Positions 1 through 64,000 of a DNA stretch of 64,000 nucleotides are shown here, piece after piece. Origin of the DNA: Sinomicrobium weinanense (GTDB taxonomy: Bacteria > Bacteroidota > Bacteroidia > Flavobacteriales > Flavobacteriaceae); assembly GCF_018863395.1 (NCBI RefSeq), contig NZ_JAHKRR010000001.1, positions 62,001 through 126,000 on the forward strand, given 5' to 3'. A program made the position numbers and the translations under genes. The notes beneath the pieces were generated by a model, which saw only the letters and a program-made list of their open reading frames with translations, was not told the origin of the DNA and searched no databases. Position 1 is the first letter of the stretch, and each line of letters starts with the position of its first letter.

Positions 1-1
1 T

Positions 2-190
2 GTCATGGTCACCGGGATAACAGTACTGCTCCTTTTCGGCATCCTGTATTTTCCCCCGTTTTCCGGTTTTTTTAAAGTATCCGGTTTGAATATGGCAGAA
101 TTAGGGACAGCCGGGCTTATTGCCGCTGTATCGGTGCTTTGGTTTGAGGTGTTTAAGTGGGTAAAAAGAAAGAAGTATAAGAATGAATAA
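2..190 (+). CDS. C-terminal end of a cation-transporting P-type ATPase (partial)
   Basis: The reading frame is open from the window edge and ends at 190, so only about 62 residues are visible. They contain two hydrophobic stretches and a tail of the form VLWFEVFKWVKRKK, which resembles the last membrane helix and basic end of P2-type cation ATPases; the complete ATPase at 8207-10930 ends in a similar way. The catalytic parts lie outside the window, so the ion cannot be inferred. It is convergent with the ABC operon on the other strand. Moderate confidence because only the tail is seen. Confidence 0.5.
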   Translation, partial: VMVTGITVLLLFGILYFPPFSGFFKVSGLNMAELGTAGLIAAVSVLWFEVFKWVKRKKYKNE

Positions 191-352
191 TGTGCCGGAT
201 TCAAAGCATGAACTCCCTTACCCCGTGTGCTTAATAGCTATATGGTATTGCATGAAGCCATACCATTTAGCCTCAGGGATATTACAGATTTACGGTTGTT
301 CCCTACCTGTCAAAAGCCGGTTTATATATTACGGGTTTACCAGTGTTTAGTT

Positions 353-1027
353 TCAGTTGACGACCCGGCCATCTTCCAGCTGAATGATACGGTCCGTACG
401 TTCGGCAAAATCGATATCGTGGGTCACTACCAGCAGGGAGAGCCCCTGTTCTTCCTTGAGCTGTTTAAAGATATTAAAGACATTTTCGGAGTTGTAGCTG
501 TCCAGGTTCCCCGTGGGCTCGTCTCCCATCAGGATAGAAGGATTGTTGATGAGTGCACGCGCTATGGCCACCCGCTGTTTTTCCCCGCCCGAGATCTGTG
601 AAGCCCGCTTTTTTGCCAGGTGATCTATATGAAGCATCTTAAGTTTTTCTATGGCGTCATATTCAATTTCCCGATAGGATTTTTCGCCCAGTTTCTTGGC
701 GGGGAGCATTACGTTTTCCAATACGCTGAATTCGGAAAGCAGGTAATGGAACTGGAAGACAAAACCGATATGCCTGTTCCTGATCCCGGAGAGTTTTTCA
801 TGTGATTGTCCCGTAACCAGTTCGTTATTAAAGTAGAGCGCGCCCGTATAATCCGTATCCATGGTAGATAGGATATACAGGAGGGTGGATTTGCCCGAGC
901 CCGACTTTCCCATGATACTGGCAAACTCCCCTCTTTTTATATCAAAACATATGTCTTTCAGGACGTGAAATGCCACCGGTTTCTTAAAATACTTATCGAT
1001 ATGATCTGCTTTTAGTACGACAGCCAT
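353..1027 (-). CDS. ABC transporter ATP-binding protein, LolD/MacB type
   Basis: This 224-residue nucleotide-binding subunit should power the FtsX-like permease encoded just upstream. Visible motifs are Walker A GKSGSGKST (residues 40-48), the signature SGGEKQRVAIARAL near 145, Walker B ILMGDEPTGNLD, and the H-loop VVTHD. Length and motifs are typical of the LolD/MacB family, which drives lipoprotein release or export across the envelope. It is the last gene of a four-gene minus-strand operon (ferritin-like, HlyD adaptor, permease, ATPase), 10 nt after the permease. The substrate is not evident from sequence. Confidence 0.93.
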   Translation of the reverse strand: MAVVLKADHIDKYFKKPVAFHVLKDICFDIKRGEFASIMGKSGSGKSTLLYILSTMDTDYTGALYFNNELVTGQSHEKLSGIRNRHIGFVFQFHYLLSEFSVLENVMLPAKKLGEKSYREIEYDAIEKLKMLHIDHLAKKRASQISGGEKQRVAIARALINNPSILMGDEPTGNLDSYNSENVFNIFKQLKEEQGLSLLVVTHDIDFAERTDRIIQLEDGRVVN

Positions 1028-1037
1028 GGTACGGGAT

Positions 1038-2300
1038 TCAGGAACCTCTTATGATCTTTACAGGGTCTATTTTTCTCGCTTTGTCTGCCGGAAGGTAGCC
1101 GGCTATAAAAGTGGAAAGCAGCGCAAAAGACAGACCGATAATGTAAAACCACGGGTTATAGTTAATAGGATAGGTAGTTATAGTGGGAAGGGCCTCGGTT
1201 TCAAAGGCTATGCCATCAATTAAGCGGGAGAGCATAAAACCGACGAGCAGGCCCAGGATACCACCGGCCACGCCGATGATAATGGCCTGGCTTATAAAAA
1301 TGAACTGCACATCACCACCGGAAAACCCGGTAGCTTTGAGAATGGCAATATCTTTCATTTTTTCGTAGATAAGCATATTGAGTATGTTGTAGATGCCGAA
1401 TCCGGCTACGATCAAAAGAGTTACGGAAACGGAATAGGTAATGAGGTTGCGGATATCGGACCCTGTTTCAAACTGCGCATTGGCCTCGTTGATGTCCGTA
1501 GCCTTTACTCCGAACAGTCGTTTTAATTGCCGGGCCATCGCAGGGGCTTTATCTATATCGAGGAGCTTTATGTTAATGTCGGTAATGTAATTCCGGGGCT
1601 CTCCCAAAATACGCTGCACGGTTTTCAGGCCGGCAAAACCCTGAACATTGTCTATATCGGCAATACCGCTTTGATACAGCCCAACTATTTTCAGCGGAAA
1701 AACAGCTCCTTTTACCGTGCTTACCTGTATGCGGTCGCCTGTGGAAAGCGACATTTTCCGGGCCAGCCCGGCACCCAGCAGTATACCACTTTCACTATTG
1801 TCCAGGGCTTCGGGAGTTCCTTCTATAATATAATCCCGAATGTTGGAAAGGCAGACTTCTTCCATGATGTCGATCCCGGTGAGGTTTCCTCCCAGTTCTA
1901 TGGAGCCGGAAAGGTAAAATATCTGGGCCCGGAGCTGGGGAGTAGCTCCTTTTACAGCAGGATCTTCTTTCAGATACTGTAAAATGGGGTAGGCATTGTG
2001 AATCTTTTTCTGGCTTTGTCTGGGTTTTACCGAATGGACCACGTGAAATGCGTTTTCCGGCTCCAGGTACAGGTTTACGGGCTGTTGTTCCGAGGGTTCT
2101 ATTTCGTTGTAGAGGTGTATGTGAGGTGTCTGGTTCAGGATAAGGTCGTCCAGCATGCGGTTGAGCCCGGTCATAAAACTTACCAGTGTAATGTAGGCCC
2201 CTATGCCGAAGGTAACCCCCAGGGATGCGGTGGTCGTCGATTTCATCCGGGTGAACAGGTGTGTACGGGCGATTTCCAGCAATACTTTCCAGCGGGTCAT
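1038..2300 (-). CDS. ABC transporter permease, FtsX/LolC/MacB type
   Basis: A 420-residue permease with one N-terminal membrane helix (about residues 27-46), a large periplasmic domain, and three C-terminal helices (around 290-312, 337-362 and 385-408), the standard FtsX/MacB core layout. It overlaps the upstream adaptor gene by 4 nt (ATGA) and is followed 10 nt later by the ATPase gene, so the three are translationally coupled. With the lipoprotein adaptor it probably forms a MacAB-like or lipoprotein-sorting exporter. An outer-membrane TolC partner is not encoded here. Confidence 0.9.
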   Translation of the reverse strand: MTRWKVLLEIARTHLFTRMKSTTTASLGVTFGIGAYITLVSFMTGLNRMLDDLILNQTPHIHLYNEIEPSEQQPVNLYLEPENAFHVVHSVKPRQSQKKIHNAYPILQYLKEDPAVKGATPQLRAQIFYLSGSIELGGNLTGIDIMEEVCLSNIRDYIIEGTPEALDNSESGILLGAGLARKMSLSTGDRIQVSTVKGAVFPLKIVGLYQSGIADIDNVQGFAGLKTVQRILGEPRNYITDINIKLLDIDKAPAMARQLKRLFGVKATDINEANAQFETGSDIRNLITYSVSVTLLIVAGFGIYNILNMLIYEKMKDIAILKATGFSGGDVQFIFISQAIIIGVAGGILGLLVGFMLSRLIDGIAFETEALPTITTYPINYNPWFYIIGLSFALLSTFIAGYLPADKARKIDPVKIIRGS

Positions 2301-3382
2301 GGTTCCGGTTTTAACAGGGGAGTTTTTTTATCGATACCTTCCAGTATTTCCACACGATCCAGGTTCTGTAAACCCGTTGCAACTTTCACAGGGCCGTTTT
2401 CGGTAAGCACCTTGTCGTCTGCGGTCAGAAAAACTTTCGGAATGGTAAGCGCGTCTTCTTTTTGCGCAATAATAATATTACCTTCACCGGAAAGTCCCGG
2501 ATAGAGCACCGGGGGCTGCTTTGTAAAGAGGGCTTCTACCTTAAAGGTTTGTGAACGTTCGTCCTTTTCGGGGTAGATCTTGTGAACAACTGCTTCGAAA
2601 ACTTGTACTCCGTAAGCATCGAGAGTGACAAGCACTTTTTGTTCCTTTTTTATTTTGACGATATCCACCTCGTCGATCAGCATTTCTATTACAAAATTAT
2701 CGGTACATCCTACGGCTCCCAAAGGTTCCAGGAGGGATACGGTTTCTCCCGGGTTTTTGTACAGGGCGTATACCGTACCGTCGATTTTGCTTTTGACGGT
2801 GAAGTCCGTAGCGGCTATTTGAGAGGTCTTATAATCGTTTTCCGCCTGCTTTAACCGGGTTTCCAGTTCATTTTTAGTGCGGTCGTATTTATTGCGGAGC
2901 AGGGATAGGGTATTGCCCGATAGCTGATAAGCGAGTTTCCTGGTGTCGAATTCCGTTTCCGAACCTATTTTTTGCTCCCACAGATTCTTCTGCCTGATGT
3001 AATTGACCGAATCGTTCCTGTAATTCATGGCAGCTGCGGTAACCTCATCCCGTATTTCATCCAGTACTGCTGCCCCGCCCTTGTAATTTTCCCGGGCGAG
3101 TTCAAGGGCCAGCCTGGCATTTTCCCGGTTGAGCTCAGGGGTGAGGTTAATGATCTGCACAAGGGGGTCTTCTTTATTTACCGGGTCGCCTTCTTCCACC
3201 AGGTTACAATCCAGGATGCCGCCTACGGCAGCATATATTTGATAGAGACTGTCGGGCTGAATGGTAACTGATGAGTACACAGACTCGGTTAACAGCATCC
3301 TTTCGGGGAAGACCTTTTCTTTGCGCTGACCGCACGAAAACCCCAGCAGGCCTGCCAGGCAAATTATCAGGCTTTTATACAT
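2297..3382 (-). CDS. HlyD/MacA-type periplasmic adaptor, lipoprotein
   Basis: A 361-residue membrane-fusion adaptor. The N-terminus carries a lipoprotein signal with the lipobox GFSC at Cys17. A biotinyl-lipoyl-like segment, a long alpha-helical hairpin rich in Glu, Lys and Gln (about residues 90-190), and a C-terminal beta-barrel region follow the order of the HlyD/MacA family. It overlaps the permease by 4 nt and starts 8 nt after the ferritin-like gene. Inference: it links the FtsX-type permease to an outer-membrane channel. Membership in the stress operon headed by the box at 3980-3991 suggests export under low-oxygen or redox stress. Confidence 0.87.
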   Translation of the reverse strand: MYKSLIICLAGLLGFSCGQRKEKVFPERMLLTESVYSSVTIQPDSLYQIYAAVGGILDCNLVEEGDPVNKEDPLVQIINLTPELNRENARLALELARENYKGGAAVLDEIRDEVTAAAMNYRNDSVNYIRQKNLWEQKIGSETEFDTRKLAYQLSGNTLSLLRNKYDRTKNELETRLKQAENDYKTSQIAATDFTVKSKIDGTVYALYKNPGETVSLLEPLGAVGCTDNFVIEMLIDEVDIVKIKKEQKVLVTLDAYGVQVFEAVVHKIYPEKDERSQTFKVEALFTKQPPVLYPGLSGEGNIIIAQKEDALTIPKVFLTADDKVLTENGPVKVATGLQNLDRVEILEGIDKKTPLLKPEP

Positions 3383-3390
3383 CTTGCAAC

Positions 3391-3897
3391 TTACATTATT
3401 GAAAAGGAAGCCTTCCTGTTAATGCTGTGCTTTGCCAGCCTGGCAAGTTCCTTGTCGGTATTTTCCTCTTCAGCAGAAAGCCCTTCGAGGCTAAAAGCAA
3501 TTTCTTTCTGTCCGATTTCGCGGGCATACGATGCCAGCGATCCCAGGGATACGATGTTATTGTGACACAGTTGCTGCAAGGTGTTTACAATAACGGCATC
3601 ACAAACATAGGGATCCTTGCTCCGGTCTATCAGTTCTTCCGTTTGTGTTAAAATACATTCGCAGCAAGCACTTTTTTCTACCTCGTGCCTGATATCCATG
3701 GTATGGAAAACCTCCTGGAGAAAGTCACCGGTGTTTTTAGAGGACCGGAGTTTTTTTTGCACGAGTTCTTTTAACTCGGGGGTACTTATATTTTTTGCGA
3801 TATAAGGTAATTCGGACTGTTCTCTCATGGCGGTGTCATATAATAGCAGGCTTTGCTGCACAAACAGCTCTCTCAGGTTTTCTATCGTGTTATTCAT
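3391..3897 (-). CDS. YciE/YciF-type ferritin-like protein (DUF892)
   Basis: A 168-residue, mainly helical protein starting NTIENLRELFVQQSLLLYDTA, matching the ferritin-like DUF892 (YciE/YciF) family of two-helix-pair stress proteins. Repeated Glu and His residues fit a di-metal four-helix bundle, and a cysteine cluster SACCEC lies near the middle. Family members are linked to osmotic, oxidative or stationary-phase stress, but the biochemical role is unsettled. It is first in the operon with the HlyD/ABC exporter and lies 51 nt downstream of the -7 element of the Crp/Fnr-box promoter at 3949-3991. Confidence 0.78.
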   Translation of the reverse strand: MNNTIENLRELFVQQSLLLYDTAMREQSELPYIAKNISTPELKELVQKKLRSSKNTGDFLQEVFHTMDIRHEVEKSACCECILTQTEELIDRSKDPYVCDAVIVNTLQQLCHNNIVSLGSLASYAREIGQKEIAFSLEGLSAEEENTDKELARLAKHSINRKASFSIM

Positions 3898-3948
3898 GGC
3901 AAATTATTTTTGATGATATAATTGATTACCAGTTAAGCGAGTTCCGTG

Positions 3949-3991
3949 TAAAAATACCCCCGGACAGCGACCGGAAAAATGATTAATATCA
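3949..3991 (-). promoter_or_regulatory. Crp/Fnr-type box plus -7 element for the ferritin/ABC operon
   Basis: On the minus strand the palindrome TGATATTAATCA (3991-3980) is followed after exactly 23 bp by TATTTTTA (3956-3949), a match to the Bacteroidota -7 consensus TANNTTTG. The box centre falls about 41 bp upstream of the expected start site, the position of a class II Crp/Fnr activator site. Confidence 0.75.
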
Positions 3992-4035
3992 TGTGTACGG
4001 CAACTTTTTGTTGTGCCGGGCCGGAACAGCACAAC

Positions 4036-4078
4036 TGATTTTGGTCATTTCTTTTACTGTTTTCCGGGATTACTTTAG
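4036..4078 (+). promoter_or_regulatory. Crp/Fnr-type box plus -7 element for lipoprotein gene 4143
   Basis: TGATTTTGGTCA (4036-4047) is followed after exactly 23 bp by TACTTTAG (4071-4078), 64 nt before the start codon. It stands back to back with the promoter at 3949-3991, giving two boxes in one divergent intergenic region. Confidence 0.7.
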
Positions 4079-4142
4079 GGGGTGATTTACAGGAAAGATC
4101 ACTTCTTAATAACAGATTCATAACACGTAAAAGAAACCGGTC

Positions 4143-4778
4143 ATGAAAAAAATAATTTTAATTATCGCAGTCCAAGTTTTTACAGGCTGTTCTTCCGTGC
4201 GCCTGGCAGACAGCTGGCGCGATAATGCATATAGCGGGAAGATCCCGGAAAAGGTATTGGTGGTAGGAATTACCGATAATCTCATGGGGCGAAAAATTTA
4301 CGAGGAACATTTGAAAGACGAATTTCAGGCCAGGGGGATCGATGCGGTGGAAAGCCACCGGGTTTTCAGTCCTTCCTTTATGCATTCCCGGCAGTCCGAA
4401 GCGGCTATCCGGGAAGAAGTAGACAAGTTTGCCGACAGCGGGTACGATGCTATTCTGGTATCTGTAGTAAAAGGGGTAAGCGAAGAAGTTTCCTACAGCA
4501 GGGGATATGCCAGAACAGATTATTTCTGGAGAAGATTCGGAGGGTATTATTTTGTGTACCAGGATATTTATTTTGATCCCGGTTATTACGACAGGTATAA
4601 CATATACCATATAGAGGCTTCCCTGTATGACATAAAGGCTCCCGACAGTAAATCGCTGGTATGGGTGGCATCTTTCGACCTTGTGGACCCCGGGAGTATA
4701 AACAGGACCGTAAAAGACTATGTAAGGCGCATGACCAGGGAACTCGAAAAAGAAAAGATCATCCCCGCAAAGTTCTAA
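4143..4778 (+). CDS. Lipoprotein of unknown function
   Basis: A 211-residue protein with a short lipoprotein signal, lipobox FTGC with Cys16, so it is expected to be membrane anchored. The mature part has a mixed alpha/beta look (KVLVVGITDNLMGRKIYEE early on) and a Tyr/Asp-rich central segment (residues about 118-155). It resembles small periplasmic lipoproteins of the DUF4136-like kind, but I cannot assign a function. It has its own Crp/Fnr-box promoter, and its last 4 nt overlap the end of the convergent usp gene. Confidence 0.72.
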   Translation: MKKIILIIAVQVFTGCSSVRLADSWRDNAYSGKIPEKVLVVGITDNLMGRKIYEEHLKDEFQARGIDAVESHRVFSPSFMHSRQSEAAIREEVDKFADSGYDAILVSVVKGVSEEVSYSRGYARTDYFWRRFGGYYFVYQDIYFDPGYYDRYNIYHIEASLYDIKAPDSKSLVWVASFDLVDPGSINRTVKDYVRRMTRELEKEKIIPAKF

Positions 4779-5611
4779 ATGTGCATCACCATTACGGGAA
4801 GCCTGGAGTAAAAGCTGATCCCTTTTATTACGGGCTTTTCCGTAATCCTGTAGAAAAAAGAGTGCTTTCGGTTGACCAATGCAATAAGATCCGTATCCCG
4901 GCTTTCGGCAAAACAGCTTATTCCTGCGGTAGGAGGTATATTGGACAATGAATGAAAAGTGCAATTCAACCCGCCAAAATGGTCTTCCAGTAACTTCCTG
5001 TTTTTCTTCTGGGTTTGGGTCAGTTCCTCCTGGTCCCCGATGTGGATGACCCGGATGCTGGCTCCGAATTTCCCGGCGAGTTCCAGTAAGGGGTTTATTT
5101 CCTTTTTCTCATAGGCTATTTCAAAAGAAGAGGGGAATACGATCTCATTAAACCCTCTGAACCTTGCTTTCCGGGGGATGGCCATTACGGGACAGGAAGA
5201 TATTTTTTCCATGAGGGTCACGGCATTGCTGCCATAATTGATCCCCCTGGCGTTTCGGGCCCCTTTGCTTCCCATGATAATCATGTCGATGTTCCTTTCC
5301 TTTACCAGGAGTTTTACGGCATGGAGCAAGGTATCTTTCCGGGATATGATCTCAACGTGGTGGTTGGAATTTTTGGCAGGCTCCATGCGGAGTATGATGT
5401 CCCGGAGGGCATTCCGGCTTCGTTCGAGCGCAATTTCATAGGCCGGATCGTGCAGGCGATCGGTAGACATGAGGATTATGGGGTAGTAAGGGACTTCGAA
5501 TACATGGAGAAGATGGAGTGTACATTTTTCGTCCCTGAACATAGCAGTCGCATATCGTATGGCCCGCAAAGAGTTCTCCGAAAAATCCGTTGGTAAGAGA
5601 ATTTGTTTCAT
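4775..5611 (-). CDS. Universal stress protein, two UspA domains
   Basis: A 278-residue tandem UspA protein. The first domain has the ATP-binding pattern G-2x-G-9x-G-S (G114, G117, G127, S128) after a strand DMIIMG. The second domain is degenerate, lacks the glycine motif, and ends in a short PVMVMHI strand. Such proteins bind ATP and accumulate under energy or oxygen limitation. The gene lies 95 nt downstream of ppsA on the same strand and probably shares the promoter at 8125-8167. It closely resembles the usp at 29259-30107 (both contain NARGINYGSNAV). No box of its own was seen. Confidence 0.92.
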   Translation of the reverse strand: MKQILLPTDFSENSLRAIRYATAMFRDEKCTLHLLHVFEVPYYPIILMSTDRLHDPAYEIALERSRNALRDIILRMEPAKNSNHHVEIISRKDTLLHAVKLLVKERNIDMIIMGSKGARNARGINYGSNAVTLMEKISSCPVMAIPRKARFRGFNEIVFPSSFEIAYEKKEINPLLELAGKFGASIRVIHIGDQEELTQTQKKNRKLLEDHFGGLNCTFHSLSNIPPTAGISCFAESRDTDLIALVNRKHSFFYRITEKPVIKGISFYSRLPVMVMHI

Positions 5612-5706
5612 GGTTTGTATTTTTATGGTTAGTTTAATACTTCGGCCGGGTTTCGGTGCTGGCGGGTCCGCTATAAATTTTTAATGGCCTGCAGTTTGTA
5701 CTGTAT

Positions 5707-8103
5707 TTAAGGTTGTCCGGAAGAAACCCGGAGGATATGGTCTTCCGCTTTACGCATGTTTTCTATCCCGGTGAGCAATGCATCCGGGTTAAAAGAAATA
5801 CTGTCTATACCCGATTCGACAAGGAAAGCCGCAAATTCGGGAAGATCGCTGGGGGCCTGTCCGCACAGCCCTGTTTTGATCCCGGCTTTTTGTGCTTCCG
5901 CTATAACCGATGTAATCATCATTTTAACGGCGCGGTGATTTTCATCGAAAAGGTTTGAAACGAATTCGGAATCCCGGTCAATACCAAGAACAAGCTGTGT
6001 AAGGTCGTTCGACCCTATGGAAAACCCGTCGAATATCCGGGCGAATTCCCCGGCAAGGATTACATTGCCCGGAATTTCTATCATGGTGTATATTTCCAGT
6101 CCCTCTTCGCCCTGTACCAGGCTGTTTTCTGCCATCAGGCGGATCACTTTCCGGCCTTCTTCGGGAGTACGGCAGAAGGGCACCATAATTTTTAAATGGT
6201 GAAACCCCATTTCACCGCGAACTTTTCTAATGGCTTCACATTCCAGCTTAAATGCTTCTCTGTAGGCCTCATTGTAATACCTGGATGCTCCCCTGAACCC
6301 CAGCATGGGGTTTTCTTCTACCGGTTCGAAATAGCGGCCGCCTATGAGGTTGGCGTATTCGTTGCTTTTAAAATCACTGAGGCGGACAATGACCTCTTCG
6401 GGATAAAAGGCAGCACAGATGGTAGCGATACCCTGGGCCAGTTTGTCAATAAAATAGACTTCTTTCCGCTCATATCCCCGGGTGAGCTCTTCTATGGACG
6501 CCCTGGTGGCCTTATCGGTTATTTTTCCGGAATCCACCAGGGCCATGGGGTGGATTTTGATCTGGTGGGTGATGATAAATTCCATACGCAGCAATCCCAC
6601 CCCTTTATGGGGGTAAGCGGCTAAACGGAATGCCGTCCCCGGATCGGAAAGGATCAGTTTGGCCTCCGTTTTCGGGATTTTAACCCGTGAAAGGTCGATA
6701 TCTTTTGCTGTGAACGGTATTTCGCCTTCATAAACATATCCCGTATTCCCTTCTGCGCAGGATACGGTGACTTTTACACCTTCGGTCAACACCCGTGTGG
6801 CATCCATACACCCCACTATGGCCGGAATTCCCAGTTCTCTCGATACGATAGCAGCATGGCTGGTACGGCCTCCCTTGTTGGTTACGATGGCACTTACACT
6901 TTTCAGTAACGGGTCCCAGTCCGGTGTAATGGAACCGGTAACAATAATATCGCCGGGAGATAACTTACCGGCATCTGCCGGTGAGGAGAGCAAACGTACC
7001 GTTCCGTGGACGATCTTGTGCCCTATGGCATTCCCCGACGTCAGTGTTTTTCCCTTTCCGGATATACGGTATTCCCTGAATAATGTCCCGGTACCGGACC
7101 GGTGTACGGTTTCCGGGCGGGCCTGTATGATAAACAGCCGGCGGGTCAACCCGTCTTTGGCCCATTCGATATCCATGGGTTTCCCATAGTGTTCTTCAAT
7201 GATCACCGCCCACCGGGCTAAGCGGTGTATTTCCTCGTCCGATAGTATAAATGTTTCCTGTTTGTCTTTGGGGGTATCCGTATTTGTGGTAGCCACATGA
7301 TGGTCCGTATCGGTGTAGATCATGGTCTTGTCTTTGGACCCCAGCTCTTTCCGGATAATGGCATTGTATCCCTTTTTTAATACCGGTTTAAAGACGTAAA
7401 AATCGTCCGGGTTGACGGCCCCCTGTACCATGTTCTCCCCGAGCCCCCATACTCCCGAGAGCAGGACCACTTTGTCAAAACCCGATTCGGGATCTACGGT
7501 AAACCCCACCCCGGAGCACCCCTTGTCGGCACGGACCATCTTCTGTATGCCCGCAGACAACGCCACTTCTTCGTGTTTAAACCCTTTGTCTTCCCTGTAT
7601 TTGATGGCCCTGTCGGTATAAAGAGAGGCAAAGCACTGTTTTACCGCCCTGAGGACATTCTTTTCTCCTGTAACATTCAGAAACGTATCGTGCATGCCTG
7701 CAAAACTCGCTTCGGGAAGGTCTTCGGCCGTAGCGCTGCTCCTGACGGCGACTTCTGCGGTTTCTCTTTCACATAACCCGGTATAGGCTTCGGCTATGGC
7801 GGCGGAAAGTTTCTCCGGGAGGTCCGCATCAAGGATGTACTGCCTGGCCCCGGAGCCGATGTCGCGGAGGTTGGTATAATTCTCCCGGTCCAGTGTGTGC
7901 AACAGGTCCCGCAATTTATGGTCGAGTCCGTTTGCCTTCAGGAATAACCGGAATGCGGACGCAGTGGTGGCAAAACCATACGGAACAGTGATCCCCGCGG
8001 ATGACAAGCGGTTGTACATTTCACCCAGCGAAGCGTTTTTTCCTCCTACAACGGGAATATCGGCAATACCGATCCGGTCGAAAAATTTAATATAAGTATC
8101 CAT
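5707..8103 (-). CDS. ppsA: Phosphoenolpyruvate synthase
   Basis: A 798-residue pyruvate, water dikinase that makes PEP from pyruvate, ATP and water. The N-terminal ATP/pyruvate-binding domain (GGKNASLGEMY at residues 21-31), the swivelling phosphohistidine domain (GGRTSHAA with H416) and the C-terminal PEP-binding barrel with GLCGQ (C747) are all present, and the length is normal. The start lies 21 nt downstream of the -7 element of a Crp/Fnr-box promoter. With phosphofructokinase in the same regulon, this points to control of glycolytic and gluconeogenic flux under stress. It is followed by a usp gene. Confidence 0.96.
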   Translation of the reverse strand: MDTYIKFFDRIGIADIPVVGGKNASLGEMYNRLSSAGITVPYGFATTASAFRLFLKANGLDHKLRDLLHTLDRENYTNLRDIGSGARQYILDADLPEKLSAAIAEAYTGLCERETAEVAVRSSATAEDLPEASFAGMHDTFLNVTGEKNVLRAVKQCFASLYTDRAIKYREDKGFKHEEVALSAGIQKMVRADKGCSGVGFTVDPESGFDKVVLLSGVWGLGENMVQGAVNPDDFYVFKPVLKKGYNAIIRKELGSKDKTMIYTDTDHHVATTNTDTPKDKQETFILSDEEIHRLARWAVIIEEHYGKPMDIEWAKDGLTRRLFIIQARPETVHRSGTGTLFREYRISGKGKTLTSGNAIGHKIVHGTVRLLSSPADAGKLSPGDIIVTGSITPDWDPLLKSVSAIVTNKGGRTSHAAIVSRELGIPAIVGCMDATRVLTEGVKVTVSCAEGNTGYVYEGEIPFTAKDIDLSRVKIPKTEAKLILSDPGTAFRLAAYPHKGVGLLRMEFIITHQIKIHPMALVDSGKITDKATRASIEELTRGYERKEVYFIDKLAQGIATICAAFYPEEVIVRLSDFKSNEYANLIGGRYFEPVEENPMLGFRGASRYYNEAYREAFKLECEAIRKVRGEMGFHHLKIMVPFCRTPEEGRKVIRLMAENSLVQGEEGLEIYTMIEIPGNVILAGEFARIFDGFSIGSNDLTQLVLGIDRDSEFVSNLFDENHRAVKMMITSVIAEAQKAGIKTGLCGQAPSDLPEFAAFLVESGIDSISFNPDALLTGIENMRKAEDHILRVSSGQP

Positions 8104-8124
8104 GTCGGTTGCATTAAACTTCTG

Positions 8125-8167
8125 TAAAGAAAAGGGACGAACGGAAGAATTAAAATGATGAAAATCA
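8125..8167 (-). promoter_or_regulatory. Crp/Fnr-type box plus -7 element for ppsA-usp
   Basis: On the minus strand TGATTTTCATCA (8167-8156) precedes TTTCTTTA (8132-8125) by exactly 23 bp. The -7 variant TTTCTTTA is identical, and identically placed, to those of the ATPase and hpf operons. Confidence 0.72.
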
Positions 8168-8206
8168 GTTCGTATTATTTAATTCTCTTATAATTTTTTT
8201 GGCTGT

Positions 8207-10930
8207 TCAGTGTCGGGAGAATTTCCAAAGCCTTAATTTTTTGTTGTACCTCAGGTATTTGTAAAGTTCTCCGATCCACAGTACGGAAGAGGAGATGAGC
8301 CCGAAAAAAATAAATTCGTAAAAAGAAAGCTGTTGAAAACCAAATAGCTTACGGAGAAACGGAACCTCAATGAGGCAAAGCAGCACAATGATCGAAAATA
8401 CCAGGGCTGCATTGATGTATTTGTTGGAGAACATACCTATGCTGAAAACGGAGAGTTTCAGTGTCCGCATATTAAATACGTTGTAGAACTGGTAAAAAGA
8501 CATGACCGCAAAAGCCGTGGTCCTTGCCTTGGATAAGCCTTCGGGTAGATAGTGGTTAAAGACCAGTAATGTCACCACCGCCATCAGTGCGGCATTGATA
8601 AATAAAAAAGGAAGGATGCTCTTGTTCAGGATATTTTCTTTGGGATTGACGGGTTTTTCGCGAAGCAGGTCGCCGTGCCCTTTTTCAGAGGCCAGGGCCA
8701 TATCTTCGGTGCCGTCCGTGATGAGGTTCAGCCACAGTATTTGCGTGGCGGTTAAAGGTAAGGGCATACCTATGGCCAGCGCGGAAATAAGCGTTGCGAT
8801 CTCGGCAAGATTGGTGGTTACGAGGTAAAAACTGGTGTTTCTGGCGTTGTTAAACACTATTCTTCCTTCTTCGATGGCGTTTACTATGGTAGAAAAATTA
8901 TCATCGGCAAGGATGATCTTTGCCGCGTCGCGCGCCACGTCCGTACCCATGATGCCCATGGCGATACCTACATCTGCCTTTTTCAGGGCAGGGGCATCGT
9001 TGACACCGTCTCCCGTCATGGCTATGAGTTCGCCCTTTTGCTGCAGGGTGTTTGCAATGCGCAGTTTCATTTGCGGGGTGAGGCGTGCAAAGACGTTGAT
9101 ATTCAGCACGGCTTTTTCAAATTCCCTTTCATCCAATGCCGACAACTGTGTTTCGGTAAGGGCCGTGTTTTCTCCTTTCGGGGAGGTTTCCAGTATACCG
9201 GTAGTGCGGGCAATGGCCAGTGCGGTATTGATATGGTCGCCGGTAGCCATGATAACACGGATACCGGCCTGCCTGCACCGGGCTACCGAACTTTTTGCAC
9301 CCGGGCGGGGAGGGTCGGTCATTCCGGCGATGCCGGCAAAGGTGAGCGATTCCGTATTTTTATTGATTTTCAGGAGGTCGCCGGGTTCATCCCTGTAAGC
9401 CAGGGCAACGATCCGCATGGCGTGATCCGACCAGTGTTCTATTTTCCGGGAAATAAATTGCCTGTGCTCCGTATCCATGTCAATAACACCTTTATTCGTG
9501 AGTGCCCGGGTGGATTTTTCCAGTATTTGTTCCGGGGCCCCGATAACGAACAGTTGTTTCTTTCCGTTTTTTTCAACCAGGGTGGCACGCCTTTTACGGG
9601 CCGAGTCAAAAGGAGTGTCATCCAGCTTTTCGGTTCCGCCGGTAAAAACACCTCCTTTCCTGGCCAGGACCAGCAGGGCCCCTTCCGTCGGGTCGCCCAT
9701 CAGTTTGTAGGTGTTCTTTTCAGTGTCGTGATAAACTTCCGCATTGTTGCACCACCCGGCGATCTGCAGAAACTGTTGCAGCGCGGGAAGGCGGTTGACA
9801 TCAAGAACATGCCCGTTCCTTACAAAATTGCCCGCCGGGAACCATCCTTCACCCGTAACATGGATATCTTCCTCACCGGGAATCCCTATTTTTTGTACAG
9901 TGAGGCTGTTTTGCGTCAAAGTACCCGTCTTATCGGTGATGATGGTGGTGACCGCTCCCAGGGTTTCCGTTGCCGTAAATTCACGGACGATAACCTTTCG
10001 TTTTGACATTCTCCGGATACCAATGGCCAGTACGATGGAAAGGACGGCGGGTAAACCTTCGGGAATTGCGGCTACCAGGATGGCGATAGCGGTGATGAAA
10101 ACATCATTCAGGTTTGTGTCCCGGAAAAAATACATGATGACAAACAGGCAAACCGCGCTTGTAACAGACAGCAGAGCCATTTGTTTGCCCAGGATATCCG
10201 TTTTTTTCTGGAAGTTGGTCCGGGAAGTCCTGATACTTTGCAGTGTGCCGGCAATGTTTCCTATAGCCGTGTTCATCCCGGTGGCGGTTATCACACCAAC
10301 GGCATAGCCGCTGGCCAGGAACGTACCTTTGTATACCATGTTTTTTCTTTCGGGCAGAATGGTTTCCGCAGGCAGGGGCAGGGTGTCTTTACCGGTTGAA
10401 AGGGATTCGCCGGTAAGTGCCGCTTCTATGGTACGGACATTCCTGGTTTCGATAAGCCGGGCATCTGCCGGGACCTGGTCGCCTTCTTCCAGGAAAATGA
10501 TATCGCCGGGGACCAGTTCCCGGGACAAAAGCGTTTCCTTCTTACCATTACGCAATACCTTGGCCCATAAGGCCAGGGAAGTTTTCAGCGAAGCCGCCGC
10601 TTTTTCGGCGCGCCACTCCTGGGTGAAACCTATACAGGCATTTAAAAAGATAACGGAGAGAATGATATAGGTGTCTATGGTATTTCCGCTGAGCTGTGAA
10701 ATAATCGCGGCAACAAAAAGTACGATAACCAGCAGGCTCCCGAACTGTTTTCCGAAGATGCTTATCCACGATCTTTTTCCTGACTCCCGGAGTTCGTTTC
10801 GGCCATAGCGTGTTCTCCGGTCTTCCGCCTCGCGGTCTGTCAGTCCCAGGGCAGTTGTCTGTAATTCCCTGAAAACCTGTTCTGCGGTAACATGATGCCA
10901 CGGTGTTTTTGCTGTATGATCTGCCGACAT
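8207..10930 (-). CDS. P2-type cation-transporting ATPase
   Basis: A complete 907-residue P-type ATPase. It has an N-terminal cation-ATPase domain, the actuator motif TGES (173-176), the ion-site motif PEGLP in a membrane helix, the phosphorylation motif DKTGTLT (D333), the hinge GDGVNDAPALKKADVGIAMG, and a C-terminal bundle of membrane helices. This layout is that of P2 (Ca2+, Mn2+ or Na+) pumps rather than heavy-metal pumps, since no N-terminal CxxC domain is present. The exact ion is not resolved. It is a single-gene unit on a Crp/Fnr-box promoter shared back to back with the methyltransferase gene. Confidence 0.93.
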   Translation of the reverse strand: MSADHTAKTPWHHVTAEQVFRELQTTALGLTDREAEDRRTRYGRNELRESGKRSWISIFGKQFGSLLVIVLFVAAIISQLSGNTIDTYIILSVIFLNACIGFTQEWRAEKAAASLKTSLALWAKVLRNGKKETLLSRELVPGDIIFLEEGDQVPADARLIETRNVRTIEAALTGESLSTGKDTLPLPAETILPERKNMVYKGTFLASGYAVGVITATGMNTAIGNIAGTLQSIRTSRTNFQKKTDILGKQMALLSVTSAVCLFVIMYFFRDTNLNDVFITAIAILVAAIPEGLPAVLSIVLAIGIRRMSKRKVIVREFTATETLGAVTTIITDKTGTLTQNSLTVQKIGIPGEEDIHVTGEGWFPAGNFVRNGHVLDVNRLPALQQFLQIAGWCNNAEVYHDTEKNTYKLMGDPTEGALLVLARKGGVFTGGTEKLDDTPFDSARKRRATLVEKNGKKQLFVIGAPEQILEKSTRALTNKGVIDMDTEHRQFISRKIEHWSDHAMRIVALAYRDEPGDLLKINKNTESLTFAGIAGMTDPPRPGAKSSVARCRQAGIRVIMATGDHINTALAIARTTGILETSPKGENTALTETQLSALDEREFEKAVLNINVFARLTPQMKLRIANTLQQKGELIAMTGDGVNDAPALKKADVGIAMGIMGTDVARDAAKIILADDNFSTIVNAIEEGRIVFNNARNTSFYLVTTNLAEIATLISALAIGMPLPLTATQILWLNLITDGTEDMALASEKGHGDLLREKPVNPKENILNKSILPFLFINAALMAVVTLLVFNHYLPEGLSKARTTAFAVMSFYQFYNVFNMRTLKLSVFSIGMFSNKYINAALVFSIIVLLCLIEVPFLRKLFGFQQLSFYEFIFFGLISSSVLWIGELYKYLRYNKKLRLWKFSRH

Positions 10931-10979
10931 CTTTTTTCCATTAAATCAATTTTCTTTCCGATGTTGTTTTTTGCTCCCG

Positions 10980-11022
10980 TAAAGAAAACAGTAAAACAAA
11001 ATTGTTGAAATGATGAATGTCA
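10980..11022 (-). promoter_or_regulatory. Crp/Fnr-type box plus -7 element for the P-type ATPase
   Basis: On the minus strand TGACATTCATCA (11022-11011) is followed after 23 bp by TTTCTTTA (10987-10980), 49 nt before the ATPase start. The same box also serves the divergent promoter at 11011-11053. Confidence 0.7.
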
Positions 11023-11053
11023 TTCTTTTACGGGTGAAGGTGCGATACATTTG
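11011..11053 (+). promoter_or_regulatory. Crp/Fnr-type box plus -7 element for the methyltransferase
   Basis: TGATGAATGTCA (11011-11022) is followed after exactly 23 bp by TACATTTG (11046-11053), a perfect TANNTTTG. One palindrome is thus positioned for both divergent genes. Confidence 0.75.
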
Positions 11054-11106
11054 GGTATTGAGATGTAAAACGGTTCCTTATTAACCACTTAATCAAACCC
11101 AAAATC

Positions 11107-11745
11107 ATGGTACATTCGGATATATTCGGTAAAAATGTGGGCGATTACGAAGCCTGGTATGCCAGGTACGATGCTGTATACAAATCTGAGATCCGGGCAC
11201 TTCGCGAACATTTTACACGGCTCCCGGAAAATATAACGGGAATAGAAGTCGGGGCGGGGACGGGAAGGTTTGCCCTTCCCCTGGGAATTAAGGAGGGGGT
11301 AGAACCCTCGGACGAAATGGCCGCGCTGGCGGTAAAAAGAGGGATTGAGATCGTAAAGGGGTATGCGGAGGCGCTTCCGTATAAGGATGTTCATTTCGAC
11401 TTTGTTCTTTTTGTGACCATCTGTCATCTGAACAATGTGAAAAAAGCACTTCGGGAAGCGTTTCGGGTCTTAAAGGACGGCGGTCTTCTTATCATCGGTT
11501 TTATAGAAAAAGACGGGGAGATTGGCAGAAGTTATATGGAAAAGCGCAAACAGAGTATCTTTTACCGGCATGCCAGCTTTTACAGGACCGGCCATTTGAA
11601 GAGAATGATCCTGGATTGTGGTTTCAGGGATCTCAGAATTACACAGACCCTATTCGGGAATCCGGACGAGATCACGGAAGAACAGGCCCCTAAGACAGGT
11701 TACGGGGAAGGGTCATTTATAGTGATAAGCGCTTTGAGAAGATAG
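11107..11745 (+). CDS. Class I SAM-dependent methyltransferase
   Basis: A 212-residue methyltransferase of the Methyltransf_11 kind. Motif I VGAGTGRF (residues 48-55) binds SAM, an acidic residue follows the next strand, and the motif region LKDGGLLIIGFIE completes the Rossmann core. The substrate cannot be read from sequence. It is transcribed away from the P-type ATPase under a shared Crp/Fnr box and begins 53 nt after its -7 element. Downstream lies a MITE-like element, so it appears monocistronic. Confidence 0.85.
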   Translation: MVHSDIFGKNVGDYEAWYARYDAVYKSEIRALREHFTRLPENITGIEVGAGTGRFALPLGIKEGVEPSDEMAALAVKRGIEIVKGYAEALPYKDVHFDFVLFVTICHLNNVKKALREAFRVLKDGGLLIIGFIEKDGEIGRSYMEKRKQSIFYRHASFYRTGHLKRMILDCGFRDLRITQTLFGNPDEITEEQAPKTGYGEGSFIVISALRR

Positions 11746-11847
11746 GTTATAAGGTTATTATTAAAAGTCTTACCATGCTTTTAATAACATAGGATGGTTG
11801 ATGGAATCAAAGAATCGAAAGGGGCTATTGAAAGTATATGTGGTTAA

Positions 11848-12108
11848 GAGCATGTTTAAACTGAATTCAAATGGCTAAAAAAATGCTTTTTTGTTGCCGG
11901 CGCGCCACCAGGCCCCTTCACTAAAAACGGCCACTGGCTGTTTTCTTAACGTTCGGTCTTATCTCATAGCTACGGCTATACGGCTTAAAAAAGTCTTCAT
12001 ACGGAACAGCGCGGAGCGTATAAAAATAACCCGGTGGGTTATTTTAGCGAACGAGCCAGCCGGCGCAAGGGTGTTTTTCGCTGCAATCAATCCAGTTTAA
12101 GTATGCTT
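11848..12108. mobile_element. Candidate MITE-like element with imperfect terminal inverted repeats
   Basis: The ends 11848-11866 (GAGCATGTTTAAACTGAAT) and 12090-12108 are inverted copies matching at 15 of 19 positions and bound a 261-nt segment with no credible ORF. Inside is a hairpin of 10 bp (12023-12032 with 12036-12045, loop GGT) and GC-rich palindromic patches (for example GGCGCGCC). The composition differs from the flanking genes. A transposase is absent, so mobility would be in trans. It fills most of the 426-nt gap between the methyltransferase and the exchanger genes. Confidence 0.42.
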
Positions 12109-12171
12109 TAAAAAGGACAGACCGAAACAGTTATTACAGACAAGGTCAAAGTACAAGAATAAATATGCGTT

Positions 12172-13131
12172 ATGGACGATTTTATAGTATTGATAGCGGG
12201 TATATCAGGACTTTGGGGAGGTACGGAAATTGTAGTGAGAAATGCCTTGGTATTGGCCAAAAAATATAATGTTTCGGAACTTTTTATCGGGCTTACCATT
12301 TTAGCGTTTGGTACAGACCTTCCGGAGTTGGTAGTGGCAATAGACGGGGCCTTTTATAATTTAAAAGGAGTTAATGTATCGGGGGTGATTGTAGGTAATG
12401 CCATAGGAAGTTCTGTATGTCAGATCAGTATTGTAATGGGGTTAACAGCATTTTTTCATTTTCTAAAAGTGGAAAAAAAACAGGTAAGGTATATGGCTAT
12501 TGAATTAATAGGTTCACTTCTATTGCTTTTACTTTTAGCTTTTGATCATACAATTACCTGGAACGACGGGGCATTGATGATTGTTGTTTTTCTAATATAT
12601 ATTTTTACAAGGTTACAGAGAGAACCTAAACAATTGCAAGCTGAATTTAAGATTGACAAGAAAAGATCTTTAAATGATGTATTACCGGTCATTTTTCTTG
12701 TGTTGGGGTTGGGGTTGGTAATCTTTAGTTCGGACATTACCATAAAACATGCTCTGAATATTGCACAAATATGGGAAGTTCGGCAATCTTTTGTCGGTGC
12801 TGTTATAATCGGCCTGGGAAGCAGTTTGCCGGAATTGGCCGTATCCGTAAATGCAGCAATAAAGAAAAAACCCGGTCTGTCCATAGGAAACATAATCGGT
12901 AGCAATATATTTGATTTGTTAATACCTCTGGGAATGGCCTCTTTGGTAGCGGATATTCGGGTTATAAAAGAAACCCTATGGTTCGATATTCCTTTTTTGT
13001 TACTTATCAGCATAAGTGTTTTATGGTTTCTGGACGAAAAACGCGGACTAAAAAGAAGCCAGGGCATAATACTTTTGTGTTCATACGTTTTGTATGCAGT
13101 AATTAAATATCTGTTTAGTGATCCGGGTTGA
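12172..13131 (+). CDS. CaCA-family sodium/calcium exchanger (YrbG-like)
   Basis: A 319-residue polytopic membrane protein with about ten hydrophobic helices arranged as two inverted halves. The alpha-repeat motifs are visible: GNAIGSSVCQISIVMG in the first half and GNIIGSNIFDLLIPLG in the second, each preceded by a helix ending in (D/S)LPEL. This is diagnostic of the CaCA superfamily exchanging Na+ or H+ for Ca2+. No Crp/Fnr box is found upstream, so it seems not to belong to the surrounding regulon. Its AT-rich codon use differs somewhat from its neighbours, which may hint at later insertion. Confidence 0.9.
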   Translation: MDDFIVLIAGISGLWGGTEIVVRNALVLAKKYNVSELFIGLTILAFGTDLPELVVAIDGAFYNLKGVNVSGVIVGNAIGSSVCQISIVMGLTAFFHFLKVEKKQVRYMAIELIGSLLLLLLLAFDHTITWNDGALMIVVFLIYIFTRLQREPKQLQAEFKIDKKRSLNDVLPVIFLVLGLGLVIFSSDITIKHALNIAQIWEVRQSFVGAVIIGLGSSLPELAVSVNAAIKKKPGLSIGNIIGSNIFDLLIPLGMASLVADIRVIKETLWFDIPFLLLISISVLWFLDEKRGLKRSQGIILLCSYVLYAVIKYLFSDPG

Positions 13132-13298
13132 GGTTAAACCTATGCACTTTAATACACCTTGCTTTGAGGCCCTTAAATTTTTTAGATATTTAAAGGGTTA
13201 AATTCGAAGAAAAAAGCTATGGATAAATACTATATTTTACCGGATCGCTTTTCTTCTTCCTGAAAATGTTCAACAAAAAATCTCGGATTAGAATGCTT

Positions 13299-13937
13299 TT
13301 ACACATTTTCGGTCCTATTTGCCATTTTCAGGAGTTTAACAGCCTCTTCATCCGTGACTTGGTCAAACACTTCGTAATGAGCGCCTACGGCATAGAAATT
13401 GACCGGTTGTTCCAGACAGATGATCTTATTAATATATGGGGATTTTTCCAGTTTTTGTATGGCCTGTGGTGATGCTACCGGAACCGCAACAATAATCTTT
13501 TTCGTTTTTTCTTTAAATAAAAGTTCTGCTGTGGCCAGCATGGTATTCCCGGTGGCGATGCCATCGTCTACGACAATAGCTGTCCTGTCCCTGACACTCA
13601 TGGGGTTGTGGTCCGGATAATATAGCCGGTATCTTTCGCTTAGGATTTTCCGTATGCTGTTGACCTCTCCTTCAATATACGATCCCGGTATTTTTTTGAC
13701 CGTATCGTCCAGGACCACACTGCTAAGGCTTACTGCACCAATGGCGTATTCCCGGTTATGAGGATGGGATATTTTTTTGGTAAGCACAACATCCAGTGGC
13801 AATTTGAGAGTCCTGGCGATGACAACCCCCAGGGGAAGCCCTCTCCTGGGAATAGCCAGTATAATGGCATTTTGCCCCTGGTAAGGTTTCAGGAGTTCGG
13901 TGAGTTCAATGGCTGCTTGTATCCTGTCTCTGAACAT
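13299..13937 (-). CDS. Phosphoribosyltransferase-family protein
   Basis: A 212-residue type I phosphoribosyltransferase-fold protein with the PRPP loop IVVDDGIATGNTM in the middle and an N-terminal segment AIILAIPRRGLPLGVVIA. Proteins of this type commonly sit beside dienelactone-hydrolase-like proteins in stress clusters. The true substrate is unknown. It starts 17 nt after the hydrolase stop and is expected to be cotranscribed from the box at 14673-14684. It converges with the exchanger gene. Confidence 0.85.
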   Translation of the reverse strand: MFRDRIQAAIELTELLKPYQGQNAIILAIPRRGLPLGVVIARTLKLPLDVVLTKKISHPHNREYAIGAVSLSSVVLDDTVKKIPGSYIEGEVNSIRKILSERYRLYYPDHNPMSVRDRTAIVVDDGIATGNTMLATAELLFKEKTKKIIVAVPVASPQAIQKLEKSPYINKIICLEQPVNFYAVGAHYEVFDQVTDEEAVKLLKMANRTENV

Positions 13938-13953
13938 GGCTTTAAACTTCAGT

Positions 13954-14589
13954 TTATGTATTCAGGTGTTTTTTAAACCAGTTAACCGATATAGCAGTAG
14001 CCTGTTCCAGTTTACCCGGTTCTTCAAAAAGATGGGAGGCTTCGGGGATGATCTCAAGCCGCTTTTTGCCGTGCAGTTTTGCATAAGCTTCGCGATTTAG
14101 TTGTAAGACCATTTGATCCCACCCTCCTACGATAAGCAGCGTTGCGGCGTTGACCGTATGCAGGTCATTGTCTCCCGCAAGATCAGGCCGCCCTCCTCTG
14201 GATACAACAGCCTTTATGGTATTGCCGAAATAAGCCGCTGCTTTCAATGCGGAGGCCGCTCCCGTACTTGCTCCGAAATAGCAGATCGGAAGGCCTTTGA
14301 TTTTTGGATGATTTTTTATCCAGTTGGTCACATCAATCAATCGTTGGGTTAGTAATTCTATATCAAATCGGTTTTCGTAAACAGCATCTTCTTTTTCCGA
14401 GAGCAGATCAAAGAGCAGGGAAGCAAATCCTTGTGTATTGAATATTACGGCAACCCTGTTATTTCTGGGACTTAGACGGCTGCTTCCGCTACCGTGGGAA
14501 AAAATGATAATTCCCCGTGCTTTTTCGGGGATGGTCAAAATCCCTTTTAGCGTTATTTTCTCCAAAGCGATATTTACAGTATCAGTCAT
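13954..14589 (-). CDS. Alpha/beta hydrolase, dienelactone-hydrolase-like
   Basis: A 211-residue alpha/beta hydrolase. The oxyanion-hole strand IIIFSHGSGSS is followed by the nucleophile elbow FGASTGAAS, an acidic residue in GGWDQMV, and the catalytic His in EASHLFEEPG. All triad members are therefore visible. It lacks a signal peptide and should be cytoplasmic. It is first of a two-gene operon with the phosphoribosyltransferase, an association that is itself recurrent in bacteria. The substrate is unknown. Confidence 0.87.
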   Translation of the reverse strand: MTDTVNIALEKITLKGILTIPEKARGIIIFSHGSGSSRLSPRNNRVAVIFNTQGFASLLFDLLSEKEDAVYENRFDIELLTQRLIDVTNWIKNHPKIKGLPICYFGASTGAASALKAAAYFGNTIKAVVSRGGRPDLAGDNDLHTVNAATLLIVGGWDQMVLQLNREAYAKLHGKKRLEIIPEASHLFEEPGKLEQATAISVNWFKKHLNT

Positions 14590-14641
14590 TGCGCGGAGTT
14601 TAACTTTTGTTATAATAAATAGTCGTTAATATTAAGCGATA

Positions 14642-14684
14642 CTAAATTACACGTATTGCAGGAGCTTGGGAATGATAAATGTCA
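14642..14684 (-). promoter_or_regulatory. Crp/Fnr-type box plus -7 element for hydrolase-PRTase
   Basis: On the minus strand TGACATTTATCA (14684-14673) precedes TAATTTAG (14649-14642) by exactly 23 bp, 52 nt before the hydrolase start codon. Confidence 0.72.
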
Positions 14685-14860
14685 AGTGAGATTAAACTAC
14701 GAGCCTTTCATCGGTGATTTCCAGATTTAGGGCTATGCGAAGTTTTGAAAATTAGGGAAACAGAAGGGGTTTTAACCTCAAAAAATGTAAAGGGAAGTGT
14801 TATTGCACAAGTAGCGACAGAAGAGAACGCCTAACCGCTAACCAGGCCATAAAGAAAAAA

Positions 14861-14904
14861 CTGATGAATATCATTTTTTAAGGAGTTGAGAAGAAGTACT
14901 TTGG
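14861..14904 (+). promoter_or_regulatory. Crp/Fnr-type box plus -7 element for RNA unit 1
   Basis: TGATGAATATCA (14861-14872) is followed after 24 bp by TACTTTGG (14897-14904). This is the only promoter of the set with 24 rather than 23 bp. No protein gene follows; it heads the non-coding unit below. Confidence 0.7.
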
Positions 14905-14910
14905 TCGTGT

Positions 14911-15235
14911 TAAAATAAAGTTCTTTGCTTTTTGGGTAGTTTGATAAAGGAGTTTTCAACCTGTTTAAAATAAGTAAAGTATGGAGTAGGACGTAACAAT
15001 CTTGCAATGTTCTTTACAGTACTTTTGAAGAATTGAAGATTCCCCGGAAACAGGCTTACCAGCGTGTGGGCCTGTTTCTTTATGTCACACAACAGATCAT
15101 CCTGTTATTATTGGAGGAGGTTATGTATCATAGAGGGATGTTTGGTTTTGGTAATAAAACTTATATAACTTACGTTAATACATCAATCCTTCCGAGAGAA
15201 AAGGCTGTCTTCCGTGAAGATGGCCTTTTTCTGTT
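14911..15235 (+). ncRNA. Candidate stress-regulon small RNA, unit 1
   Basis: No ORF with coding character follows the promoter. The predicted start carries AAAATAAAGTTCTTTGC (14912-14928), repeated at the start of unit 2. A hairpin GAAACAGGC (15047-15055) with GCCTGTTTC (15070-15078) followed by TTT could end a transcript of about 170 nt. A second terminator-like hairpin (15197-15232, AGAAAAGGC pairing with GCCTTTTTCT) could end a longer one. The sequence before the first hairpin, GAAGATT(C/T)CC, is also shared with unit 2. The exact ends are inferred. Confidence 0.5.
15047..15083 (+). terminator. Hairpin with T-rich tail in RNA unit 1
   Basis: A 9-bp perfect stem GAAACAGGC/GCCTGTTTC with a 14-nt loop is followed by TTTATG. 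The stem is identical in unit 2. It may be a terminator or a functional RNA stem. Confidence 0.5.
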
Positions 15236-15240
15236 ATTTG
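15197..15240 (+). terminator. Terminator-like hairpin closing RNA unit 1
   Basis: AGAAAAGGC at 15197-15205 pairs with GCCTTTTTCT (one bulged T), with an inner GTCTTC/GAAGAT stem and loop CGT. T-rich sequence lies in and after the descending arm. Confidence 0.5.
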
Positions 15241-15277
15241 TTCTGTTCCGGAATACAATAACACAAAAATGGAAAAC

Positions 15278-15320
15278 TGATACATATCATTTTTTTACCT
15301 GGAAGAAGGGGCTACTTTAG
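15278..15320 (+). promoter_or_regulatory. Crp/Fnr-type box plus -7 element for RNA unit 2
   Basis: TGATACATATCA (15278-15289) is followed after exactly 23 bp by TACTTTAG (15313-15320). It lies 560 bp upstream of nrdJ with the non-coding unit 2 between. Confidence 0.72.
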
Positions 15321-15641
15321 TACCACAAAATAAAGTTCTTTGCATACTGATCGATGAAAAATAAAGCTACTCATGGCTTTGGGGAGAAATGAGGTTTCAG
15401 GGACTTTGATACATGGCCTTGATTTCCCGAACGGGAAAATAACAATAAGGATCGTCCTGAAAGTTACCGGTTAAAAGGCACTAAGGACTTTTCCCGGTTT
15501 ACAGCAATGACGAATAAATGAAAAAATGTTTTTGAAACCTCAGCCATAGGGAATTTTCAATTTTATGTATGGAGATAAAGTCTTTATGAGGTGTAATGAT
15601 CTCGTGATACTTTACCCGTATGGCAAATCGAAGATTTCCGG

Positions 15642-15682
15642 GAAACAGGCTTGCCGGAAGCAGGCCTGTTTCTTCCTTCTTT
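15642..15682 (+). terminator. Hairpin with T-rich tail in RNA unit 2
   Basis: The 9-bp stem GAAACAGGC (15642-15650) with GCCTGTTTC (15664-15672) and a 13-nt loop is followed by TTCCTTCTTTTA. The stem sequence is conserved with unit 1 while the loop differs, as expected for a conserved RNA structure. Confidence 0.5.
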
Positions 15683-15830
15683 TATACTTTTCATCATATA
15701 GGTTGCCGCTGTTTATCAGCGACAATCACCAGGGGGAGGTCAATTGTATTTTTGAAGCACATAAATATTCCGGAATGCGGAAACGTATCCGGGCATTTAA
15801 GGCTTTGAAAATATGATACTCCCCTTGAAG

Positions 15831-15862
15831 GAACAGGGGCGCAAGTCCCTGTTCTTGTTTTT
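15831..15862 (+). terminator. Intrinsic terminator or attenuator just upstream of nrdJ
   Basis: GAACAGGG (15831-15838) and CCCTGTTC (15847-15854) form a perfect 8-bp stem with loop GCGCAAGT, followed directly by TTGTTTTT. It lies 18 nt before the nrdJ start codon, so it either ends unit 2 or controls read-through into nrdJ. Confidence 0.68.
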
Positions 15863-15879
15863 AATCTATAGAAACCGCA

Positions 15880-17610
15880 ATGGATATGGTGCGTTTATCA
15901 TTGACACCTAATGCGCTCCAGATATTGGAAGAGCGCTATCTGCTCCGGGATCCGGACGGAAAGGTTATGGAAACCCCGGAAGAAATGTTCCGGAGGGTCT
16001 CGGAATGGATTGCCGGGACAGAAAGGAATAACAGGGAGTATTGGGAAGCAAGGTTCTTCCGGATGATGAACAACCTGGAGTTCCTGCCCAATTCCCCCAC
16101 CCTGATGAATGCAGGTTTGCCCGGGGGCCAGTTAAGCGCTTGTTTTGTGTTGCCGGTAGAAGACAGCCTCGACGCTATTTTTACCTCACTTAAAAATGCG
16201 GCACTGATCCACCAGAGCGGGGGAGGCACCGGGTATAATTTTTCAAGGCTCCGTCCAAAGGGGGCCCTGGTCAGTACTTCCAAGGGGTTTTCTTCCGGTC
16301 CTGTAGCCTTTATGAAGATTTACGATGCTGCAACCGAACACGTAAAGCAGGGGGGAAAGCGAAGAGGGGCCAATATGGGTATTCTGAATGTGGATCATCC
16401 CGATATCGAAGAATTTATTTCCGTTAAAACGGACCGGGTAAGCCTTCGGAACTTTAACATCTCCGTGGGAATTACAGACCGCTTTATGGCCGCTGTGGAA
16501 AAGGACCTCTCCTGGGGTTTGAAAGACCCCAGAACCGGGCGTGCGGTGCGGAATATACCCGCCAAAAAACTATGGGATCAGATTACCGGAACAGCCTGGG
16601 CCACGGGAGACCCGGGACTGATCTTCCTCGATAGCATCAACCGGGATAATCCTACTCCCGGACTGGGTGAGATACGGAGTACCAACCCATGCGGGGAGGT
16701 CCCCCTGCTCGATTACGAAAGTTGCAACCTGGGATCGGTCAATCTCTCCAAAATGGTAACCGCACATGGAGGGAATTATGAGATCGACTTTAACAGGCTG
16801 GCCGAAACGGTGCATGCGGCCATACGTTTCCTGGACAATGTCATACATGCCAATCACTACCTCTTACCCCAGATCAAATCCATAAGCCTTAAAAACAGGA
16901 AAATCGGCCTCGGGCTTATGGGATGGGCAGAATTGCTTATGCTCATGGAAATACCATATGCATCTACGGGAGCGGTAAAACTGGCAGAAAAACTCATGGC
17001 ATTTGTAAGGAAGGAAAGTTATAAGGCGTCTGCAAGCCTGGCCGAAGAAAGGGGATGTTTCCCTTCCTGGACGGAAAGCAGGTTTTACCCGGATCAAAAA
17101 ATGCGGAATGCCACCTGTAACAGTATCGCTCCCACCGGGACAATTTCTGTCATAGCCGACACCTCGTATTCCATAGAACCCTTGTATGCCCTGGCATACA
17201 GGCGTGTGGGGATACTCGGAGGAAAATCGCAACAGGAACTTAACAAAGTTTTCAAAACAAAAATATCCCGGATGGGCTACTGGAGCGAACACCTGGAGAA
17301 TACGGTATTGCAAACGGGTTCCATTCAAAAAATACAGGGCATTCCCGAACAGGTGAAAAATATCTTTAAGACCAGCCTGGATATTCCCTGGGAATTTCAC
17401 CTGCAACACCAAAGGGCTTTCCAGACATTCACGGACAATTCGGTTTCCAAGACCATTAACCTTCCGGCAGAAGCCGGGGCCGGGGATATTTCCGATGTGT
17501 ATATGACAGCATGGAAGTACGGATTGAAAGGGATAACCATATACAGGGACGGGAGCAAGGAAAAACAGGTGCTGCAAAGATGTAATGTCAGTGCTCCCGG
17601 GGCCTGTTAA
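15880..17610 (+). CDS. nrdJ: Class II (adenosylcobalamin-dependent) ribonucleotide reductase, compact form
   Basis: A 576-residue reductase converting ribonucleotides to deoxyribonucleotides without oxygen. The active-site set is complete: C88 in GQLSACFVLP and C282 in ESCNLGSVNL as the redox pair, and C271 and E273 in the motif NPCGE. The 11-residue gap between C271 and C282 is that of class II enzymes. The tail carries C568 and C576 for re-reduction. It is shorter than most NrdJ proteins and has no N-terminal ATP-cone, although an ATP-cone protein is encoded at 21938. An oxygen-independent reductase fits a low-oxygen regulon. Its stop overlaps the convergent DUF2267 gene by 4 nt. Confidence 0.93.
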   Translation: MDMVRLSLTPNALQILEERYLLRDPDGKVMETPEEMFRRVSEWIAGTERNNREYWEARFFRMMNNLEFLPNSPTLMNAGLPGGQLSACFVLPVEDSLDAIFTSLKNAALIHQSGGGTGYNFSRLRPKGALVSTSKGFSSGPVAFMKIYDAATEHVKQGGKRRGANMGILNVDHPDIEEFISVKTDRVSLRNFNISVGITDRFMAAVEKDLSWGLKDPRTGRAVRNIPAKKLWDQITGTAWATGDPGLIFLDSINRDNPTPGLGEIRSTNPCGEVPLLDYESCNLGSVNLSKMVTAHGGNYEIDFNRLAETVHAAIRFLDNVIHANHYLLPQIKSISLKNRKIGLGLMGWAELLMLMEIPYASTGAVKLAEKLMAFVRKESYKASASLAEERGCFPSWTESRFYPDQKMRNATCNSIAPTGTISVIADTSYSIEPLYALAYRRVGILGGKSQQELNKVFKTKISRMGYWSEHLENTVLQTGSIQKIQGIPEQVKNIFKTSLDIPWEFHLQHQRAFQTFTDNSVSKTINLPAEAGAGDISDVYMTAWKYGLKGITIYRDGSKEKQVLQRCNVSAPGAC

Positions 17611-18056
17611 AACATGACACTGTGATATATCAGGGGTTTCAGGTCCTTGGGCAGACCGGTACGTATATCTTCCAGTTCTCCCAGGGAGATGTACTTTCTG
17701 AGGGAAATAAATGTGGTCTGGATATAATTTTCGGCCAGGTCATCCGATTCGAAATCACAGATGGAAGCAGGGCCGTCGAAACTCCGGACCAGATCGATGA
17801 ATTCCGTAATGTTCTTTATCTTTTCCCGTTTGGATTTTAATGTCCATCCGTTGACATAGACAGCTTTCAGGAACATGGGAAATTGTGCTATAAGCTGCAG
17901 GGATTCTTCCGGGGGGATGATCTCGCGAAGGGCGTGTAGCACAGCAGAGAGTATCCTCCCGGCTCTTTCCTTATCATTTCCCAGGTTCAGGTCTTTGGCA
18001 TATCCTTTTAAAAAGGTATTGGCCTCCGTGGCGTACTGGTTAAAATTGAGTGCCAT
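17607..18056 (-). CDS. DUF2267-family protein
   Basis: A 149-residue, mostly helical protein resembling DUF2267, a family of small cytoplasmic proteins often found with stress genes and without known activity. Features include ERAGRILSAVLHALREIIPPEE in the first half and an acidic segment CDFESDDLAE. It is second in a two-gene operon after the WG-repeat protein, with a 4-nt gap. It converges with nrdJ and the two genes overlap by 4 nt. Confidence 0.75.
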   Translation of the reverse strand: MALNFNQYATEANTFLKGYAKDLNLGNDKERAGRILSAVLHALREIIPPEESLQLIAQFPMFLKAVYVNGWTLKSKREKIKNITEFIDLVRSFDGPASICDFESDDLAENYIQTTFISLRKYISLGELEDIRTGLPKDLKPLIYHSVMF

Positions 18057-18060
18057 TGTA

Positions 18061-18645
18061 TTAAAATTTATAAATGTTCCACATTCCGTTTTTGTCCCTT
18101 GTCCCTACGAGCTGGGGAGATAATAGTTCAGCTTCTATCCGGGGCTGTCTGTATCTCTTTTCAGATAACAGAATTCCCTTGAGCTGCCTCAGATACCGAA
18201 CGATTTCTCCTTTTGGGTTTATCATGACTTCATCAAATTCGTTGGCGATGATATCCATGTCCAGGTATTCGTTTTTTCCGCGGACCGTTTTACTCCGCAC
18301 AATGGCAAAGGCCAGGCCATTGCTGAAGGAAGTAGCATTGAGAAAAGCGGGGGAAATCACTGTTTTTCCGGTTTTGTCCATATACCCGTAATAGGTAATT
18401 CCTTCTTTTGTTTCCTTGATCAGGCAAAGGCCTTCACTAAATGCGGGAGGGTTTTCACGGACTGCGATGTCCTGCCTGAAATCGATAACCAGGTCCCCGC
18501 CGGGATTAATAAATCCCCATTCCCCGTTCTTTTCAACAGCGATAAGACCGTCAGAAAGTTTTCCGATTCTCGATATACCGGAAATATGCTGTGCGGAAAG
18601 GGAAATACCCGATAACAGCAGCGTCCAGAAAATAATCTTTTTCAT
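18061..18645 (-). CDS. Secreted WG-repeat protein
   Basis: A 194-residue protein with an N-terminal signal peptide (cleavage probably after SLSA near residue 18) and WG-type repeats: EKNGEWGFINPGGDLVI, then YYGYMDKTGKTVISPAF, then a degenerate unit ending KNGMWNIY. WG repeats (KWGFI) are binding modules of unknown ligand. It is first in the operon with DUF2267 and starts 25 nt after the -7 element of the Crp/Fnr-box promoter at 18671-18713. Confidence 0.8.
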   Translation of the reverse strand: MKKIIFWTLLLSGISLSAQHISGISRIGKLSDGLIAVEKNGEWGFINPGGDLVIDFRQDIAVRENPPAFSEGLCLIKETKEGITYYGYMDKTGKTVISPAFLNATSFSNGLAFAIVRSKTVRGKNEYLDMDIIANEFDEVMINPKGEIVRYLRQLKGILLSEKRYRQPRIEAELLSPQLVGTRDKNGMWNIYKF

Positions 18646-18670
18646 TTTTTCCTGATTTTAAAGTTTGTGT

Positions 18671-18713
18671 TGAAAGTATATGAAATATGTCATGTATAAA
18701 ATGATAAATATCA
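18671..18713 (-). promoter_or_regulatory. Crp/Fnr-type box plus -7 element for the WG-repeat operon
   Basis: On the minus strand TGATATTTATCA (18713-18702) precedes TACTTTCA (18678-18671) by exactly 23 bp. The same 12-mer, in its own reading direction, is used by the divergent promoter at 18735. Confidence 0.75.
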
Positions 18714-18734
18714 GTGTATAAGAGAGTGGTACAT

Positions 18735-18777
18735 TGATATTTATCATGTTTTTTGTTCCGGGGGAGCTTTATTTTTG
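18735..18777 (+). promoter_or_regulatory. Crp/Fnr-type box plus -7 element for the usp-usp...cls operon
   Basis: TGATATTTATCA (18735-18746) precedes TATTTTTG (18770-18777), a perfect TANNTTTG, by exactly 23 bp. The predicted start site near 18783 lies after the ATG at 18781, so translation should begin at the ATG at 18799. Confidence 0.78.
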
Positions 18778-18798
18778 ACGATGTATAAAAAACGCAAA

Positions 18799-19614
18799 AT
18801 GAAAAAAATACTATTGCCCACCGACTTTTCCGACAATGCCTGGAATGCCATCGCATATGCCCTTGAAATGTTTAAAAAGGAGGAGTGTGAGTTTTATGTG
18901 CTGCACACCTATATACCCGCTTTCTACGAGGTGGATTATCACGGGATGATAGAAGATACCTTATCCGGGTTGCAAACAACGCTCGAAAGGATCGGCCGGG
19001 AATTTCCCAATGAAAAACACAGGTTTCATTCGCATTCGGATTTTGACCAGCTTACGGATAAGGTAAGAGCTATAACCGAAGTGGAGGGAATAGACATGAT
19101 AGTGATGGGGACCAAAGGCGCCACAGGGGCCCGGCGGATCTTATTCGGGAGCAATACCGTTTTTGTGATGCGGAAAGCCACGGTCCCGGTATTGGCTGTT
19201 CCCGACAGGTATGCATATAAAGGAATAAAAAGAATACTGTTTCCTACGGATTATCTGAGGCATTTTAAAAAAGGGGAATTACAACCCCTGGTGGATATGG
19301 CAAAAAAACATCGATCCGGGCTTACCGTACTTCACGTGGAAGAAGACCTGAAGTGGACGGAACAGGAACAAAAGAACAAGGAAAAATTAAGGGATCTTTT
19401 AGCCGGTATCGATTTTGAATTTATTGTTGTCCGGGACACGGACATATCGGCAGCCATACAGGACCATATACGTGATAATCATTACGACCTGTTAGCCATG
19501 CTGCACAGAAAGCATTCCTTTCTGGGAAGATTACTAATAAGACAAAATGTGGCCAATATCGGGTTTGACCTGAAAATCCCCTTCCTGGTACTTCAGGGGG
19601 CTCCCGTAAAATAG
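18799..19614 (+). CDS. Universal stress protein, two UspA domains
   Basis: A 271-residue tandem UspA protein. Domain one has IVMGTKGATGARRILFGSNT, the G-2x-G-9x-G-S ATP site; domain two starts at IKRILFPTDY and lacks it. I chose the ATG at 18799 (MKKILLPTDF), not the in-frame ATG at 18781. The -7 element at 18770-18777 places the transcript start beyond 18781, and the other four usp genes begin MK(R/Q)IL(L/I/V)PTDF. It is the first gene of a long plus-strand operon ending in cardiolipin synthase, 7 nt before the next usp. Confidence 0.92.
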   Translation: MKKILLPTDFSDNAWNAIAYALEMFKKEECEFYVLHTYIPAFYEVDYHGMIEDTLSGLQTTLERIGREFPNEKHRFHSHSDFDQLTDKVRAITEVEGIDMIVMGTKGATGARRILFGSNTVFVMRKATVPVLAVPDRYAYKGIKRILFPTDYLRHFKKGELQPLVDMAKKHRSGLTVLHVEEDLKWTEQEQKNKEKLRDLLAGIDFEFIVVRDTDISAAIQDHIRDNHYDLLAMLHRKHSFLGRLLIRQNVANIGFDLKIPFLVLQGAPVK

Positions 19615-19621
19615 CTTAGAT

Positions 19622-20437
19622 ATGAAAAGGATATTGATTCCCACCGATTTTTCTGCCAATGCTCATAAGGCCATGGAATATGCCATATATCTTTTTGAAA
19701 GGGAACCGTGTACCTTCTACCTGTTAAACGCACAGGAAACAGATATGAAGAGTGATCATACAGAAAGAGTGACGGATCCGAATATAAAAATGATGGAAGA
19801 CCTGTTCAAAGAGGTCAACATAAAAAACACGAACCCCGAACATTTTTACGAAAGGGAAATCATATACGATGCTCTGGTAAATGCGGTAGGAAAAACGGTG
19901 ATCTCCCGGAATGTGGATTACATTTTTATGGGAACAAAAGGCTCCACGGCGGCCAGGGAGATCTTTATGGGAAGCAATGCACTGAAGGTGATTAAAAATA
20001 TTGATTTCTGCCCGGTTGTGGCTGTTCCGGAAGCATATGATTATGACCTTCCGGACGAGATTTTGTTCCCCACGGATTTTAAAAGCACTTATGAAGAATT
20101 CGGGCTGAAGCCGCTAAAGGAGATCGCCGGGTTGTGGGGATCAAAAATCAGGATACTGCATATCACGGAAGAAGAACAGTTCAATGAAGTGCAGGTAAAG
20201 AACAGGAAAAAACTGGGAAAGCTGTTAAAAAATTTCACCTATACGCGTGAAGAGATCGTAAAATATGACAACATATCCAAAGTCATTGCCCGGTATTCCA
20301 AAAACAGGGCTATCGGTATGGTGGCCATGATAAACAATAAACACAGTTTCCCGGAAAAACTGTTCCGGGAACCCGTGATCAGAAATGTGGTCTTCAGGAT
20401 AAAAGTCCCTTTTCTGGTGATGCCGGATATTACATGA
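19622..20437 (+). CDS. Universal stress protein, two UspA domains
   Basis: A 271-residue UspA tandem protein, second in the operon. It begins MKRILIPTDF. The ATP motif reads IFMGTKGSTAAREIFMGSNAL, keeping the glycines. The second half begins DEILFPTDFKSTYEEFG and, as in its paralogs, lacks the glycine loop. It is more diverged from the other four than they are from each other, for example with the central segment KNTNPEHFYEREI. A 122-nt gap with no recognised box separates it from the next usp. Confidence 0.9.
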   Translation: MKRILIPTDFSANAHKAMEYAIYLFEREPCTFYLLNAQETDMKSDHTERVTDPNIKMMEDLFKEVNIKNTNPEHFYEREIIYDALVNAVGKTVISRNVDYIFMGTKGSTAAREIFMGSNALKVIKNIDFCPVVAVPEAYDYDLPDEILFPTDFKSTYEEFGLKPLKEIAGLWGSKIRILHITEEEQFNEVQVKNRKKLGKLLKNFTYTREEIVKYDNISKVIARYSKNRAIGMVAMINNKHSFPEKLFREPVIRNVVFRIKVPFLVMPDIT

Positions 20438-20559
20438 ACTTACCAAAAGACATGCAGAGATCAGAAATGAGATAAAGCGGCGATGTTATATCTCATCTCC
20501 TGCCTGTGATGACAGGATAAATAAAAACACCTATGACTAAATTAACTTAGACAGATCTG

Positions 20560-21399
20560 ATGAAACGAATATTAGTACCCACCGATTTTTCCGCCAACGC
20601 AAGAAATGCGGTTGACTATGCTGTTCAACTGTTCGAAGATGAGGCGTGTGAATTTATACTGCTCCATACCTTTGGCGCCGGAAATACCACCAATATGATG
20701 GTTTTACAGGCTTCCAACCCCGCGTACGAGGCGGCACTTGTAAGATCGCAAAAAGGATTGAAGGGGCTTTTCGATATATTGAGTTCTTCGGGAATAAGCC
20801 GGGATCATACTTTTGATATGGTTTCCAGGTACGGCCGCCTGGCCGAAACGGTCAAAGACCTGATTGAAGAACGGAATATCGATATGATCGTCATGGGCAC
20901 CCGGGGAGCGACCGGGGCCAAAGAAAGATGGTTTGGCAGCAATACCGTTGCGGTCATGGAAAGCGTATTTAGCTGCCCGATACTGGCGGTGCCCGAATCT
21001 GCAGGGATAAAGATACCTAAGGGGATCGTATTTCCGTCTTCTTTTAAAAATGCTTATAAAAGAAAAGACCTTGCTCCGTTATTGGAATTGGCGAAGAAAC
21101 ATCGATGTACCGTGAGAATACTGCACATCGGGGACAGGGAAGATCCGGATGAAGAACAACTGGATAACAAGGCCTGTCTTATGGTGAGGCTGGAGGGGAT
21201 AAAAACCCATTATCACGCCCTGACCAATATAGATACGGAAACGGCCATCCACTGTTTTACGGAAAGCCGTGAAGATGTGGACATGATTGCCTTTATGAAC
21301 CAAAAGCACAGTTTATTTAATACAATGCTAAGGAAACCTGTGCTTAAAGGACTGGGGCACCATACGGGGGTCCCCCTGCTTGTTATGTATCGTTCGTAA
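20560..21399 (+). CDS. Universal stress protein, two UspA domains
   Basis: A 279-residue tandem UspA protein with MKRILVPTDF at the start and the intact ATP motif IVMGTRGATGAKERWFGSNT. The second domain begins PKGIVFPSSFKNAYKRKDL. It is the third usp in the operon. The 122-nt spacer before it contains a small CCTG/CAGG inverted repeat but no Crp/Fnr box, so expression probably depends on read-through from 18735 or on an unrecognised promoter. Confidence 0.92.
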   Translation: MKRILVPTDFSANARNAVDYAVQLFEDEACEFILLHTFGAGNTTNMMVLQASNPAYEAALVRSQKGLKGLFDILSSSGISRDHTFDMVSRYGRLAETVKDLIEERNIDMIVMGTRGATGAKERWFGSNTVAVMESVFSCPILAVPESAGIKIPKGIVFPSSFKNAYKRKDLAPLLELAKKHRCTVRILHIGDREDPDEEQLDNKACLMVRLEGIKTHYHALTNIDTETAIHCFTESREDVDMIAFMNQKHSLFNTMLRKPVLKGLGHHTGVPLLVMYRS

Positions 21400-21484
21400 A
21401 TTTATTAACCGGGTATTAATGCTTAAATTTATAGATGCTTCCGGAGCCCGGGGGCAAAGGGTGTAATCTTAAAATCAAAGACTT

Positions 21485-21898
21485 ATGAAAAATATCGGTA
21501 TTTGGATGGACCGGAGAAAAGCCCATCTCGTCACCGTGGAAAAAGGGGATGAAAAAATGGAAACGGTGATCTCGAAGATAGAAGCCTACCGGCCTGTGGG
21601 CGGATCGCGTTCTAAAACGCGCTGGGGCCCCCAGGATGTGGTACAGGACAGTAAATATACGGAAAGGAGAAAGCACCAGATGAAAAGATATTTTGAAGCC
21701 CTGGCAGCAAAGATCAATGATGCGGAGGCCATAGCTATTTACGGCCCCGGCGCTATGGGGCTCAAGTTTGCCGAGTACCTGGAGAAAGATCATAAACCTT
21801 TAAGGGAAAAAGTAAAATGCGTGGAAAAGGCCGATAGTATGACGGCAAACCAGGTAAAGGCGTTGGTACGGGATTTTTTCGTTTCCGGCAGCCTTTAG
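21485..21898 (+). CDS. Hypothetical protein, possible eRF1-domain/host-attachment-like
   Basis: A 137-residue cytoplasmic protein starting MKNIGIWMDRRKAHLVTVE. The order (short N-terminal strand with a DRRKAHL motif, a basic linker, a helical KHQMKRYFEALAAKI segment, then AIAIYGPGAMGLKFAEYLE) is reminiscent of the RNase H-like fold of eRF1 domain 2/3 and the host-attachment protein family. That is fold-level resemblance only. Its position between usp genes and two nucleic-acid-processing proteins makes a ribosome- or RNA-linked stress role plausible but unproven. Confidence 0.6.
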   Translation: MKNIGIWMDRRKAHLVTVEKGDEKMETVISKIEAYRPVGGSRSKTRWGPQDVVQDSKYTERRKHQMKRYFEALAAKINDAEAIAIYGPGAMGLKFAEYLEKDHKPLREKVKCVEKADSMTANQVKALVRDFFVSGSL

Positions 21899-21937
21899 TG
21901 ATGCGTAAGGAAATACTGTTGAACCCGATTTGAAAAC

Positions 21938-22792
21938 ATGAGTAATCCCCATTCGTTTAAAATTACAAAGGCCTCGGGAGAGCAAGCCGATTTTTCTTAT
22001 GAGAAGCTCCGGGCCTCCCTGAAACACACCGGGGCGGGAGACCAGCTTATAGAACATATTATACGGACGGTTCACGATGAGCTTTACCCCGGTATTTCCA
22101 CCCGGGAAATATACAACCGAGCTTTTGCCATGCTTCGGAAAGATACCCCGGTATTTGCTTCAAAGTACAAACTCAAAAAGGCAATTTACGAACTGGGGCC
22201 GTCCGGTTTTCCCTTTGAGAGGTTTATAGGAGCGGTTTTGCAGTATTCGGGGTATAAAAATGAAATAGGAAAGGTGATCCCGGGAACCTGTGTGCATCAT
22301 GAAATTGATGTCTTTGCACGGAAAAACGGGACAGTAACCCTGGTAGAGTGTAAATTCCATGGTGATCAAGGCAGAAAATGCGATGTTAAGATCCCCCTCT
22401 ATATTCATTCCAGGTTCCTGGACATAAACAGCGCCTGGAAGGCGCATGCCGAAAACAATTTGACAGGGTCATGGGTGGTGACCAATACCCGTTTTACGTT
22501 CGACGCCCTGAAATACGGCCGGTGTGCCGGACTTTATTTGTTGAGCTGGGACCATCCTGAAGAAAACAGCCTGAAAGACCGGATAGACCGCCTCGGGTTG
22601 CATCCCGTCACATCTTCCACTTTAATGACAAAGCGGGAAAAACAGTTTTTGCTGGATAAGGGCATCGTACTTTGCAGGGATCTGCACAAAGAATCCTTTA
22701 TGCTCGATCATATCGGCGTTTCCGAAAAAAGGAAGAAAAATATACTGCGGGAGATCTGTGAACTGTGCCATGTAAATCGCCTCGCGGAATGA
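21938..22792 (+). CDS. ATP-cone domain fused to a PD-(D/E)XK nuclease-like domain
   Basis: A 284-residue protein with three parts. Residues 1 to about 95 match an ATP-cone (FKITKASGEQADFSYEKLRAS), the nucleotide-sensing domain usual in ribonucleotide reductases and NrdR. Residues about 96-200 match an Mrr-like endonuclease fold with D124, E137 and K139 in HEIDVFARKNG...VECKF. The C-terminus (235-284) is a helix-hairpin-helix-like segment. Both catalytic acids and the Lys are present, so it could be an active nucleotide-gated nuclease. It overlaps the next gene by 4 nt. Confidence 0.8.
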   Translation: MSNPHSFKITKASGEQADFSYEKLRASLKHTGAGDQLIEHIIRTVHDELYPGISTREIYNRAFAMLRKDTPVFASKYKLKKAIYELGPSGFPFERFIGAVLQYSGYKNEIGKVIPGTCVHHEIDVFARKNGTVTLVECKFHGDQGRKCDVKIPLYIHSRFLDINSAWKAHAENNLTGSWVVTNTRFTFDALKYGRCAGLYLLSWDHPEENSLKDRIDRLGLHPVTSSTLMTKREKQFLLDKGIVLCRDLHKESFMLDHIGVSEKRKKNILREICELCHVNRLAE

Positions 22793-24162
22793 AAAAAGAG
22801 GTCAAAATACATTTCCTGGGAGCCGCCGGGACTGTTACGGGCTCCAAATTCCTGGTAAAGACTTCAGACCTGAAGTTTCTGATAGACTGCGGATTGTTCC
22901 AGGGCGCCAAGTCATGGCGGGAACTGAACTGGCAGGGGATGAAGTTCGACGTAACAAAGCTGGATGTTGTACTTCTTACCCACGGCCACCTCGATCATGT
23001 AGGGTATTTGCCCAGGCTGGTAAAACAGGGGTTTAGAGGCAAGATATATGGTACTGCCCCTACACTGGCCATAACCCGGATCATATTAAAAGACAGTGCC
23101 AAAATACAGGAGGAAGATGCCGAACTCGCCAATAAAGAAGGGTTTTCCAGGCACCACCCGGCCCTGCCGTTATATACGGAAGAGGATGTGGAAAAGACCC
23201 TGCAATACCTGGAAACACAGCCCTGTGACCACTGGATACGTTTATCCGGGGATATTGCCGTGCGGTTCCGGTATAACGGTCACATTTTGGGAGCGACGTT
23301 TATAGAAACGGACATCTATGGCAAACGCTTTGTGTTTTCCGGGGATATCGGCAGGCCGGGCGACCTGCTTTTGTTTGATCCCGACAAACCGGATAAGGCC
23401 GATTATCTCTTTATAGAGACCACCTATGGCGACCGCATCCATTCCGGGGAAGATGCACGGGAGATACTTGCCTCCATGATCGGGGAAACCATACACAAAA
23501 GAGGGAACCTGATTATCCCGAGTTTTGCCGTGGAGCGAACACAGGTACTGATCGTTCTGTTATGGGAGCTGTATAAAAAAAATAAGATACCCCGTATCCC
23601 GGTGGTCATAGACAGTCCGATGGGAGAAGAGGTCCTGCGGGTTTTTCTGCAGTACCCGGACTGGCATAAGGTAAGCCGGGATGAATTCAGGGCGGTATTA
23701 AACTATGTGAAAATTGTCGATTCTTACCGGGAAACCTGGAATGTCATAGACAATACCCAGCCCAAAATAGTGATTGCCGGGAGCGGTATGGCTACCGGGG
23801 GAAGGGTACTGACCTATTTGAAACAGCTTATCGATGAAGAAAGTACTACCGTACTTCTGGTAGGCTTCCAGGCCGAAGGGACCAGGGGAAGGGACCTTAA
23901 GGAAGGGGCGAAGGAGATCAGGTTTTTCGGCAAATATTATCCTGTGCGTGCCCGGATCGAATGCCTGGACGCTCTTTCGGCCCATGCAGATCAAAAAGAA
24001 TTATTAAATTGGTTATCCGGAATAGAAGGAAAGCCGGAAAAAGTTTTTCTCATCCACGGAGAGCCTGAAAGCGCACGGGTTTTCGGGGAGAAAATTAAAG
24101 AGGTATATTCCTGGGATTCCTGTATCCCGGAACACAATGATGTTATAAGATTATTACTTTAA
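22789..24162 (+). CDS. Metallo-beta-lactamase/beta-CASP RNase-like protein
   Basis: A 457-residue protein with the zinc motif H65-G-H67-L-D69-H70, a beta-CASP insertion, and the C-terminal SAHADQKELLNWL and FLIHGEPES motifs. This layout is that of the CPSF-73/YSH1-like RNA processing nucleases (RMMBL group) that cleave or trim RNA. The ATG at 22789 overlaps the previous stop (ATGA). I prefer it over the in-frame ATG at 22765 because the conserved fold begins at VKIHFLGAAGTVTGSKF. It is followed 13 nt later by cardiolipin synthase. Confidence 0.9.
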   Translation: MKKEVKIHFLGAAGTVTGSKFLVKTSDLKFLIDCGLFQGAKSWRELNWQGMKFDVTKLDVVLLTHGHLDHVGYLPRLVKQGFRGKIYGTAPTLAITRIILKDSAKIQEEDAELANKEGFSRHHPALPLYTEEDVEKTLQYLETQPCDHWIRLSGDIAVRFRYNGHILGATFIETDIYGKRFVFSGDIGRPGDLLLFDPDKPDKADYLFIETTYGDRIHSGEDAREILASMIGETIHKRGNLIIPSFAVERTQVLIVLLWELYKKNKIPRIPVVIDSPMGEEVLRVFLQYPDWHKVSRDEFRAVLNYVKIVDSYRETWNVIDNTQPKIVIAGSGMATGGRVLTYLKQLIDEESTTVLLVGFQAEGTRGRDLKEGAKEIRFFGKYYPVRARIECLDALSAHADQKELLNWLSGIEGKPEKVFLIHGEPESARVFGEKIKEVYSWDSCIPEHNDVIRLLL

Positions 24163-24175
24163 TACCTGTTGGTCA

Positions 24176-25597
24176 ATGGCAACGGTAATTTTTGTCTTCT
24201 ATATCATAATCACCCTGGCAGCCCTGGTAACCCTTATTCTTTTCGGGTCCCGGCCGTCCAAATCGTTTAGCTGGTTGCTGGTGATTATAATCCTGCCTTT
24301 CGCGGGAGTGCTTTTGTATGCACTTTTCGGGATAAACCGGAGAAAGATCAAGTTCTTCAAGCTTAAGAAGGTGGACAAAATGAGGGCTTATACATTATTC
24401 CATACCGAAGATATTGTCCCGCCCTCGGTAAAATTCTCATCCGAACGCTATAAAAAGATTGCCAACCTGATCGCAAACAGTACGGGGTCTTTTCCTGTTA
24501 CAGGGAACAAGGTGACGGTCCTGGATGACGGTTTAAAAACTTTTGAAGCCATTTTTGAGGCCCTTGCCGGGGCGGAAAAGTTTATCCATATCCAGTTCTA
24601 TATTTTTGAAGACGGGGAACTGATGGAAAGGCTTTACCGCTTGTTTGAGAAAAAGATAAAAGAGGGGGTGGAAATACGGGTGATCTATGATGCCATAGGC
24701 AGTTTTTCCCTGGGCAGAAAACATATAAACCGTTTCAGAAAGATCGGGGTAAAGATCTATTCTACCATGCCCCTGCGGTTGGGGAGTATTCTCTTTACCA
24801 TAAATTACAGGAACCACCGGAAGATCATTGTTATTGACGGAAAAACAGGGTTTACCGGGGGCGTCAATATTTCCGACAAATACATCAGGCCTTCCGGAAA
24901 ATTAGGGATCTGGGACGATATGCACCTCTGCCTCCGGGGCCCCGTTACGGAAAGCCTGCACCGGGTATTTGTAAAGGATTATTACTTTGCCGGTAAGGGG
25001 GAAGACCTGTGGAAGCAGGAGTATTTTCCCAAAAACGGGGCAGAAGGAAACACTACGGTACAGATCGTTGCCGGGGGACCGGATTCCGATTATTCTTCGA
25101 TCATGTATCAGTATGCCATGCTGATAAACCAGGCCGAAAGGTATATCTGTATAGCGAATCCCTACTTTATTCCCAGCATTACAATCCTGGAAAGTTTAAA
25201 AATGGCAGCCCTGAGCGGGGTGGAGGTAAGGCTTTTGGTCCCGAAAAAATCGGATGGCTCCCTCGTGAAGTACAGCATGTTCTCTTATTTTGAGGAATTG
25301 CTGTCTGCCGGAGTTCGGATTTTCGAACACCCCGTAAAGTTTTTACACAGCAAAATGATCATCATTGACGATGAAATGGCCTCTGTGGGTTCGGGAAATT
25401 TTGACAACCGCAGTTTTGACCAGAATTTTGAGGTCAATACCCTGATCTTTGATAAAAGCATCGCAATGACCCTCAGGGAAGATTTTGACCGGGACTGTTC
25501 CAATGCCGATAAGCTCGATTTAGATGAATTCCGGAAAAGACCGCTTATCTATAAACTGCTGGAAGGTATGGCAAGGATATTTAGTCCATTGCTATAA
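24176..25597 (+). CDS. cls: Cardiolipin synthase, phospholipase D family
   Basis: A 473-residue membrane enzyme with two N-terminal helices (about residues 3-25 and 34-52) and two HxKxxxxD motifs: NHRKIIVIDG with H214 and LHSKMIIIDD with H391, each followed by the expected GG or GSGNFD loops. This matches bacterial Cls, which condenses phosphatidylglycerol into cardiolipin. Length is normal. It is the last gene of the usp-led operon and converges with pfkA, with 45 nt between stop codons and no obvious hairpin. Confidence 0.93.
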   Translation: MATVIFVFYIIITLAALVTLILFGSRPSKSFSWLLVIIILPFAGVLLYALFGINRRKIKFFKLKKVDKMRAYTLFHTEDIVPPSVKFSSERYKKIANLIANSTGSFPVTGNKVTVLDDGLKTFEAIFEALAGAEKFIHIQFYIFEDGELMERLYRLFEKKIKEGVEIRVIYDAIGSFSLGRKHINRFRKIGVKIYSTMPLRLGSILFTINYRNHRKIIVIDGKTGFTGGVNISDKYIRPSGKLGIWDDMHLCLRGPVTESLHRVFVKDYYFAGKGEDLWKQEYFPKNGAEGNTTVQIVAGGPDSDYSSIMYQYAMLINQAERYICIANPYFIPSITILESLKMAALSGVEVRLLVPKKSDGSLVKYSMFSYFEELLSAGVRIFEHPVKFLHSKMIIIDDEMASVGSGNFDNRSFDQNFEVNTLIFDKSIAMTLREDFDRDCSNADKLDLDEFRKRPLIYKLLEGMARIFSPLL

Positions 25598-25642
25598 GGA
25601 GCCTCTTTTTTGTAAATAATTGATTCTTACAGGTGGAATCTC

Positions 25643-26617
25643 TTATGTTGTTAATATCTCCAGGAATTTAAGCGCATCTTTATCCACATTCATACTTCTG
25701 TTTTTGACATCCGCAAGCGGGGTTACGGAAATATCATTTTTTATGATACCTACCATACGGTTCTTTTCTCCCTTTAACAGGTTTTCAACGGCTGCAACTC
25801 CGAGCCTGGCTGCCAGGATTCTGTCAAAAGCCGTAGGGGAACCTCCCCGCTGAATATGGCCCAGAACGGATATCCTGACGTCTCTTCGCGCGGCATATTT
25901 TCTGACCTTTTCTGCAATGATCAGAGCGCCGCCGCTTTCATCGCCTTCGGCCACGACAATGATAAGCGAGTTTTTTTTCCTGTTGTGGTCTTTGGTAAAA
26001 CTGTTTTTCAGGTATTCCAGGTCTGCCGGGGTTTCCGGAATGAGAATGCCATCTGCTCCCGATGCGAGGCCGGTACCATAGGCAATATAACCTGCATTTC
26101 TTCCCATGACTTCTACAATAAAAATACGGTTGTGGGATTCTGCGGTGTCCCGTATCTTGTCTATAGCCTCCATGGCGGTGTTTATGGCGGTATCATATCC
26201 TATGCAGTAGTCGGTCCCGGAAATATCGTTATCTATGGTTTTCGGGATCCCCATAAAAGGAATGTCTTTGTGTTCTTCAGAAAAAATACGGCCTCCCTGT
26301 AAAGAACCGTCACCGCCGATAAGGATCACCGCATCTATTCCCACTTCATTTAATTGGCGGTATGCTGTTTTACGTCCTTCTTCTGTTTTAAAACGGTCGC
26401 TCCGGGACGATTTTAAAATGGTCCCGCCAAGATGAATGATATGGTTTACCGAAGGGACATCCACGACGGTAAAATCTCCGTTGATCATACCGTCAAACCC
26501 GCCTTTGATCCCCAGGGTGTTTATGTTGTAGTAGGAAGCGGCTTTTACTATGGCCCTGATACAGGCATTTAAACCCGGAACATCTCCTCCTGAAGTCAGT
26601 ATGGCTATTTTATTCAT
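25643..26617 (-). CDS. pfkA: ATP-dependent 6-phosphofructokinase
   Basis: A 324-residue PfkA with GGDVPGLNACIRA near the N-terminus, the ATP-site motif GGDGSLQGG around residue 100, the catalytic IPKTIDNDI, and RNAGYIAYGTGLASGA. All are standard for the glycolytic enzyme that phosphorylates fructose 6-phosphate. It is the last gene of the hpf-usp-lipoprotein-ftsH-orf-pfkA operon and overlaps the preceding small gene by 4 nt. Placement in a stress operon suggests it boosts glycolysis when respiration is limited. Confidence 0.94.
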   Translation of the reverse strand: MNKIAILTSGGDVPGLNACIRAIVKAASYYNINTLGIKGGFDGMINGDFTVVDVPSVNHIIHLGGTILKSSRSDRFKTEEGRKTAYRQLNEVGIDAVILIGGDGSLQGGRIFSEEHKDIPFMGIPKTIDNDISGTDYCIGYDTAINTAMEAIDKIRDTAESHNRIFIVEVMGRNAGYIAYGTGLASGADGILIPETPADLEYLKNSFTKDHNRKKNSLIIVVAEGDESGGALIIAEKVRKYAARRDVRISVLGHIQRGGSPTAFDRILAARLGVAAVENLLKGEKNRMVGIIKNDISVTPLADVKNRSMNVDKDALKFLEILTT

Positions 26618-26832
26618 GCCTTGTTCTTTTGATGGTTGTTTGTGTAATGGTATAACAACTGTTTTAAGTCATCCAAATATCGGGAAAAAGTTTCATCGTC
26701 CAGTTTCGGGTGTTCGATATATGGGATCGTAACCAGGTTTTCGTCCAGGAACGGGGAGAGTTCGGGATACTCTTCTTCGATTTTTGTTAAAAGCGTATAA
26801 ATTTCGTTTTGAAATTTGTCAGGGTGTAACAT
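26614..26832 (-). CDS. Small hypothetical protein between ftsH and pfkA
   Basis: The frame gives 72 residues from the ATG at 26832 (MLHPDKFQNEIYTLL) or 91 from 26889, which would overlap the 3' end of ftsH by 23 nt. I prefer 26832 because the protein then starts with an amphipathic helix and avoids the overlap; this is a judgement. The product is acidic and helical (KIEEEYPELSPFLDEN) with no recognised domain. It overlaps the pfkA start by 4 nt, so it is probably translated. Confidence 0.6.
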   Translation of the reverse strand: MLHPDKFQNEIYTLLTKIEEEYPELSPFLDENLVTIPYIEHPKLDDETFSRYLDDLKQLLYHYTNNHQKNKA

Positions 26833-26866
26833 GACAATGGTTTTAGTATTGTTAATAAGGAAGGGT

Positions 26867-28804
26867 TTACGGAGAGGCATGATCCTCACTTTTCTTTCTT
26901 GCCCCGAGTATTTCTTCTACATCCGGCCTGTGGAGGGTCTCTTTTCGGATCAGTGCTTTTGCAAGGGCGTGTAGCTGGTCCTGGTGGTCCAGGAGAATCT
27001 GAATGGTTTTGTCATAAGCGTCATCTATGATCTGCTGTGCCTCGGAATCGATCTTTTGTGCGGTTCTCTCGCTATACGACCGGTAGAGGGATTGTTCCGT
27101 TCTCCCCGTGGAATCGTAAAAGCTGATATTTCTGAGTGTAGTGCCAAGCCCGTAATTAACTACCATATTATAGGCCTGTTTGGTCGCCTTTTCCAGGTCG
27201 TCCAGGGCATTGGAGGATACTTCTTCAAATATGAGTTCTTCGGCAGCACGTCCTCCGAGGGCAGTGCATATCGCATCAAAGAATTCCGACCGGGTGATGA
27301 TCTGGCGCTCTTCGGGAATGTACCATGCGGCTCCCAGTGATCTTCCTCTCGGAATGATGGATACTTTAAGTACGGGATGGGCGTGTTCCAGGTACCAGCT
27401 TGCGGTGACATGGCCGGCTTCGTGGTAGGCAATCCTTCGCTTTTCTTCGGGGGTAATGATCTTGCTTTTCTTTTCCAGTCCGCCGATCACGCGGTCTATG
27501 GCGTCCATAAAATCCTGTTTGCCCACTACTTGTTTTTCCCTGCGGGCAGCGATGAGAGCGGCTTCGTTACAAATATTGGCAATGTCGGCTCCCGAAAACC
27601 CCGGGGTTTGCGCGGCCAGTGCGGCCGTGTTGACATCTCCGGATAGTTGCAGGGGTTTTAAATGTACGGAAAAAATAGCTTCCCGTTCTTTGAGATTAGG
27701 TAATTCCAGGTGAATATGCCTGTCAAACCTTCCCGGTCGCAACAGGGCCGGATCGAGGACGTCTCCCCGGTTGGTAGCGGCGAGAACAATGACCCCGGCG
27801 TCCGTATCGAAACCGTCCAGCTCGGCCAATAGCTGGTTCAGTGTGCTTTCCCGTTCGTCATTGGCCTGGAAAGCATGCGCTTTGCCGCGGGCACGGCCCA
27901 CGGTGTCGATTTCGTCGATAAATATGATGCAGGGGGCCTTTGCTTTGGCTTTTTGAAAGAGGTCTCTCATTCTTGAGGCCCCAACACCCACGAACATCTC
28001 TACAAATTCGGAACCGGACAACGAAAAGAAGGGAACTCCCGCTTCACCGGCAATGGCTTTGGCCAGGAGTGTTTTTCCGGTCCCGGGTGGCCCTACGAGC
28101 AGAACCCCTTTGGGCATTTTGGCCCCTAACCGTTTGTATTTATCCGGGGATTTCAGGAAGGTGATCAGTTCGTATATTTCCTCCTTGGCTTCTTCCATAC
28201 CGGCTACATCTTTAAATGTAATCTTACTTTTTGTTCCCTTTTCAATGACCCGGGCATTGGACTGGCCGAAATTGAATATCGAAGTTCCTTTTCCTTTCAT
28301 CCCGGGAATGCCTCTTCGGAGCAGGAACATCCAGAAAAGGACCAAAAAAATAATGGGTAACAAGAACAGGAAATTCTGCCACCAGTTTTCGCGGGTGCCA
28401 TAGGTTACTGTTACATGTTCCGTTCCCGGCAGGTTTTCCTGGGCTTTTTCCAGTTCCGCATGAAATATTTCAACGGAACCTATGTTAAAGTAAAAGTGAG
28501 GCCCCGGAACCGGTTCGTCATTCAGTAACCTCCTGGGGATATTTTTGTAAAGAGGTTTGTCCAGGCTTTCTTCCCTGATGTATATTTCCACACGGGCATT
28601 GTTTACAACGGTCAGCCTGGCTACGTCTTTCGGGACGAGCATTTCTTCTTCAAACTGTTTCCAGGTGGTTTCCTGTATTGTGTTTTGTCCCTTGAAAAAC
28701 CAAAGCCAGATCAATACTATAAACAGGATTATATATATCCATGACATACCGGGACGGGATAGGCGGAAAGGTTTTTGCGGGTCTGGAGATGGCCGGGTTG
28801 ACAT
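26867..28804 (-). CDS. ftsH: FtsH-type ATP-dependent zinc metalloprotease
   Basis: A 645-residue membrane protease. Two N-terminal helices (about 22-38 and 144-163) flank a small periplasmic domain. The AAA module has Walker A GPPGTGKT (238-245), Walker [10 protein letters not shown] and the second region of homology with RPGRFDRHI. The zinc site is H461-EAG-H465. It degrades misfolded membrane proteins. Being embedded in a hibernation-factor/usp operon, it may be a second, stress-specific copy, which cannot be tested from this window. It starts 10 nt after the lipoprotein gene. Confidence 0.95.
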
Positions 28805-28814
28805 AAGTTTTTAA

Positions 28815-29237
28815 TCAGTGCGTGTTCTTATGGTCTTTATCGCTTTCGGGTGAACAATCACACATATTGCAGATTACGGTGCGCATGTGTTCGTCGTTCA
28901 TCATCATAAAGCTCATATTTTCACAAAAGACACTGTCTTTACGCATCATATCAATGAGATGTTGCATGGTGCCTTTTGCTGCTTCCTGGTTGCTATCCAG
29001 CATATTGCGGATCATTTTGTAATCGTTTTCCAAAAGGTGTACGGCATATTTGTCCTTGGTGATATGCTGCATCATTTCATCTGTCATTTCCGGGTCATTA
29101 CAAATCGCGGTCATGATCTCATTTCGCTGCACGGGGTCTTTAAGCAACTCCCCGGTGGTCGGTACCTGCACCCGGGAACATCCGGTCATGATAAAAAACA
29201 GGGCCAGGCCCGTCGGTAGTATATTGTTGGATCTCAT
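28815..29237 (-). CDS. Met-rich lipoprotein of unknown function
   Basis: A 140-residue protein with lipobox FIMTGC (Cys20) and a helical mature region rich in Met, Asp and Cys. Motifs such as NDPEMTDEMMQHITKD, then MQHLIDMMRKDSVFCENMSFMMMND and CNMCDC, look like stacked short helices. The Met/Cys/His content (more than 15 Met in the mature part) suggests metal binding, perhaps Cu(I), but that is inference. It sits between usp and ftsH in the hpf operon. Confidence 0.7.
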   Translation of the reverse strand: MRSNNILPTGLALFFIMTGCSRVQVPTTGELLKDPVQRNEIMTAICNDPEMTDEMMQHITKDKYAVHLLENDYKMIRNMLDSNQEAAKGTMQHLIDMMRKDSVFCENMSFMMMNDEHMRTVICNMCDCSPESDKDHKNTH

Positions 29238-29258
29238 TTTGTTTTTTTACGGTGTGGG

Positions 29259-30107
29259 TTATGAGCGATTTTGGACATGCATCACCATGATCGGCGTACT
29301 TGTATAAAAACTGATCCCTTTTACCACCGGCTTTTCCGTTAACCTGTACAAAAAACCGTGTTTCCTGTTCACCAGTGCAATAAGATCGGCATTACGGCTT
29401 TCGGTAAAACAGCTTATTCCGACTGCGGGATCAATGTTGGTCAGGGAATGAAAGGAGTATTTTGATCCGTCCAGGTTTTCTTCCAATAGCCTCCTGTTCT
29501 CTATTTGGTTTTCCGTAAGTTGTTCGTTTTCCTTGATGTGTAATATCCGGATCATCGGCTTAAATTCCTTGGCCATACTTAATAAAGGCGATATTTCACT
29601 TTTCTTATAAGGGACTTCATAGGAAGTAGGAAAAATGATCTCCCTGTATCCCATAAATTCGGCCCGTGAAGGTATGGCCAGGACCGGGCAGGCCGTAACT
29701 TTTTCCATGACGGTCACGGCATTGCTCCCGTAATTTATTCCCCTGGCATTTTTGGCACCTTTGGTCCCCATAACTATCATATCGATACCTTTTTCTTCTA
29801 CCAGGTGATTTATGGCATCGAGAAGAAAATTATTTTTGGAAAGACCTTCGAATGAATGTTTTGGGTTTTTGGCAAAGATCAACCGGCGTACGGTGTCTTT
29901 TATATTTTTCCGGCTTTCGTTAAAGGCGGCATCGTAAGCGGGGTTTCCGGGCTCGGGATACATGATGTTGGTCGTGGAATAACCGTAAACCTTAAACACA
30001 TTCAACACGTAAAACATGCATTCTTCGTGTTTATACAGCTCCGTGGCATAGGCCATGGCGTTCTGCGCGTGGTCTGAGAAGTCTGTGGGAAGGAGAATTC
30101 GTTTCAT
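29259..30107 (-). CDS. Universal stress protein, two UspA domains
   Basis: A 282-residue tandem UspA protein beginning MKRILLPTDFSDHAQNAMAY. The ATP motif IVMGTKGAKNARGINYGSNAV is intact. The second domain (YREIIFPTSYEVPYKKSEI) lacks it and ends PIMVMHVQ. It is the closest relative of the usp at 4775 (shared RGINYGSNAV and FTESR(D/N)(A/T)DLIALVNRKH), indicating duplication between two transcription units of the same regulon. It is second in the operon, 30 nt after hpf. Confidence 0.92.
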   Translation of the reverse strand: MKRILLPTDFSDHAQNAMAYATELYKHEECMFYVLNVFKVYGYSTTNIMYPEPGNPAYDAAFNESRKNIKDTVRRLIFAKNPKHSFEGLSKNNFLLDAINHLVEEKGIDMIVMGTKGAKNARGINYGSNAVTVMEKVTACPVLAIPSRAEFMGYREIIFPTSYEVPYKKSEISPLLSMAKEFKPMIRILHIKENEQLTENQIENRRLLEENLDGSKYSFHSLTNIDPAVGISCFTESRNADLIALVNRKHGFLYRLTEKPVVKGISFYTSTPIMVMHVQNRS

Positions 30108-30137
30108 GATATTTGTTTTTAACAGTTGGACATCCCG

Positions 30138-30437
30138 TCAATGAGTACTCATCTGGTGTTTTCTTTTGTTGAGTTGTTTTCTAATGTTGCCTAATGTTTC
30201 TGCCAATGAAGCCTCAAAGGATGTTTCATCAGAGGAAGCAAATATTTCGGGCCCCGGTACGCTGAGCCGGATATCACAGATCTTGCCCTTGCCGTCGGAA
30301 GACGGGTCTTGTTTAAAAAACACATCGGCTTTAATCACCCAGTCATATTTTTTGGTGATGGAGTGTAGTTTTTTTACGGTGAGCGCTTCAATGCTTTTGT
30401 CGGTGCTCAGTTTTACAAAATGGACGTCGGTTTTCAT
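30138..30437 (-). CDS. hpf: Ribosome hibernation promoting factor, short type
   Basis: A 99-residue protein of the HPF/YfiA (sigma-54 modulation) family. It starts KTDVHFVKLSTDKSIEALTVKKL, has the central KADVFFKQD and a C-terminal basic helix LGNIRKQLNKRKHQ, and lacks the long-form C-terminal domain. Such proteins bind the 30S decoding region and silence ribosomes during starvation or low energy. It is the first gene of a six-gene stress operon, 87 nt after the -7 element of the promoter at 30525-30567. Confidence 0.8.
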   Translation of the reverse strand: MKTDVHFVKLSTDKSIEALTVKKLHSITKKYDWVIKADVFFKQDPSSDGKGKICDIRLSVPGPEIFASSDETSFEASLAETLGNIRKQLNKRKHQMSTH

Positions 30438-30524
30438 CTTTACGTATTGTTTTATTGAAAGGTGATCAAATTATTCCCTGATTCCTGTTTCCCGGTATAA
30501 AACCCGGGAAACTTTTTTCTTTCG

Positions 30525-30567
30525 TAAAGAAAAGGATAGCGAACGGGTTAAGAAATGATGAATATCA
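30525..30567 (-). promoter_or_regulatory. Crp/Fnr-type box plus -7 element for the hpf-usp-ftsH-pfkA operon
   Basis: On the minus strand TGATATTCATCA (30567-30556) precedes TTTCTTTA (30532-30525) by exactly 23 bp. This is the last box seen in the window. Confidence 0.73.
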
Positions 30568-30740
30568 TGTGATTGGGAGTGAGGGAGAAATAAATTCGGT
30601 TTGGAAAGATACAAGGGGAATCTACCTGGGGAACTGAAGATCAAAATAGCAAAGCCCAAAGGCTTCATAATTGGGAAAAGGGAAACTTATCTTGGTGACG
30701 GGTAGAAAAGTAACTTTGAAATAGTAAAACGGGAATTTTA

Positions 30741-30903
30741 GTACATGACAAAAAATATCATTTATGACGTAGGACGATAGGAGGCAAGACACAGGACTTT
30801 AAAATATCTAAATAAGTGATTTTAAAATTTAACTACGCTTTAGTCTTATGTCATAGGTCTTGAAGTCTTAAGTCTAAGAAAGAAAGAATTTTTTGTCATG
30901 TAC
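30741..30903. mobile_element. Candidate MITE-like element with perfect 16-bp inverted repeats
   Basis: GTACATGACAAAAAAT (30741-30756) recurs exactly inverted at 30888-30903, bounding 163 bp without coding potential. The interior has weaker inverted similarity (GACGTAGGACGATAGG side against a side rich in AGTCTT). No transposase is present. It opens the 1.1-kb gene-poor stretch between hpf and the ArsR gene. Confidence 0.45.
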
Positions 30904-30921
30904 TTGGAACGGGGATATAAA

Positions 30922-31080
30922 AATGTTATTGACGATATTACGTAGAATGACTTACTTCAAAGATTAGATTTCACGATTGAACAAATTCAAAAAATGTGAT
31001 TTGTAAATGGAATTACAGAAGATTTTCTGGGGCACTGTCAAAATGAAGGCAAGTTCGAACCATTAGGATTTCGTAATTAG
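30922..31080 (+). pseudogene. Possible decayed gene fragment
   Basis: One frame reads NVIDDIT, stop, NDLLQRLDFTIEQIQKM, stop, FVNGITEDFLGHCQNEG and then KFEPLGFRN, ending in TAG at 31078-31080. The residue composition looks like protein, but two in-frame stops interrupt it and there is no start. I do not recognise the family. It may instead be chance open sequence. Confidence 0.28.
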
Positions 31081-31214
31081 TCCCGGACCTGCCATTTTTT
31101 ATTTTAAATTAAGTATTATACTGATTATTAAGCGTTTATGTTGTGTTTGTTGAATGCCAATTTCCTCAAATCCTCCAAAAAATGGTTCGAAAATTGTCCC
31201 GAGAGGCGACTTGA

Positions 31215-31250
31215 CGGAACAAAGTAGATTTTTCTATTTTGTTCCGTTTA
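31215..31250. terminator. Strong hairpin with T-rich flank
   Basis: 31215-31228 and 31233-31246 form a 14-bp stem with one G-T wobble and a 4-nt loop, followed on the plus strand by TTTATTTTT. No intact gene ends nearby on the plus strand. It may be a relic of the decayed sequence upstream. Confidence 0.42.
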
Positions 31251-31498
31251 TTTTTACGTAATTTTTTAATAATCAGGTTTATATGCTAGATAAATTCGTT
31301 GCATCTATTGCTTCGAATTTTGCTTTCTGAAAAAACGACTTTTTCGGGGTAAATTGAACCCGAATCGATATTCATTATCCCATTTTTGAAATCATAACAA
31401 CTTCTTTTCTTTCCACACGGCGACCAAAAAAAAGCAAAAGAGCGCTGCTGCCGACCGCCTCTAATTTTAATAACTGACAAAAATTTTTCATGAAAAGT

Positions 31499-31544
31499 TT
31501 GCGAAACCGAAAAGTTGCGCATATATTTGCAACTGATTGGTTGC
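31499..31544 (+). promoter_or_regulatory. Promoter and probable ArsR operator
   Basis: TTG (31499-31501), a 20-bp spacer and TATATTTG (31522-31529) match the Bacteroidota housekeeping promoter. The palindrome GCAACTGATTGGTTGC (31529-31544) overlaps the expected start site, a typical place for autorepression by the ArsR-type regulator encoded 17 nt downstream. Confidence 0.62.
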
Positions 31545-31560
31545 TTAAGTATAACACAGA

Positions 31561-31881
31561 ATGAGACGGGATATTTTTCAAGCCATAGCCGATCCGACAA
31601 GACGGGCGATTATTGCACTCATTGCATTACAGGCAATGACACCAAATGCCATTGCCGGACATTTTGATACTACGCGACAAGCTGTATCTAAACATCTACG
31701 CATTTTGGCAGAGTGCGAACTGGTAAAACAGGAACATAAAGGCCGGGAAATATACTACCAGCTTAAAATTGACAAAATGAAAGAAATAGACAACTGGCTG
31801 GAACAGTTCCGGAAAATCTGGGAAAGCCGCTTTGACCAACTTGACAATTTATTATCAACAATTAAAAAACAGAAAAAATGA
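31561..31881 (+). CDS. ArsR-family transcriptional regulator
   Basis: A 106-residue winged-helix protein beginning MRRDIFQAIADPTRRAIIALI, with the recognition helix region TTRQAVSKHLRILAECELVK and the wing HKGREIYYQL. It has no ArsR-type Cys metal site. Subfamily members of this kind are usually encoded beside SRPBCC/AHSA1 genes, as here; it overlaps the first AHSA1 gene by 4 nt. A palindrome over its promoter suggests autorepression. Confidence 0.9.
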   Translation: MRRDIFQAIADPTRRAIIALIALQAMTPNAIAGHFDTTRQAVSKHLRILAECELVKQEHKGREIYYQLKIDKMKEIDNWLEQFRKIWESRFDQLDNLLSTIKKQKK

Positions 31882-32384
31882 ACAGTCATCTCTTATTTGA
31901 TTTTTCTGTAAATGAGGAAAACAAAATCATTCACATAGAACGTGAATTTGATGCCCGCCTCGAATTGGTTTGGGAAGCGTGGACAACGGCCAAATTGCTC
32001 GACCAATGGTGTGCTCCAAACCCTTACAGAACAGAAACAAAAACGTTGGATTTTCGGGAGGGTGGTTTCTGGCATTACGCAATAGTAAGTCCCGAAGGAA
32101 AAAAGCATTGGAGCCGGTATGATTATAAGGAAATTGAATTACAAAAAAGTATTACGGAATTGAGAGGCTTTAGCGATGAAAATGGAATGGTTAATCCAGA
32201 TTTCCCACGTACTGAATGCACCCTGATTTTCAGTGAAACGGACGGCAAAACGCACATATCGATGACTGAAAAATACGGCAGCCCCGAAATGTTTGAAAAA
32301 ATGGCAACAGTCAGTCACAAAAAAGGCTTTTCATCACATCTTAAAAATTTAGACGATTTATTACTAACACTAAAAAGTAAATAA
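31878..32384 (+). CDS. SRPBCC/AHSA1-domain protein, copy 1
   Basis: A 168-residue AHSA1-like START-fold protein. Family features are the N-terminal strand IIHIEREFDARLELVWEAWT, the KLLDQWCAP turn, and the C-terminal helix KKGFSSHLKNLDDLLLTL. These proteins bind hydrophobic ligands or act as Hsp90-activator-like folds; the ligand is unknown. It is the first of three tandem paralogs cotranscribed with the ArsR gene, and has Cys where the other two have Trp in DQWW. Confidence 0.9.
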   Translation: MNSHLLFDFSVNEENKIIHIEREFDARLELVWEAWTTAKLLDQWCAPNPYRTETKTLDFREGGFWHYAIVSPEGKKHWSRYDYKEIELQKSITELRGFSDENGMVNPDFPRTECTLIFSETDGKTHISMTEKYGSPEMFEKMATVSHKKGFSSHLKNLDDLLLTLKSK

Positions 32385-32385
32385 A

Positions 32386-32892
32386 ATGAAACAGGCATTA
32401 TTATTCGACTTCACCGTCAGCAAAGAAAACAAAACCCTTCATATCACACGTGAATTTGCTGCGGATCTTGAATTGGTTTGGCGAGCCTGGACAACTCCCG
32501 AATTACTTGATCAATGGTGGGCCCCGAAACCTTATCATATAGAAACTAAAACATTGGACTTAAAAGTGGGCGGAATGTGGCTTTATGCAATGGTTAGCCC
32601 CCAGAATGAAAAAATGTGGTGTAAAGCGGATTATAAGGCTATAGACACAAACAAATCACTGTCCTGGTTAGATGCTTTTTGCGATGAAAACGGGAAGGAG
32701 AATGCCATTAAGCCCCGCTCCTTATGGACAAATGATTTTACCGAAGAGAAAGGTATCACAACCGTAAATATCAGCTTAAAGCACGACCAACCGGAGGATA
32801 TTGAAATGATGATCGAGATGGGTTTTAAGGAAGGGCTTGCCCTGGCTCTTGGAAACTTAGACGAATTATTATCAACATTAAAAAATAAATAA
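32386..32892 (+). CDS. SRPBCC/AHSA1-domain protein, copy 2
   Basis: A 168-residue paralog of the preceding protein. It shares ADLELVWRAWTTPELLDQWW with copy 3 exactly, while the second half (WCKADYKAIDTNKSLSWLDAF, then KGITTVNISLKHDQPEDIEM) has diverged. It starts 1 nt after the stop of copy 1. The array is most simply explained by tandem duplication followed by specialisation of the ligand cavity. Confidence 0.9.
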   Translation: MKQALLFDFTVSKENKTLHITREFAADLELVWRAWTTPELLDQWWAPKPYHIETKTLDLKVGGMWLYAMVSPQNEKMWCKADYKAIDTNKSLSWLDAFCDENGKENAIKPRSLWTNDFTEEKGITTVNISLKHDQPEDIEMMIEMGFKEGLALALGNLDELLSTLKNK

Positions 32893-32893
32893 A

Positions 32894-33397
32894 ATGAATC
32901 CGACATTAGCATTTGACTTTATAGTCAACAAAGAGAACAAAACCATTCACATTACACGTGAATTTGCTGCGGACCTTGAATTGGTTTGGCGGGCCTGGAC
33001 AACTCCCGAATTGCTGGATCAATGGTGGGGACCACAACCCTGGAGAGCCGAAACGAAGACAATGGATTTTCGGGAAGGCGGCTTTTGGCACTACGCCATG
33101 GTGAGCCCTGAAGGGGAAAAACATTGGAGCAAGGCCAACTTTATTACGATCAGGAAAGAAAGGTCATTTACGATCCACGGCGGATTTTGCGATGAAAACG
33201 GCACCATAAATCCTGCGTTTCCCCAAAACTTATGGGAAAACAACTTTATCCCGAAAGAGCATAAAGTGCGGGTAGACATACTACTGACCTACGATACGCT
33301 TGCCGACCTTGAAAAAGAGATAGAGATGGGCTTTAAAGAGGGAATGACGATAGATTTCCAGCAGTTGGACGAGTTGTTATTGACCTTTAAGAAGTGA
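32894..33397 (+). CDS. SRPBCC/AHSA1-domain protein, copy 3
   Basis: A 167-residue paralog with the same N-terminal block as copy 2. Its middle block FREGGFWHYAMVSPEGEKHWS resembles copy 1 more than copy 2, a mosaic pattern that suggests recombination among the copies. It follows copy 2 by 1 nt and ends the operon. Downstream lies a decayed dioxygenase gene. Confidence 0.9.
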   Translation: MNPTLAFDFIVNKENKTIHITREFAADLELVWRAWTTPELLDQWWGPQPWRAETKTMDFREGGFWHYAMVSPEGEKHWSKANFITIRKERSFTIHGGFCDENGTINPAFPQNLWENNFIPKEHKVRVDILLTYDTLADLEKEIEMGFKEGMTIDFQQLDELLLTFKK

Positions 33398-33470
33398 AAA
33401 ATTTGCTTTATGCCAACCTGAAATAAACGGTACTTTTATCAATTAGTAGATTTATAACCTTCACAAAACA

Positions 33471-33746
33471 AAATCGACTGAGGAACATTTATCGACAGAA
33501 CAAATAAACGATTTTATAAATAATGGTTTCGTAAAAATAGAGCATGCATTTTCAGCAGACATTGCCGATGAGTGCCGTTCAATTTTGTGAAAAGCTACTC
33601 ATTGCGATCCCGAAAGTCCTGATACTTGGACACAACCCGTTATCTGAATAGGAGAGATAGGACCTGAGCCATTTAAAAAAGCAGCAAACACGGTGTATGA
33701 AGGATGTCTACACCCCTTATCCGCTACATTTTTTGCCAATCAATAA
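33471..33746 (+). pseudogene. Decayed phytanoyl-CoA dioxygenase-like gene, N-terminal part
   Basis: One frame reads LSTEQINDFINNGFVKIEHA followed by FSADIADECRSIL, stop, KATHCDPESPDTWTQPVI, stop, IGEIGPEPFKKAANT and then a short tail to TAA at 33744-33746. The first part has the typical start of PhyH-family Fe(II)/2-oxoglutarate dioxygenases. Two in-frame stops and loss of the catalytic C-terminal part show it is non-functional. It fills most of the gap between the AHSA1 array and the IclR gene. Confidence 0.68.
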
Positions 33747-33854
33747 GTTATGATTTGTTTAAGGTGGTATTTCACACGAAATGTCACCTTTTTTGTTTTT
33801 TGTAAAATAATATACCTGCTGGTATCTGTTATTCCTGAGAAGTTATCCATAATT

Positions 33855-34565
33855 TTAGCCAACCCCCGATCCACCAACAAAAAAACCATTGATCTTTTCG
33901 GCGGTTTGGATCATTTTTTCTTTACTGAACCTGAATGCAGGGCCTGCAACACAGATTACCGCCAGAATGCGTCCTTTACTGAGGTAGGGGACCGCTACAC
34001 AATTCAGGTCCTCTTCGAATTCTTCAAGATCTAGGGCATAGCCGTTGCTCAGGATGGTGTTCAGTTCTTTTTGCAGTTTTTTAATTTCCTGTCGATCCAT
34101 CTCCTGCCACATTACGGCGGAAAGATGGGGCGAATAGGCCATAAAAACCTTGCCGATAGCCGTGTGCTTCATTTTTTCTTCCCTGCCCAGTTCCAACGAG
34201 ATGCGTACACATCTCGATGGTTCGCATTTTAGTTCGTGGCGATAATAACTGCCCAGCTGTATGGCCAGGTATGTGGTTTCTCCCGTTTCATTGCTCAACT
34301 TTTCCAAAACGGGCTTTAATTCTTTTTTGAGCTGGTATAAGGACTTTTCGGGGAGGTACAGGTGACTTATCTTCGGAGTGATGCGGTAACGGGGCGAAAG
34401 CTCATCCTGTTCTACATAGCCCAATTCCTTTAGTGTATTCAGAAAATTATGTACCGTGGTATTCCGCAGGTTCACCGCAGCGGCGATATCATTGAGGCGT
34501 ACCAGGTTGCCATTGGCTGCAATATATTCCAGAATATCGAATGTTCTTTTTACAGATTGGATCAT
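33855..34565 (-). CDS. IclR-family transcriptional regulator
   Basis: A 236-residue regulator with an N-terminal winged helix (MIQSVKRTFDILEYIAANGN, recognition segment NLRNTTVHNFLNTLKELGY) and a C-terminal effector domain with HTAIGKVFMAYSPHL and AVPYLSKGRILAVICVAGPAFRF, the usual IclR signature. The effector is unknown. It is divergent from the MFS transporter gene 103 bp away, which it probably controls. Confidence 0.92.
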   Translation of the reverse strand: MIQSVKRTFDILEYIAANGNLVRLNDIAAAVNLRNTTVHNFLNTLKELGYVEQDELSPRYRITPKISHLYLPEKSLYQLKKELKPVLEKLSNETGETTYLAIQLGSYYRHELKCEPSRCVRISLELGREEKMKHTAIGKVFMAYSPHLSAVMWQEMDRQEIKKLQKELNTILSNGYALDLEEFEEDLNCVAVPYLSKGRILAVICVAGPAFRFSKEKMIQTAEKINGFFVGGSGVG

Positions 34566-34610
34566 TTGTTCATCAATATTGAACTAAATGTTATTTTTAG
34601 TGAAATGTGG

Positions 34611-34639
34611 TTTGTAAATTCAAATATACCATATTTTTG
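34611..34639 (+). promoter_or_regulatory. Housekeeping promoter of the MFS gene
   Basis: TTTG (34611-34614), 17 bp, then TATTTTTG (34632-34639) match the Bacteroidota sigma-A consensus on the strand of the MFS gene, 29 nt before its ATG. The region is shared with the divergent IclR regulator. Confidence 0.6.
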
Positions 34640-34668
34640 CATCATTCTAAACGACTGAAATTAAAATA

Positions 34669-35865
34669 ATGCGATTATTACTATCGACAAGAAGATTAAA
34701 AGGCAGCCATATCCCCATTGCAACGCTACTCGCTTATATATCCATAACACTATCCGGATTTGCTACGGACATCTATATTCCGTCCATGCCACATATGGCC
34801 AGGGATATATATACGAGTGAAAGCCTCATACAATTAACACTTTCTGTTTTTTTGATCAGTTACGGGGTTTCCCAATGGATAGCCGGAAGTGTTCTTGATA
34901 TTTTCGGAAGATACCGGTTGAATTTGCTATCACTTGCTCTATTCACCCTGGCAAGTTTTATCATATCCATCAGTTCCAGCATATGGGTAATCCTGTTGAT
35001 GCGTTTTATTCACGGGATCAGTATAAGTTTTATAGCTGTAAGCAAACGAAGTTATTTTGTAGATGTTTTTAAAGGGGAAGAACAAAAGAGGTATGTAAGT
35101 ATAATTACCATGGTATGGGCTATGGCCCCTATTCTGGCACCTTTTATCGGGGGATACCTGGAGGAAATTTTAAACTGGAGGGCTAACTTTTATTTTTTGA
35201 CCTTTCTGGGATTCGTTTTATTACTTTTTGAACTTTTCTTTTCGGGAGAAACGATACAGCACTATACCCATCCAACATTCAAATCCATATGGAGCACCAA
35301 TAAGATGATCCTAAAAGAACCTTCCTTTTTAAAAGGGGTGATAGTATGCGGAATAAGTTATGGAATGGTTATGTTTTATGGGCTTAGCGGCACTTTTATT
35401 TTACAGCATCAAATGGGATATTCGGCCGTAATTGTCGGGTTTGCGTCCTTAATATTGGGCCTTTCCTGGCTGGCAGGAGGGTATTGGAGCAAAAGGAATA
35501 TTGAAAAAGACATCGAAAAACGGTCTAAAAAAGTAGTCGTGGCCCAGGGAGCGATAGTGGCCATTATGATTTGCTCTTCCTGGATAGTAACATCCATTTA
35601 TACCCTGATCATTTTTGTGTTCCTCCTCCATATGATCGCAGGTTATTTGTTTACCAATTATTTTACACGTTGTGTAACCATGTTTCCCAAAAATGCAGGA
35701 ATTGCCGGAGGGCTAACCGGGGGAACAACCTATATAATCACTTCTGCTTTGAGTTATGGAATAGCTTTTTTGATGAATGCAGATGATCAGATCCAATTAG
35801 GGATTGGCTATTTGATTTTAGTCATATTGGGATTTATAGTACTGGCCAGCTTCAAAAAAAGATAA
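34669..35865 (+). CDS. MFS transporter, Bcr/CflA drug-resistance subfamily
   Basis: A 398-residue protein with about twelve membrane helices. The first helix pair contains GFATDIYIPSMPHMARD, a typical Bcr/CflA (DHA1) signature, and GVSQWIAGSVLDIFGRYRL is the loop 2-3 motif A. It should be a proton-driven exporter of drugs or small metabolites in the inner membrane. It is divergent from the IclR-family regulator, suggesting induction by an aromatic or other small ligand. Followed by a gene-free stretch. Confidence 0.88.
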   Translation: MRLLLSTRRLKGSHIPIATLLAYISITLSGFATDIYIPSMPHMARDIYTSESLIQLTLSVFLISYGVSQWIAGSVLDIFGRYRLNLLSLALFTLASFIISISSSIWVILLMRFIHGISISFIAVSKRSYFVDVFKGEEQKRYVSIITMVWAMAPILAPFIGGYLEEILNWRANFYFLTFLGFVLLLFELFFSGETIQHYTHPTFKSIWSTNKMILKEPSFLKGVIVCGISYGMVMFYGLSGTFILQHQMGYSAVIVGFASLILGLSWLAGGYWSKRNIEKDIEKRSKKVVVAQGAIVAIMICSSWIVTSIYTLIIFVFLLHMIAGYLFTNYFTRCVTMFPKNAGIAGGLTGGTTYIITSALSYGIAFLMNADDQIQLGIGYLILVILGFIVLASFKKR

Positions 35866-36384
35866 TAAAACTCGGAAGCTATAAGATCGAAGAAGATTGA
35901 TGGAAGATTGAACCCCGATCGCAATCGGGAGATTGATCTCAAACATTTCAATCTTGTTCAATCTTCCCGCATAGCGGGATCAATATCCTTTCAATCTTTT
36001 AAAAAGGGGAAAAACCCCCTTTCATCCACAATACATACTTGTTAAATTCGTGCAGACAAATTTACTTATTGACCTGTTGAATGCTAAGATTTTTAAAATC
36101 CCCAATAAAGGAATTCCTGGGATCTTAATTTTATTCAACGAAGAAACTGTTTCTAATATTTAGTCTCCCTGAAAGGAGATTGAGAATGTCCACTAGGTCT
36201 TCCCCTATATATCTGCTTCACCCGTAAATGATGCCAGGCCTTAATTACCGGAATTACTCCAATCCCTGGTATTTTATTTCAACTGAAAATTCTGTTTAAG
36301 CAACATTAAAACCCTGCTTTGGGGTAGACAGTTCCTTAAACAGTTTCTTAAGATATGGGCTTTTTAACCGAAAGTTCATGATGA
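35866..36384. other. Gene-free stretch with nested inverted repeats
   Basis: The first 160 nt hold a dense set of palindromes: GGAAGATTGAAC (35902-35913) with its exact inverse at 35956-35967, the hairpins CCCGAT-cgca-ATCGGG (35914-35929) and CCCGC-ATA-GCGGG (35966-35978), and AAAGGGG/CCCCTTT (36003-36022), which could terminate the MFS transcript. The rest is AT-rich with no credible gene. Confidence 0.5.
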
Positions 36385-36414
36385 ATGATTATTTACTTAA
36401 CCATAAAACCAAAC

Positions 36415-37011
36415 ATGATGAAGACCAATTTTTTATTATTCTCAACAACACTTGTATTAATTTTAGTAGCAGGTAGTTGTTGCACACCGAGCAAACTTAC
36501 CGGTAGTGTAAACAATACATTGAGACCGCAGGAAACCAACAATTGGTGCTGGGCGGCAACTACACAGATGATTGCCCAGAACGAAGGAGTCTTTGTAACC
36601 CAGTGCGAACTTGCCAATCACAGATTCGGAAAGACCAATTGTTGTAACTTTGAAAATGAAGGAGAAAGCTGTCCAAAAACAAATGATTGTAACAGTCCCG
36701 GTTGGCTAGAGCTGGATTATGCAGGTTTAAAATTTTCAGAATCCGATACGGCCATTAGCTGGAAAAAGCTGAAAAAATGCATTTACTGCTCCAAGGATGT
36801 ACTGGGATATGCCTATGGAACCCCGGGAGTAGTTGGTCACGTAGTAGTGATACGGGGATATATTGTCATTGGTGGTGAAAAATATGTTGTTTTAAACGAT
36901 CCCTGGTCACCCTGTAATGGATCTGAACGACTTATAACCTATGCAGATTATACAGATCCTTCAGGAACTGCCACGCACTGGAGAACCTGGTACGGGATCT
37001 CTAAAAAATAA
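36415..37011 (+). CDS. Papain-like cysteine protease, AvrRpt2/C70-like lipoprotein
   Basis: A 198-residue exported protein. I start at the ATG at 36415 because it begins a lipoprotein signal with lipobox VAGSC; the in-frame ATG at 36385 adds ten residues before it. The catalytic Cys is in TNNWCWAATTQM (C45), the His in VGHVVVIRGY and the Asn in VLNDPW, the order of the papain-like AvrRpt2 family. A Cys-rich insert NCCNFENEGESCPKTNDC is unusual and may be disulfide-bonded. Substrate unknown; the secreted protein gene 37034 follows by 22 nt. Confidence 0.8.
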   Translation: MMKTNFLLFSTTLVLILVAGSCCTPSKLTGSVNNTLRPQETNNWCWAATTQMIAQNEGVFVTQCELANHRFGKTNCCNFENEGESCPKTNDCNSPGWLELDYAGLKFSESDTAISWKKLKKCIYCSKDVLGYAYGTPGVVGHVVVIRGYIVIGGEKYVVLNDPWSPCNGSERLITYADYTDPSGTATHWRTWYGISKK

Positions 37012-37033
37012 CCTTAACCATTAATTATACACC

Positions 37034-37672
37034 ATGAGAACTCTTAAATATTTTTTTACGACAATATTCCTGTTTGCATTCGCTGTCTTACTGAATGCAC
37101 AAGACACAAACTCTCTTCAAAGAGCTATCGAAAAAGGTAAAGCAGACCTTGTAGAGATTTTAAACCAATCGGAAGGGAAGTTCAATTTCGGGGTCTCTGC
37201 GGCGGCAGTTGAACGATCTCAACCGGCTTCTGCTCTGCCACATAAAGAAATGCTTTTTGACAGATTGTTGAAATACGAAGGTCAGGATATTTCAGAAGTA
37301 CTCTCCAAAACACAGAAACTGGTAGTTCCACTGGTTGAAAATACCCGGGTAGTTACTACCATTAGTATCACTGAAAAAGATCAGGATACCTATGTAGTCA
37401 ATGAACTCGTGAATCAGCAGTATTCTGAGGAGTTAAATCGTTTGCCTGATGATATCAAAGCCCGGAATTTCGAGAAGGTTGGTATTATTTATGTTCCCAA
37501 TCTCAATGCCTTTATTTACACCTATGGAGATCGTAGTTATACGTCTTACAAAGGTAAAAATGTGAGTTCACCGGCAAATACCCGGGAACTGTTAAAAGAG
37601 CTTAGGGTTGATGCCGAGGCCTTTCATAAAAAATACGGTGATAAACTTAAGAAAGGAAAACTCGTTTACTAA
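37034..37672 (+). CDS. Secreted protein of unknown function
   Basis: A 212-residue protein with a clear signal peptide (cleavage probably after LLNA, residue 22). The mature part is charged and mixed alpha/beta, with a central VVTTISITEKDQDTYVVNEL and a basic C-terminus KKYGDKLKKGKLVY. I recognise no domain. It follows the cysteine protease gene by 22 nt, so the two are probably cotranscribed. It might be its substrate, inhibitor or propeptide-like partner; that is speculation. Confidence 0.7.
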   Translation: MRTLKYFFTTIFLFAFAVLLNAQDTNSLQRAIEKGKADLVEILNQSEGKFNFGVSAAAVERSQPASALPHKEMLFDRLLKYEGQDISEVLSKTQKLVVPLVENTRVVTTISITEKDQDTYVVNELVNQQYSEELNRLPDDIKARNFEKVGIIYVPNLNAFIYTYGDRSYTSYKGKNVSSPANTRELLKELRVDAEAFHKKYGDKLKKGKLVY

Positions 37673-37766
37673 ACCGGTTTGATGTAGGGGAGTATGTTAT
37701 TTTGCCTGTACGATACATTTTTGTATAGTGCTGAAATGAGTTTTTAACAAACAAAAACCATAGGCC

Positions 37767-38792
37767 ATGAATACATATACTGTTAAACGATTACTGGGAG
37801 TATTGCTACTCTTGTTTGTTTCGGGTTGCTGTCATAGAGATTGTCCTGTAAACTGGCGGCCAAACGCTCTTTTTCCGGTTTTTTACGGGCATAAAGACTA
37901 TCTCACCGATGATGGGGCTCCGGGGCCATGCCGTGTATTTTATCCAAGTTTGGACGGAGCCCCCCTCAATGCTCCTGTACTGGAAGGGTGCTGTAAATAT
38001 CCACTGATCATTCTGGTTCACGGGCATTGTGATGAGGAGGAACATTACAAAAAGTGGTTTTTACAGGCTGCACAGTTGGCCAGGAGCGGTTTCGTAGTGG
38101 TTGTGCCTCAGATCCCTTCAATAGGGACACATCCATCAGAAGAATCTCATCCCGGCCTTGCCAGGTTGTCAGAGATAAGGAACTGGGTGCTTAACACCTG
38201 GGAACACCATGAACTTGTTCATTCTTTTACCGGTATAGCAGGACATTCGTACGGGGCCTTGCTGGGGGCACGCTTTGCCAAAACGGATGCAGATATAAAG
38301 GCTTATGCCTCTCTGTCAGGGGTTTGGGAAAACTGGCCTTCGGGCCCTCTTCCTGTAATGTCTTTAAATTTGCCAACACTTTTTATAAGGGGAAACGATC
38401 CGTTTGGGGATTTCTCTACCGGGGTGGGTCATTTTTGGAACAGTTTACCCGTCCCAAAACACCAGGCGGTATTTCAGGGAGGTTTTCATTGGGATTATCT
38501 CCCGTCAGGAGCTACCAATTGTGAACAATCCGTCGGGGGACGGGGAGATTGTTCTTCAACTTCCATACTTTCAACCGAATTGTTGAGCATGTTTTTTGGC
38601 AAATACCTGCGGAAGTCCAATAGGCCCTACGCACGTATTCCCAATTCATTGATCCCTCCCGATCTGACACTGACCAGCGAACAACAGTTTTATGCCGGCG
38701 GCGGACATTTAACCTATCTTAAAAACACAAATTGCAGTCTTACTTTGAGTTGGAAAACTAATGAAGGCAGCGGCACTCACACTTTTCCTTAA
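37767..38792 (+). CDS. Alpha/beta hydrolase, lipoprotein
   Basis: A 341-residue hydrolase with a lipobox FVSGC (Cys21). LIILVHGHCDEEEH forms the oxyanion strand, GIAGHSYGALLGA the nucleophile elbow (G-H-S-Y-G), and GGFHWDYLPSG probably holds the catalytic His. The fold resembles dienelactone hydrolase or PAF-acetylhydrolase-like esterases, including chlorophyllase-type enzymes. The C-terminal 60 residues are Gly/Thr-rich and extra to the core. It is separated by 94 nt from the secreted-protein gene. Confidence 0.8.
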   Translation: MNTYTVKRLLGVLLLLFVSGCCHRDCPVNWRPNALFPVFYGHKDYLTDDGAPGPCRVFYPSLDGAPLNAPVLEGCCKYPLIILVHGHCDEEEHYKKWFLQAAQLARSGFVVVVPQIPSIGTHPSEESHPGLARLSEIRNWVLNTWEHHELVHSFTGIAGHSYGALLGARFAKTDADIKAYASLSGVWENWPSGPLPVMSLNLPTLFIRGNDPFGDFSTGVGHFWNSLPVPKHQAVFQGGFHWDYLPSGATNCEQSVGGRGDCSSTSILSTELLSMFFGKYLRKSNRPYARIPNSLIPPDLTLTSEQQFYAGGGHLTYLKNTNCSLTLSWKTNEGSGTHTFP

Positions 38793-38798
38793 GTTTTA

Positions 38799-39410
38799 TC
38801 AACGTGTGTTTTTTGCACAATCCTTTTTTATCCAACCCTGACCATATAAAAGGAACAGGGAATAGAAACCATTTTTAAGGCTTTTTCGTAAGATCTTAAA
38901 GGCCTTACCGATCTGATTCTCTACGGTATTAATGGAAATACCCAGGTATTCTGAAATTTCAATATTGGTAAGGCCGTTCTTTTTACTCAGCATAAAAACT
39001 TCCTTACACCTGGGAGGAAGGTTTTGTATGGCCTCGAATACCTGTTTTATCAGTTTTTCATTTCCCTGGGCCTCTTCAGGTTCAATAATGGCGTTGAGAT
39101 GTTCTATATAGCGTTTTTCTACATTTAACAGGGCAACATTCTTTCTGTATTGGTCGATGTATTCATTGTGAACGGACCGGTATAAAAAACTCTTCAAAGA
39201 TGTCCGGATCGTGAGAAGGTGTCTTTTTTTCCACAGCCTGATAAAAACATTCTGTACGATGTCTTCTGCGGTCAGGGAGTCGTTGGTAAGGCTGTTTGCA
39301 TAGATACATAATTTACGATAATACCTGTCCATGAGGTATTCGTATGCTTTTTCATCGCCCTGTTTTAACAGGGAGATCAATCGATCGTTGTTATTTGGTT
39401 CTGTATTCAA
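38799..39410 (-). CDS. ECF RNA polymerase sigma factor, FecI-like
   Basis: A 203-residue sigma-70-family ECF factor. Region 2 (GDEKAYEYLMDRYYRKLCIYA, with LTAEDIVQNVFIRLWKK) and region 4 (LPPRCKEVFMLSKKNGLTNIEISEYLGI) are both clear. It is divergent from fecR with 152 bp between, matching the usual SusCD control module in which FecR holds the sigma factor until SusC signals ligand binding. The length is normal. Confidence 0.93.
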   Translation of the reverse strand: MNTEPNNNDRLISLLKQGDEKAYEYLMDRYYRKLCIYANSLTNDSLTAEDIVQNVFIRLWKKRHLLTIRTSLKSFLYRSVHNEYIDQYRKNVALLNVEKRYIEHLNAIIEPEEAQGNEKLIKQVFEAIQNLPPRCKEVFMLSKKNGLTNIEISEYLGISINTVENQIGKAFKILRKSLKNGFYSLFLLYGQGWIKKDCAKNTR

Positions 39411-39562
39411 ACCTGAAGTGTGTTTTTAACAGATTAAGTGCAAAAAATATGGGATATGGGGCCGTTGAGGATAATTTATTTGCCAATATTAAGAAAAAAA
39501 TATCAAAAACGTAGTGGTCTTGTAAATTGACTTCGTCACAATAAAAAAGAAAAACAGACCCT

Positions 39563-40723
39563 ATGCCATTGGAGAGCTTAATAGTCAAATATATAACCCG
39601 TTCCATTACGGTCGGGGAGCTGGATCAACTGGAAGAGTACCTGAAAGACCCCGTCAATGATAAAGTCTTCAAAACCTTTATTGAACTCAATTATACTTTA
39701 GATGACCTTATGGACGATTATGATTCGTACGAAGCCAAACAAAAAGTACTTTCCGCGATCAGAAAAGAGAAAAAACATGAGAGAACCAGGCGCCGGGTAC
39801 TTTATATGAAGTATGCTTCCGTTGCTGCGGTAGCCCTGCTGCTGATCTCACTTCCGTTTGTTTTCAGAGATAAGACCTTTAAGGAGAATACGGTGAGTGA
39901 TACGAACACGACAGCCGAGATCCCTCCGGGAATTGATAAAGCTGTATTAACACTGGAAAACGGTAGAAATATTGTCCTGAAAAAAGGAGGGAAATACAAT
40001 ACGGAAAAAGTTAAAAGCGACGGAGAAAGCCTCGTTTACACTAATAATCCCCCCGATACCGATAAGGAAACGGCATATAACTATCTCACAGTTCCGAGAG
40101 GAGGGCAGTTCTATGTACAGCTTCCGGATAGTACCCGGGTATGGCTCAACTCGGAATCCAGATTAAGGTACCCGGTACGGTTTACCAAAGGCCGGCCCCG
40201 GAAAGTAGAACTGGTGTATGGAGAAGCCTATTTCGATGTCTCTTCCAGTACCAAACACGATAATATGCCTTTTAGCGTACAGACCGGGGAGCAAACAGTA
40301 GAAGTACTGGGAACAGAATTTAATATCAAAGCCTACCGGGACGAAGCACAGATATCGACCACCCTGGTAGAAGGCAAGGTAGCTGTGGGCAACGGAACTT
40401 CAGAAAGAACGATGTCCCCGGGGCAACAATCGGTGGTCAGGACAGACAAGGGATCCCTGGAGATAAATAATGTGAATGTAGCTGTGGAAGTGGCCTGGAA
40501 AAACGGCATGTTTATGTTTGACGGGATGTCCCTGGGCAACATGATGAAAATACTTTCCAGATGGTACGATATGGAAGTGAAATTTGAAGACGATGACAAA
40601 AAAGCGATGGTATTCTCCGGATTGTTAAAACGTTCCGAAGGCGTAAATGAACTATTAAGGAATATAGAACAAACAGGTGAAGTGAGTTTTCAGATAGAAA
40701 ACAGGGTACTGATCATAAAATAA
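39563..40723 (+). CDS. FecR-family anti-sigma factor
   Basis: A 386-residue protein with an N-terminal cytoplasmic anti-sigma region, one membrane helix (about 86-103, YASVAAVALLLISLPFVF), a FecR domain (GGQFYVQLPDSTRVWLNSES and then FDVSSSTKHDNMPFSVQTGE) and a C-terminal DUF4974 domain (MLKILSRWYDMEVKF-like, VSFQIENRVLIIK at the end). It should transmit the signal from the STN domain of the SusC protein encoded next to the divergent ECF sigma factor. Confidence 0.93.
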   Translation: MPLESLIVKYITRSITVGELDQLEEYLKDPVNDKVFKTFIELNYTLDDLMDDYDSYEAKQKVLSAIRKEKKHERTRRRVLYMKYASVAAVALLLISLPFVFRDKTFKENTVSDTNTTAEIPPGIDKAVLTLENGRNIVLKKGGKYNTEKVKSDGESLVYTNNPPDTDKETAYNYLTVPRGGQFYVQLPDSTRVWLNSESRLRYPVRFTKGRPRKVELVYGEAYFDVSSSTKHDNMPFSVQTGEQTVEVLGTEFNIKAYRDEAQISTTLVEGKVAVGNGTSERTMSPGQQSVVRTDKGSLEINNVNVAVEVAWKNGMFMFDGMSLGNMMKILSRWYDMEVKFEDDDKKAMVFSGLLKRSEGVNELLRNIEQTGEVSFQIENRVLIIK

Positions 40724-40818
40724 AAAAAGGAACAAAGCTAACATCTTTCCACGGGCGTAGCTTCATTCCTTATAATCCGATCAATTAAACAAAGTTTAAC
40801 TAACCAAACCACAAATTT

Positions 40819-43800
40819 ATGAAAATAAAATGGAATGGGATCGCCCGTTTCGACGGAGGGAAGATCCTGGTAGCTGCGATGAAAACCTTTATTTTCTTTT
40901 ACTGCGCCGTAGCATTCAGTTTTAGTCCGTTTAGCGGATTTTCACAAAATGCCAGAATAAAGATCGATACCGATAAGACCTTATCCGTAGAACAGATCTT
41001 TAATTTAATAGAAAGCCAGACCGATTACAAATTTATCTACCGGCACGATGTTATTAAAGCTGCCCCCCCGGTCAGGATCAACAAAGGAGTGATCAGGGCC
41101 GGCGATCTGCTGCATATGGGGCTGGACCCTATTCACTATTCCTATGATTTTTTCGACGATACGATTATCGTAAAACGGAAAGAAAGTATTCCCGTATATC
41201 GCTCTTCACCTCAACCCATTCAGATCAAAGGTGTTGTTACCGGTGAAGACGGGGTGCCTGTTGAAGGAATTACCGTATATGTCACGAATGTTGAACCCAG
41301 CAGCAAACAAGTAAACAGGGAGTTTATAATAAGAGGGACCGCTACGGATATGGAAGGTAATTTTTCACTGCAGGCCGAACCCGGGTATTTCCTTGTTGTT
41401 ACGGGGATTGGATACGAGTTCGCCTATCAGGAAATCAATGCAGACCAGACGGTTTATAACATCGTTATAAAAGAAAAAGTAAGTGCCCTTGAGGAAGTTT
41501 TGGTTGTGGGCTATGGTACCACTAAAAAGAAAGATCTCACAGGCTCTGTGGGTTCCATAGATTCAAAAGATATTCAACAAATAAAGACCCAAACGGTTGA
41601 ACAGACCCTTGTAGGACAGATCCCGGGAGTACATGTTTCTGCACAGTCCGGAGGGCCGGGTAGCGGAGCAATCGTGCATATCAGGGGATTAAGCCAGCTT
41701 ATCGGCGATAACCAGCCTCTTTATGTTGTTGACGGAGTGCCCATTACAGTAAATCCGCGTTTTGGCGGGGTGGGGAGTATCGGCGTTTTCGGAGATCGTG
41801 AAAATCCGTTATTGTCCATCAATCCCACAGATATAGAACGTGTGGATATTTTAAAAGATGCCTCGGCCGCAGCGATCTACGGATCGAGGGCTGCCAATGG
41901 CGTTGTCCTGATCACTACAAAACGGGGTAAGCGAAACCACAAGCCAAGACTTGACTTCGCGTACAGTACAACAATTCAAAATCCCGTAAATACCTATGAT
42001 GTTTTAAGCACCAGCCAGTTTCATAAATTTATTACAGACCAGGGCCAGGACGGAGAGATAGATTTTGGCGATGCCAATACCGACTGGCAGGACGAAATTA
42101 CAAACAAAAATGCCATATGGAACCAGTATGATCTGAGCGTAGCAGGAGGATCTTCCAAGATGAATTATTTAGTGTCGGGAAGGGTAACAGACCAGGAAGG
42201 CCTTATGTTGGGTAATAAATTTACCAGATACAGCTTTTCAAGCAACATTGATGCCGATATAACTGACAGGTTAAAGACGGGTGTCAATATTAGCTATAAC
42301 TATACTGTAAATAAACGGTCAGGGCTTACCAGTCTTGCCGATGGCGCGTTTTTCAGGCCGGATCTGCCGGTGTTCAATGAAGACGGGTCGTATTCTACCT
42401 CTCCGGGACCATATGGATTTACCGTCAGGAATCCGGTAGGGGATAACGGCAAAGTAAAAAACAAGGCGGTCTCCCAGAACCTTCTGGGAAATATTTATGG
42501 AGAATATAAAATAATTGATGGTTTAAAATTCAGGTCACAGTTAAGCCTAACCCTTAATAATGACAGGACATCCATATTCAGTCCGTCATTTACATTAAAT
42601 GCTTTATTTGGAATCTTTGACGGGAAGGAAGGCGCCTTGTTGGATGTACAGCACAATGCCGGGGTAAGTACTTCCTGGGCCAATACACTTAATTTTAATA
42701 AAACATTGGGGAAAAACCATAACATTGATGCTGTGGCAGGGGTGTCCTGGGATCATTACAGGCTTGACCTGGAATCCCAGGGCTATGCCGGGTTTCCTGA
42801 TGATGAGGTCCTGACGGATATCAATTCGGCCAATGATTTTGTGGAAGCGAGCAGTGATGTTAGTGAGACTGCTTTAAATTCGGTATTCGGAAGGATCAAT
42901 TATAATTATAAAGATAAGTACCTGGCCACCTTTACGGCGCGGTATGATGGTTCTATAAAATTCGGGCCTGATAACCAATGGGGCTTTTTCCCTTCCGGCG
43001 CCCTGGCGTGGAATATACATAATGAAGATTTTTTAAAGGACAGTGATTTCATAGACCAAATAAAACTACGGGCCAGTTTAGGGCGTACCGGTTCGGATAA
43101 TCTACCCGCGTTTACCTATTTGTCATATTATAGATCGCTCGATAATAACGATTCCTTTTATGATGGTATTAACGGAATTGCCGTTGAAGGAGTTCCGAAC
43201 TCCGGGATACGCTGGGAAGAAACAGACCAGCTCGACCTAGGTCTTGAATTCGGTTTGTTCAACGGCAGGCTCAACGGGGAAATTGTATATTTCGAAAAGA
43301 AGACCAACGATATCATTTTGCTGGTACCCATACCGGCTCAGACAGGATCTTCGCACTGGAACACCAATATTGCCGATGTCACCAACAAAGGATGGGAGTT
43401 TGCCCTCGGCGGAGATATCATAAGATCTCCCCAATTCAGGTGGAACTCATCGTTCAACATCTCTTTTATAAAAAATAATGTAGATGCTTTACATGGCGGA
43501 TCCACAACTGCTTATGGCAGTACCGGCATTTTAGAAGGAGAACCCATGGGGGTCATTGTCGGGTACGAAGTGGAGACTATTGCACAAACCCAGGAAGAAA
43601 TAGATATCCTAAACAGCAAGGCCCCGGACGGCAATTATTATAGCAGCCTGGTACAGCCAGGTGATTACATTTACAAGGACGTGGACGGAGATGGAGAGAT
43701 CACCAATGACGACCGAAAACCATTAGGGGACATCAACCCCGACTTTTTCGGAGGTTGGAACAATAATATATCCTATAAGAACTTTGACCTGGTATTCAAC

Positions 43801-44247
43801 TTCAACTTTGTTAAAGGCAATGACAAAGAATGGCAACGTGGAGCCAGTCAATTTGTTTCAGTAAATCCGAACAATAATGTAACAACAGACGTATTGGATA
43901 CCTGGACCCCCAACAATACCGGGGCCAAATATGCCCGGATGGGTTCGGCTACACATGGAAGTTTTACACCCACCAGTAAAAGTGTTGAAGATGCTTCATA
44001 CATCCGGTTGAGATCTGTATCACTTGCCTATAATTTCCCCAAAACCTGGCTGGCCAATACCGGGATCAGTAATATCCAACTCTCCGTAAGCGGTAACAAT
44101 TTGCTTACCATTACCGGGTATCCGGGTATCGATCCGGAAAGTGTAAACTCTCAAAGAGGAGGGGCTACCGTAGATCTGATAAGAGACTCAGGCGACTTCT
44201 ATCCGCAAATGCGAAGTTTTACCATAGGAGCGAGATTAAGCCTGTAA
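40819..44247 (+). CDS. SusC/RagA-family TonB-dependent transporter with STN signalling domain
   Basis: A 1142-residue outer-membrane transporter. After a long signal peptide comes an STN domain (KTLSVEQIFNLIESQTDYKF), a carboxypeptidase-regulatory-like domain, the VVGYGTTKKKDLTGSV segment, a plug (GVHVSAQSGGPGSGAIVHIRG) and a 22-strand barrel ending in RSFTIGARLSL. The STN domain means it can signal to FecR and the ECF sigma factor. It is followed by its SusD partner 21 nt later. The locus has peptidase and thioredoxin genes, not glycosidases, so the substrate is more likely a peptide or protein than a glycan. Confidence 0.95.
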   Translation: MKIKWNGIARFDGGKILVAAMKTFIFFYCAVAFSFSPFSGFSQNARIKIDTDKTLSVEQIFNLIESQTDYKFIYRHDVIKAAPPVRINKGVIRAGDLLHMGLDPIHYSYDFFDDTIIVKRKESIPVYRSSPQPIQIKGVVTGEDGVPVEGITVYVTNVEPSSKQVNREFIIRGTATDMEGNFSLQAEPGYFLVVTGIGYEFAYQEINADQTVYNIVIKEKVSALEEVLVVGYGTTKKKDLTGSVGSIDSKDIQQIKTQTVEQTLVGQIPGVHVSAQSGGPGSGAIVHIRGLSQLIGDNQPLYVVDGVPITVNPRFGGVGSIGVFGDRENPLLSINPTDIERVDILKDASAAAIYGSRAANGVVLITTKRGKRNHKPRLDFAYSTTIQNPVNTYDVLSTSQFHKFITDQGQDGEIDFGDANTDWQDEITNKNAIWNQYDLSVAGGSSKMNYLVSGRVTDQEGLMLGNKFTRYSFSSNIDADITDRLKTGVNISYNYTVNKRSGLTSLADGAFFRPDLPVFNEDGSYSTSPGPYGFTVRNPVGDNGKVKNKAVSQNLLGNIYGEYKIIDGLKFRSQLSLTLNNDRTSIFSPSFTLNALFGIFDGKEGALLDVQHNAGVSTSWANTLNFNKTLGKNHNIDAVAGVSWDHYRLDLESQGYAGFPDDEVLTDINSANDFVEASSDVSETALNSVFGRINYNYKDKYLATFTARYDGSIKFGPDNQWGFFPSGALAWNIHNEDFLKDSDFIDQIKLRASLGRTGSDNLPAFTYLSYYRSLDNNDSFYDGINGIAVEGVPNSGIRWEETDQLDLGLEFGLFNGRLNGEIVYFEKKTNDIILLVPIPAQTGSSHWNTNIADVTNKGWEFALGGDIIRSPQFRWNSSFNISFIKNNVDALHGGSTTAYGSTGILEGEPMGVIVGYEVETIAQTQEEIDILNSKAPDGNYYSSLVQPGDYIYKDVDGDGEITNDDRKPLGDINPDFFGGWNNNISYKNFDLVFNFNFVKGNDKEWQRGASQFVSVNPNNNVTTDVLDTWTPNNTGAKYARMGSATHGSFTPTSKSVEDASYIRLRSVSLAYNFPKTWLANTGISNIQLSVSGNNLLTITGYPGIDPESVNSQRGGATVDLIRDSGDFYPQMRSFTIGARLSL

Positions 44248-44268
44248 CCAATTTTAAAATCTTGAAAA

Positions 44269-45756
44269 ATGAAAATATTAAAATACAAATATATCGGTGT
44301 GATGAGCCTGCTTTTTATGGGTCTTTCATCATGTGAACTGGCCAGGGACCTGGATGATTTTGAGCCCAATTATACCCTGCCTGCAGATGAAGCGATTGTT
44401 GATGAAGCCAGTGCCGAGCTAGCTTTGGCAGGGGTCTATTCCGGTTTTCGACAGCGGAGTTCCGGATCGGGCAATCCCGAGATTTATCTGATCCCCTCTC
44501 TGATGAGCGGGGTATTGACAAACAATGCCCTGTTCAATACCGGTGCGGAGGCTTTGGGGTATGTGAGCAATAATCCCATACCCATAGGGGCCAATGCCGG
44601 TTTAGGGGCCTATTCGCGTATGTACGATATTGTAAATCGTTGTAACTGGCTTATAGAAAAAATATCGCCCTTACCGGAAGATGTGTTCTCTACCCAAGGG
44701 CGTAAAGCCGAAATACTGGCAGAAACCAAAGCGGTAAGGGCCACGGCGAATTTCTATCTGCTCCGTCTTTTCGGGCAGTTTTACGATATCAATTCCAAAT
44801 ATGGCATTTCATTAAGGTCGGAGCCGGCTCGATCGGATGAAGCACTTCCGAGGAATACCGTAGCTGAGGTTTACGATGCCATTATTGCCGACCTGGACGA
44901 GGCCATCACCGGAGCACCGGACCTGAGGGCCAAATATTATACCAATAAAACCTATGCCAGAGGATTAAAAGCCAAAGTAATGCTCTATAAAGGCGATTAT
45001 CCGGCTGCCGTTGCATTGGCCGGGGAGATCATTGAAGGATCAGGCCCTGATTTTGGGCTGGCCCCGGATTATACAGCTATATTTACCGACCATTCCACCC
45101 CCGCTTTGTTTGACAGTCCCGAAATTTTATTCGCTTCAAAAGGAGAGCCCCAGGCAAGTCTCGGTATTGGAAACTTTACCGGTTTCTGGGCTTCTGTAAC
45201 ACCTGCCTATACGGCCTTCGGAGAACAATCGGTAACGATAGGATCCCAAAACATAATTTACGACGGGACAAGAATATCTTCAACGACCTTTGACACGGGG
45301 GATATTTATGGTTTTGATACTTACAAGGGCAATGCGTCGGAAAATGGCGACCTCTATGAAATGATCTACCATTTAAGAATGGCCGAAGTATACCTTATCT
45401 ATGCCGAAGCTGTTGCCCGGGCTAACAATAGTGTTACAACAGAAGCCCTTGCAGCCCTGAATGTGGTGAGAATAAGGGGCGGTGCCACTACAACAGGGGG
45501 GGATGGATTCGAGACCTACCCATCTTCCATCACTTTAGAGCAGTTCCTGGAGGCCGTTCGCATAGAAAAGTATGTGGAACTCGGTGTTGAGACCGGCGAA
45601 GAATGGTTCGACCTAGTGCGTTATCATTTTGTCGACGGCTTTGACGTTACCACAGTAAAACCTTCGGCTACGGATCCTGACAAATATATACTGCCGATAG
45701 ACGGGACCACCATCGAGGCGGGAGGGAACGTAGTGGAGCAGAATCCTGGTTACTGA
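44269..45756 (+). CDS. SusD/RagB-family outer-membrane lipoprotein
   Basis: A 495-residue SusD-like protein with lipobox GLSSC (Cys22), TPR-type helices, and the C-terminal features LRMAEVYLIYAEAVARAN and EKYVELGVETGEEWFDLVRY that define the family. It caps the SusC transporter to bind substrate. In this locus it is followed 26 nt later by TlpA-like proteins, a set seen in Bacteroidota peptide- or protein-degrading loci. The ligand is unknown. Confidence 0.94.
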   Translation: MKILKYKYIGVMSLLFMGLSSCELARDLDDFEPNYTLPADEAIVDEASAELALAGVYSGFRQRSSGSGNPEIYLIPSLMSGVLTNNALFNTGAEALGYVSNNPIPIGANAGLGAYSRMYDIVNRCNWLIEKISPLPEDVFSTQGRKAEILAETKAVRATANFYLLRLFGQFYDINSKYGISLRSEPARSDEALPRNTVAEVYDAIIADLDEAITGAPDLRAKYYTNKTYARGLKAKVMLYKGDYPAAVALAGEIIEGSGPDFGLAPDYTAIFTDHSTPALFDSPEILFASKGEPQASLGIGNFTGFWASVTPAYTAFGEQSVTIGSQNIIYDGTRISSTTFDTGDIYGFDTYKGNASENGDLYEMIYHLRMAEVYLIYAEAVARANNSVTTEALAALNVVRIRGGATTTGGDGFETYPSSITLEQFLEAVRIEKYVELGVETGEEWFDLVRYHFVDGFDVTTVKPSATDPDKYILPIDGTTIEAGGNVVEQNPGY

Positions 45757-45782
45757 TATAAAAAACAAATAAAAATATACCC

Positions 45783-46973
45783 ATGAAAATAAAAATAATT
45801 ATTGCCCTGGTATTTCTCACGGCTGCCTGTACTCAAAACAGGTTGGAAAAAGGAGAATTCAGGTTAATGGGGAAGGTAGAAGGCATGAAGAAGGGGAGGC
45901 TTTACCTCTTAAGGGATGAAACAGTGGACACCCTGGTTGTTGATCAGGGAGAATTCAATTTTAAATCCGGACTGGGACAGAATATTTCGAGGGCATTTAT
46001 TACAACTGATCTGAGCCTGCGGACCATGGAATCGGGAGCTGTTTTATACCTCGAACCTAAAAATATGGAGCTCATGGTAAATGTACGGGACTGGAACCAA
46101 ACTGTATTGGAGGGTTCTGTAACCCAGAATGAAAAGTATGTTTTGGACAGTCTCAGAAAGGATACAGAAAGAAAGTTCAGCGTAGAAGTAGACGAATTAA
46201 ATCGCGTATCAAAAAAATATAGAAAAGCCGCAGAAAGGGGGGCTGACGAAAAGGAACTGGAAGCGATAAAAGAGGAAGATTATATAGCGAGAGAAAATCT
46301 CGGTCCTTACTTCAAAGAATTAAATGAGCTTGCTCTGAGTTTTATAAAAGGACATCCCGACTCCTATATCAGTATGGAAAATATGCTATTCCTGTTGCGC
46401 GATATGAAATATGGCGAAGCCATTACCATTTACAATGCTTTGGATCCTAAGCTAAAGGAAATGAAGATAGGTAGAGAAGTGTTCTCGGAAATAGAAAATA
46501 TGAAAAAAGGTGTCCCGGGAGCTAAAGCAGAATATTTTAAAACAAAGGATATTGAAGGAAATACTGTAAAACTGGATGATTTTAAAGGAAAGTACCTCCT
46601 TATCGATTTCTGGGCCTCCTGGTGCGTTCCGTGTAGAAAAGGAAATCCGCATTTGATCGGGATCTATAAAAAATACAATACTGCCGGACTGGAGATTCTG
46701 GGAGTGGCCAGTGACGATAGAGATCCGGCAGCATGGAAAGCGGCTGTTAAAAAAGATAATATCGGGATTTGGCACCACGTGCTGAGCGGGCTTACCAGAA
46801 ATGAAGACGGAAGTTATAATAAAGAGAAGGATATAGGGGAAGGATATAATATTTCTACCCTGCCCACAAAAATATTGGTCAATCCGGATGGAATAATTGT
46901 TGGACGTTATGGAAGCGGTGGAGAAACAGATGAAAAACTGGATGCGAAATTGGAAGAAATCTTTAATAAATAG
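45783..46973 (+). CDS. TlpA-like thiol-disulfide oxidoreductase, lipoprotein
   Basis: A 396-residue protein with lipobox LTAAC (Cys16), an N-terminal DUF4369-like beta domain (FRLMGKVEGMKKGRLYL), a coiled-coil linker, and a C-terminal thioredoxin fold with WASWCVPCRKGNPHL (CVPC) and the cis-Pro segment STLPTKILV. It should reduce or isomerise disulfides in the periplasm or at the outer membrane. It is the first of three such proteins in one operon and is close in sequence to the second. Confidence 0.9.
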   Translation: MKIKIIIALVFLTAACTQNRLEKGEFRLMGKVEGMKKGRLYLLRDETVDTLVVDQGEFNFKSGLGQNISRAFITTDLSLRTMESGAVLYLEPKNMELMVNVRDWNQTVLEGSVTQNEKYVLDSLRKDTERKFSVEVDELNRVSKKYRKAAERGADEKELEAIKEEDYIARENLGPYFKELNELALSFIKGHPDSYISMENMLFLLRDMKYGEAITIYNALDPKLKEMKIGREVFSEIENMKKGVPGAKAEYFKTKDIEGNTVKLDDFKGKYLLIDFWASWCVPCRKGNPHLIGIYKKYNTAGLEILGVASDDRDPAAWKAAVKKDNIGIWHHVLSGLTRNEDGSYNKEKDIGEGYNISTLPTKILVNPDGIIVGRYGSGGETDEKLDAKLEEIFNK

Positions 46974-47001
46974 ATGTTTAACAATTGAAAAAATAAAGAA
47001 A

Positions 47002-48234
47002 ATGAGAATAAAATCAGTTTTATGGTTAGTGATTATTGGGATATTTATCAGCTGTAATTCGGACAAAAACAAGCAAAAAGATAGATCCTACACCATCACG
47101 GGAAATATAAAGGGGATAGATACAGCCTCCGTAAAATTGGTATACCGGGATATGGAAAGTTATGAATCAATAACCCTGGATTCCGGAAAGGTGGAAAAAG
47201 GAAAGTTTGAATTTCAGGGTACATTGTCCTCTCCCCGGCAATTATCAGTGATATTTAACACGGGAAATGAAACCCTCTACAACAATTTTTTTGCTGAAAA
47301 TGCAGATATTCGGCTACAATTGGATACGGCCAGGTACGATTCCAAACAGCAAAACTACAAATCCCTCGTAGCAGAAACCCAGGGTTCGGAGCTGCAGGAA
47401 GAATACGAACGCTACCAGGCCCTGGGGAAAAAGATCCGGGACAGGCTTGTTCCCTACCGGGAATCCTACGACAAGCTGAATGAACGGTACATTGCTGCCA
47501 GAAAAGCTGAAAACAAGGAGGAAATAACAATTCTGGAACAACAACTGGACAGTATTAAGGAATCGATGTCCGAAATAGCTGAGGGGCTCAACTCCATCGA
47601 TGAAGATTATATTAAAAAACATACCGCTTCCCATATCGCAACATATTTGTTAACCACAAAGATCGCAGATTACGGCCTGGACAAAGCTACGGCGTATTAC
47701 AATGCATTTACCCCGGAAATAAAGGATGGCGTATATGGAAAATCGATCTTAAAGCAACTCGAAAAATTAAAAAAAGCCTCTCCCGGGGCCGAAGCCCCGT
47801 TATTTTCAACGATAGATATCAACGGGGATACCTTAAAGCTGAAAGATTTCAGGGGGCAATATGTATTGCTCGATTTCTGGGCCAGTTGGTGCAAGCCCTG
47901 CAGAAAAGGTAATCCGCACCTCATTGAATTGTATAAAAAATACAACAAAAAAGGCTTGGAGATCATAGGGATTTCTGACGACGACAGTAACCATGCTGCC
48001 TGGGAAAAGGCAATAAAGGATGATGGTATCGGAATCTGGCGCCATGTGCTAAGAGGGCTGAAAGTAGACAGGGCCGAAGGATATAAGATCCTGGACCAGG
48101 GAATTTCAGGGCCTTATGATATTCACTATCTGCCCACAAAGATCCTTATAAACAAAGAAGGGGTTATCGTAGGAAGGTATAGTAGCGAGGAAGAACCTCT
48201 CGACAGTAAACTGAAGGAAGTATTCGGGGAATAA
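47002..48234 (+). CDS. TlpA-like thiol-disulfide oxidoreductase, lipoprotein, second copy
   Basis: A 410-residue protein. I start at the ATG at 47002 because MRIKSVLWLVIIGIFISC is a lipoprotein signal (Cys18); the longer in-frame start overlaps the previous gene. DUF4369 and thioredoxin domains are in the same order as in the preceding protein, with active site WASWCKPCRKGNPHL (CKPC) and cis-Pro YLPTKILIN. The two are clear tandem paralogs. The different middle residues (VP against KP) may change redox potential. Confidence 0.9.
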   Translation: MRIKSVLWLVIIGIFISCNSDKNKQKDRSYTITGNIKGIDTASVKLVYRDMESYESITLDSGKVEKGKFEFQGTLSSPRQLSVIFNTGNETLYNNFFAENADIRLQLDTARYDSKQQNYKSLVAETQGSELQEEYERYQALGKKIRDRLVPYRESYDKLNERYIAARKAENKEEITILEQQLDSIKESMSEIAEGLNSIDEDYIKKHTASHIATYLLTTKIADYGLDKATAYYNAFTPEIKDGVYGKSILKQLEKLKKASPGAEAPLFSTIDINGDTLKLKDFRGQYVLLDFWASWCKPCRKGNPHLIELYKKYNKKGLEIIGISDDDSNHAAWEKAIKDDGIGIWRHVLRGLKVDRAEGYKILDQGISGPYDIHYLPTKILINKEGVIVGRYSSEEEPLDSKLKEVFGE

Positions 48235-48395
48235 AAATTGTTTAAGTAAAATATAAGATTATCAAGTTATATTTTTAACTTCTATATAGAAATCTCTGTG
48301 TCACTTTGTGCCTGCTTTGTGAGGCTCTGTGGTAAAATAAAGCCCATGACATATGTTTTGAATTTTAATAAACACGTACTAAAAGATTAAAACCA

Positions 48396-49766
48396 ATGAA
48401 AAAATCAATCTACACCCTTTTGGGCCTGGTACTTTTTATGACATCCTGCCAGAAAACCCCGGTCGATTACGCCCTGGTGTCGGGCCGTATAGAGAACGGG
48501 AAAGGAGAACTGAAACTCATGTCTGAAGACAGGGCCTTTTCAAAAACGCTGGAACTCCGGGAAGACGGCAGCTTTTCAGATACCATACGGACAAAGTTCG
48601 GAGTCTTTTTCCTTACAAATAAAAATAATGTGACCAGGTTATACCTGGACAAAGGGAATAATATTATCATCAATGCGGATGCCGGTGATTTCAACAAAAC
48701 ATTGGTTTTTTCCGGCGAAGGTTCGTCGCCCAGCAATTACCTGGCGTTAAAAGGGGAGGTATGGACCGATCTGATGGGGGATGCAGAGTCATTTTATCAA
48801 CAAAATGAAACGGAATATAAAGAGCGTAATAAACAGATCAGAAAAGTACTGGTAAAAACACTGGATTCCATACCGGGTATTGGTGAAGATTTCAGGCAGA
48901 AAGAAAAAAGAAACCTGAATTATACCTATTTAAGCGCATTGGGCAAATACCAGGATTTTCACGCTCACTTCGCCAAAAAACCGGACTTTAAGGTGTCGGA
49001 CGGGTACCTGGACGAACTGAAGGGAGTGGATTATGAAGATGTGGACGACTATAACTTTTCTTCATCATACAGGCAGTTATTGGAAAGCCATTACAGGAAA
49101 AAGTCCGAAAAGCTGATGGAGTCGGATTCATTGTCCTGGGACATTGCTTATTTAAAGGCTCTGGCAGACGTGCCCAATGAAACCATCCGGAACGGCATGC
49201 TGTTCAGTCATGCAAAGAACAATATCACTTTTACCGGTGAGCTTGAAGCATATTATGCCATCTTTAAATCGGCTTCGACCGATAAAGACAATAATGCGGT
49301 TATCGCTGAAAGTTACGAACAGTTAAGGGCACTGTCCGAAGGAAATCCTTCACCCAAGTTTGTGAATTACGAAAATTATGAAGGCGGAACCACTTCACTC
49401 GATGACCTGAAGGGAAAATATGTTTATATCGATGTATGGGCTACCTGGTGCGGGCCGTGTAAGGCAGAAATCCCGTTCCTGAAGGAAGTGGAAGAAGAAT
49501 ACCGGGATAAGAACATCGAATTTGTAAGTATTTCCGTAGACCAGGAAAAGGACTACGACAAATGGAAAGCCATGGTAGAAGAAGAACAGCTCAAAGGCAT
49601 ACAGGTGATCGCCGATAATGACTGGGAATCGAAATTTGTCACCGATTACCTCATAAAAGGTATCCCGAAATTTATCCTGCTCGATCCCGAAGGGAATATA
49701 GTGTCTTCCAATGCTCCCCGCCCTTCATCTCCGGATCTGAAAAAGATGTTCGACGAGTTTTTGTAA
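48396..49766 (+). CDS. TlpA-like thiol-disulfide oxidoreductase, lipoprotein, third copy
   Basis: A 456-residue protein with lipobox FMTSC (Cys18), an N-terminal beta domain, a long helical middle, and a thioredoxin domain with WATWCGPCKAEIPFLKE (CGPC, the classical thioredoxin pair) and cis-Pro KGIPKFILL. It is less similar to the first two. The 161-nt gap before it holds a short CTCTGTG/CTTTGTG-type repeat but no gene. A strong terminator follows at 49855. Confidence 0.9.
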   Translation: MKKSIYTLLGLVLFMTSCQKTPVDYALVSGRIENGKGELKLMSEDRAFSKTLELREDGSFSDTIRTKFGVFFLTNKNNVTRLYLDKGNNIIINADAGDFNKTLVFSGEGSSPSNYLALKGEVWTDLMGDAESFYQQNETEYKERNKQIRKVLVKTLDSIPGIGEDFRQKEKRNLNYTYLSALGKYQDFHAHFAKKPDFKVSDGYLDELKGVDYEDVDDYNFSSSYRQLLESHYRKKSEKLMESDSLSWDIAYLKALADVPNETIRNGMLFSHAKNNITFTGELEAYYAIFKSASTDKDNNAVIAESYEQLRALSEGNPSPKFVNYENYEGGTTSLDDLKGKYVYIDVWATWCGPCKAEIPFLKEVEEEYRDKNIEFVSISVDQEKDYDKWKAMVEEEQLKGIQVIADNDWESKFVTDYLIKGIPKFILLDPEGNIVSSNAPRPSSPDLKKMFDEFL

Positions 49767-49854
49767 TAAAGGATGTAAAAGTATAAAAGGCTGGTTGCCC
49801 TTACTGACTTTGTTCTCAAAAGGATGATTTGAATTAGTGTCTTTTTGGTATCAG

Positions 49855-49890
49855 GCACGGGAATACATCTTGTGATTCCCGTGCTTTTTT
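49855..49890 (+). terminator. Intrinsic terminator after the SusCD-TlpA genes
   Basis: GCACGGGAAT (49855-49864) pairs perfectly with ATTCCCGTGC (49875-49884), loop of 10 nt, followed by six T residues. A textbook intrinsic terminator 88 nt after the last TlpA-like gene. Confidence 0.88.
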
Positions 49891-49955
49891 AAACCCTGGC
49901 AGATATACTGTAATAATATGGTACGGTATGGGCATGCCATAAAAATATACACCTG

Positions 49956-51905
49956 ATGAAGAATATATTTTTCCTTGTTATAGTATTGTTGTTCAACACT
50001 GTTTCCGCCCAACCCGGGGACCAGGTCACCTGGGACACTTCGGTAGAAAAGCTGTCAGACACGGAATACCAGTTGGTCATGACAGCCTCCATCATAGAAC
50101 ACTGGCACCTTTACAGCACGGATATTCCCGAAGATGGCCCTATCCCTACGTCCTTTACTTTCGAAGGTGCCGGGAAGGATTACGAACTGGTGGGAGATCT
50201 GGAAGAAAGCGAATCGCATACGGAGTATGACAATATCTTCGATATGGAGCTTTCCTATTTTGACGGGGAAGCTGTTTTTAAGCAAAAGATCAAACTGCTG
50301 AAGCCCGATCTCAAAGTGATACAGGGATTGGTGGAATACCAGGCCTGCGACGACCAGAGCTGTATTTTTGCCGATGCCGACCTGGCCTTTTCACTGGATG
50401 GTGGTAAAGCGGTAGTCAAACAGCTCGAAGTGGATGAAAAGAGCGCGATCTTGTCTAAAAACTTAAAACTGGAGCTTCAAAACCCGGAACAGTTAAAAGG
50501 CGGGGACCAGGGGCAAAGTGGCGGGGGTGGTCTTATGGGCATCTTTGTTCTGGGCTTTTTGGGCGGCCTTTTGGCTCTGCTCACTCCCTGTGTATTCCCG
50601 ATGATCCCGCTGACAGTGTCTTTCTTTACCAAACAGTCGGGCAACCGGAAAAAAGGGATCTCCAATGCCATCCTGTACGGGGTGTTTATCGTGGTGATCT
50701 ATATGCTGCTGAGTATCCCGTTCCACTTTCTGGATAGCATCGACCCCGAGATCTTGAATACGATCTCGACCAATGTATGGCTCAATGTCATTTTCTTTAT
50801 CATCTTTGTGTTCTTTGCGTTTTCTTTTTTCGGGTATTACGAACTGACCTTGCCCAGTTCCTGGGGGAATAAGATGGACTCGGCCTCTGGAACGGGAGGG
50901 CTCATAGGGATCTTTTTTATGGCCCTGACCCTGGCCATCGTATCCTTTTCGTGTACCGGTCCTATTCTGGGTTCTTTACTGGTAGGTTCGCTGACGGCCG
51001 AAGGGGGAGCGACCCAGCTTACTGCAGGGATCACCGGTTTTGGTTTTGCCCTGGCTTTACCCTTTGCACTGTTTGCCTTGTTCCCGAACTGGCTGAACTC
51101 CCTGCCGAGATCGGGCGGGTGGATGACCACGGTGAAGGTAGTACTGGGCTTCCTGGAGTTGGCCCTGGCCTTTAAGTTTTTATCCAATGCGGATCTGGTC
51201 CAACACTGGGGTATTTTAAAACGAGAGATCTTTATCGGCATCTGGATCGTGATCTTCGGCTTGATGGCCATTTACCTGTTCGGCAAGATCAAGTTCCCGC
51301 ATGACGGCCCTTTAAAGAAACTGGGCTTTATCCGCATCGCCTCCGGTGTACTGGTAGCAGCCTTTGTGATCTACCTGGTCCCGGGGCTATGGGGTGCCAA
51401 CCTGAAATTGCTCAGTGGTTTCCCTCCGCCGATGTTTTACAGTGTCAAACAACAGGAGAGCGACTGTCCGTTGGGGATCAACTGTTTCAAGGACTTTGAT
51501 GAAGGTTTGGCCTATGCCAAGGCGAACAACAAGCCGATACTATTGGATTTTACGGGCTGGGCGTGTGTAAACTGCCGGAAGATGGAAGAGAATGTATGGA
51601 GTGTTCCCCGGGTCTATGACCTGTTGAAAGATGACTATGTGCTGATCTCCCTGTACATAGATGACCGTAAAGAACTACCGGAGGACAAACAGTTCAACTA
51701 TCAGTTGGAGTCGGGCCGGGTAAAGCAGATCCGGACGATAGGCGAGAAGTGGGCGACCTTCCAGGCGATCAATTTCCATACGGCATCGCAGCCCTACTAT
51801 ATTATCATGACCCCTGAAATGGAACTGTTGGGCCCTCCACAGAAATACACCGATGAGGAGACGTATTACAATTGGCTCAAAGAAGGAGTGAAAGGATTAA
51901 AATGA
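49956..51905 (+). CDS. dsbD: Thiol:disulfide interchange protein DsbD-like
   Basis: A 649-residue protein with the full DsbD layout. After a signal peptide comes an N-terminal DsbD-alpha domain with YQACDDQSC, then eight membrane helices beginning GLLALLTPCVFPMIPLTVSF (transmembrane Cys) and containing VSFSCTGPILGSLL (second Cys), then a C-terminal thioredoxin domain with WACVNCRKMEE (CVNC). It moves electrons from cytoplasmic thioredoxin to the periplasm. The neighbouring TlpA-like proteins are the likely recipients. It follows a terminator, so it has a separate promoter. Confidence 0.93.
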   Translation: MKNIFFLVIVLLFNTVSAQPGDQVTWDTSVEKLSDTEYQLVMTASIIEHWHLYSTDIPEDGPIPTSFTFEGAGKDYELVGDLEESESHTEYDNIFDMELSYFDGEAVFKQKIKLLKPDLKVIQGLVEYQACDDQSCIFADADLAFSLDGGKAVVKQLEVDEKSAILSKNLKLELQNPEQLKGGDQGQSGGGGLMGIFVLGFLGGLLALLTPCVFPMIPLTVSFFTKQSGNRKKGISNAILYGVFIVVIYMLLSIPFHFLDSIDPEILNTISTNVWLNVIFFIIFVFFAFSFFGYYELTLPSSWGNKMDSASGTGGLIGIFFMALTLAIVSFSCTGPILGSLLVGSLTAEGGATQLTAGITGFGFALALPFALFALFPNWLNSLPRSGGWMTTVKVVLGFLELALAFKFLSNADLVQHWGILKREIFIGIWIVIFGLMAIYLFGKIKFPHDGPLKKLGFIRIASGVLVAAFVIYLVPGLWGANLKLLSGFPPPMFYSVKQQESDCPLGINCFKDFDEGLAYAKANNKPILLDFTGWACVNCRKMEENVWSVPRVYDLLKDDYVLISLYIDDRKELPEDKQFNYQLESGRVKQIRTIGEKWATFQAINFHTASQPYYIIMTPEMELLGPPQKYTDEETYYNWLKEGVKGLK

Positions 51906-52071
51906 ATAATTTAACACACTTTATTCCAAATATATGGGACATTTTAAGGCTATGAGTGTATATATATAATAGATCATTTCTTTTATAAATGTTAAAATAT
52001 TTTAAATTAGATAAATGCTTTCCACCCATTTTGGTTATTTTAAAGTCTTAAAGGGTAAAATCAATATTCAC

Positions 52072-54864
52072 ATGAAAATATTAAAAACCATAGGATTGTT
52101 TTTGTTATCGGGTGTATGCCTGAATGCTCAGGAAGCGAAGGAAGTTCCCTTCGATCCGTCGATCCGACACGGGGTTCTGCCCAACGGGATGAATTATTAT
52201 ATCAAACACAATGAAGAGCCCAAGGAGCGAGCCTCTTTTTATTTTGCACAAAATGTGGGATCTGTCCTGGAAAAGGAGTCCCAGCGGGGCTTGGCCCACT
52301 TTCTAGAGCACATGGCCTTTAACGGTACGGAACACTACCCGGAAAAGGGCATGCTGGAATATCTCGAAAAGAATGGTATAAAATTCGGTTCAGAGATCAA
52401 TGCGTTCACTTCCTTCGATGAAACGGTATACAATATCAGCAAGGTCCCGGTGACCAACCCCAAGCTGCTCGATTCTGTCCTGTTGGTCCTGCACGACTGG
52501 TCGGGATATCTTTCCCTGACGGATAAAGAAATCGATGCGGAGAGAGGAGTGATCAACGAAGAATGGCGTACGCGGAACACTCCCGGTTTCAGGGTGGCGG
52601 AAAAAGTATGGACCGAAGGGGTAATGAAGGGGGCTGTATATGCCGAACGTATGCCCATCGGGCTGATGTCCGTGGTCAACAATTTTAAATACGACGAATT
52701 AAGGGATTATTACAACAGGTGGTACCGTCCTGATCAGCAGGCTGTCATAGTCGTAGGCGATATCGATGTAGATGCCATGGAATCGAAGGTCAAAAGGGTG
52801 TTTTCCCCCATTCCCCTCAAAAAGGACCTCCCCGAACGAAAAGCCTTTGATATTGCCCTGAACGGGGATATTACCTTTATCGAGTCGCTGGACAAGGAGA
52901 TCGGGAGTGCTACTATTGAATTTATAGTCAGGAACAAGGCCAGAGATTTGAAAGGTTATGATCACGAGGATGATGCATTGATAAAAAACGTGGTTTCCTA
53001 CATATTAAATAATAGGATCAGGGAACAGACGGTTAAAAAAGAGTGCCCTGCACTATCAGCCAGTTATTCCTATTCGAATTTTGTAAGGCCCCTCGATATC
53101 ATGGGCCTGTACATTCAACCCAAGACCGGCAGGGAGCTGGAAAGTTTTGAATTTGCCCTGACCGAACTTTTGCGGTTTGTAAGATACGGGGCTACGGAAG
53201 GCGAACTTCAACGCGCAAAACTGTCCATCAAAAACAGTAGCCTGTCCTATTTAAAGAACAAAGACAAGATCAGTAGTGATACCTATGCCAAACGTATTTA
53301 CAATCACTTCTTTACCCAAAACCCTTTACCTGATGTAACCTGGGATGTAAACTACACGGTAGACCGCTTAGAGACCATCACCAACGAGGATCTTTTAACA
53401 TATATGGCAGGCATTTACAAAGATAAAGAGAAAGATATCGTCATGGCTGTCAAAGGTACTTCCGGAAAAACATACCCGGGCCGGGACGATTTCGTTAAAG
53501 TCTTCGATCATGTAAATACCCTGGAGCTAAGCCCATATAACGACAATACTAGCAATAAGCCTTTGATTGCAGAAGACCTCAGGGAGCAACGGGTGGTAAA
53601 GACCACGGAGATCCCCGGGCTTGATGCCCGAAAATATGAATTGGACAACGGGGCAACGGTAGTTATTTTCCCGACCCCGTACGACAAAGACCAGATCTAC
53701 ATGAAGGCCCATAGCGCCGGGGGAAGTTCCCTGCTCTCTAAAGACCTTCTCCCTTCTGCGGATGTAGCTACCTATGTGGCATCTCAATCCGGTCTCGGGG
53801 AATTCGACAAAATAGCACTGGGCAAAAAACTGGCGGGAACCAATACTTCATTGGGGCTCGGCATTGGTGAATTGTCCGAATCGCTGTCGGGGAACAGTAC
53901 GAAATCGGATATCGAGGTGTTGTTCAGGAAAATCTACCTCAGTTTCGAAGCTCCCAGGTTTGATATGGAAGCCTATGAACTGGCCAGGGAACGGTTTGCC
54001 AAGAACCTCGAACGGAAACAAAAGAATAAAAAGAGTGTTTTACAGGATTCCATGTCCCTGGCGTTGACAGCCCATAATGAGCGGACCCTGCTGTTTAACC
54101 GCGAATTTATCGACCAGATAGACCTGGAGAAAATAAAGAAGGTTTATGATGACCGGTTCCGGGGGATCGATGATTTCACCTTTGTATTCGTAGGGGATAT
54201 CGACGAACAGCAGTTGTTAAAACTGGCCCGGAAATATATCGGAAATATAAAATCCGGTCAGCGGAAAGAAGCATATGTAGACCACAATTACGAACCTGCC
54301 GGGGGCAAGACCATAGTTCGGGTATCCGAAGAAATGGAAACTCCGCAGGCAACGGTCAATATGATTTTTAAGGGGAACATGCCCTATGACGTTGAGAACG
54401 GGATAAAAGTCTACATGACCGGACAATTGATACAGAAGAGCTGCCACGATGTAATCCGGGAAGAAGAAGGAGGAAGTTATGGTGTAGGCGCATCAGCCTC
54501 CTTAACAGATATACCGAAAGAACAATACACCATGTCGGTACATTTCGATTGTAACCCGGACATGGTCGATAAACTGGTTAAGGTTGTTTATAACCAGGTC
54601 GGGAAACTTTCGGGAACCATCGATGCCGAAGACTTCAGGGAAGTTAAAGAATCGATGATCAAGGCCCGCAAAGAAGCTGTTAACAACAATGGCTACTGGA
54701 TGAATATACTGACTTCCCATGTTTTTTACAACAGGAAGATCCGAACATTGGACGAATATATCGATACGGTCAATGCAGTAAGCCCGGAAGACATTAAGGA
54801 GACCGCTCGCATCATCTCGGAAAATTCCGATGTGGTCGAAGGGGTGTTGACACCGAAAATTTAA
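52072..54864 (+). CDS. M16 family zinc metallopeptidase (insulinase/pitrilysin type)
   Basis: A 930-residue two-domain M16 peptidase. I start at the ATG at 52072 because MKILKTIGLFLLSGVCLNAQ is a signal peptide; an upstream in-frame ATG at 52015 adds 19 residues. The inverted zinc motif H76-F-L-E79-H80 lies in RGLAHFLEHMAFNGTEHYP, and the second half is a catalytically silent M16 repeat. Such enzymes degrade peptides in the periplasm. Next to SusCD it would process imported peptides. It is 166 nt after dsbD. Confidence 0.92.
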   Translation: MKILKTIGLFLLSGVCLNAQEAKEVPFDPSIRHGVLPNGMNYYIKHNEEPKERASFYFAQNVGSVLEKESQRGLAHFLEHMAFNGTEHYPEKGMLEYLEKNGIKFGSEINAFTSFDETVYNISKVPVTNPKLLDSVLLVLHDWSGYLSLTDKEIDAERGVINEEWRTRNTPGFRVAEKVWTEGVMKGAVYAERMPIGLMSVVNNFKYDELRDYYNRWYRPDQQAVIVVGDIDVDAMESKVKRVFSPIPLKKDLPERKAFDIALNGDITFIESLDKEIGSATIEFIVRNKARDLKGYDHEDDALIKNVVSYILNNRIREQTVKKECPALSASYSYSNFVRPLDIMGLYIQPKTGRELESFEFALTELLRFVRYGATEGELQRAKLSIKNSSLSYLKNKDKISSDTYAKRIYNHFFTQNPLPDVTWDVNYTVDRLETITNEDLLTYMAGIYKDKEKDIVMAVKGTSGKTYPGRDDFVKVFDHVNTLELSPYNDNTSNKPLIAEDLREQRVVKTTEIPGLDARKYELDNGATVVIFPTPYDKDQIYMKAHSAGGSSLLSKDLLPSADVATYVASQSGLGEFDKIALGKKLAGTNTSLGLGIGELSESLSGNSTKSDIEVLFRKIYLSFEAPRFDMEAYELARERFAKNLERKQKNKKSVLQDSMSLALTAHNERTLLFNREFIDQIDLEKIKKVYDDRFRGIDDFTFVFVGDIDEQQLLKLARKYIGNIKSGQRKEAYVDHNYEPAGGKTIVRVSEEMETPQATVNMIFKGNMPYDVENGIKVYMTGQLIQKSCHDVIREEEGGSYGVGASASLTDIPKEQYTMSVHFDCNPDMVDKLVKVVYNQVGKLSGTIDAEDFREVKESMIKARKEAVNNNGYWMNILTSHVFYNRKIRTLDEYIDTVNAVSPEDIKETARIISENSDVVEGVLTPKI

Positions 54865-55316
54865 TCTCGCTAAATGGAGTTAATTTTCCAACGCCTGCCC
54901 TGAATTTGTCTGTGCTGCACCTGTCGAAGTTTCGAAGTCTGCATCGAAATGCGCCGTATTAGAACTTGTCTAAGGAAATTAAGGAGAGGCTAAAAAGAAC
55001 TGTAATTCATTATGCTGAACTCGTTTCAGCATCTCATCATGCCTATCGGACAATTGTGGTGTGAACCTGATTTCAGGTTCACACCACAATTGTCTTTTGT
55101 CATTTTCAACCCCTCTCCGGGCTGTCTTTCATAGCCATTTACAGAGCCTTTATAAATTCTCCACAAGAAGTATACAATTTGTAGACGCTTTGTAGACACC
55201 TTTGTAAAGGTATGTAGTCGCTGTGTATGCGGTTGAAAATTGTTCATGGATTTTCGGCGTTCTAAATTTGTTCCTGAAGTTTTAACCGGAATCATTAAAC
55301 ATAAAATCAGGAAAAT
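54865..55316. other. Intergenic stretch with REP-like hairpin and long palindrome
   Basis: No gene is seen. It holds the hairpin ATGCTGAA-CTCGT-TTCAGCAT (55012-55032), which looks like a dispersed REP-type unit, and directly after it the 46-nt palindrome listed separately. The remaining sequence is ordinary intergenic DNA upstream of the DUF4870 gene. Confidence 0.55.
55049..55094. repeat. 46-nt perfect palindrome
   Basis: Arms 55049-55070 and 55073-55094 are exact inverse copies of 22 nt (start GACAATTGTGGTG, end ACCTGA) with only TT between them. As RNA it would be a very stable hairpin, followed by TTTTGTC, so it could act as a terminator for the M16 gene. Such length and perfection is more than termination needs. 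Confidence 0.8.
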
Positions 55317-55643
55317 ATGAATGCCAAAACCATTTCAATCGTATCGTATATTACCATTATCGGATGGATCATTGCCTATGTACAGCACAAAGGAAGTGAA
55401 CAGAAGAGCAAACTTGCCTCCTATCATCTCGGGCAAGGCCTCGGGGTGATCATTTTTGCCGTTATCCTGAGCATTGTCATTAACATCCTTGTCAGGGTGG
55501 CCCCCGCTTTGGGAGGTATTTTCTCTCTGGTTGGTCTTTTACCCCTTATTCTGCTCATTTTCGGCATTATTGCCGCGAATAATGAAGCCTTGAAACCGGT
55601 GCCGCTGATCGGAAAGTTTTTTGAAGGGAAGTTTAATTTTTAA
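55317..55643 (+). CDS. DUF4870/Tic20-like membrane protein
   Basis: A 108-residue protein with three membrane helices: TISIVSYITIIGWIIAYVQH, a central GVIIFAVILSIVINILVRVA, and GIFSLVGLLPLILLIFGIIA. The segment KSKLASYHLGQGLGVI matches DUF4870 proteins, whose role is unknown. It starts a small group of membrane and lipoprotein genes and is followed 10 nt later by another membrane protein. Confidence 0.75.
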   Translation: MNAKTISIVSYITIIGWIIAYVQHKGSEQKSKLASYHLGQGLGVIIFAVILSIVINILVRVAPALGGIFSLVGLLPLILLIFGIIAANNEALKPVPLIGKFFEGKFNF

Positions 55644-55653
55644 ACCTTACTGT

Positions 55654-56178
55654 ATGACAAAAAGAGATTTTTTTATCCTGCTTATAAAAATGTTCGGGCT
55701 GTATTCGGTGGTAACTACGCTTTTTTCGGTATTACCGGGGAACCTTCCGTTTGCAATAATGGGCACCGATACGTATACAATCATTCTGATCGCCGTTACT
55801 GTCCTTATAGCCATTGGGCTCTTTGTGGCCCTGATCTTTAAATCGGACAGGATCGTAACACTGCTGAAACTCGATAAGGGATTTGATGAAGACAAAATCG
55901 AACTGGGAAATCTGAAACCGGCCGATATCATTAAAATCGCCGCATTTATAATCGGGGGACTGCTGGTCCTGGACCATCTCCCTTCATTTTTGATTTATTC
56001 TTTTTTTGCATTCAGATCACATATGGCAGGAGTAGCATCCGGAGCACCCGACAGGTTCAATTGGATCATAAGCGGACTGAATGTAATTATTGGTTTTTTG
56101 CTTCTGACCAATTACGATTTTATTGCAAACAAACTAAAGACCGGGAATACCGGAAAAAACGAGAACAGAGATCAATAA
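55654..56178 (+). CDS. Membrane protein of unknown function
   Basis: A 174-residue protein with four predicted membrane helices (about 6-24, 35-58, 88-112 and 128-150). I use the ATG at 55654 (MTKRDFFILLIKMF) because it leaves a 10-nt gap after the DUF4870 gene; the longer frame overlaps it. No conserved domain is recognised. It is probably cotranscribed with the DUF4870 protein. Confidence 0.7.
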   Translation: MTKRDFFILLIKMFGLYSVVTTLFSVLPGNLPFAIMGTDTYTIILIAVTVLIAIGLFVALIFKSDRIVTLLKLDKGFDEDKIELGNLKPADIIKIAAFIIGGLLVLDHLPSFLIYSFFAFRSHMAGVASGAPDRFNWIISGLNVIIGFLLLTNYDFIANKLKTGNTGKNENRDQ

Positions 56179-56236
56179 ACCGAATGTGAGCACCCCGTTA
56201 ATTGATCAGTGATTAACTTAAAACGAATAACAAATA

Positions 56237-56998
56237 ATGAAAACAATGAATTTTTTGAGAAATACAGCAATTTTTGCTCTTATAGGCCTGTTGATCTTTT
56301 CCTGTAGTAAGGACGATGACAACAATGACATCCCGCCGCAACCCGAAACCGGGTATTTTGTCGATACCATTACGCTAAGAGAAGCAGACGGTAATATTAT
56401 ATATTTTACAAACTTTCAGTACGACAGTATCAATAGGCTCATTGGTCAGGCTTTCGCTGAGGAAGATGGCGACATCGATCAGTTGGAGTACGAATACAAC
56501 AACCAGGGACAAATGACCGGGTATAAAGTAAACGGCTACTTGTTTTACGGCTTTGAATATGAAAACAACAGGATCACCGGAATAGTGGAGTATGATATTG
56601 ATACGGACGAGGTTATTGATGAACTCCCGGTTACATTTTCCAACGGCATCTATTCGGTTGATGGCGTGGAAATATGCAAAATAGATGCACAAAACCAGCT
56701 CCTGGAAATCCGGGGCCTGGACATCGCATTTTTGTATGGAGAACAAGAGGGGGTACACCGGCACCTGGATCCCGTTCCGGCCCGGTATTTGATGCGCGAG
56801 ATAGACTATGTGCTCGCGGATCTCACGCTTTCCGGACTGGAACTAAAAGGCTGGACCGAAGAAGGTACATTGGCCGTTTCCACAGAAAACGTCCGGAATA
56901 AAGAAGGGCTGATTACCAAAGTAATAGCCTATAACCCCTCCGGGGAAGAGCTCTTTATCTGGGATATCGGATATAAGGAACGGGAGTTGGTGGAGTGA
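56237..56998 (+). CDS. Lipoprotein with RHS/YD-like strands
   Basis: A 253-residue protein with lipobox LIFSC (Cys17 counting from the second Met), an acidic linker (SKDDDNNDIPPQ), and a beta-rich mature part with repeated Y-x-Y patterns (FQYDSINRLIGQAF, then LEYEYNNQGQMTGYKV, then FEYENNRITGIVEYD). These resemble YD/RHS-like or DUF4595 surface lipoproteins. The function is unknown. Confidence 0.7.
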   Translation: MKTMNFLRNTAIFALIGLLIFSCSKDDDNNDIPPQPETGYFVDTITLREADGNIIYFTNFQYDSINRLIGQAFAEEDGDIDQLEYEYNNQGQMTGYKVNGYLFYGFEYENNRITGIVEYDIDTDEVIDELPVTFSNGIYSVDGVEICKIDAQNQLLEIRGLDIAFLYGEQEGVHRHLDPVPARYLMREIDYVLADLTLSGLELKGWTEEGTLAVSTENVRNKEGLITKVIAYNPSGEELFIWDIGYKERELVE

Positions 56999-57028
56999 AA
57001 TGGACAGTATTGAAAATAGTGAAGTGCC

Positions 57029-58153
57029 GTGCGAATCAGGGGAATAGCCATATTTGTTGTCAGTATCATTCTAGTCTTTTTAGGCGGAAGGTGGTTTATC
57101 CGTCATCTTAAAAAGGAAATTGATACATCATTTGAGAAAAAAAGAATTCCGCTCTTTTTCCTCGACCATATTGATTTTGATGATGGCGATTACGTATTGA
57201 TACTGGAAATAAAGGATAAGGGGAAATTCTGGATAGAGGACGAGTCCTTGCTTAAAGCCAATCGGGAGAAACTAAAGATCGACATTAGTTTAATAAACTA
57301 TTTGCCCGGCGAGGGGTATCGGGGTTATGGCGCCATGTTATTTAAGAACAGGCAGGTTGAGAGAAGCAGGCACGGTGGTGTATTTAATGCGTTCGAGTAC
57401 GGCAGCCTGCTCGAAAATGCCCGGCCTTTTGACAGTGTTGCCGTGTTGGAAGATTATTATGATACCCGTGAAAACCTGGAAAAACTGGACCTGGCATCCC
57501 TGAAAGATGATCCCGGTGTTTACGGCCTGCAATTACCGGAATTTAACGATGTGGAATATGACCATAGGCTGAAAGTGACATTTCCTTCGGTGGCTGTTCC
57601 GGCTCATTACGATCCTGATGATGTGTACCATCGACCGATCGTTTCCAATAATTTTGATAAAGATGCTTTTGGCCGGACCATGTACCGGCAAATAGAAGAA
57701 GAATTGCAGAAATTACCGCTTTCTCAATACACGCTCTCAAATAAAACCAATAGGAATACCTGGAATTCGAGCAGACAGGGAACATATGCTGTTTATAGAA
57801 ATACCGGCGGATATGTAAGGGGCGATAATAATGGTGCTATTCAGGTTTCCGGTTTTATACTGGAAAACTACGAAGTAGAGATTCTTTGTGATAAACAAAG
57901 CCTGGAAATACTGAAGCAACACGATTGGGAACGCTATATTCCCGAAAAGATACAGAACCACACCGCCTTGAAGGAGTCATTGCAAAAAGAACTGCAAGAT
58001 AATAAGATCGCGCCAAAAAACATTATTCCGGAAGGATTTCAGGAAACGCTGCAAACAGAAGGCTTTCCCTTTCAACAACGGTACAGTTTGCGTTTTATCA
58101 GAAAAAAAGTACAGGACAGTGAACAGACAGGGCCAAAAGCCATTATCCGGTGA
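57029..58153 (+). CDS. Single-pass membrane protein of unknown function
   Basis: A 374-residue protein beginning with a GTG codon. An in-frame TGA at 57020 allows no longer form, and the first residues MRIRGIAIFVVSIILVFLGG make a membrane helix. The remainder is soluble and contains Tyr- and Asp-rich segments (LDHIDFDDGDYVLILEIKDK; PAHYDPDDVYHRPIVSNNF). No domain is recognised. The function is unknown. Confidence 0.68.
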   Translation: MRIRGIAIFVVSIILVFLGGRWFIRHLKKEIDTSFEKKRIPLFFLDHIDFDDGDYVLILEIKDKGKFWIEDESLLKANREKLKIDISLINYLPGEGYRGYGAMLFKNRQVERSRHGGVFNAFEYGSLLENARPFDSVAVLEDYYDTRENLEKLDLASLKDDPGVYGLQLPEFNDVEYDHRLKVTFPSVAVPAHYDPDDVYHRPIVSNNFDKDAFGRTMYRQIEEELQKLPLSQYTLSNKTNRNTWNSSRQGTYAVYRNTGGYVRGDNNGAIQVSGFILENYEVEILCDKQSLEILKQHDWERYIPEKIQNHTALKESLQKELQDNKIAPKNIIPEGFQETLQTEGFPFQQRYSLRFIRKKVQDSEQTGPKAIIR

Positions 58154-58225
58154 TCCTGAATACAAATATGGTTATATCCACCACATAATCTCCCAATGGC
58201 AGAACCCGGTAAAATTAAGAGCGGC

Positions 58226-60904
58226 TTACATTTGGTATGTTATTCCGAATAGAATATACCGGGGCAATACTACATATTGATAGGTACCCATAAAAGCATC
58301 GGAGAATTGATCCCTCCTGATGCTTTTGGTGTTCAATATATTAGCAGCTGAAATTTGGAATTCCCATGGACTGTCATCGTGCTGGTAATACAGGTCAATA
58401 TTTAAGAATTCATAGGAGCTCTTCGTAGTTCCGCCCCTGTTCTTATAAACGTTATACTCATAATCAGCCAGCAACGTAAAATATTTTAAAATCCCCCATT
58501 CCAGTTTTGCAAATGGCTGATGGGTTATAAATTTATTTTTGATGTCAGCTCCCGAATAGGTGTTGAATATTTTTTGAAAGCCTAATGTTACATTGGGTAG
58601 CTCACTAAAATTTGTAGTTGCCGAAGCCTTGTAGTTTTGAATTAACGAGGTATTGGTGTTTTGAATCCCTTCAATGCTATTGTGATATTTAGAATGAGAA
58701 ATATTGGCCATGATATGGAATCGCATAAAAGTGTAACGCTTGTCATAGGATCCGGAAGCCGATACGATTTCATTGGCGCTGTTGGCATTAATAACGGTCA
58801 ATAAGGAATTATTACCGGAATAGGTCACATCATTTAAAATATCATCAAACTTTTTTTGATAATTAAACCTCATATTGATGTTTTTGTGATAGAAAGAATC
58901 AAACAAATTATAGCTTAGGCCCAGTTGATGATAATAGCCGTAATTGAGTTTTTCATTCCCCTGAAATAAAATGTTATATCCTTGTATAGTGGTTCCTAAA
59001 GCGAGTTGTGAAATTTTCGGGAATTGGGTTTTCATATTGTAATTCAGGGAGATGCTTTCACTGCGTTTAAAATTAAACCTGGCATAAAAATCTGGTAACA
59101 GGACATGTCTATCGGAAGTAAATGTCTTGTTTAGCTGCCGGTTTTTCCATTGATAATAATGATAAGAAACACCCGGGATCATGATAAGCCTGCCCAATTT
59201 CGTTTTGTAACGGGCACTTATAAAAACGTCATTCACCCGAAATTGCACATCGTTGTTCCAGGCATTGCCTTCAAGCTTTGTGGGGTTGTTTTCTGCAACC
59301 CGGGAAATATCCGAAACAAGGTTTTGATGTTGATTTTGAATTCCTCCGGTGATATTGATATGATTTTTACCGTTTAAAATGCGGTAATACTTAAATATAC
59401 CACTCCAATTACGGGTTACCGTGTTTTTTTGTTGTAACAACTCATGTGTTCCCTTATCCGTATCGGGGAATATCCCGGGAAAGGAGGGCTGGGACGTCTG
59501 TAAATGATATAAAGGGTTTAGTTTGCTGTACCTGTGATTTAATTCTAACGAAAAAATATGATGCACATTTTTGGTCAAATATCCCCTGAGCGATTGTTCC
59601 ATAATGAGGGGGCGTTGATGATCCCGTTCTTTAACAGCATTTTCCACGGTGTTAAAACCGGACAAACGCTGATTGAGCTGGGTGGCATCTGTGGATTTTA
59701 AAAACCCGTCATAGCTTATATACACATCTTTCTTAGGCGTAAATACCGAAGAGATTTTAGCAATGCCGGAAACCGTCCGTTGATCTGTATCGGAATTTAC
59801 GGCTTCGGTGACATTTCCGTCATCCCTTAAATAGGTGTGATGCGCCAGGGAATTTATGATAGTTTTAATTTTCGAAGCGATACCAAATCCGGAAAAACTC
59901 CATTTCTTACCCGGAACATAAGTAAAATTGAAGGCTCCCAATTGTGTTATTAATTCTTTTGCCCTGTTATTTTGCATAGAAGCCAGGCCAATATCATTGT
60001 TTTCAGATAAAAAAGTGGTGCCGGATTTTTCAGTGATATTTTTTATACCGCTATTAAATTTCAGGTAATCTTTAAAAGAAAAGCTACGGCTCCCTGTGTT
60101 GTTTAAGTCTCCGATAAAATTCAGATTTGCTTTTGAAGTGTAATAAAATAGGTTCGGATGGAAGGTATATCGGTCTTCAAGGCCTCCGCTTGCTTTTATA
60201 TCTCCGAAAAGCATATTTTTCTTTCCCTCTTTCAGCCTGATGTTAAGCGCCAGGTTTTCTTCATTGTCCAATCCCTTTAACGGAGAAACTTCGTTATAGT
60301 CCTGTACTACTTCTACTTTATCTACGGCATCGGCGGGAATATTTTTAGTGGCCAGCTTTGTATTGCCATCAAAAAACTTTTTCCCTTCAACCAAAAGATT
60401 ATTTACTTTCTTGCCCTGTACCTTAACTTCACCGCTTTCATCGATCTCAAAGCCCGGGAGCTTTTCCAGTATATTTTCGAGCTTTCGTTCTTTTCCGTTT
60501 GTAAAAGCATCGGCCTTGTAAATAATGGTGTCCCCGGAAAGGGTTACAGGCATTTTCTGTACCACTTCAACACCGTCGAGCTGATTTACATTTTCATAGA
60601 GTACAATGTTTTTTATAATTCCCGGATCATCTTCCTTTATCGTAAAAACCTCTTTGCTTGATCTATACCCTAAATAACTGGCAGATAATTCATAAGATGT
60701 TCCCGTCTTTCCTTTCAGGACAAACCTGCCCTCGTAATTGGTCACGGCATACGAGACTATCGCCCCCGTCTCCGGGTTCTTCAGGAGTACATTGGCCATT
60801 TCCAGGGGTTTGGAAAGAGAGTCTTTGACCATCCCTTCTATGACTACTTGCTGGGCAAAAGAAATGTTGGCGAACAGGAGAACAGCAATCGCGAGATATT
60901 TCAT
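58226..60904 (-). CDS. TonB-dependent receptor-like outer-membrane protein
   Basis: An 892-residue protein with a signal peptide, an N-terminal carboxypeptidase-regulatory-like domain (KDSLSKPLEMANVLLKNPE), a plug-like region (KLENILEKLPGFEIDESGEV) and a C-terminal barrel rich in aromatic beta strands ending VVLPRYILFGITYQM. This is the outer-membrane-beta-barrel family paired with GLPGLI proteins in Bacteroidota. It follows the GLPGLI gene by 1 nt. The substrate is unknown; it lacks a SusD partner. Confidence 0.88.
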   Translation of the reverse strand: MKYLAIAVLLFANISFAQQVVIEGMVKDSLSKPLEMANVLLKNPETGAIVSYAVTNYEGRFVLKGKTGTSYELSASYLGYRSSKEVFTIKEDDPGIIKNIVLYENVNQLDGVEVVQKMPVTLSGDTIIYKADAFTNGKERKLENILEKLPGFEIDESGEVKVQGKKVNNLLVEGKKFFDGNTKLATKNIPADAVDKVEVVQDYNEVSPLKGLDNEENLALNIRLKEGKKNMLFGDIKASGGLEDRYTFHPNLFYYTSKANLNFIGDLNNTGSRSFSFKDYLKFNSGIKNITEKSGTTFLSENNDIGLASMQNNRAKELITQLGAFNFTYVPGKKWSFSGFGIASKIKTIINSLAHHTYLRDDGNVTEAVNSDTDQRTVSGIAKISSVFTPKKDVYISYDGFLKSTDATQLNQRLSGFNTVENAVKERDHQRPLIMEQSLRGYLTKNVHHIFSLELNHRYSKLNPLYHLQTSQPSFPGIFPDTDKGTHELLQQKNTVTRNWSGIFKYYRILNGKNHINITGGIQNQHQNLVSDISRVAENNPTKLEGNAWNNDVQFRVNDVFISARYKTKLGRLIMIPGVSYHYYQWKNRQLNKTFTSDRHVLLPDFYARFNFKRSESISLNYNMKTQFPKISQLALGTTIQGYNILFQGNEKLNYGYYHQLGLSYNLFDSFYHKNINMRFNYQKKFDDILNDVTYSGNNSLLTVINANSANEIVSASGSYDKRYTFMRFHIMANISHSKYHNSIEGIQNTNTSLIQNYKASATTNFSELPNVTLGFQKIFNTYSGADIKNKFITHQPFAKLEWGILKYFTLLADYEYNVYKNRGGTTKSSYEFLNIDLYYQHDDSPWEFQISAANILNTKSIRRDQFSDAFMGTYQYVVLPRYILFGITYQM

Positions 60905-60905
60905 T

Positions 60906-61754
60906 TTATCCCTTGGTTATTGTAATACTTATACCCGATGACTTTTTATTTCCTGATTTTTTATGCATTTTCTGCATTTCCTGATACTTGTCCTGGCGTA
61001 TTTTTTTCATTTCTTCTTCATCGACCACTTTACCTTTATCCGGAACCGGCAAATCTACCGCCTCGTCTTTAAGCACTATCCGGTCGCAAATCATGGTTTT
61101 GCCGCCATCGTGTATTTCCAGGATCAGCCCGGGGAGTCCCCAGTAAGAGTCAGGACCGTTATTTACGGGGATCTCGGGCGTATACCATGCCGTTACAATG
61201 ACTTGTTTTTTTACTGTTGAAGGTTGTTCCTCTTTTTTATTTCCCTTTTCTTTATCCTTATCTGTATGGACTTTCAGAAAGTCGGGTTGTTCGGTTTCTT
61301 TAATGTAAGTGGCCTTGTAGCAGGTGTAATTTCCTATCTTTTTTGTTTCATCTTCCAGGCGCCAGTTGAATTCCGGGAGCGAATCGCGGATTGAAAATAG
61401 TTTTCCCATAAAATCATCCTGCCTGATGTACGATCGGGTTGCGGTGTTTTTGTACAACATCTTATCGCCACCCAGAGAAACTGCCATGTTATTTCCGGAA
61501 GAAAGGTTTACATTCATGCTTTCATCCTGTTTCCACAAAGAGGCTTGTGACGTGAACGTTAAGGTAAATTCCTTGTGAAGGGACTTTTTAAATTGTTTTG
61601 TTATTTCTTTCTTTCTGGCTTCGGTCATGCCTGTGCCCGAAATTTCGATCTTCCCTTTTTGTTTCGTTTGGTAATGTGCTTCCCCACTAATTTGCTGAGC
61701 ATTTGATTTCGATTGAAAAACGATCAGAGCAAGTATAAAAATCAAGGTTCTCAT
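60906..61754 (-). CDS. GLPGLI-family secreted protein
   Basis: A 282-residue secreted protein with the family-defining motif in DSYWGLPGLILEIHDGG (about residues 205-221), preceded by a typical TAWYTPEIPVNNGP segment. A signal peptide is present (cleavage near SNAQ, residue 20). A Lys/Glu/Met-rich tail (VVDEEEMKKIRQDKYQEMQK) ends the protein. GLPGLI proteins are of unknown function and nearly always pair with a TonB-dependent receptor, as here. It is divergent from the histidine kinase gene. Confidence 0.9.
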   Translation of the reverse strand: MRTLIFILALIVFQSKSNAQQISGEAHYQTKQKGKIEISGTGMTEARKKEITKQFKKSLHKEFTLTFTSQASLWKQDESMNVNLSSGNNMAVSLGGDKMLYKNTATRSYIRQDDFMGKLFSIRDSLPEFNWRLEDETKKIGNYTCYKATYIKETEQPDFLKVHTDKDKEKGNKKEEQPSTVKKQVIVTAWYTPEIPVNNGPDSYWGLPGLILEIHDGGKTMICDRIVLKDEAVDLPVPDKGKVVDEEEMKKIRQDKYQEMQKMHKKSGNKKSSGISITITKG

Positions 61755-61812
61755 ATCATTGTGATTTAATAATTATGCACTCAAATTTGAGGGAATGCCC
61801 GGTATTTATGAG

Positions 61813-61837
61813 TTAAGTAGTGTTAACGAGTGTTAAC
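61813..61837. promoter_or_regulatory. Three 10-bp-phased TTAA(C/G) repeats, candidate OmpR-type operator
   Basis: TTAAG (61813-61817), TTAAC (61823-61827) and TTAAC (61833-61837) recur at 10-bp period between the divergent GLPGLI and kinase genes. One-turn-phased direct repeats are typical of OmpR-family response regulators, one of which is encoded at 63328. Downstream, TATTTTTA (61866-61873) is a plausible -7 element for the kinase gene. Confidence 0.55.
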
Positions 61838-61897
61838 CGAAATGAGATAACTGAAAATTAGTTACTATTTTTAGCCTGGATCATTAATTATCGTCTT

Positions 61898-63331
61898 TTG
61901 AACAATACCATCTATAAAAACTTGATTTATAGTATTGCCCTGACAATTCTGGTTACTCTGGGGATTCAGGGGTATTGGAATTACAAGAATTATACGGTGT
62001 TGAAACAAACTTTTGCCAATGATGTCCAGATTGCCCTGGATAATGGTGTTGAGACCTATTACGCCAATATTACCAAAGATGATGTATTTACTTTTTTCAG
62101 GGATAAAAATTCTGAGAAGAGCGAAAAGGGGATTGATAATTTTGTCGCCGATGTGCTTCCCCCGGGGAAAACGGGCGATACGGCACCTAAAAAAAAGATC
62201 AGATTAAATTCACTGGATCCCGACAAAATATCATCGGTTACCGTCTATAAAGATCGGAAGCAGGATTCGGTTAAAAACCTTAAAAATCTTACTGCGAGCA
62301 TTGTAGTGTCTATTACCAGGGATTCACTCTTGTTCGATGATTTCAATAAGGCCCTTAGCCGGGAACTGGAGCGAAAGGACCTGGATATCGATTATAATAT
62401 TGTCCATTTTAAAAGTGATACTGTTTATAAAAAATATGAATTGAGCCCGGATAGCGATTTATCCATGGCTACTTTTTCAAAATCTACATATTTACCTAAG
62501 GGAGATCAGATAGAACTGCAATACAGCAACCCCGTATTGCTTATTTTAAAACGTGGTACCACCGGTGTTTTGTTATCTTTTATACTTTGTCTCTGCATCA
62601 TAAGCTGCCTGCTGTATTTATTATATATCATTAAAAAGCAAAAGCAGCTTGCCGAAATAAAGAACGACCTTATAAGCAATATAACACACGAGCTTAAAAC
62701 GCCTATTGCCACAGCGACCACGGCTATTGAAGGTGTCACAAATTTCAATCCTGAGAATGATTTCAATAAAAACATGCGTTACCTGAATGTCTCTAAAGAG
62801 CAACTGGGTAAATTGTCATTAATGGTAGAAAAGATCCTGGAAACGGCCACTTTAGACAGCGATAAGCTCCTGTTAAACAAAAAAAAGGTCAATATTGACG
62901 GTTTAGTGCAAAAGTGCTTCGAAAAATATCAAATACTGGAGACCGGCCGAACGCTCGAATTTCATTCCGATATTAAAAATGTGATGTCGGATGTCGATGT
63001 TTTTCATCTTGAAAACGCTGTGTGCAATTTAATTGACAACGCCATAAAATACGGCGGTGATACCATTGAAATTTCCATGAAGCAGCAAAACCAGATCGCA
63101 AGTATCTGTATTGCCGATAACGGAAACGTCATTCCCAAATCCCAGCAGCAAAAAATATTTGATAAATTTTACAGGATCCCTACGGGTAACCGGCACGATA
63201 TAAAAGGCTTTGGCATCGGTTTGTACTACACCAAAAAAATTATAGAAAAACATAACGGAACGCTTGCCCTGGAACGCATACACGATAAAAATACATTTAT
63301 CATTAACCTGCCAATTTTACAAACATCATGA
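61898..63331 (+). CDS. Sensor histidine kinase
   Basis: A 477-residue kinase with two membrane helices (about 9-27 and 218-243) around a periplasmic sensor domain, then the phosphoacceptor SNITHELKTPIATATTA (H264), an N-box NLIDNAIKYGG, and G-boxes ADNGNVIP and GFGIGLYY. The start is a TTG; in-frame sequence upstream reaches a stop at 61859 with no ATG or GTG. It overlaps the response-regulator gene by 4 nt (ATGA). It may sense the substrate or state of the TonB/GLPGLI system divergently encoded. Confidence 0.92.
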   Translation: MNNTIYKNLIYSIALTILVTLGIQGYWNYKNYTVLKQTFANDVQIALDNGVETYYANITKDDVFTFFRDKNSEKSEKGIDNFVADVLPPGKTGDTAPKKKIRLNSLDPDKISSVTVYKDRKQDSVKNLKNLTASIVVSITRDSLLFDDFNKALSRELERKDLDIDYNIVHFKSDTVYKKYELSPDSDLSMATFSKSTYLPKGDQIELQYSNPVLLILKRGTTGVLLSFILCLCIISCLLYLLYIIKKQKQLAEIKNDLISNITHELKTPIATATTAIEGVTNFNPENDFNKNMRYLNVSKEQLGKLSLMVEKILETATLDSDKLLLNKKKVNIDGLVQKCFEKYQILETGRTLEFHSDIKNVMSDVDVFHLENAVCNLIDNAIKYGGDTIEISMKQQNQIASICIADNGNVIPKSQQQKIFDKFYRIPTGNRHDIKGFGIGLYYTKKIIEKHNGTLALERIHDKNTFIINLPILQTS

Positions 63332-64000
63332 ATGATAAGATCAGTATTCTCTTAGCGGAAGACGAAATGGTCCTTGGCCAGATCATAAAAGAAAGCCTGG
63401 AAACCAGGGATTTTATTGTAACTCATGTTGAAGATGGTGAAAAAGCGTTTAAAAACTATCAAAAGGAGGCACCTGACCTGTTGGTCCTCGATGTTATGAT
63501 GCCGAATAGGGATGGTTTTACCCTGGCTAAGGAAATTAGAAAAACAGATAAAACCACACCTATAATTTTTTTAACCTCAAAATCCCAGACACAGGATGTT
63601 ATTGACGGGTTTCAACACGGCGGAAACGATTATTTAAAAAAGCCTTTTAGCATGGAAGAACTTATTGTTCGCATTCACGCCCTGCTGAATAGGGTTCAAC
63701 TCCAAAAAGACCTGCAGCATATTGTCATAGGCAATTATATATTTAATTATCAAAAACAATCCTTAAACTTTCAGAATATTAAAATTAATCTTACCCATAG
63801 GGAAACACAGTTGCTATATCATTTACAACAACATAAGAATGAAATTCTGGACAGGTCATTTATTTTAAAAAAGCTATGGGGAGATGACGACTTTTTCAAC
63901 GCGAGAAGTATGGACGTTTTTATAACCAAACTCCGCAAGAAACTAAATAAAGACGATAGTATTCAGATCATCAACGTCAGAGGATATGGTTATAAACTGA
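63328..64000 (+). CDS. OmpR-family response regulator (runs off window)
   Basis: The frame from the ATG at 63328 is open to the window edge, 224 residues. The receiver domain has acidic residues E11-D12, the phosphoacceptor D55 in LLVLDVMMPNRDG, T/S in IIFLTSKSQ and the Lys in DYLKKPFS. A winged-helix DNA-binding domain follows (LTHRETQLLYHLQQHKNEILDRS, then MDVFITKLRKKLNKD and INVRGYGYKL). The terminal residues are just beyond the edge. It is cognate to the overlapping kinase. Confidence 0.92.
   Translation, partial: MNDKISILLAEDEMVLGQIIKESLETRDFIVTHVEDGEKAFKNYQKEAPDLLVLDVMMPNRDGFTLAKEIRKTDKTTPIIFLTSKSQTQDVIDGFQHGGNDYLKKPFSMEELIVRIHALLNRVQLQKDLQHIVIGNYIFNYQKQSLNFQNIKINLTHRETQLLYHLQQHKNEILDRSFILKKLWGDDDFFNARSMDVFITKLRKKLNKDDSIQIINVRGYGYKL

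Follow-up and report, generated by a model that had tools for sequence, protein, structure and literature searches.

Two FNR-like box-led stretches of a Sinomicrobium genome as probable members of a family of arrayed structured RNAs

In a 64,000-nucleotide stretch of the Sinomicrobium weinanense genome (here called the window; the genome is G000), two neighboring box-led stretches, A and B, look like members of an apparently undescribed family, which has a probability of about 0.93 of being a real structured RNA. The locus would give rise to two non-coding RNAs, both structured as short arrays of double-hairpin units (P1 + P2), and their FNR-like promoters lie in an island with many universal stress protein genes. 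The predicted RNA structure, the family, the promoter layout and the absence of a conserved ORF are supported by sequence comparison. To our knowledge, RNA regulation in the Flavobacteriaceae has been little studied.

Results

Each stretch begins with an exact match to one FNR-like pattern (CTGATGAATATCAT in A and CTGATACATATCAT in B), followed by a -7-like element and then by the 17-mer AAAATAAAGTTCTTTGC, which is common to both stretches (14912-14928 and 15327-15343). With up to two mismatches the pattern has 19 matches in the window, against 6.51 expected. The -7-like elements, TACTTTGG and TACTTTAG, are named after the Bacteroidota consensus. About 330 nt follow in A and 535 nt in B, with no conserved ORF. 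A sequence-only reading had described two box-led stretches with a common start, and the exact boxes and the 17-mer bear this out. Elsewhere in the window, at 18701-18747, the gap that separates a WG-repeat ORF from a universal stress protein gene holds two FNR-like boxes with a spacing of 33 nt.

Both stretches contain GAAGATT(C/T)CC followed by GAAACAGGC...GCCTGTTTC, at 15035-15078 in A and 15630-15672 in B. The earlier reading had seen these as an element ahead of a 9-bp stem. Both are present, but the stem of the shared hairpin has 13 bp in nine aligned copies, and GAAGATT.CC is itself the 3' strand of a long stem, whose upstream partners are GGAGTTTTCAA and GGAATTTTCAA. The fold z-scores are -4.09 for A and -9.18 for B, each better than 100 of 100 shuffles. 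Terminator-like sites number five on both strands, against 0.9 in shuffles, and a further such site (15640-15674) is the shared hairpin of B. The terminator-like hairpins that had been proposed for the two ends were found there (Table 1) and, under the covariance model described below, they are also degenerate P2 copies of the shared hairpin, which gives two units per stretch. In this model A consists of two units, and B has two as well as a long stem that lacks P2. The unit plan is a long irregular stem, P1, made of an 11-bp outer stem, a 3-nt by 3-nt internal loop, about 7 bp more and an inner hairpin, and then a hairpin, P2, of the form GAAACAGGAAG-loop-CTTCCTGTTTC with 12-14 bp.

Table 1. 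Predicted features of stretches A and B (window coordinates)
Feature	Position	Strand	Basis
FNR-like box of transcript A	14861..14874	+	sequence, pattern match
-7-like element of A	14897..14904	+	sequence; array loci with similar layout
A, inferred start and conserved 5' leader	14910..14929	+	repeated 17-mer; leader mostly array-promoter-specific
Unit A-1 (P1 stem, then P2 hairpin 15047-15078)	14949..15080	+	R2, 30.0 bits
Unit A-2, degenerate; P2 is the terminator-like hairpin 15198-15230	15113..15233	+	R2, 19.1 bits, filters off
FNR-like box of transcript B	15277..15290	+	sequence, pattern match
-7-like element of B	15313..15320	+	sequence; layout of array promoters
B, inferred start and conserved 5' leader	15325..15344	+	repeated 17-mer
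Long P1-like stem without P2; 25-nt arms, 72% complementary	15390..15542	+	sequence, fold
Unit B-1 (P2 hairpin 15642-15672)	15549..15674	+	R2, 25.9 bits
Unit B-2; P2 is the terminator-like hairpin 15829-15856	15731..15857	+	R2, 26.7 bits, filters off

The units were scored with R2, a covariance model whose nine training units came from three genomes belonging to two other genera, with no window sequence among them. On a test set of the window and 16 other loci (332,515 bases), for which the E-values are rough, the only window matches of R2 at E ≤ 1 were units A-1 (E 0.0099) and B-1 (E 0.056). With filters off on 14600-16100, R2 added B-2 and A-2, together with four minus-strand matches of at most 11.8 bits that mirror the hairpins. 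The window scores under this model are modest. With its four P1-P2 units (30.0, 26.7, 25.9 and 19.1 bits), both boxes and both leaders, the window shows the features of the array family.

The stems covary. In R2's own alignment (A3), 96.7% of the cells are paired, with two-sided change at 12 of 35 pairs; shuffles give 6.0 and slid partners 1-5. In a larger alignment of 59 units fitted to the model (A4), ten of them from training loci, 94.9% of the cells are paired and 33 of the 35 pairs show two-sided change, against 17.1 in shuffles and 13-18 with slid partners. When 26 units from loci other than those used for training were folded de novo, both P1 and P2 came out again, and 22 of 31 pairs showed compensation; the input was an unfitted MAFFT alignment without L082 and without two window rows, which MAFFT misaligned in alignment A5. 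The letters of P2 are also conserved, seven columns being kept at 58 of 59 units, and the inner loop of P1 is a GNRA loop in 35 of the 43 units that have no gap there. The hairpin itself, in nine copies (8 distinct), has 104 of 104 cells paired and two-sided change at 4 of 13 pairs. The two stretches had been taken for duplicated structured RNAs; covarying stems and relatives in other genera uphold this, but the picture of simple twins gives way to two-unit arrays within a wide family.

The hairpin is a weak query when used alone. A 59-nt hairpin model, R1, matched G000 and G102 among 199 genomes of the family and G000 and G276 among 296 genomes of the order; we discarded the match in G102, a hairpin between two converging ORFs. 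A degenerate P2 pattern occurs in 29 stretches of named genomes, 27 of them flavobacterial, including Winogradskyella, Maribacter, Gaetbulibacter, Psychroserpens, Psychroflexus, Eudoraea, Ulvibacterium, Pelagihabitans, Yeosuana and Pontimicrobium, and the matches in Acinetobacter and Bacillus were set aside as single hairpins without the leader. That the hairpin alone also matches terminator-like sites (G102, Acinetobacter, Bacillus) is what would be seen if the elements were a DNA-level or mobile palindromic repeat, or an ordinary series of terminators, rather than an RNA gene. The fixed place behind a box, the conserved leader, the covariation of P1 and the position signal reported below all speak against such a repeat, as do the few loci per genome (two in G000 and up to three contigs in G548), and we consider it very improbable.

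Five other genomes of the genus were compared with G000, which itself carries a second pair about 26 kb upstream of the window pair (C1:50354-51157). G001 has both pairs and G003 has one, and G002, G004 and G005 have neither a match to the pair nor a close ortholog of the reductase next to B (best 31-32% identity). The second A copy in G000 (4355-4575 of locus L003) is shortened to about one unit, and G001 keeps the full copy. At this second locus the units score 19.9, 18.5 and 14.8 bits with R2 and minus-strand matches reach 17.7 and 14.9; R2 by itself is therefore insufficient proof of units there. Just 3' of the second B copy (L003 ~5171-5412; G000:C1 ~51.2 kb) are the inverted arms AAGAGTCTGTCC and GACAGACTCT, in a stretch that the aligned start of this place in G001 does not show and that might be a MITE-like insertion. 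A PAS histidine kinase and a response-regulator-Crp fusion protein are encoded about 1 kb before the second copy (L003 1066-3331) and are a candidate regulator of the boxes; a Crp-type protein also lies directly 5' of the L088 unit. On the minus strand of L003, at 11858-12220, is a short, truncated-looking ORF resembling a universal stress protein.

One long ORF is found in A. Its frame is kept in three of the five A copies (alignment read by eye), is shifted by 2 nt in G003 and is lost in the second G000 copy, and between G000 and G001 at locus 1 its five changed codons are all replacements. The ORF also runs through the terminator. We rejected a coding reading on these grounds: no conserved frame, replacement changes, loss of the ORF and read-through of the terminator. 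Across 550-nt stretches of 30 array loci the longest forward ORF was within base shuffles at 0.05 in 28; L083 and L088 exceed the shuffles, where the 550-nt stretch enters the next ORF, and L060 stands at 0.06. No conserved ORF with synonymous change was seen in the relatives, in keeping with the non-coding nature first proposed.

Among 397 genomes of the family, 12 others carry the reductase, with 59-64% identity. In the 20-kb islands around it the matches of R1 are weak (E 0.0019 to 0.18), and in three island genomes, two of which share a genus, they are serial, about 180-200 nt apart, with three or four hairpins each on reading; the series are preceded by a box and the leader AATTAAAA(A/C)GTTCTTT. 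R2 matched seven of the 12 island genomes, three of which were sources of the model. A covariance-model search had been suggested by the earlier reading and, run with R2 from other genera, it found relatives across the Flavobacteriaceae: at E ≤ 0.01 there are matches in 64 of 397 genomes, which represent 54 of 237 genera, and 39 of these genomes also match at E ≤ 1e-6. G000 is absent from the list at E ≤ 0.01, which was made under stricter filters. Our inference on the spread of the family is based on the 39 genomes at E ≤ 1e-6 and on 30 fetched loci, of which 18 have two or more units and 12 have one at the cut-off used. Over the phylum, four of 296 genomes match, two within the family and two outside. 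Of the latter, the match in G862 is a coding end plus a terminator and was dismissed as chance; that in G686 is a hairpin that follows a coding end and is preceded by GTTCATTGATTTACA, with no box of the pattern, and is possibly a distant relative. At this place in G686 (L091 700-1040), GTTCATTGATTTACA 5' of the hairpin resembles the array leader, and a CRP-like palindrome lies further up.

The promoter layout is kept in the arrays. A box lies 60-160 nt 5' of the first unit in 27 of the 30 fetched loci (base shuffles: mean 0.216, max 3) and within 450 nt of it in 29, and an exact GTTCTTT is found within 350 nt in 20 (shuffles: 1.31, max 6). Among boxes with a -7-like element, a GTTCTTT-type leader stands behind 40 of 53 array boxes vs 7 of 169 non-array boxes, in a count that assigned arrays by an expression, with some misassigned, and that left out the window's A box, whose -7 element fails the expression. 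The leader is thus mostly array-specific and seems, from its distribution among these sequences, to be a property of the RNA rather than of the regulon's promoters. It might be the seed of a base-pairing regulatory RNA, with the units protecting or presenting the AATTAAAANGTTCTTT-like leader in the manner of FnrS. Its conservation across genera, its near restriction to array promoters and the mostly unpaired state of GTTCTT in the folds of A and B agree with such a role; the covarying 130-nt units and their ordered repetition would be left unexplained by it, and the leader could instead be an initial-transcription element. We regard base pairing through the leader as possible but doubtful, and as the main rival to protein binding or scaffolding.

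By Pfam, the surroundings in the window encode a phosphoribosyltransferase, a hydrolase, a ribonucleotide reductase, universal stress proteins, a pyruvate phosphate dikinase, a P-type ATPase and a beta-CASP RNase. The ribonucleotide reductase beside B is called nrdJ-like here. In 18 of the 30 loci (L059-L088) a hydrophobic protein of about 130 aa is encoded 5' of the first unit; the one example tested had no Pfam match. The next ORF 3' of the array falls in a universal-stress-protein cluster in 17 loci (one tested by Pfam) and is on the opposite strand in nine, so the array is not generally a leader. B could still serve the nrdJ-like gene as a 5' leader, long and structured, or as an attenuator. 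The ATG of this gene (15880) comes 23 nt past the end of the B terminator stem with no TGATN4ATCA box between, and the gene also stands 3' of B in G001 and G003. However, A and the second G000 locus have no nrdJ-like gene behind them, the window has no Rfam riboswitch match, and the opposite-strand ORFs also count against it. We think such a role of B quite unlikely, and it could coexist in this genus with the reading of A and B as array RNAs. The beta-CASP metallo-RNase of the same island (window 22765-24159), which has relatives in islands L048, L050, L051 and L053, is possibly a processing enzyme of the RNA.

The position of a unit in its array (first, middle, last) carries an old signal. 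On a tree of 59 units, with 47 units from 18 arrays scored, position needs 13 changes, against a mean of 22.0 and a minimum of 16 in within-array shuffles, none of 500 being as low. This old signal speaks against a mere copy-number sponge. Sister units occur within single arrays in L063, L065, L060 and L085, and therefore recent duplication also occurs.

Discussion

We propose that the box would activate the RNA when oxygen is short and that the RNA would act in trans. A protein would bind each unit, at the conserved P2 helix and the P1 internal loop, and the array would act as a decoy or scaffold with multiple sites, the roles of its units differing in part. The conserved P2 helix, the internal loop and the GNRA loop (35 of 43) favor protein or tertiary contacts. 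Judged from the sequences, we give a protein-binding or scaffold mechanism a little under even odds.

A decoy for an RRM protein or for CsrA is not supported, as neither protein was found in the RNA carriers tested: RRM_1 proteins are in none of 21 genomes with the RNA and in three of 14 others, and CsrA is in none of a set of 25 genomes that includes 20 carriers of the RNA, and in three of 14 control genomes. A more specific and speculative form of the scaffold, which we consider unlikely, is a low-oxygen-induced modular RNA of ordered, not freely interchangeable double-hairpin domains, in which GNRA loops and the nearly invariant P2 helices would dock mutually or on one protein to form an RNP for the universal-stress programme of flavobacteria, and which the beta-CASP RNase might process.

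Several known RNAs resemble A and B in part. FnrS, an enterobacterial non-coding sRNA behind an FNR-type box, is induced by FNR without oxygen and represses mRNAs by pairing. The likeness is that of a non-coding RNA behind such a box, a functional parallel by the box alone; no sequence or structural relation is shown, and the stretches in the window are two-unit arrays of 330-540 nt. FnrS is in Rfam; the window has no match to any Rfam family at the gathering cut-off. With Rfam 15 at gathering cut-offs, three island loci and 20 of the 30 array loci were likewise without matches. 6S RNA is also a long irregular hairpin; the family described here differs in its tandem units. A 6S identity is not supported, as RF00013 had no match over the cut-off in 25 genomes and one weaker match in G568, although this model may miss Bacteroidota 6S.

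Among described RNA families of the Bacteroidota, FopS of Bacteroides comprises 14 paralogous sRNAs in which a single-stranded 5' stretch is combined with one terminator hairpin and to which the RRM protein RbpB binds (PMC11697453). It shares with our family the paralogy within Bacteroidota and differs in that ours has tandem double-hairpin units and RRM_1 in 0 of 21 carriers. Rfp18 of Flavobacterium psychrophilum is, like A and B, a strongly structured sRNA of the Flavobacteriaceae (PMC9723704); by the available part of that description it is set apart by its action on protease mRNAs, and the word Fnr is absent from this text. GOLLD, ROOL and OLE are large and ornate structured non-coding RNAs (PMC12286853); ours are large and structured too, and differ as repeated double hairpins that are Rfam-negative in the scanned loci. 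FopS, CsrA decoys and 6S each fail a tested feature, and searches of the open-access literature gave no account of double hairpins repeated in order behind one promoter.

The RNA family occurs in about 1/6 to 1/10 of the sampled genomes of the Flavobacteriaceae, in association with both an FNR-like box and universal stress proteins, and offers a defined handle on how flavobacteria may meet the loss of oxygen.
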